Shown here one piece after another: positions 1-8,805 of a DNA stretch of 8,805 nucleotides (position 1 is the first letter of the stretch; each line of letters begins with the position of its first letter). Both the position numbers and the translations under genes were made by a program. Source of the stretch: JACRDV01 sp024860865 [NCBI: Methanobacteriota archaeon] (GTDB lineage: Archaea; JACRDV01). The notes below the pieces were generated by a model. That model had not been told where the DNA came from. It was given only the letters and a program-made list of their open reading frames with translations, and searched no databases. Where the stretch lies: assembly GCA_024860865.1 (NCBI GenBank), contig JACRDV010000091.1, positions 1-8,805 on the forward strand, read 5' to 3'.

Positions 1-2696
1 AGGAAATAGCCTCTATCTAAAACAAGTATGTCTGGAAGGTCAAACAAATCTTGCGTATAAGGATCAACTATGCTTGCAATTCTTGCTGTTATAACATCTA
101 ATCGATAAAATAACTCGCCAGGCGGAGTTTCATTGCTTATATAGAATTGAGTTATATTTTGAATAACTCTCTGATAACTTTGCACGTACTTGTTATACAG
201 TCTAATGTGTGTTTTATTTTTCTTTAATACAAGTGCTTCAAGCTCTCTTGTGAGCTTGGGATTTGGCTCATCGTACCAAGTAAAAGCAATTGGTACTGCT
301 GTTGTTATTTCTTCTAACCATGACCAAACCTTTTCGACTTTAGTTGAATAAACAGCCGTAGTTTTCTTAGTCATAGTAACATAATCCAACTCTGGATTTG
401 CAAGAGCTGAGGATTCAATCAGCCCAGCTAAAACAATTGGAACCTCTACTTTAGGAAGAATTTCCGAAATTGTTAAGCTATCACTTTGAGCATTATAGGA
501 AGCATTTTCATCAATCAAGCTAACATTTACCATCTCATCAGGAACTGAATCAAAAGCAGTTAAATTTGTTAAGTTAAAATCAGCTGAGTTTTTGAAAGTA
601 ACGTTTAACAATAGTGAATTATCAATGCCAAATAAGATCCTGCTCGAATTGTAAGTTTGAGCAGTTTGATTTGAAATCCAGCCTTTTGCTAGGCATTCAT
701 TTAAGTACGTTTTAACCGTTTTTGAGCTCCAACTTTCTTTCAATTCTAGTGCCGGTAGGTTTAAAATTGAATAAAGTGCAACTTTATTCCAGCCAGGGTT
801 AAGTTGGTTGATATAAATTGACCCAGTTAAATTTGTAACTGAGTAATTTGCAAAATAAATAGTAAAATTGCTTATAGAATAGCTTTCTTTATTCCAAATC
901 CAAATTTCTCCAAAAGCTGAAACTTCAACTACTTCGCCAGATTGGTTGTATTTTGCAACTGCCTTTTCGATGACTTTTATCTCAATGCCTGCAGTGGTTG
1001 GTATTTCTTGAGCAGAAGCAAAGCCAATCTTTGGGAGCTCAAAAAACCTATGGATTGGAATTGTAGCTTCTAGCTGAGTTAATTTATTCTCAACATAGTT
1101 TATTGCTTTAGTCAAAATAGAAATAGATAGGTTATCATAAAATTTAAGTTGGTCTGCAACATCATTTGATAACTTTTGTTTTATCACTCTTTTATCCAGA
1201 TAATCATTAAGCTTAGTTGACTCACGAACAGACCATTTAAGTTCAACATCAGCTTTTCGATAGTACTCTTTCAGTTCTTCTTTAGCTTCGCTTTCTTTAT
1301 TTGGATTTGCTAAAACCTCCGCACCTAAAGCATTTGTATAGCTCCATTCATACTTTTCTAGAGCAAAATATTTCTTTGCAAGCTCTAATTGTAAGATTGC
1401 TTGGGCTGTGCTATTTTTTGAAATAGCATATTCTGTTTCATTAATTTGTTTTTGAGCCTTTGCTGTAAGATTATTCAAAAAGTCAGTCAGTTTTTGTTTA
1501 TTTTTATATGTCCGATTGAAAATTTCTATTTTAATTGCAGTATCAATTGCTGTTTGATTTAAATAAGCTAACGAGAGATCATGGATTTTAATTCCTGATT
1601 TGGCATAATCCGCTAAATCTTTTAAAACTGTAGATTGAACAAGCACATTGAGTTTTAAATTTTCAGAAGTAAAGTAAGTTTTGTTCTGAATTAAAATTAG
1701 ATAGAAATCATTTCCAACTATATCTTTTATTTTCAAGCCAGATATTGTAACATTGCTATTATACGATATTGAAGAATTTAAGAAAAAGTTTGAGTTGGTA
1801 TCTAATGGCCATTTCAAGCCAGATGGTTTAATTTTTAGCCTAAAGCTAAGCTCAGCTTTGGAGTTAGGAGCAATTGTTCCATTCCAAGTTAATGTCTTAA
1901 CAACTGAATCATAAACGAAGTTTTCTGGCTCAACTGAAATAAGCTGAGTTCCACCGACTGTGAAGTTCTGATAATCAAATAGCATGTTTGGTATTGGGAT
2001 TATTATTTTTACATTATTTAATTGGATTGGCGAAGTGTTGTTAAGGCAAATTTTGAACTCTAGAGTATTGTTTATATCAAACAGAATTTCTTTAGAATTA
2101 AGCTCAATATTTTTCCAATCGAATGAAATCAATACAGTTGGATCTTTTTTAATTGAATAACTTGCAATTAAATTTTGAACTGGAGCAATTTGATCAATTT
2201 TTATTGGTTTATTCATTAAATCAGTTGCATTTAAATTCTCAAGCTGAGTTGTAATTCCATATTTAGCTGTGAAATTTTCTTTATTAACTAAATACAAATT
2301 TCCAATTGCTGATGTTTGAGTTAAAGTTGTAACTACAGTTTGATTAAAAGTATCAGCGATGAAAATTCCAGTTACATTTTCAAAAATTTTTGCTTCAACT
2401 TTTATTGGCTTTGTCAGAATTATATTATCTAAAGAAGAATCAATTAACTCAATTGAATTATTTGTTTTATAATCAACTTTCTCAACCAAAACTAAAACTG
2501 GAGCAGTTATGTTTGCAACCCTTAATCCGGAAATCAACTTAGTTTGATTAACTTGCGGAACTTGAGAAACAAAAAATTGAGCTTCAGCAGAAATAGAAAC
2601 AAGCTCAGCATTTGGAATAGCAGCTCCCAAAAACAGGCAAATTACCAATAAAACAGCAGCACTGAGCAATTTATTTCTGTCCAAATAATCAACCAA
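1..2696 (-). CDS. Large secreted/cell-surface protein, sequon-rich, partial (C-terminus beyond left edge)
   Basis: I do not recognise the family. The minus strand is open for 898 codons without a stop or frame break and leaves the window before any stop. An in-frame TAA lies just upstream, and the first usable start is TTG at 2696 (a second TTG is at 2684). No Shine-Dalgarno site is visible; a TATA-like element about 25 bases upstream suggests leaderless initiation. Residues 1-30 look like a signal peptide: charged start (DYLDRNK), hydrophobic LLSAAVLLVICLFLGAA, likely cleavage after IPNA. About residues 185-290 resemble a beta-sandwich repeat of archaeal envelope proteins (NNTLEFKICLNNT, then IAPNSKAELSFRL). 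About 400-545 are charged and probably helical or coiled. I count about 35 N-X-S/T sequons, absent from 429-521 and 732-826, so it is probably N-glycosylated. Few cysteines occur (20, 217, 668). A surface or S-layer-associated role is inferred; the exact function is unknown. Confidence 0.8.
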   Translation of the reverse strand, partial: MVDYLDRNKLLSAAVLLVICLFLGAAIPNAELVSISAEAQFFVSQVPQVNQTKLISGLRVANITAPVLVLVEKVDYKTNNSIELIDSSLDNIILTKPIKVEAKIFENVTGIFIADTFNQTVVTTLTQTSAIGNLYLVNKENFTAKYGITTQLENLNATDLMNKPIKIDQIAPVQNLIASYSIKKDPTVLISFDWKNIELNSKEILFDINNTLEFKICLNNTSPIQLNNVKIIIPIPNMLFDYQNFTVGGTQLISVEPENFVYDSVVKTLTWNGTIAPNSKAELSFRLKIKPSGLKWPLDTNSNFFLNSSISYNSNVTISGLKIKDIVGNDFYLILIQNKTYFTSENLKLNVLVQSTVLKDLADYAKSGIKIHDLSLAYLNQTAIDTAIKIEIFNRTYKNKQKLTDFLNNLTAKAQKQINETEYAISKNSTAQAILQLELAKKYFALEKYEWSYTNALGAEVLANPNKESEAKEELKEYYRKADVELKWSVRESTKLNDYLDKRVIKQKLSNDVADQLKFYDNLSISILTKAINYVENKLTQLEATIPIHRFFELPKIGFASAQEIPTTAGIEIKVIEKAVAKYNQSGEVVEVSAFGEIWIWNKESYSISNFTIYFANYSVTNLTGSIYINQLNPGWNKVALYSILNLPALELKESWSSKTVKTYLNECLAKGWISNQTAQTYNSSRILFGIDNSLLLNVTFKNSADFNLTNLTAFDSVPDEMVNVSLIDENASYNAQSDSLTISEILPKVEVPIVLAGLIESSALANPELDYVTMTKKTTAVYSTKVEKVWSWLEEITTAVPIAFTWYDEPNPKLTRELEALVLKKNKTHIRLYNKYVQSYQRVIQNITQFYISNETPPGELFYRLDVITARIASIVDPYTQDLFDLPDILVLDRGYF

Positions 2697-2713
2697 CTGG
2701 CTAAAAATTAAAC

Positions 2714-2726
2714 ATTATTTAATAAA
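2714..2726 (-). promoter_or_regulatory. Candidate TATA element for the surface-protein gene
   Basis: On the minus strand the run TTTATTAAATAAT is centred about 25 bases before the TTG at 2696. That is the usual archaeal TATA-to-transcription-start distance, so the mRNA would begin at or next to the start codon. The region is AT-rich, so the match could be fortuitous. Confidence 0.45.
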
Positions 2727-2750
2727 TAAGCCTTTCTATGAACATTTCAA

Positions 2751-2756
2751 TGTACA
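2751..2756. promoter_or_regulatory. TRP-box-like site 1 (TGTACA)
   Basis: Exact palindrome TGTACA inside the longer match CAATGTACA, which recurs at 2841-2849. It lies about 35 bases upstream of the trpD TATA box and about 25 bases upstream of the minus-strand TATA-like element, so a bound protein could affect both divergent genes. TGTACA is the TRP-box consensus bound by TrpY in Methanothermobacter; applying it here is inference. Confidence 0.5.
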
Positions 2757-2786
2757 ATTCTGCCAATTTGCGCAGTCTACACCAGT

Positions 2787-2794
2787 TTTATATA
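2787..2794 (+). promoter_or_regulatory. TATA box of the trpDFEG operon
   Basis: TTTATATA is a near-ideal archaeal box A. Transcription should begin about 25 bases downstream, near 2815-2820, giving a leader of roughly 45 bases before the trpD ATG at 2862. A TGTACT box lies exactly over this predicted start site. Confidence 0.7.
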
Positions 2795-2813
2795 CCATTA
2801 GCAACTTGTAGAA

Positions 2814-2819
2814 TGTACT
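2814..2819. promoter_or_regulatory. TRP-box-like site 2 (TGTACT), over the predicted transcription start
   Basis: One mismatch from TGTACA, in the context AATGTACT that matches the AATGTACA of the other two boxes. Its position at the predicted start site would suit repression by blocking RNA polymerase. The call rests on similarity to the other two boxes and on position. Confidence 0.4.
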
Positions 2820-2843
2820 AATAAAGTTAATAATGTATATCAA

Positions 2844-2849
2844 TGTACA
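2844..2849. promoter_or_regulatory. TRP-box-like site 3 (TGTACA), in the trpD leader
   Basis: Exact TGTACA within CAATGTACA, the same nine bases as at 2749-2757. It lies between the predicted transcription start and the trpD Shine-Dalgarno site, with a weaker TGTATA ten bases upstream (2834-2839). Two exact copies of this palindrome in a 165-base gap are unlikely by chance. Confidence 0.5.
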
Positions 2850-2851
2850 CT

Positions 2852-2855
2852 GGTG
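2852..2855 (+). promoter_or_regulatory. Ribosome binding site of trpD (GGTG), embedded in the operator-like palindrome
   Basis: GGTG matches the archaeal anti-Shine-Dalgarno sequence and sits six bases before the ATG at 2862, supporting that start. It is part of the CTGGTGTA half of the inverted pair, so the same bases may serve both DNA binding and translation. Confidence 0.5.
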
Positions 2856-2861
2856 TAATAT

Positions 2862-3926
2862 ATGGACTTCCCAAAGGAGACTATTCCAAAACTCGTCAAC
2901 GGAGAAAATCTTTCCTTTGAAGAAGCCTACCAACTCATGCAAGCGATAATGAGTGGAGGAGCAACCGATGCTCAAATCGGGGCTACATTAGTAGCTCTGA
3001 GAATCAAAACAGAAACCCCAGAAGAAATCGCTGGCTTTGCAAAAGCAATGAGAGAAGCTTGCAATCAAATTCATCCTAAAGTCAATGGCACATTAGTTGA
3101 TACATGTGGAACTGGCGGAGACAAACACAAAACAATAAATGTAAGCACGGCAGCGGCACTTGTAATCTCGGCAACTGGGATTCCAGTCGCGAAGCACGGA
3201 AACCGAGCAGTGACTAGCAAATGTGGCAGTGCGGATATTCTCGAGACCCTTGGATTTAACATTAGCCTTGAACCAGCTGCTGTAGAAAAAATGATTGAAA
3301 GGAATAATTTTGGTTTTATGTTTGCTCCAAATTTTCACCCTGCAATGAAAAGAGTTGTTGGGCCTAGAAAAGAAATTGGGATCAGAACTGTTTTCAATAT
3401 CCTTGGACCTTTAACAAATCCTGCAAACGCTCCTGCCCAGCTCATGGGAGTTTTCGACGCTAGCTTAACTGAAAAAGTTAGTCAAGTCATGAGAATTCTT
3501 GGCACAAAAAGAGCGATGGTAGTTCATGGCCTCGATGGATTGGATGAAATTTCAACAATTGGAGAGACTATAGTAACCGAACTATACGATGGGAAAATCG
3601 ATACATATCAGATCAAGCCTGAAGATTTTGGAATTGAAAGAGTTAAACCTGAACAGATTGCTGCGCTGGAAACTCCAGACCTGAATGCCGCTCTTTTATT
3701 AAAAATATTCAATAATAAAATCAAAGGTCCGAAACTTGATATTGTTTTATTAAATGCTGCAGGTGCATTAGTTGTTGGCGGAGCAAGGGACTTAAAAGAA
3801 GGCATCGAGATCGCAAAAAATGCAATTGAAAGCGGCTCAGTTTATCAAAAATTGTTAGAAGTCATCCAAGCTTCAAAGGGAAATCTCGATAAAATTCGAA
3901 CATTGGAGAGGTTACCGTGTGGTTAA
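2862..3926 (+). CDS. trpD: Anthranilate phosphoribosyltransferase
   Basis: TrpD transfers phosphoribose from PRPP to anthranilate, giving phosphoribosylanthranilate, in the cytoplasm. The 354-residue product is a normal length. An N-terminal helical domain (about 1-70) precedes the alpha/beta catalytic domain. Clear family motifs are DTCGTGGD (80-87, PRPP binding), KHGNRAVTSKCGSAD (111-125, PRPP and anthranilate contacts), FAPNFHPAMKRVVGPRKEIG (154-173), NILGPLTNPA (179-188) and GLDGLDEIS (223-231) with the metal-binding Asp228-Glu229 pair. The ATG follows GGTG by six bases and the protein begins as expected for the family. It is the first gene of the operon and overlaps trpF by eight bases. 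TrpD at the front is a different order from the trpEGCFBAD operon of Methanothermobacter. No defect is visible. Confidence 0.97.
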   Translation: MDFPKETIPKLVNGENLSFEEAYQLMQAIMSGGATDAQIGATLVALRIKTETPEEIAGFAKAMREACNQIHPKVNGTLVDTCGTGGDKHKTINVSTAAALVISATGIPVAKHGNRAVTSKCGSADILETLGFNISLEPAAVEKMIERNNFGFMFAPNFHPAMKRVVGPRKEIGIRTVFNILGPLTNPANAPAQLMGVFDASLTEKVSQVMRILGTKRAMVVHGLDGLDEISTIGETIVTELYDGKIDTYQIKPEDFGIERVKPEQIAALETPDLNAALLLKIFNNKIKGPKLDIVLLNAAGALVVGGARDLKEGIEIAKNAIESGSVYQKLLEVIQASKGNLDKIRTLERLPCG

Positions 3927-4578
3927 AGTTAAGATTTGTGGAGTTACAACGAGCGCTGATGCAAAAAGTGCTATTGATGCTGGAGCAGATTACATCGGAA
4001 TGATAGTAGAAGTTCCAGTTCAATCTCCAAGAAAGATTTCTCTTCAAAAAGCAAAGTTAATTGCTTCTCAAATTAATTTTAACATCATTGCAGTAATAAT
4101 GCCAAAAACTCCAGATGATGCAATAAAAATTGCAAATGAACTCAATCCATTTGCACTTCAACTTCATGGGAAAGAAACTTTGAGAAATGTCAAGATATTG
4201 CGCAACTCTCTTCCTAATACTATGTTGATAAAAACACTACCAGTTTCAAACTCAGTTTCATCTTCTGATTTGATCAAAACTGCAGCGCGCTATATTGATT
4301 CAGGAGTTGATGCTATTCTATTGGACACATATGTTGGAAACAAACCCGGAGGTACTGGACAAACTCACAACTGGGAAATTTCAAGAGAGGTTAGACGAGC
4401 ACTTTCCATCCCTGTTATCCTGGCAGGTGGATTAACTCCTGAAAATGTGGCTAAGGCCGTTAAAATTGTAAAACCTTTCGCAGTAGATGTTGCTTCTGGA
4501 GTTGAAAGATTTCCTGGTCAGAAAGATCCCAATAAAATGAAGTATTTTGTTAAAGCAGCAAAAGGAGCAAAAAAATGA
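3919..4578 (+). CDS. trpF: Phosphoribosylanthranilate isomerase
   Basis: TrpF converts phosphoribosylanthranilate to 1-(o-carboxyphenylamino)-1-deoxyribulose 5-phosphate (CdRP) by an Amadori rearrangement. The 219-residue product is a single TIM barrel of typical length. It opens with VKVKICGVT, placing the catalytic Cys at residue 7; the catalytic Asp is residue 136 in LLDT. QLHG (81-84), GGTGQTHNW (144-152), LAGGLTPENV (168-177) and DVASGVE (190-196, phosphate binding) are all present. The start is GTG at 3919, preceded by GGAGAGGT (3905-3912) about six bases upstream; it lies inside the 3' end of trpD, so translation is probably coupled. Its last codons contain the trpE Shine-Dalgarno site. 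The gene is complete and I see nothing odd. Confidence 0.96.
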   Translation: MVKVKICGVTTSADAKSAIDAGADYIGMIVEVPVQSPRKISLQKAKLIASQINFNIIAVIMPKTPDDAIKIANELNPFALQLHGKETLRNVKILRNSLPNTMLIKTLPVSNSVSSSDLIKTAARYIDSGVDAILLDTYVGNKPGGTGQTHNWEISREVRRALSIPVILAGGLTPENVAKAVKIVKPFAVDVASGVERFPGQKDPNKMKYFVKAAKGAKK

Positions 4579-6176
4579 AGGATTTTAATTTTCAAATAGA
4601 AAAAGCAAAAGAAAAAATGGACAAGTCAGAGATTGCAATTGTGCCATTGCGGGTAGAATTACCTGTTAATGCTCAGCCTTTTCAAATCTATGCAGCTCTG
4701 AAGGAAATCACAAATTCAAAATTTTCATTTCTCTTGGAATCAATTGAAGGTGAAGAGAGAGTTGCTCGTTATTCTTTCATTGGAGCAGCCCCAGAGCTCT
4801 TAATTCAAGTTCAAAATGGAGACGTTATAATAAAAAATTTAGGAGGACTCCAAGGTAATCTTTTATTTGAAATTGCTCGCCGAAATTTAGTAAATTCTTG
4901 TTGCTGCATGAGTGGTAACGGGCCATATGCTGCTGGAAAACTTGAGGAAAACAAGGACCCGATTGATGCAATAAGTTCTATTTTCATAAATGAATTTGTA
5001 AAGTATATTCCACTTTATGAGCACCCGAGGCAACTGTTTTTTGGCGGAGCGTTAGGCTACTTCTCATATGACATAGTTGATTACTGGTTAAAATTATTGC
5101 ACAGCAAAAGCTTCGGAATGCCAGAAGCGGAATTCATTCTCTCTACTAGAAGTTTAGTTTATGATCATAAAGAAAAGAAAGTATATGCCTACATAAATGC
5201 CTTTGTCACAAATGAGGCTTCTTCTGGATTAGCGAATGATTGCCAAATATACTTAAGCCAATTTATTAAAGCAGTTAACTCTGCTGAAACTTCACAGAAA
5301 CAACATTCAATTGAATTACGAGACCTGCCTGTTTCAGATTATCAACTCGATATGACAAAACCAGAATTTGAAGAAGCTGTGCAAAAGGCAAAGGATTACA
5401 TTTTTGCTGGAGATATTTTTCAAGTGGTTTTAGCCAGACAAGCAAGAACTTCGCTCAACAGCATCACTCCTTTTGATATCTATATGATTTTGCGCCAAAT
5501 GAACCCAAGCCCGTACATGTATTTGCTCGAGTTTAAAGAACATTCAATCGTTGGAGCCAGCCCTGAAACACTAGTGACTGTGTGCAACAGAAAAGTTATA
5601 ACAAATCCAATTGCTGGAACACGACCGAGAGGTAAAACTCCTGAAGAAGACCGAAAGCTTGAAAAAGAGATGTTGAATGATGAAAAAGAAAAAGCTGAAC
5701 ACGTAATGCTCGTTGATTTGGCGAGAAATGACGTGGGAATTGTTTCAAAACCGGGCACAGTAAAAGTTACAGAGTATATGGTGCCTTCAAAGTATTCCCA
5801 TGTTCAGCATATTGTTTCGACTGTTGTTGGGGAACTTAAGTATGATAAAACGACATTCGATGCTATAAGAGCAATTTTCCCAGCCGGCACTGTAAGCGGA
5901 GCTCCTAAAATTAGAGCAATGGAAATTATCGATGAGCTCGAAAGCGGAAAACGTGGGCCATATGCTGGCGGTGTTGGTTATTTTGCTTTCGATTTAAATG
6001 CTGACTTTGCAATTACTATTAGGTCAGTTGTTATCAACAAAGATACTGCTTTTGTTCAAGCTGGAGCCGGGATAGTTGCTGATTCTAAACCTGAGCGAGA
6101 ATTTTTTGAAACCCAAAATAAAATGCTCGCAATCCTTAAAACAATCGAAGTTGCAAAAGCGAGAGTGAAAGATTGA
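4575..6176 (+). CDS. trpE: Anthranilate synthase component I
   Basis: TrpE makes anthranilate from chorismate using ammonia supplied by TrpG. At 533 residues it is slightly long. The N-terminal domain carries the tryptophan feedback motif LLES (53-56), and NPSPYMY (310-316) forms the other side of that pocket, so the enzyme is probably inhibited by tryptophan. Chorismate-binding motifs include GDIFQVVLARQ (279-289), NPIAGTRPRG (344-353), EHVMLVDLARND (375-386), AGTVSGAPKIRAMEIIDELE (437-456), YAGGVGYF (463-470) and AGAGIVADS (496-504). Residues about 92-126, including CCC at 109-111, do not match the pattern I know and look like an insertion before the usual DPIDA segment. The ATG overlaps the trpF stop (ATGA) and follows AGGAG (4563-4567) by seven bases. 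A para-aminobenzoate synthase (PabB) role is less likely given the operon and LLES. Confidence 0.96.
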   Translation: MKDFNFQIEKAKEKMDKSEIAIVPLRVELPVNAQPFQIYAALKEITNSKFSFLLESIEGEERVARYSFIGAAPELLIQVQNGDVIIKNLGGLQGNLLFEIARRNLVNSCCCMSGNGPYAAGKLEENKDPIDAISSIFINEFVKYIPLYEHPRQLFFGGALGYFSYDIVDYWLKLLHSKSFGMPEAEFILSTRSLVYDHKEKKVYAYINAFVTNEASSGLANDCQIYLSQFIKAVNSAETSQKQHSIELRDLPVSDYQLDMTKPEFEEAVQKAKDYIFAGDIFQVVLARQARTSLNSITPFDIYMILRQMNPSPYMYLLEFKEHSIVGASPETLVTVCNRKVITNPIAGTRPRGKTPEEDRKLEKEMLNDEKEKAEHVMLVDLARNDVGIVSKPGTVKVTEYMVPSKYSHVQHIVSTVVGELKYDKTTFDAIRAIFPAGTVSGAPKIRAMEIIDELESGKRGPYAGGVGYFAFDLNADFAITIRSVVINKDTAFVQAGAGIVADSKPEREFFETQNKMLAILKTIEVAKARVKD

Positions 6177-6742
6177 GAATCCTTTTTTTAAATAACCGCG
6201 ATTCTTTTGTTTTTAATATAGTTGACTACATCTCAGTGATGGAATCCAATACAATTGTAGTTGATAATACAATCTCACTTGAAGAAGTTCATAAAATAAA
6301 TCCTACACACATAGTTATTAGCCCCGGACCCGGACACCCTAAAAAGGATACTGGAACGTGCATTCCAATTATCAAAGAGTTTGGTCCAGAGATCCCTATC
6401 CTTGGAGTTTGTCTTGGGCACCAAGCAATTGTTGAAGCTTTTGGCGGCAAAGTTATTCGAGGTTACTACCCGATCCACGGAAAGGCCTCAGCAGTACACC
6501 ACGATGGAAAAGGCATTTTCAGAAATATACCAAACCCATTTTTAATGGGGCGGTATCATTCGCTAGTGGCTGATCCTACGTTGCCTAATTGTCTAGAAAT
6601 TTCCGCTAAATTCGATGATGGAGTAATTGCAGGAATTCGGCATAAAAAATATCCAATTGAAGGGGCTCAAGGGCACCCAGAAAGTTATTTAACTGATCCA
6701 ACCATTGGTAAACAAATCCTCAGGAACTTTCTATTGCTTTAA
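6173..6742 (+). CDS. trpG: Anthranilate synthase component II (glutamine amidotransferase)
   Basis: TrpG hydrolyses glutamine and channels ammonia to TrpE. The 189-residue product is a complete class I glutamine amidotransferase. Visible motifs are NNRDSFVFNIVDY (7-19), ISPGPGHP (49-56, oxyanion region) and LGVCLGHQAI (77-86) with nucleophile Cys80. HGKASAVHHDGKGIF (102-116) is also present, and HPES (168-171) supplies the catalytic His168 and Glu170. The usual GVQFHPES is GAQGHPES here, a mild substitution next to the catalytic pair. The start is a TTG at 6173 overlapping the trpE stop (TTGA); the family N-terminus (ILFLNNRDSF) begins directly after it, so no longer form is needed. GTGA at 6165-6168 may be its ribosome site. 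The gene closes the operon. PabA activity toward folate synthesis is possible, as some TrpG proteins are shared. Confidence 0.95.
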   Translation: MRILFLNNRDSFVFNIVDYISVMESNTIVVDNTISLEEVHKINPTHIVISPGPGHPKKDTGTCIPIIKEFGPEIPILGVCLGHQAIVEAFGGKVIRGYYPIHGKASAVHHDGKGIFRNIPNPFLMGRYHSLVADPTLPNCLEISAKFDDGVIAGIRHKKYPIEGAQGHPESYLTDPTIGKQILRNFLLL

Positions 6743-6749
6743 CAGTTTA

Positions 6750-6757
6750 TTTATATC
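6750..6757 (+). promoter_or_regulatory. Candidate TATA box of the nucleotidyltransferase gene
   Basis: TTTATATC, just after the trpG stop, is centred about 30 bases before the ATG at 6785. Transcription would begin within a few bases of the start codon. No good Shine-Dalgarno site precedes that ATG, which fits a leaderless or near-leaderless mRNA separate from the trp operon. Confidence 0.5.
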
Positions 6758-6784
6758 CTTTATTCAAAAATATATAGTGTAACC

Positions 6785-7828
6785 ATGAGCAATACAAATG
6801 CTATCGAACATACTCTAAACGAGCTGAAGCTTAAACCAGATATAATTTATATTGGATTATTTGGTTCACTCTCAAGAGAAGCTATTCGCACATCAGACAT
6901 TGATGTTTTAGTAATAAAAAAGACAAAGCCTCCTAAGAATATCGAGTTTAAAGAAAACTTAGAAATCCATTATATGACTCCAAAAGAGCTATATGACTTG
7001 CCAGTAACCTTTCGTTTCTCTTTAGCTAAAGACTTAAGAGATATATATGGTCGACATTTGGCTGAGAAATTAAGAGTAGAAGCAGAAATTGGCAAAGTTA
7101 TTGAAGAATTGGCTAAAGGCATACATAGTTACATGAGAATTACAAATGTTGCAGAGGGTGAACACAAGTATATAGCAGCTTTCGAAGCAAGCAAAAGGGC
7201 TGCTTGGCTCATTCTACTCCTCCATAGTGAGAGAGTCACAAATAGTCCACTGGAAATTCGACGCACCCTAGAAATGCTGACAGAAAGAAAATATATCCCT
7301 GAAGAAATGTTCAGGACCGGTGCAAATAGCTTAGCCTTTCTTGCAAAGGACTATATTGAGTTACACAATATGATGAACACAATAAGTCCTGAGAAGCTTG
7401 CACAGCATTATGAATATTCATTAAGACTTGCAAAGGAGGTGTTCAAGCTTTTGACAAAGGACTTTAACTCGATCAGAAAAAGCTTTGGATTCTCAGCAAA
7501 GCTAGTTAAGGATGCTTCAAGCTCAGGTGATCCAGACTCCATTAGAGTTGCTTGCCAGGGCCTTTTTCTTGTTGTCTATGATATAGTTGGTCTTTATCTA
7601 TCATCAAAATCTAGCCTGTATTCCCCTTACCATAAGGAAAGGAAGGAAGAATTGGTTAAGCTTGCTGAATTCGATTCTAACGCAATGAAGATATTAAGGG
7701 AATATGAAGATGCTTTAGATGAGTTACACATGCTATGTCATTACGAGGGGCGCGGTAATGTTCAGCTTTTAGAATCATGGGTAAATCGCGTTAGAGAATT
7801 TCTAGAATATAACGAAACAATTCTTTAA
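6785..7828 (+). CDS. Nucleotidyltransferase (MNT-like) fused to long helical, possibly HEPN-like regions
   Basis: The 347-residue protein begins with a DNA polymerase beta-type nucleotidyltransferase fold. GLFGSLSREAIRTSDIDVLV (24-43) holds the Gly27-Ser28 signature and the metal-binding pair Asp38 and Asp40; Glu60 in LEIHYM is the likely third acidic residue. Residues about 95-225 and 226-347 are largely helical and may be two related helical modules such as HEPN, which often accompanies MNT domains in toxin-antitoxin pairs. I do not find the HEPN nuclease motif R-X4-6-H in either half, so RNase activity is not supported. Single-chain MNT plus helical bundle proteins also occur outside toxin-antitoxin pairs, so the substrate and role are unknown. 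It has its own TATA-like element, no partner gene of its own, and converges on a broken integrase, which suggests accessory DNA. Confidence 0.75.
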   Translation: MSNTNAIEHTLNELKLKPDIIYIGLFGSLSREAIRTSDIDVLVIKKTKPPKNIEFKENLEIHYMTPKELYDLPVTFRFSLAKDLRDIYGRHLAEKLRVEAEIGKVIEELAKGIHSYMRITNVAEGEHKYIAAFEASKRAAWLILLLHSERVTNSPLEIRRTLEMLTERKYIPEEMFRTGANSLAFLAKDYIELHNMMNTISPEKLAQHYEYSLRLAKEVFKLLTKDFNSIRKSFGFSAKLVKDASSSGDPDSIRVACQGLFLVVYDIVGLYLSSKSSLYSPYHKERKEELVKLAEFDSNAMKILREYEDALDELHMLCHYEGRGNVQLLESWVNRVREFLEYNETIL

Positions 7829-7966
7829 AAACTTGCAAATCCTGATAACAAAAATTTGGCTCAATTGAACTAAAAGAGCTTTCTGATTTAAGTTGTGTTA
7901 ACTTATTGTTGGTAAATATTTGTTTTCAAAACATTTTTAAAACCTAAAGCAAATTTGCAAGTTTTT
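7827..7966. repeat. 14-bp perfect inverted repeat joining the ends of two convergent genes
   Basis: AAAAACTTGCAAAT (7827-7840), starting in the stop codon of the nucleotidyltransferase gene, is the exact reverse complement of ATTTGCAAGTTTTT (7953-7966), which encodes KLAN near the integrase C-terminus. The 112 bases between contain no gene. It may be a paired recombination site or a duplicated integrase 3' end; a coincidental match is unlikely even in AT-rich DNA. Confidence 0.6.
7921..7938 (+). terminator. T-tract candidate terminator between convergent genes
   Basis: TGTTTTCAAAACA (7921-7933) is a 13-base palindrome followed by five T (7934-7938). The one-base centre prevents a normal hairpin, but archaeal termination relies mainly on T tracts, and T runs occur on both strands here. 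Weak evidence. Confidence 0.25.
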
Positions 7967-8653
7967 TGATGTCTTTGTTAGCTACATGGGTGTAAATTTG
8001 TGTCGTTTTCAAGTCTTTATGTCCTAACAACCGTTGGATATACCTAATGTCTGCACCAGACTCCAACAAGTGAGTGGCAAAACTATGCCTTAATGTGTGA
8101 GGCGCCACATTCTTCTTAATTCCGACTTTCTTGGAAGCGGATTTTATAATTTGCTGGATTGTCCTTTTGTTATATTTTCTGTCTCTTTGAGAGACAAATA
8201 TCGGCCCATTTTTGCTTATCCCGTACATTTTCAACATATCAATCAGTTTTTTGTGAAGGAACACCACTCTTTCTTTATCTCCTTTCGCAGTTTTTAGATG
8301 TATGATTTCCCTGTCAAAATCAATGTCTTGCCAATTGAGATTTCTTGCTTCATCTAAACGAAGTCCAGCATAATAGAGAAACATAATAACAAGTTTGTGC
8401 TTGAGATTGTTTGTTGCCTCGGTCATTTTATTCACTTCCTCCTTGCTCAGCACTACAGGTAGCTTCAAGGTTTTTTAGCGAGAGGCAACTTTTCCTCGAA
8501 TTCCCTCGGGTTTTATCAGATTTGAGGAAATTCTTAATCACGGAAATGTAAGCCTTGCCAGTCTGATAGGAATACTTCCTGAGCTTTACCTCTTCAATCA
8601 GCTTTCCTATGAGCTGGTATCGTTGTTGCGGCGAAAGGTTTTAATTTCTGCAT
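7944..8653 (-). pseudogene. Archaeal tyrosine recombinase (XerA/phage-integrase type), frame-broken
   Basis: Tyrosine recombinases cut and rejoin DNA at specific sites. The catalytic domain is intact in the frame from TTG 8468 (174 codons): Arg37 (AGLRL), Lys62 (TAKGDKER), His124 and Arg127 (HTLRH), His150 (LLGH) and Tyr159 (TQIYTHV). An in-frame stop lies three codons above that TTG, which has no ribosome site. The core-binding domain (LSPQQRYQLIGKLIEEV, then KLRKYSYQTGKAYISVIKNF) lies upstream in a second frame, and the linker ([15 protein letters not shown]) in the third. Three one-base changes, near 8642-8639 (one A too many), 8514-8511 (one A too few) and 8470-8467 (one base too few), would give a single 236-residue protein from ATG 8653. 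Family members are usually near 270-290 residues; the missing part seems to lie between PREF and EEKLPLAKK. Real decay is favoured, since the other genes are clean, but read errors in homopolymers are possible. Confidence 0.8.
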
Positions 8654-8664
8654 GTCTGCATGTC
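8648..8664. repeat. Tandem 8-bp repeat at the integrase start
   Basis: CTGCATGT occurs twice in tandem (8648-8655 and 8656-8663), followed by C. On the minus strand it places two ATG codons (8661 and 8653) eight bases apart, in different frames. It overlaps the 5' end of the broken integrase and could reflect slippage or a protein-binding site. Confidence 0.6.
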
Positions 8665-8666
8665 AA

Positions 8667-8674
8667 TATTTATT
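8667..8674 (+). promoter_or_regulatory. Candidate TATA element between the divergent integrases
   Basis: TATTTATT is centred about 25 bases before the ATG at 8696, fitting leaderless transcription of the right-hand integrase. The reverse strand (AATAAATA) could serve the left-hand integrase, whose candidate ATG is at 8653. The match is AT-rich and modest. Confidence 0.4.
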
Positions 8675-8675
8675 G

Positions 8676-8703
8676 TGAAACATGGATGATGAAACATGAA
8701 TGC
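8676..8703. repeat. Imperfect 14-bp tandem repeat overlapping the second integrase start
   Basis: TGAAACATGGATGA (8676-8689) is followed directly by TGAAACATGAATGC (8690-8703), 12 of 14 identical. The second unit contains the start codon at 8696. Its position suggests an operator for self-regulation or a recombinase-binding site. Confidence 0.55.
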
Positions 8704-8805
8704 TGGGATAAAAATTGAGAAAGGACCAGATGGCAGGATCACAGTTAGACTCCCTTACAATCCTGCATATATTTCAAAAATGAAGAGCATCAACGGCTAT
8801 CGCTG
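8696..8805 (+). CDS. Second tyrosine recombinase, N-terminal fragment (runs off right edge)
   Basis: Only 36 codons are present. The reading MNAGIKIEKGPDGRITVRLP followed by YNPAYISKMKSINGYR (next codon begins TG, probably Trp) matches the small N-terminal domain of one archaeal and bacterial integrase subtype. In that subtype, P-Y-N-P-x-Y-I-x-K-(I/M)-K-x-I-x-G-Y-(R/K)-W precedes the core-binding and catalytic domains. The integrase on the other strand lacks this domain, so the two are not simple duplicates. The ATG at 8696 is the only start in frame, since TGA lies two codons upstream. No clear Shine-Dalgarno site is seen. The gene is divergent from the broken integrase, with 42 bases between their candidate starts. 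Function is inferred from the N-terminus only. Confidence 0.65.
   Translation, partial: MNAGIKIEKGPDGRITVRLPYNPAYISKMKSINGYR

What the first reader, a model, noticed from the sequence alone, without database searches (positions are those of the whole stretch)
2751..2849. Array of TRP-box-like sites at a divergent trp / surface-protein promoter
Seen: TGTACA at 2751 and 2844 (both in CAATGTACA), TGTACT at 2814 over the predicted start site, and weaker TGTATA at 2834. Known: TrpY of Methanothermobacter binds TGTACA boxes upstream of its trp operon. Inferred: a TrpY-like repressor controls this differently ordered operon, and possibly the divergent surface-protein gene too. The trpY gene is not adjacent, unlike in Methanothermobacter.
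Basis: partly seen in the sequence, partly recalled or inferred. Interest (0 to 1): 0.6.

Follow-up and report, generated by a model that had tools for sequence, protein, structure and literature searches.

The report
Tryptophan repressor ladder, archaeal trp promoter
An uncultured archaeon carries, just ahead of its tryptophan-making genes, a row of short DNA boxes spaced exactly one helix turn apart that is shared with distant archaea carrying the same kind of regulator protein, so a tryptophan switch known from one methanogen is probably much more widespread.

Summary
The boxes are real, but single AATGTACA sites are about as common in this genome as a reversed control (34 vs 27). The assembly holds one TrpY-family regulator (C56; TrpY_fam 212 bits, cut-off 180), unlinked to trpDFEG. 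A 10-bp ladder of TGTAYA boxes stands at the trp promoters of 9 of 10 relatives that carry a TrpY-like protein and whose trp locus was in hand (one Hadesarchaeon, eight Altiarchaeota; the tenth scores just below), but not at one TrpY-less archaeal promoter or 55 Pelagibacterales trpE upstream regions. Box word and period are the optimum against controls. Best reading: a TrpY-type repressor lines up on one DNA face across the start region of trpDFEG and shuts it when tryptophan is plentiful (binding and tryptophan response inferred). Control of the divergent gene by the off-grid 2751 box is not supported; the trpB-trpA contig has no ladder. New member of a known kind.

The parts
2834..2839 (.). 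TRP-box-like half-site TGTATA, ladder position 3
   Evidence: 10 bp before 2844
2844..2849 (.). TRP-box-like half-site TGTACA, ladder position 4
2814..2819 (.). half-site TGTACT, ladder position 1, near the transcription start expected from the upstream TATA box
   Evidence: start site predicted from TATA spacing, not measured
2824..2829 (.). ladder position 2, degenerate (AAGTTA, 2 of 6)
2751..2756 (.). TGTACA, off the 10-bp grid (63 bp before 2814); role unsupported
   Evidence: spacing read
2787..2794 (+). TATA-box-like TTTATATA of the trpD promoter (by eye, prediction)
   Evidence: read from sequence
2846..2857 (.). TACACTGGTGTA palindrome inside the 2844/2854 box pair; only exact TACACNNGTGTA in the assembly
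2778..2786 (+). TACACCAGT, inverted copy of 2849-2857, abutting the TATA box; repeats of this length arise in 691 of 5000 shuffles
2862..3926 (+). trpD, anthranilate phosphoribosyltransferase (TIGR01245, 435 bits)
3919..4578 (+). trpF
   Evidence: PF00697
4575..6176 (+). trpE
   Evidence: PF00425, PF04715
6173..6742 (+). trpG
   Evidence: PF00117

Best explanation
The stretch 2814-2859 is the operator of the trpDFEG operon. A TrpY-family repressor (ACT domain plus a presumed helix-turn-helix, gene at G000:C56:8431-8934) binds TGTAYA half-sites that repeat every 10 bp, so that adjacent subunits lie on the same face of the DNA. When tryptophan is bound to the ACT domain the protein fills the ladder across the transcription start and the first transcribed bases and blocks initiation; when tryptophan is short it lets go and trpDFEG is transcribed. 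Shown here: the ladder, its recurrence at trp promoters of other archaea with a TrpY-like protein, and the TrpY gene. Inferred: binding, tryptophan as co-repressor, and repression rather than activation (from M. thermautotrophicus TrpY as summarised in PMC6737238, passages seen).
For: One TrpY-family protein in the assembly, 212 bits against a cut-off of 180. The 10-bp three-box score of the 250 bp ahead of the operon is 16 of 18 in the window, reached by 0 of 300 shuffles. Ten relatives with a full-length TrpY-like protein and a trp locus in hand score 14-17 (9 of 10 at 15 or more). Among periods 7-13 period 10 is best in the window and in all ten, by one point in L032, L037 and L198 and by two or more in the rest. 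Four of the ten (L192, L196, L198, L199) were first read after the 10-bp spacing had been noted (note). Within whole loci of 10 to 20 kb the nine ladders are the only hits at 15 or more; the one other archaeal hit in the 25 loci scanned is at a contig end, L194. Controls: TrpY-less L036 scores 13 (53 of 300 shuffles reach it); 55 of 67 Pelagibacterales trpE upstream regions, those that passed the position and strand filter and still more AT-rich (mean GC 0.22), reach at most 13; over the eleven promoters TGTAYA ranks first of 180 letter orders, and over the ten relatives period 10 is highest of periods 5-20. TrpY-like genes lie just upstream of trpE in L033, L034, L198, L199 and 2.7-3.4 kb upstream in L045, L192, L196.
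Against: No other genome of the same phylum is held, so no close-relative footprint. The Altiarchaeal proteins score 146-177 bits, under the NCBIfam cut-off of 180. L037 has a TrpY-like protein but scores only 14 (3 of 300 shuffles), ties other periods with four boxes and ties period 19 with three; L045, L192 and L196 tie at period 20, the double of 10. For the window alone TGTAYA is tied with two other letter orders. The ladder here lies mainly downstream of the best TATA box, whereas in most of the Altiarchaeota it covers the TATA box. No ladder on the trpB-trpA contig nor ahead of trpY itself, which has one TATACATT. Box pairs show no genome-wide excess. A TrpY homologue in Thermococcus kodakarensis does not specifically bind its trp promoter (PMC6737238, passages seen), so homology alone does not prove the target. 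The half-site was partly fitted to the first promoters seen, and the ten relatives are not independent (L045 and L192 nearly identical at the promoter; L032 and L198 similar).
Confidence: 0.75

Rival explanations
1. The boxes are chance words of an AT-rich promoter and no regulator binds them.
For: Single AATGTACA and box pairs with one mismatch are near control frequency in the genome; inverted repeats and short palindromes of the kind seen here arise in 14-18% of shuffles.
Against: The 10-bp ladder score is reached by 0 of 300 shuffles, is not found in a 154-kb sample of the genome, and recurs at trp promoters of archaea with a TrpY-like protein.
Confidence: 0.08
2. The ladder is a trp operator, but another regulator (for instance an Lrp/AsnC-type protein) reads it, and TrpY does something else, as in Thermococcus.
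For: TkTrpY does not specifically bind its trp promoter (PMC6737238, passages seen); regulators of this genome were not surveyed beyond ACT-domain and TrpY-family proteins.
Confidence: 0.12
3. The palindrome TACACTGGTGTA is an operator of its own, shared with three tandem copies of the half motif at 16-bp spacing ahead of an archaeal ATPase gene on C151, and the TGTACA overlap is incidental.
For: Exact TACACNNGTGTA occurs once in the assembly, here; C151:654-695 has three TACAYTRGTG copies.
Against: The palindrome is the inner part of the box pair TGTACA-CTGG-TGTAAT; relatives conserve the boxes, not the CTGG centre; with one mismatch allowed it is rarer than its reversed control (26 vs 76 strand matches).
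Confidence: 0.04
4. Control is by translation of a short leader frame with two Trp codons (2833-2946) that overlaps the trpD start, an attenuator-like device.
For: ATG at 2833 opens a 38-codon frame with TGG codons at 2851 and 2863.
Against: No terminator-like site in 2600-2950, no Rfam match in the window, leader folds no better than shuffles (z 0.38).
Confidence: 0.02

Closest known systems
TrpY / TRP box regulation of trpEGCFBAD in Methanothermobacter thermautotrophicus (as summarised in PMC6737238, passages seen; original paper not held)
   Different: trpY not adjacent; operon order trpDFEG with trpB and trpA on another contig; ladder mostly downstream of the best TATA box; no ladder at trpY itself; tryptophan response untested. 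Whether the M. thermautotrophicus boxes are 10 bp apart was not seen in any call
TrpY-associated trp promoters of Altiarchaeota and a Hadesarchaeon (L031-L034, L045, L192, L196, L198, L199), found here
   Same: TGTAYA-like half-sites every 10 bp at the trp promoter, TrpY-like protein in the same genome (own protein 49% identical to the Hadesarchaeal one, 42 and 37% to two Altiarchaeal ones)
   Different: In most of the Altiarchaeota the ladder covers the TATA box (by eye); here it runs from the expected start site to the trpD start codon
Tar (TK0271) of Thermococcus kodakarensis, TGGACA-N8-TGTCCA upstream of BRE/TATA (PMC6737238, passages seen)
   Same: Regulates trp genes in an archaeon
   Different: No such palindrome at this promoter; the one 3-mismatch match in the window lies inside trpE (1 found, 2.85 expected). 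A Tar protein was not looked for

Membership tests
TrpY / TRP-box trp repression | TrpY-family regulator encoded in the genome | tested here: met
   NF053754 212 bits, cut-off 180; ACT domain PF01842 30.6 bits, cut-off 27. No Pfam HTH model matches; the HTH part is inferred from the family and from a modest model of the L034 relative
[quoted passage not shown]
   as an array; single boxes are not clearly enriched in the genome
TrpY / TRP-box trp repression | Box array shared by trp promoters of TrpY-carrying relatives and absent without TrpY | tested here: met
   9 of 10 TrpY-positive at 15 or more, the tenth 14; one TrpY-negative archaeal promoter 13; 55 Pelagibacterales regions at most 13. 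Only one TrpY-negative archaeal promoter was defined, so the 'absent' half is thin
TrpY / TRP-box trp repression | Boxes overlap TATA box or start site | tested here: inconclusive
   Overlap with an expected start (2814) and a weak possible TATA (2834), no measured start site
TrpY / TRP-box trp repression | trpY next to the trp operon with overlapping promoters | tested here: not met
   trpY on C56, operon on C40, trpBA on C157. This is the arrangement in M. thermautotrophicus; I do not count it as needed for the mechanism
TrpY / TRP-box trp repression | trpY represses its own promoter | tested here: inconclusive
   No ladder at 15 or more; one TATACATT at L141 1157-1164, about 25 bp ahead of the start codon
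TrpY / TRP-box trp repression | Tryptophan-dependent DNA binding and repression | not testable with these tools
   needs purified protein
Tar-type aromatic regulation | TGGACA-N8-TGTCCA ahead of BRE/TATA | tested here: not met

The most novel reading that the evidence does not exclude
TrpY control through a one-turn-per-box TGTAYA ladder is an old, lineage-crossing archaeal trp switch (this unplaced lineage, a Hadesarchaeon, Altiarchaeota, a methanogen), in which TrpY assembles as a filament on one DNA face; the number of boxes and their place relative to the TATA box (covering it, or downstream of it as a roadblock) set how the operon is shut, and in the Hadesarchaeon the sensor is joined to chorismate mutase, linking the pathway's branch point to its gene control.
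Probability: 0.35. Interest if true: 0.6.

Novelty: new member of a known kind. Interest (0 to 1): 0.45.

Why it matters
PMC6737238 (passages seen) calls TrpY of one methanogen the exception to how little is known of trp regulation in archaea, and shows that its Thermococcus homologue does not do that job. An exactly phased box ladder at trp promoters of archaea with a TrpY-like protein (Altiarchaeota, a Hadesarchaeon and this lineage) gives a simple sequence rule for guessing which archaea use TrpY for trp, and makes the question testable with short DNA probes of changed spacing.

Tried and rejected
Single-box enrichment and box pairs: no clear genome-wide excess, so no regulon could be read off. 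The palindrome TACACTGGTGTA as a separate operator: absorbed into the box ladder. trpB-trpA contig (L131): no TGTACA, no ladder; a trpC gene was not searched for in the genome. C8:1330, the only other exact box pair, lies between the ends of two converging ORFs (L152 2-1303 and 1605-2576), not at a gene start. Terminator, Rfam and leader fold: nothing. Structure of the L034 TrpY: mean pLDDT 68, pTM 0.52, with an N-terminal helical/wing part and a beta-alpha-beta-beta-alpha-beta C-terminal part that would fit HTH + ACT (its first strand in a stretch under pLDDT 50), but no PDB match at E 0.001 or better; no PDB sequence relative of the own protein at E 0.01. Whether the own TrpY falls in the M. 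thermautotrophicus branch could not be tested: no such sequence was at hand. Nine of the 18 TrpY-positive Altiarchaeota had no trp locus in hand and were not tested; L035, L038 and L041 (no full-length TrpY) were scanned whole (no hit at 15 or more) but their operon promoters were not defined. The 71 loci used as bulk background were 70 bacterial ones plus Lokiarchaeal L041: 989,029 bases, 8 hits at 15 or more and 3 at 16 or more, both strands.

Full report
Setting. The window is a whole contig (C40) of a 1.54-Mb archaeal genome in 160 contigs, 92% complete. It holds trpD, trpF, trpE and trpG in one direction and a divergent ORF of at least 898 aa without family match. Searches at family, class and phylum rank each covered this genome alone. 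The best trpD relatives kept by a capped search are 55-56% identical, from a Hadesarchaeon and Altiarchaeota.

The observation. Taken singly they mean little: AATGTACA occurs 34 times in the genome against 27 for the reversed word, and of 30 of those 34 sites examined 24 lie inside mechanically picked ORFs. Taken as an array they are unusual: 52 of 5000 shuffles of the 165-nt intergenic region have two or more TGTACA, 10 of 5000 three or more TGTAC, 97 of 5000 some G/C-containing 7-mer three times. A further site, TGTAAT at 2854, was missed. 2834, 2844 and 2854 are exactly 10 bp apart, and 2814 is on the same grid; the box at 2751 is not (and the coordinates).

The regulator. A scan for ACT domains gave eight matches, one of them in a 167-aa protein at C56 that matches NCBIfam TrpY_fam with 212 bits against a cut-off of 180; it is the only member in the assembly. 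It is on another contig than trpDFEG and than trpB and trpA (C157). The genomes of ten archaeal trp loci were then scanned: six have a full-length match (the Hadesarchaeon 212 bits, above the cut-off; five Altiarchaeota 157-171 bits, below it), two have only a partial match over the ACT part and two Lokiarchaeota none. In the Altiarchaeal phylum 18 of 29 genomes have a match, all below the cut-off (146-177 bits). The own protein is 49% identical to the Hadesarchaeal one and 42 and 37% to two Altiarchaeal ones.

The ladder. In the first relatives read, TGTACA/TGTATA words stood 10 bp apart at the trp promoter (note). I then scored each 250-bp region ahead of the first trp gene by the best sum of three TGTAYA matches at a fixed period, on both strands. 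At period 10: window 16 of 18 (0 of 300 shuffles as good), L031 16 (0), L032 16 (0), L033 17 (0), L034 17 (0), L045 15 (1), L192 15 (1), L196 16 (0), L198 16 (0), L199 17 (0), and L037 14 (3). The one TrpY-less archaeal promoter, L036, scores 13 (53 of 300). Among periods 7-13 period 10 is best in all eleven, by one point in L032, L037 and L198; over periods 5-20 L045, L192 and L196 tie at 20 and L037 at 19. L192, L196, L198 and L199 were read after the spacing had been noted, though L045/L192 and L032/L198 resemble each other closely. In 55 of 67 Pelagibacterales trpE upstream regions (those that passed a position and strand filter; mean GC 0.22) the maximum is 13. Over whole loci, hits at 15 or more lie at the trp promoter in nine of the ten TrpY-positive relatives and nowhere else in those loci; among the 25 archaeal loci scanned one further hit lies at a contig end in L194. 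In 989 kb of other loci (70 bacterial, one Lokiarchaeal) there are 8 hits at 15 or more, both strands. TGTAYA has the highest total of 180 orders of its letters (175; the next two are shifts of it), and period 10 the highest total of periods 5-20 in the ten relatives (159; next is 20 with 145). For the window alone TGTAYA ranks first, tied with two other orders. In the own genome a sample of 153,951 bases has no period-10 hit at 15 or more; simulation with genome composition gives 0.12 hits at 16 or more per Mb and strand, with the local AT-rich composition 9.4.

How it probably works. Here a repeat of one box per helix turn suggests side-by-side binding on one face (inference). In most of the Altiarchaeal promoters the ladder includes the TATA box (by eye), which would block TBP. 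In the window the best TATA box (2787-2794) lies upstream and the ladder spans the expected start to the start codon, so block of initiation or early elongation is likelier; alternatively TGTATATC at 2834 acts as a weak TATA for a leaderless message starting at 2862. No start site has been measured.

Links to aromatic metabolism. TrpY-like genes lie directly upstream of trpE in L033, L034, L198 and L199 and 2.7-3.4 kb upstream in L045, L192 and L196. In the Hadesarchaeon one open frame reads chorismate mutase (CM_archaeal 68.8 bits, cut-off 66.95) followed by TrpY (209.7 bits), after a GHMP kinase gene that I read as shikimate kinase; however, the first ATG, GTG or TTG of that frame (1279) lies inside the chorismate mutase part, so whether one polypeptide is made is open.

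Against. No close relatives; Altiarchaeal proteins under the family cut-off; one TrpY-positive promoter weak; only one TrpY-negative archaeal promoter defined; no ladder at trpB-trpA or at trpY; a Thermococcus TrpY that does not specifically bind its trp promoter. The claim about the divergent gene has no support: the 2751 box is off the grid and its neighbourhood was not compared elsewhere.

Literature. Four searches (listings seen: 18 of 20, 3 of 3, 20 of 138 and 3 of 3 papers) showed one paper on TrpY in archaeal trp control (PMC6737238). Another listed paper, PMC3729527, does not use the word in its main text. I saw no report of TRP boxes in Altiarchaeota or Hadesarchaea in those listings; the library lacks most subscription papers, so this is not proof of absence.

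Verdict. Observation confirmed and extended; TrpY reading supported, divergent control not. A new member of a known kind, with a testable spacing rule.

Noticed in passing
L131 (G000:C157) 5656-6476, insert 5809-5837: trpA is interrupted by exactly 29 nt inside its most conserved motif (LELGI | PFSDPIADGP); five relatives read lack it. At one of three coding-equivalent cut positions the RNA fits a bulge-helix-bulge splicing layout (523 of 200,000 random 29-nt segments do per position), and the region folds better than shuffles (z -3.0), though the lowest-energy fold pairs the outer part differently. Either a tiny archaeal mRNA intron, a broken gene or an assembly error.
   Followed up: partly
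L131 4365-5640: Between trpB and trpA no trpC-like frame was recognised; instead a fragment resembling an archaeal ATPase on the minus strand (by eye), an AbrB-like reading frame (by eye) and a PIN-domain gene (Pfam).
   Followed up: partly
L125 and L132 (G000:C151) 652-700: Three tandem copies of TACAYTRGTG at 16-bp spacing over the TATA box and start region of an ATPase_2 gene; resembles the window's 2846-2857 palindrome.
   Followed up: partly
L144 (G001:C1) 1027-2001: Hadesarchaeal open frame joining archaeal chorismate mutase to a TrpY-family regulator, next to a GHMP kinase and a glucose-6-phosphate isomerase gene; no ATG/GTG/TTG ahead of the chorismate mutase part.
   Followed up: partly
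window 2833-2946: Short frame with two Trp codons overlapping the trpD start in another frame; no terminator or structure supports attenuation.
   Followed up: partly
window 2739-2756: TGAACATT-TC-AATGTACA, a 7-of-8 inverted repeat around the off-grid 2751 box (by eye), between the trp promoter and the divergent gene.
   Followed up: no
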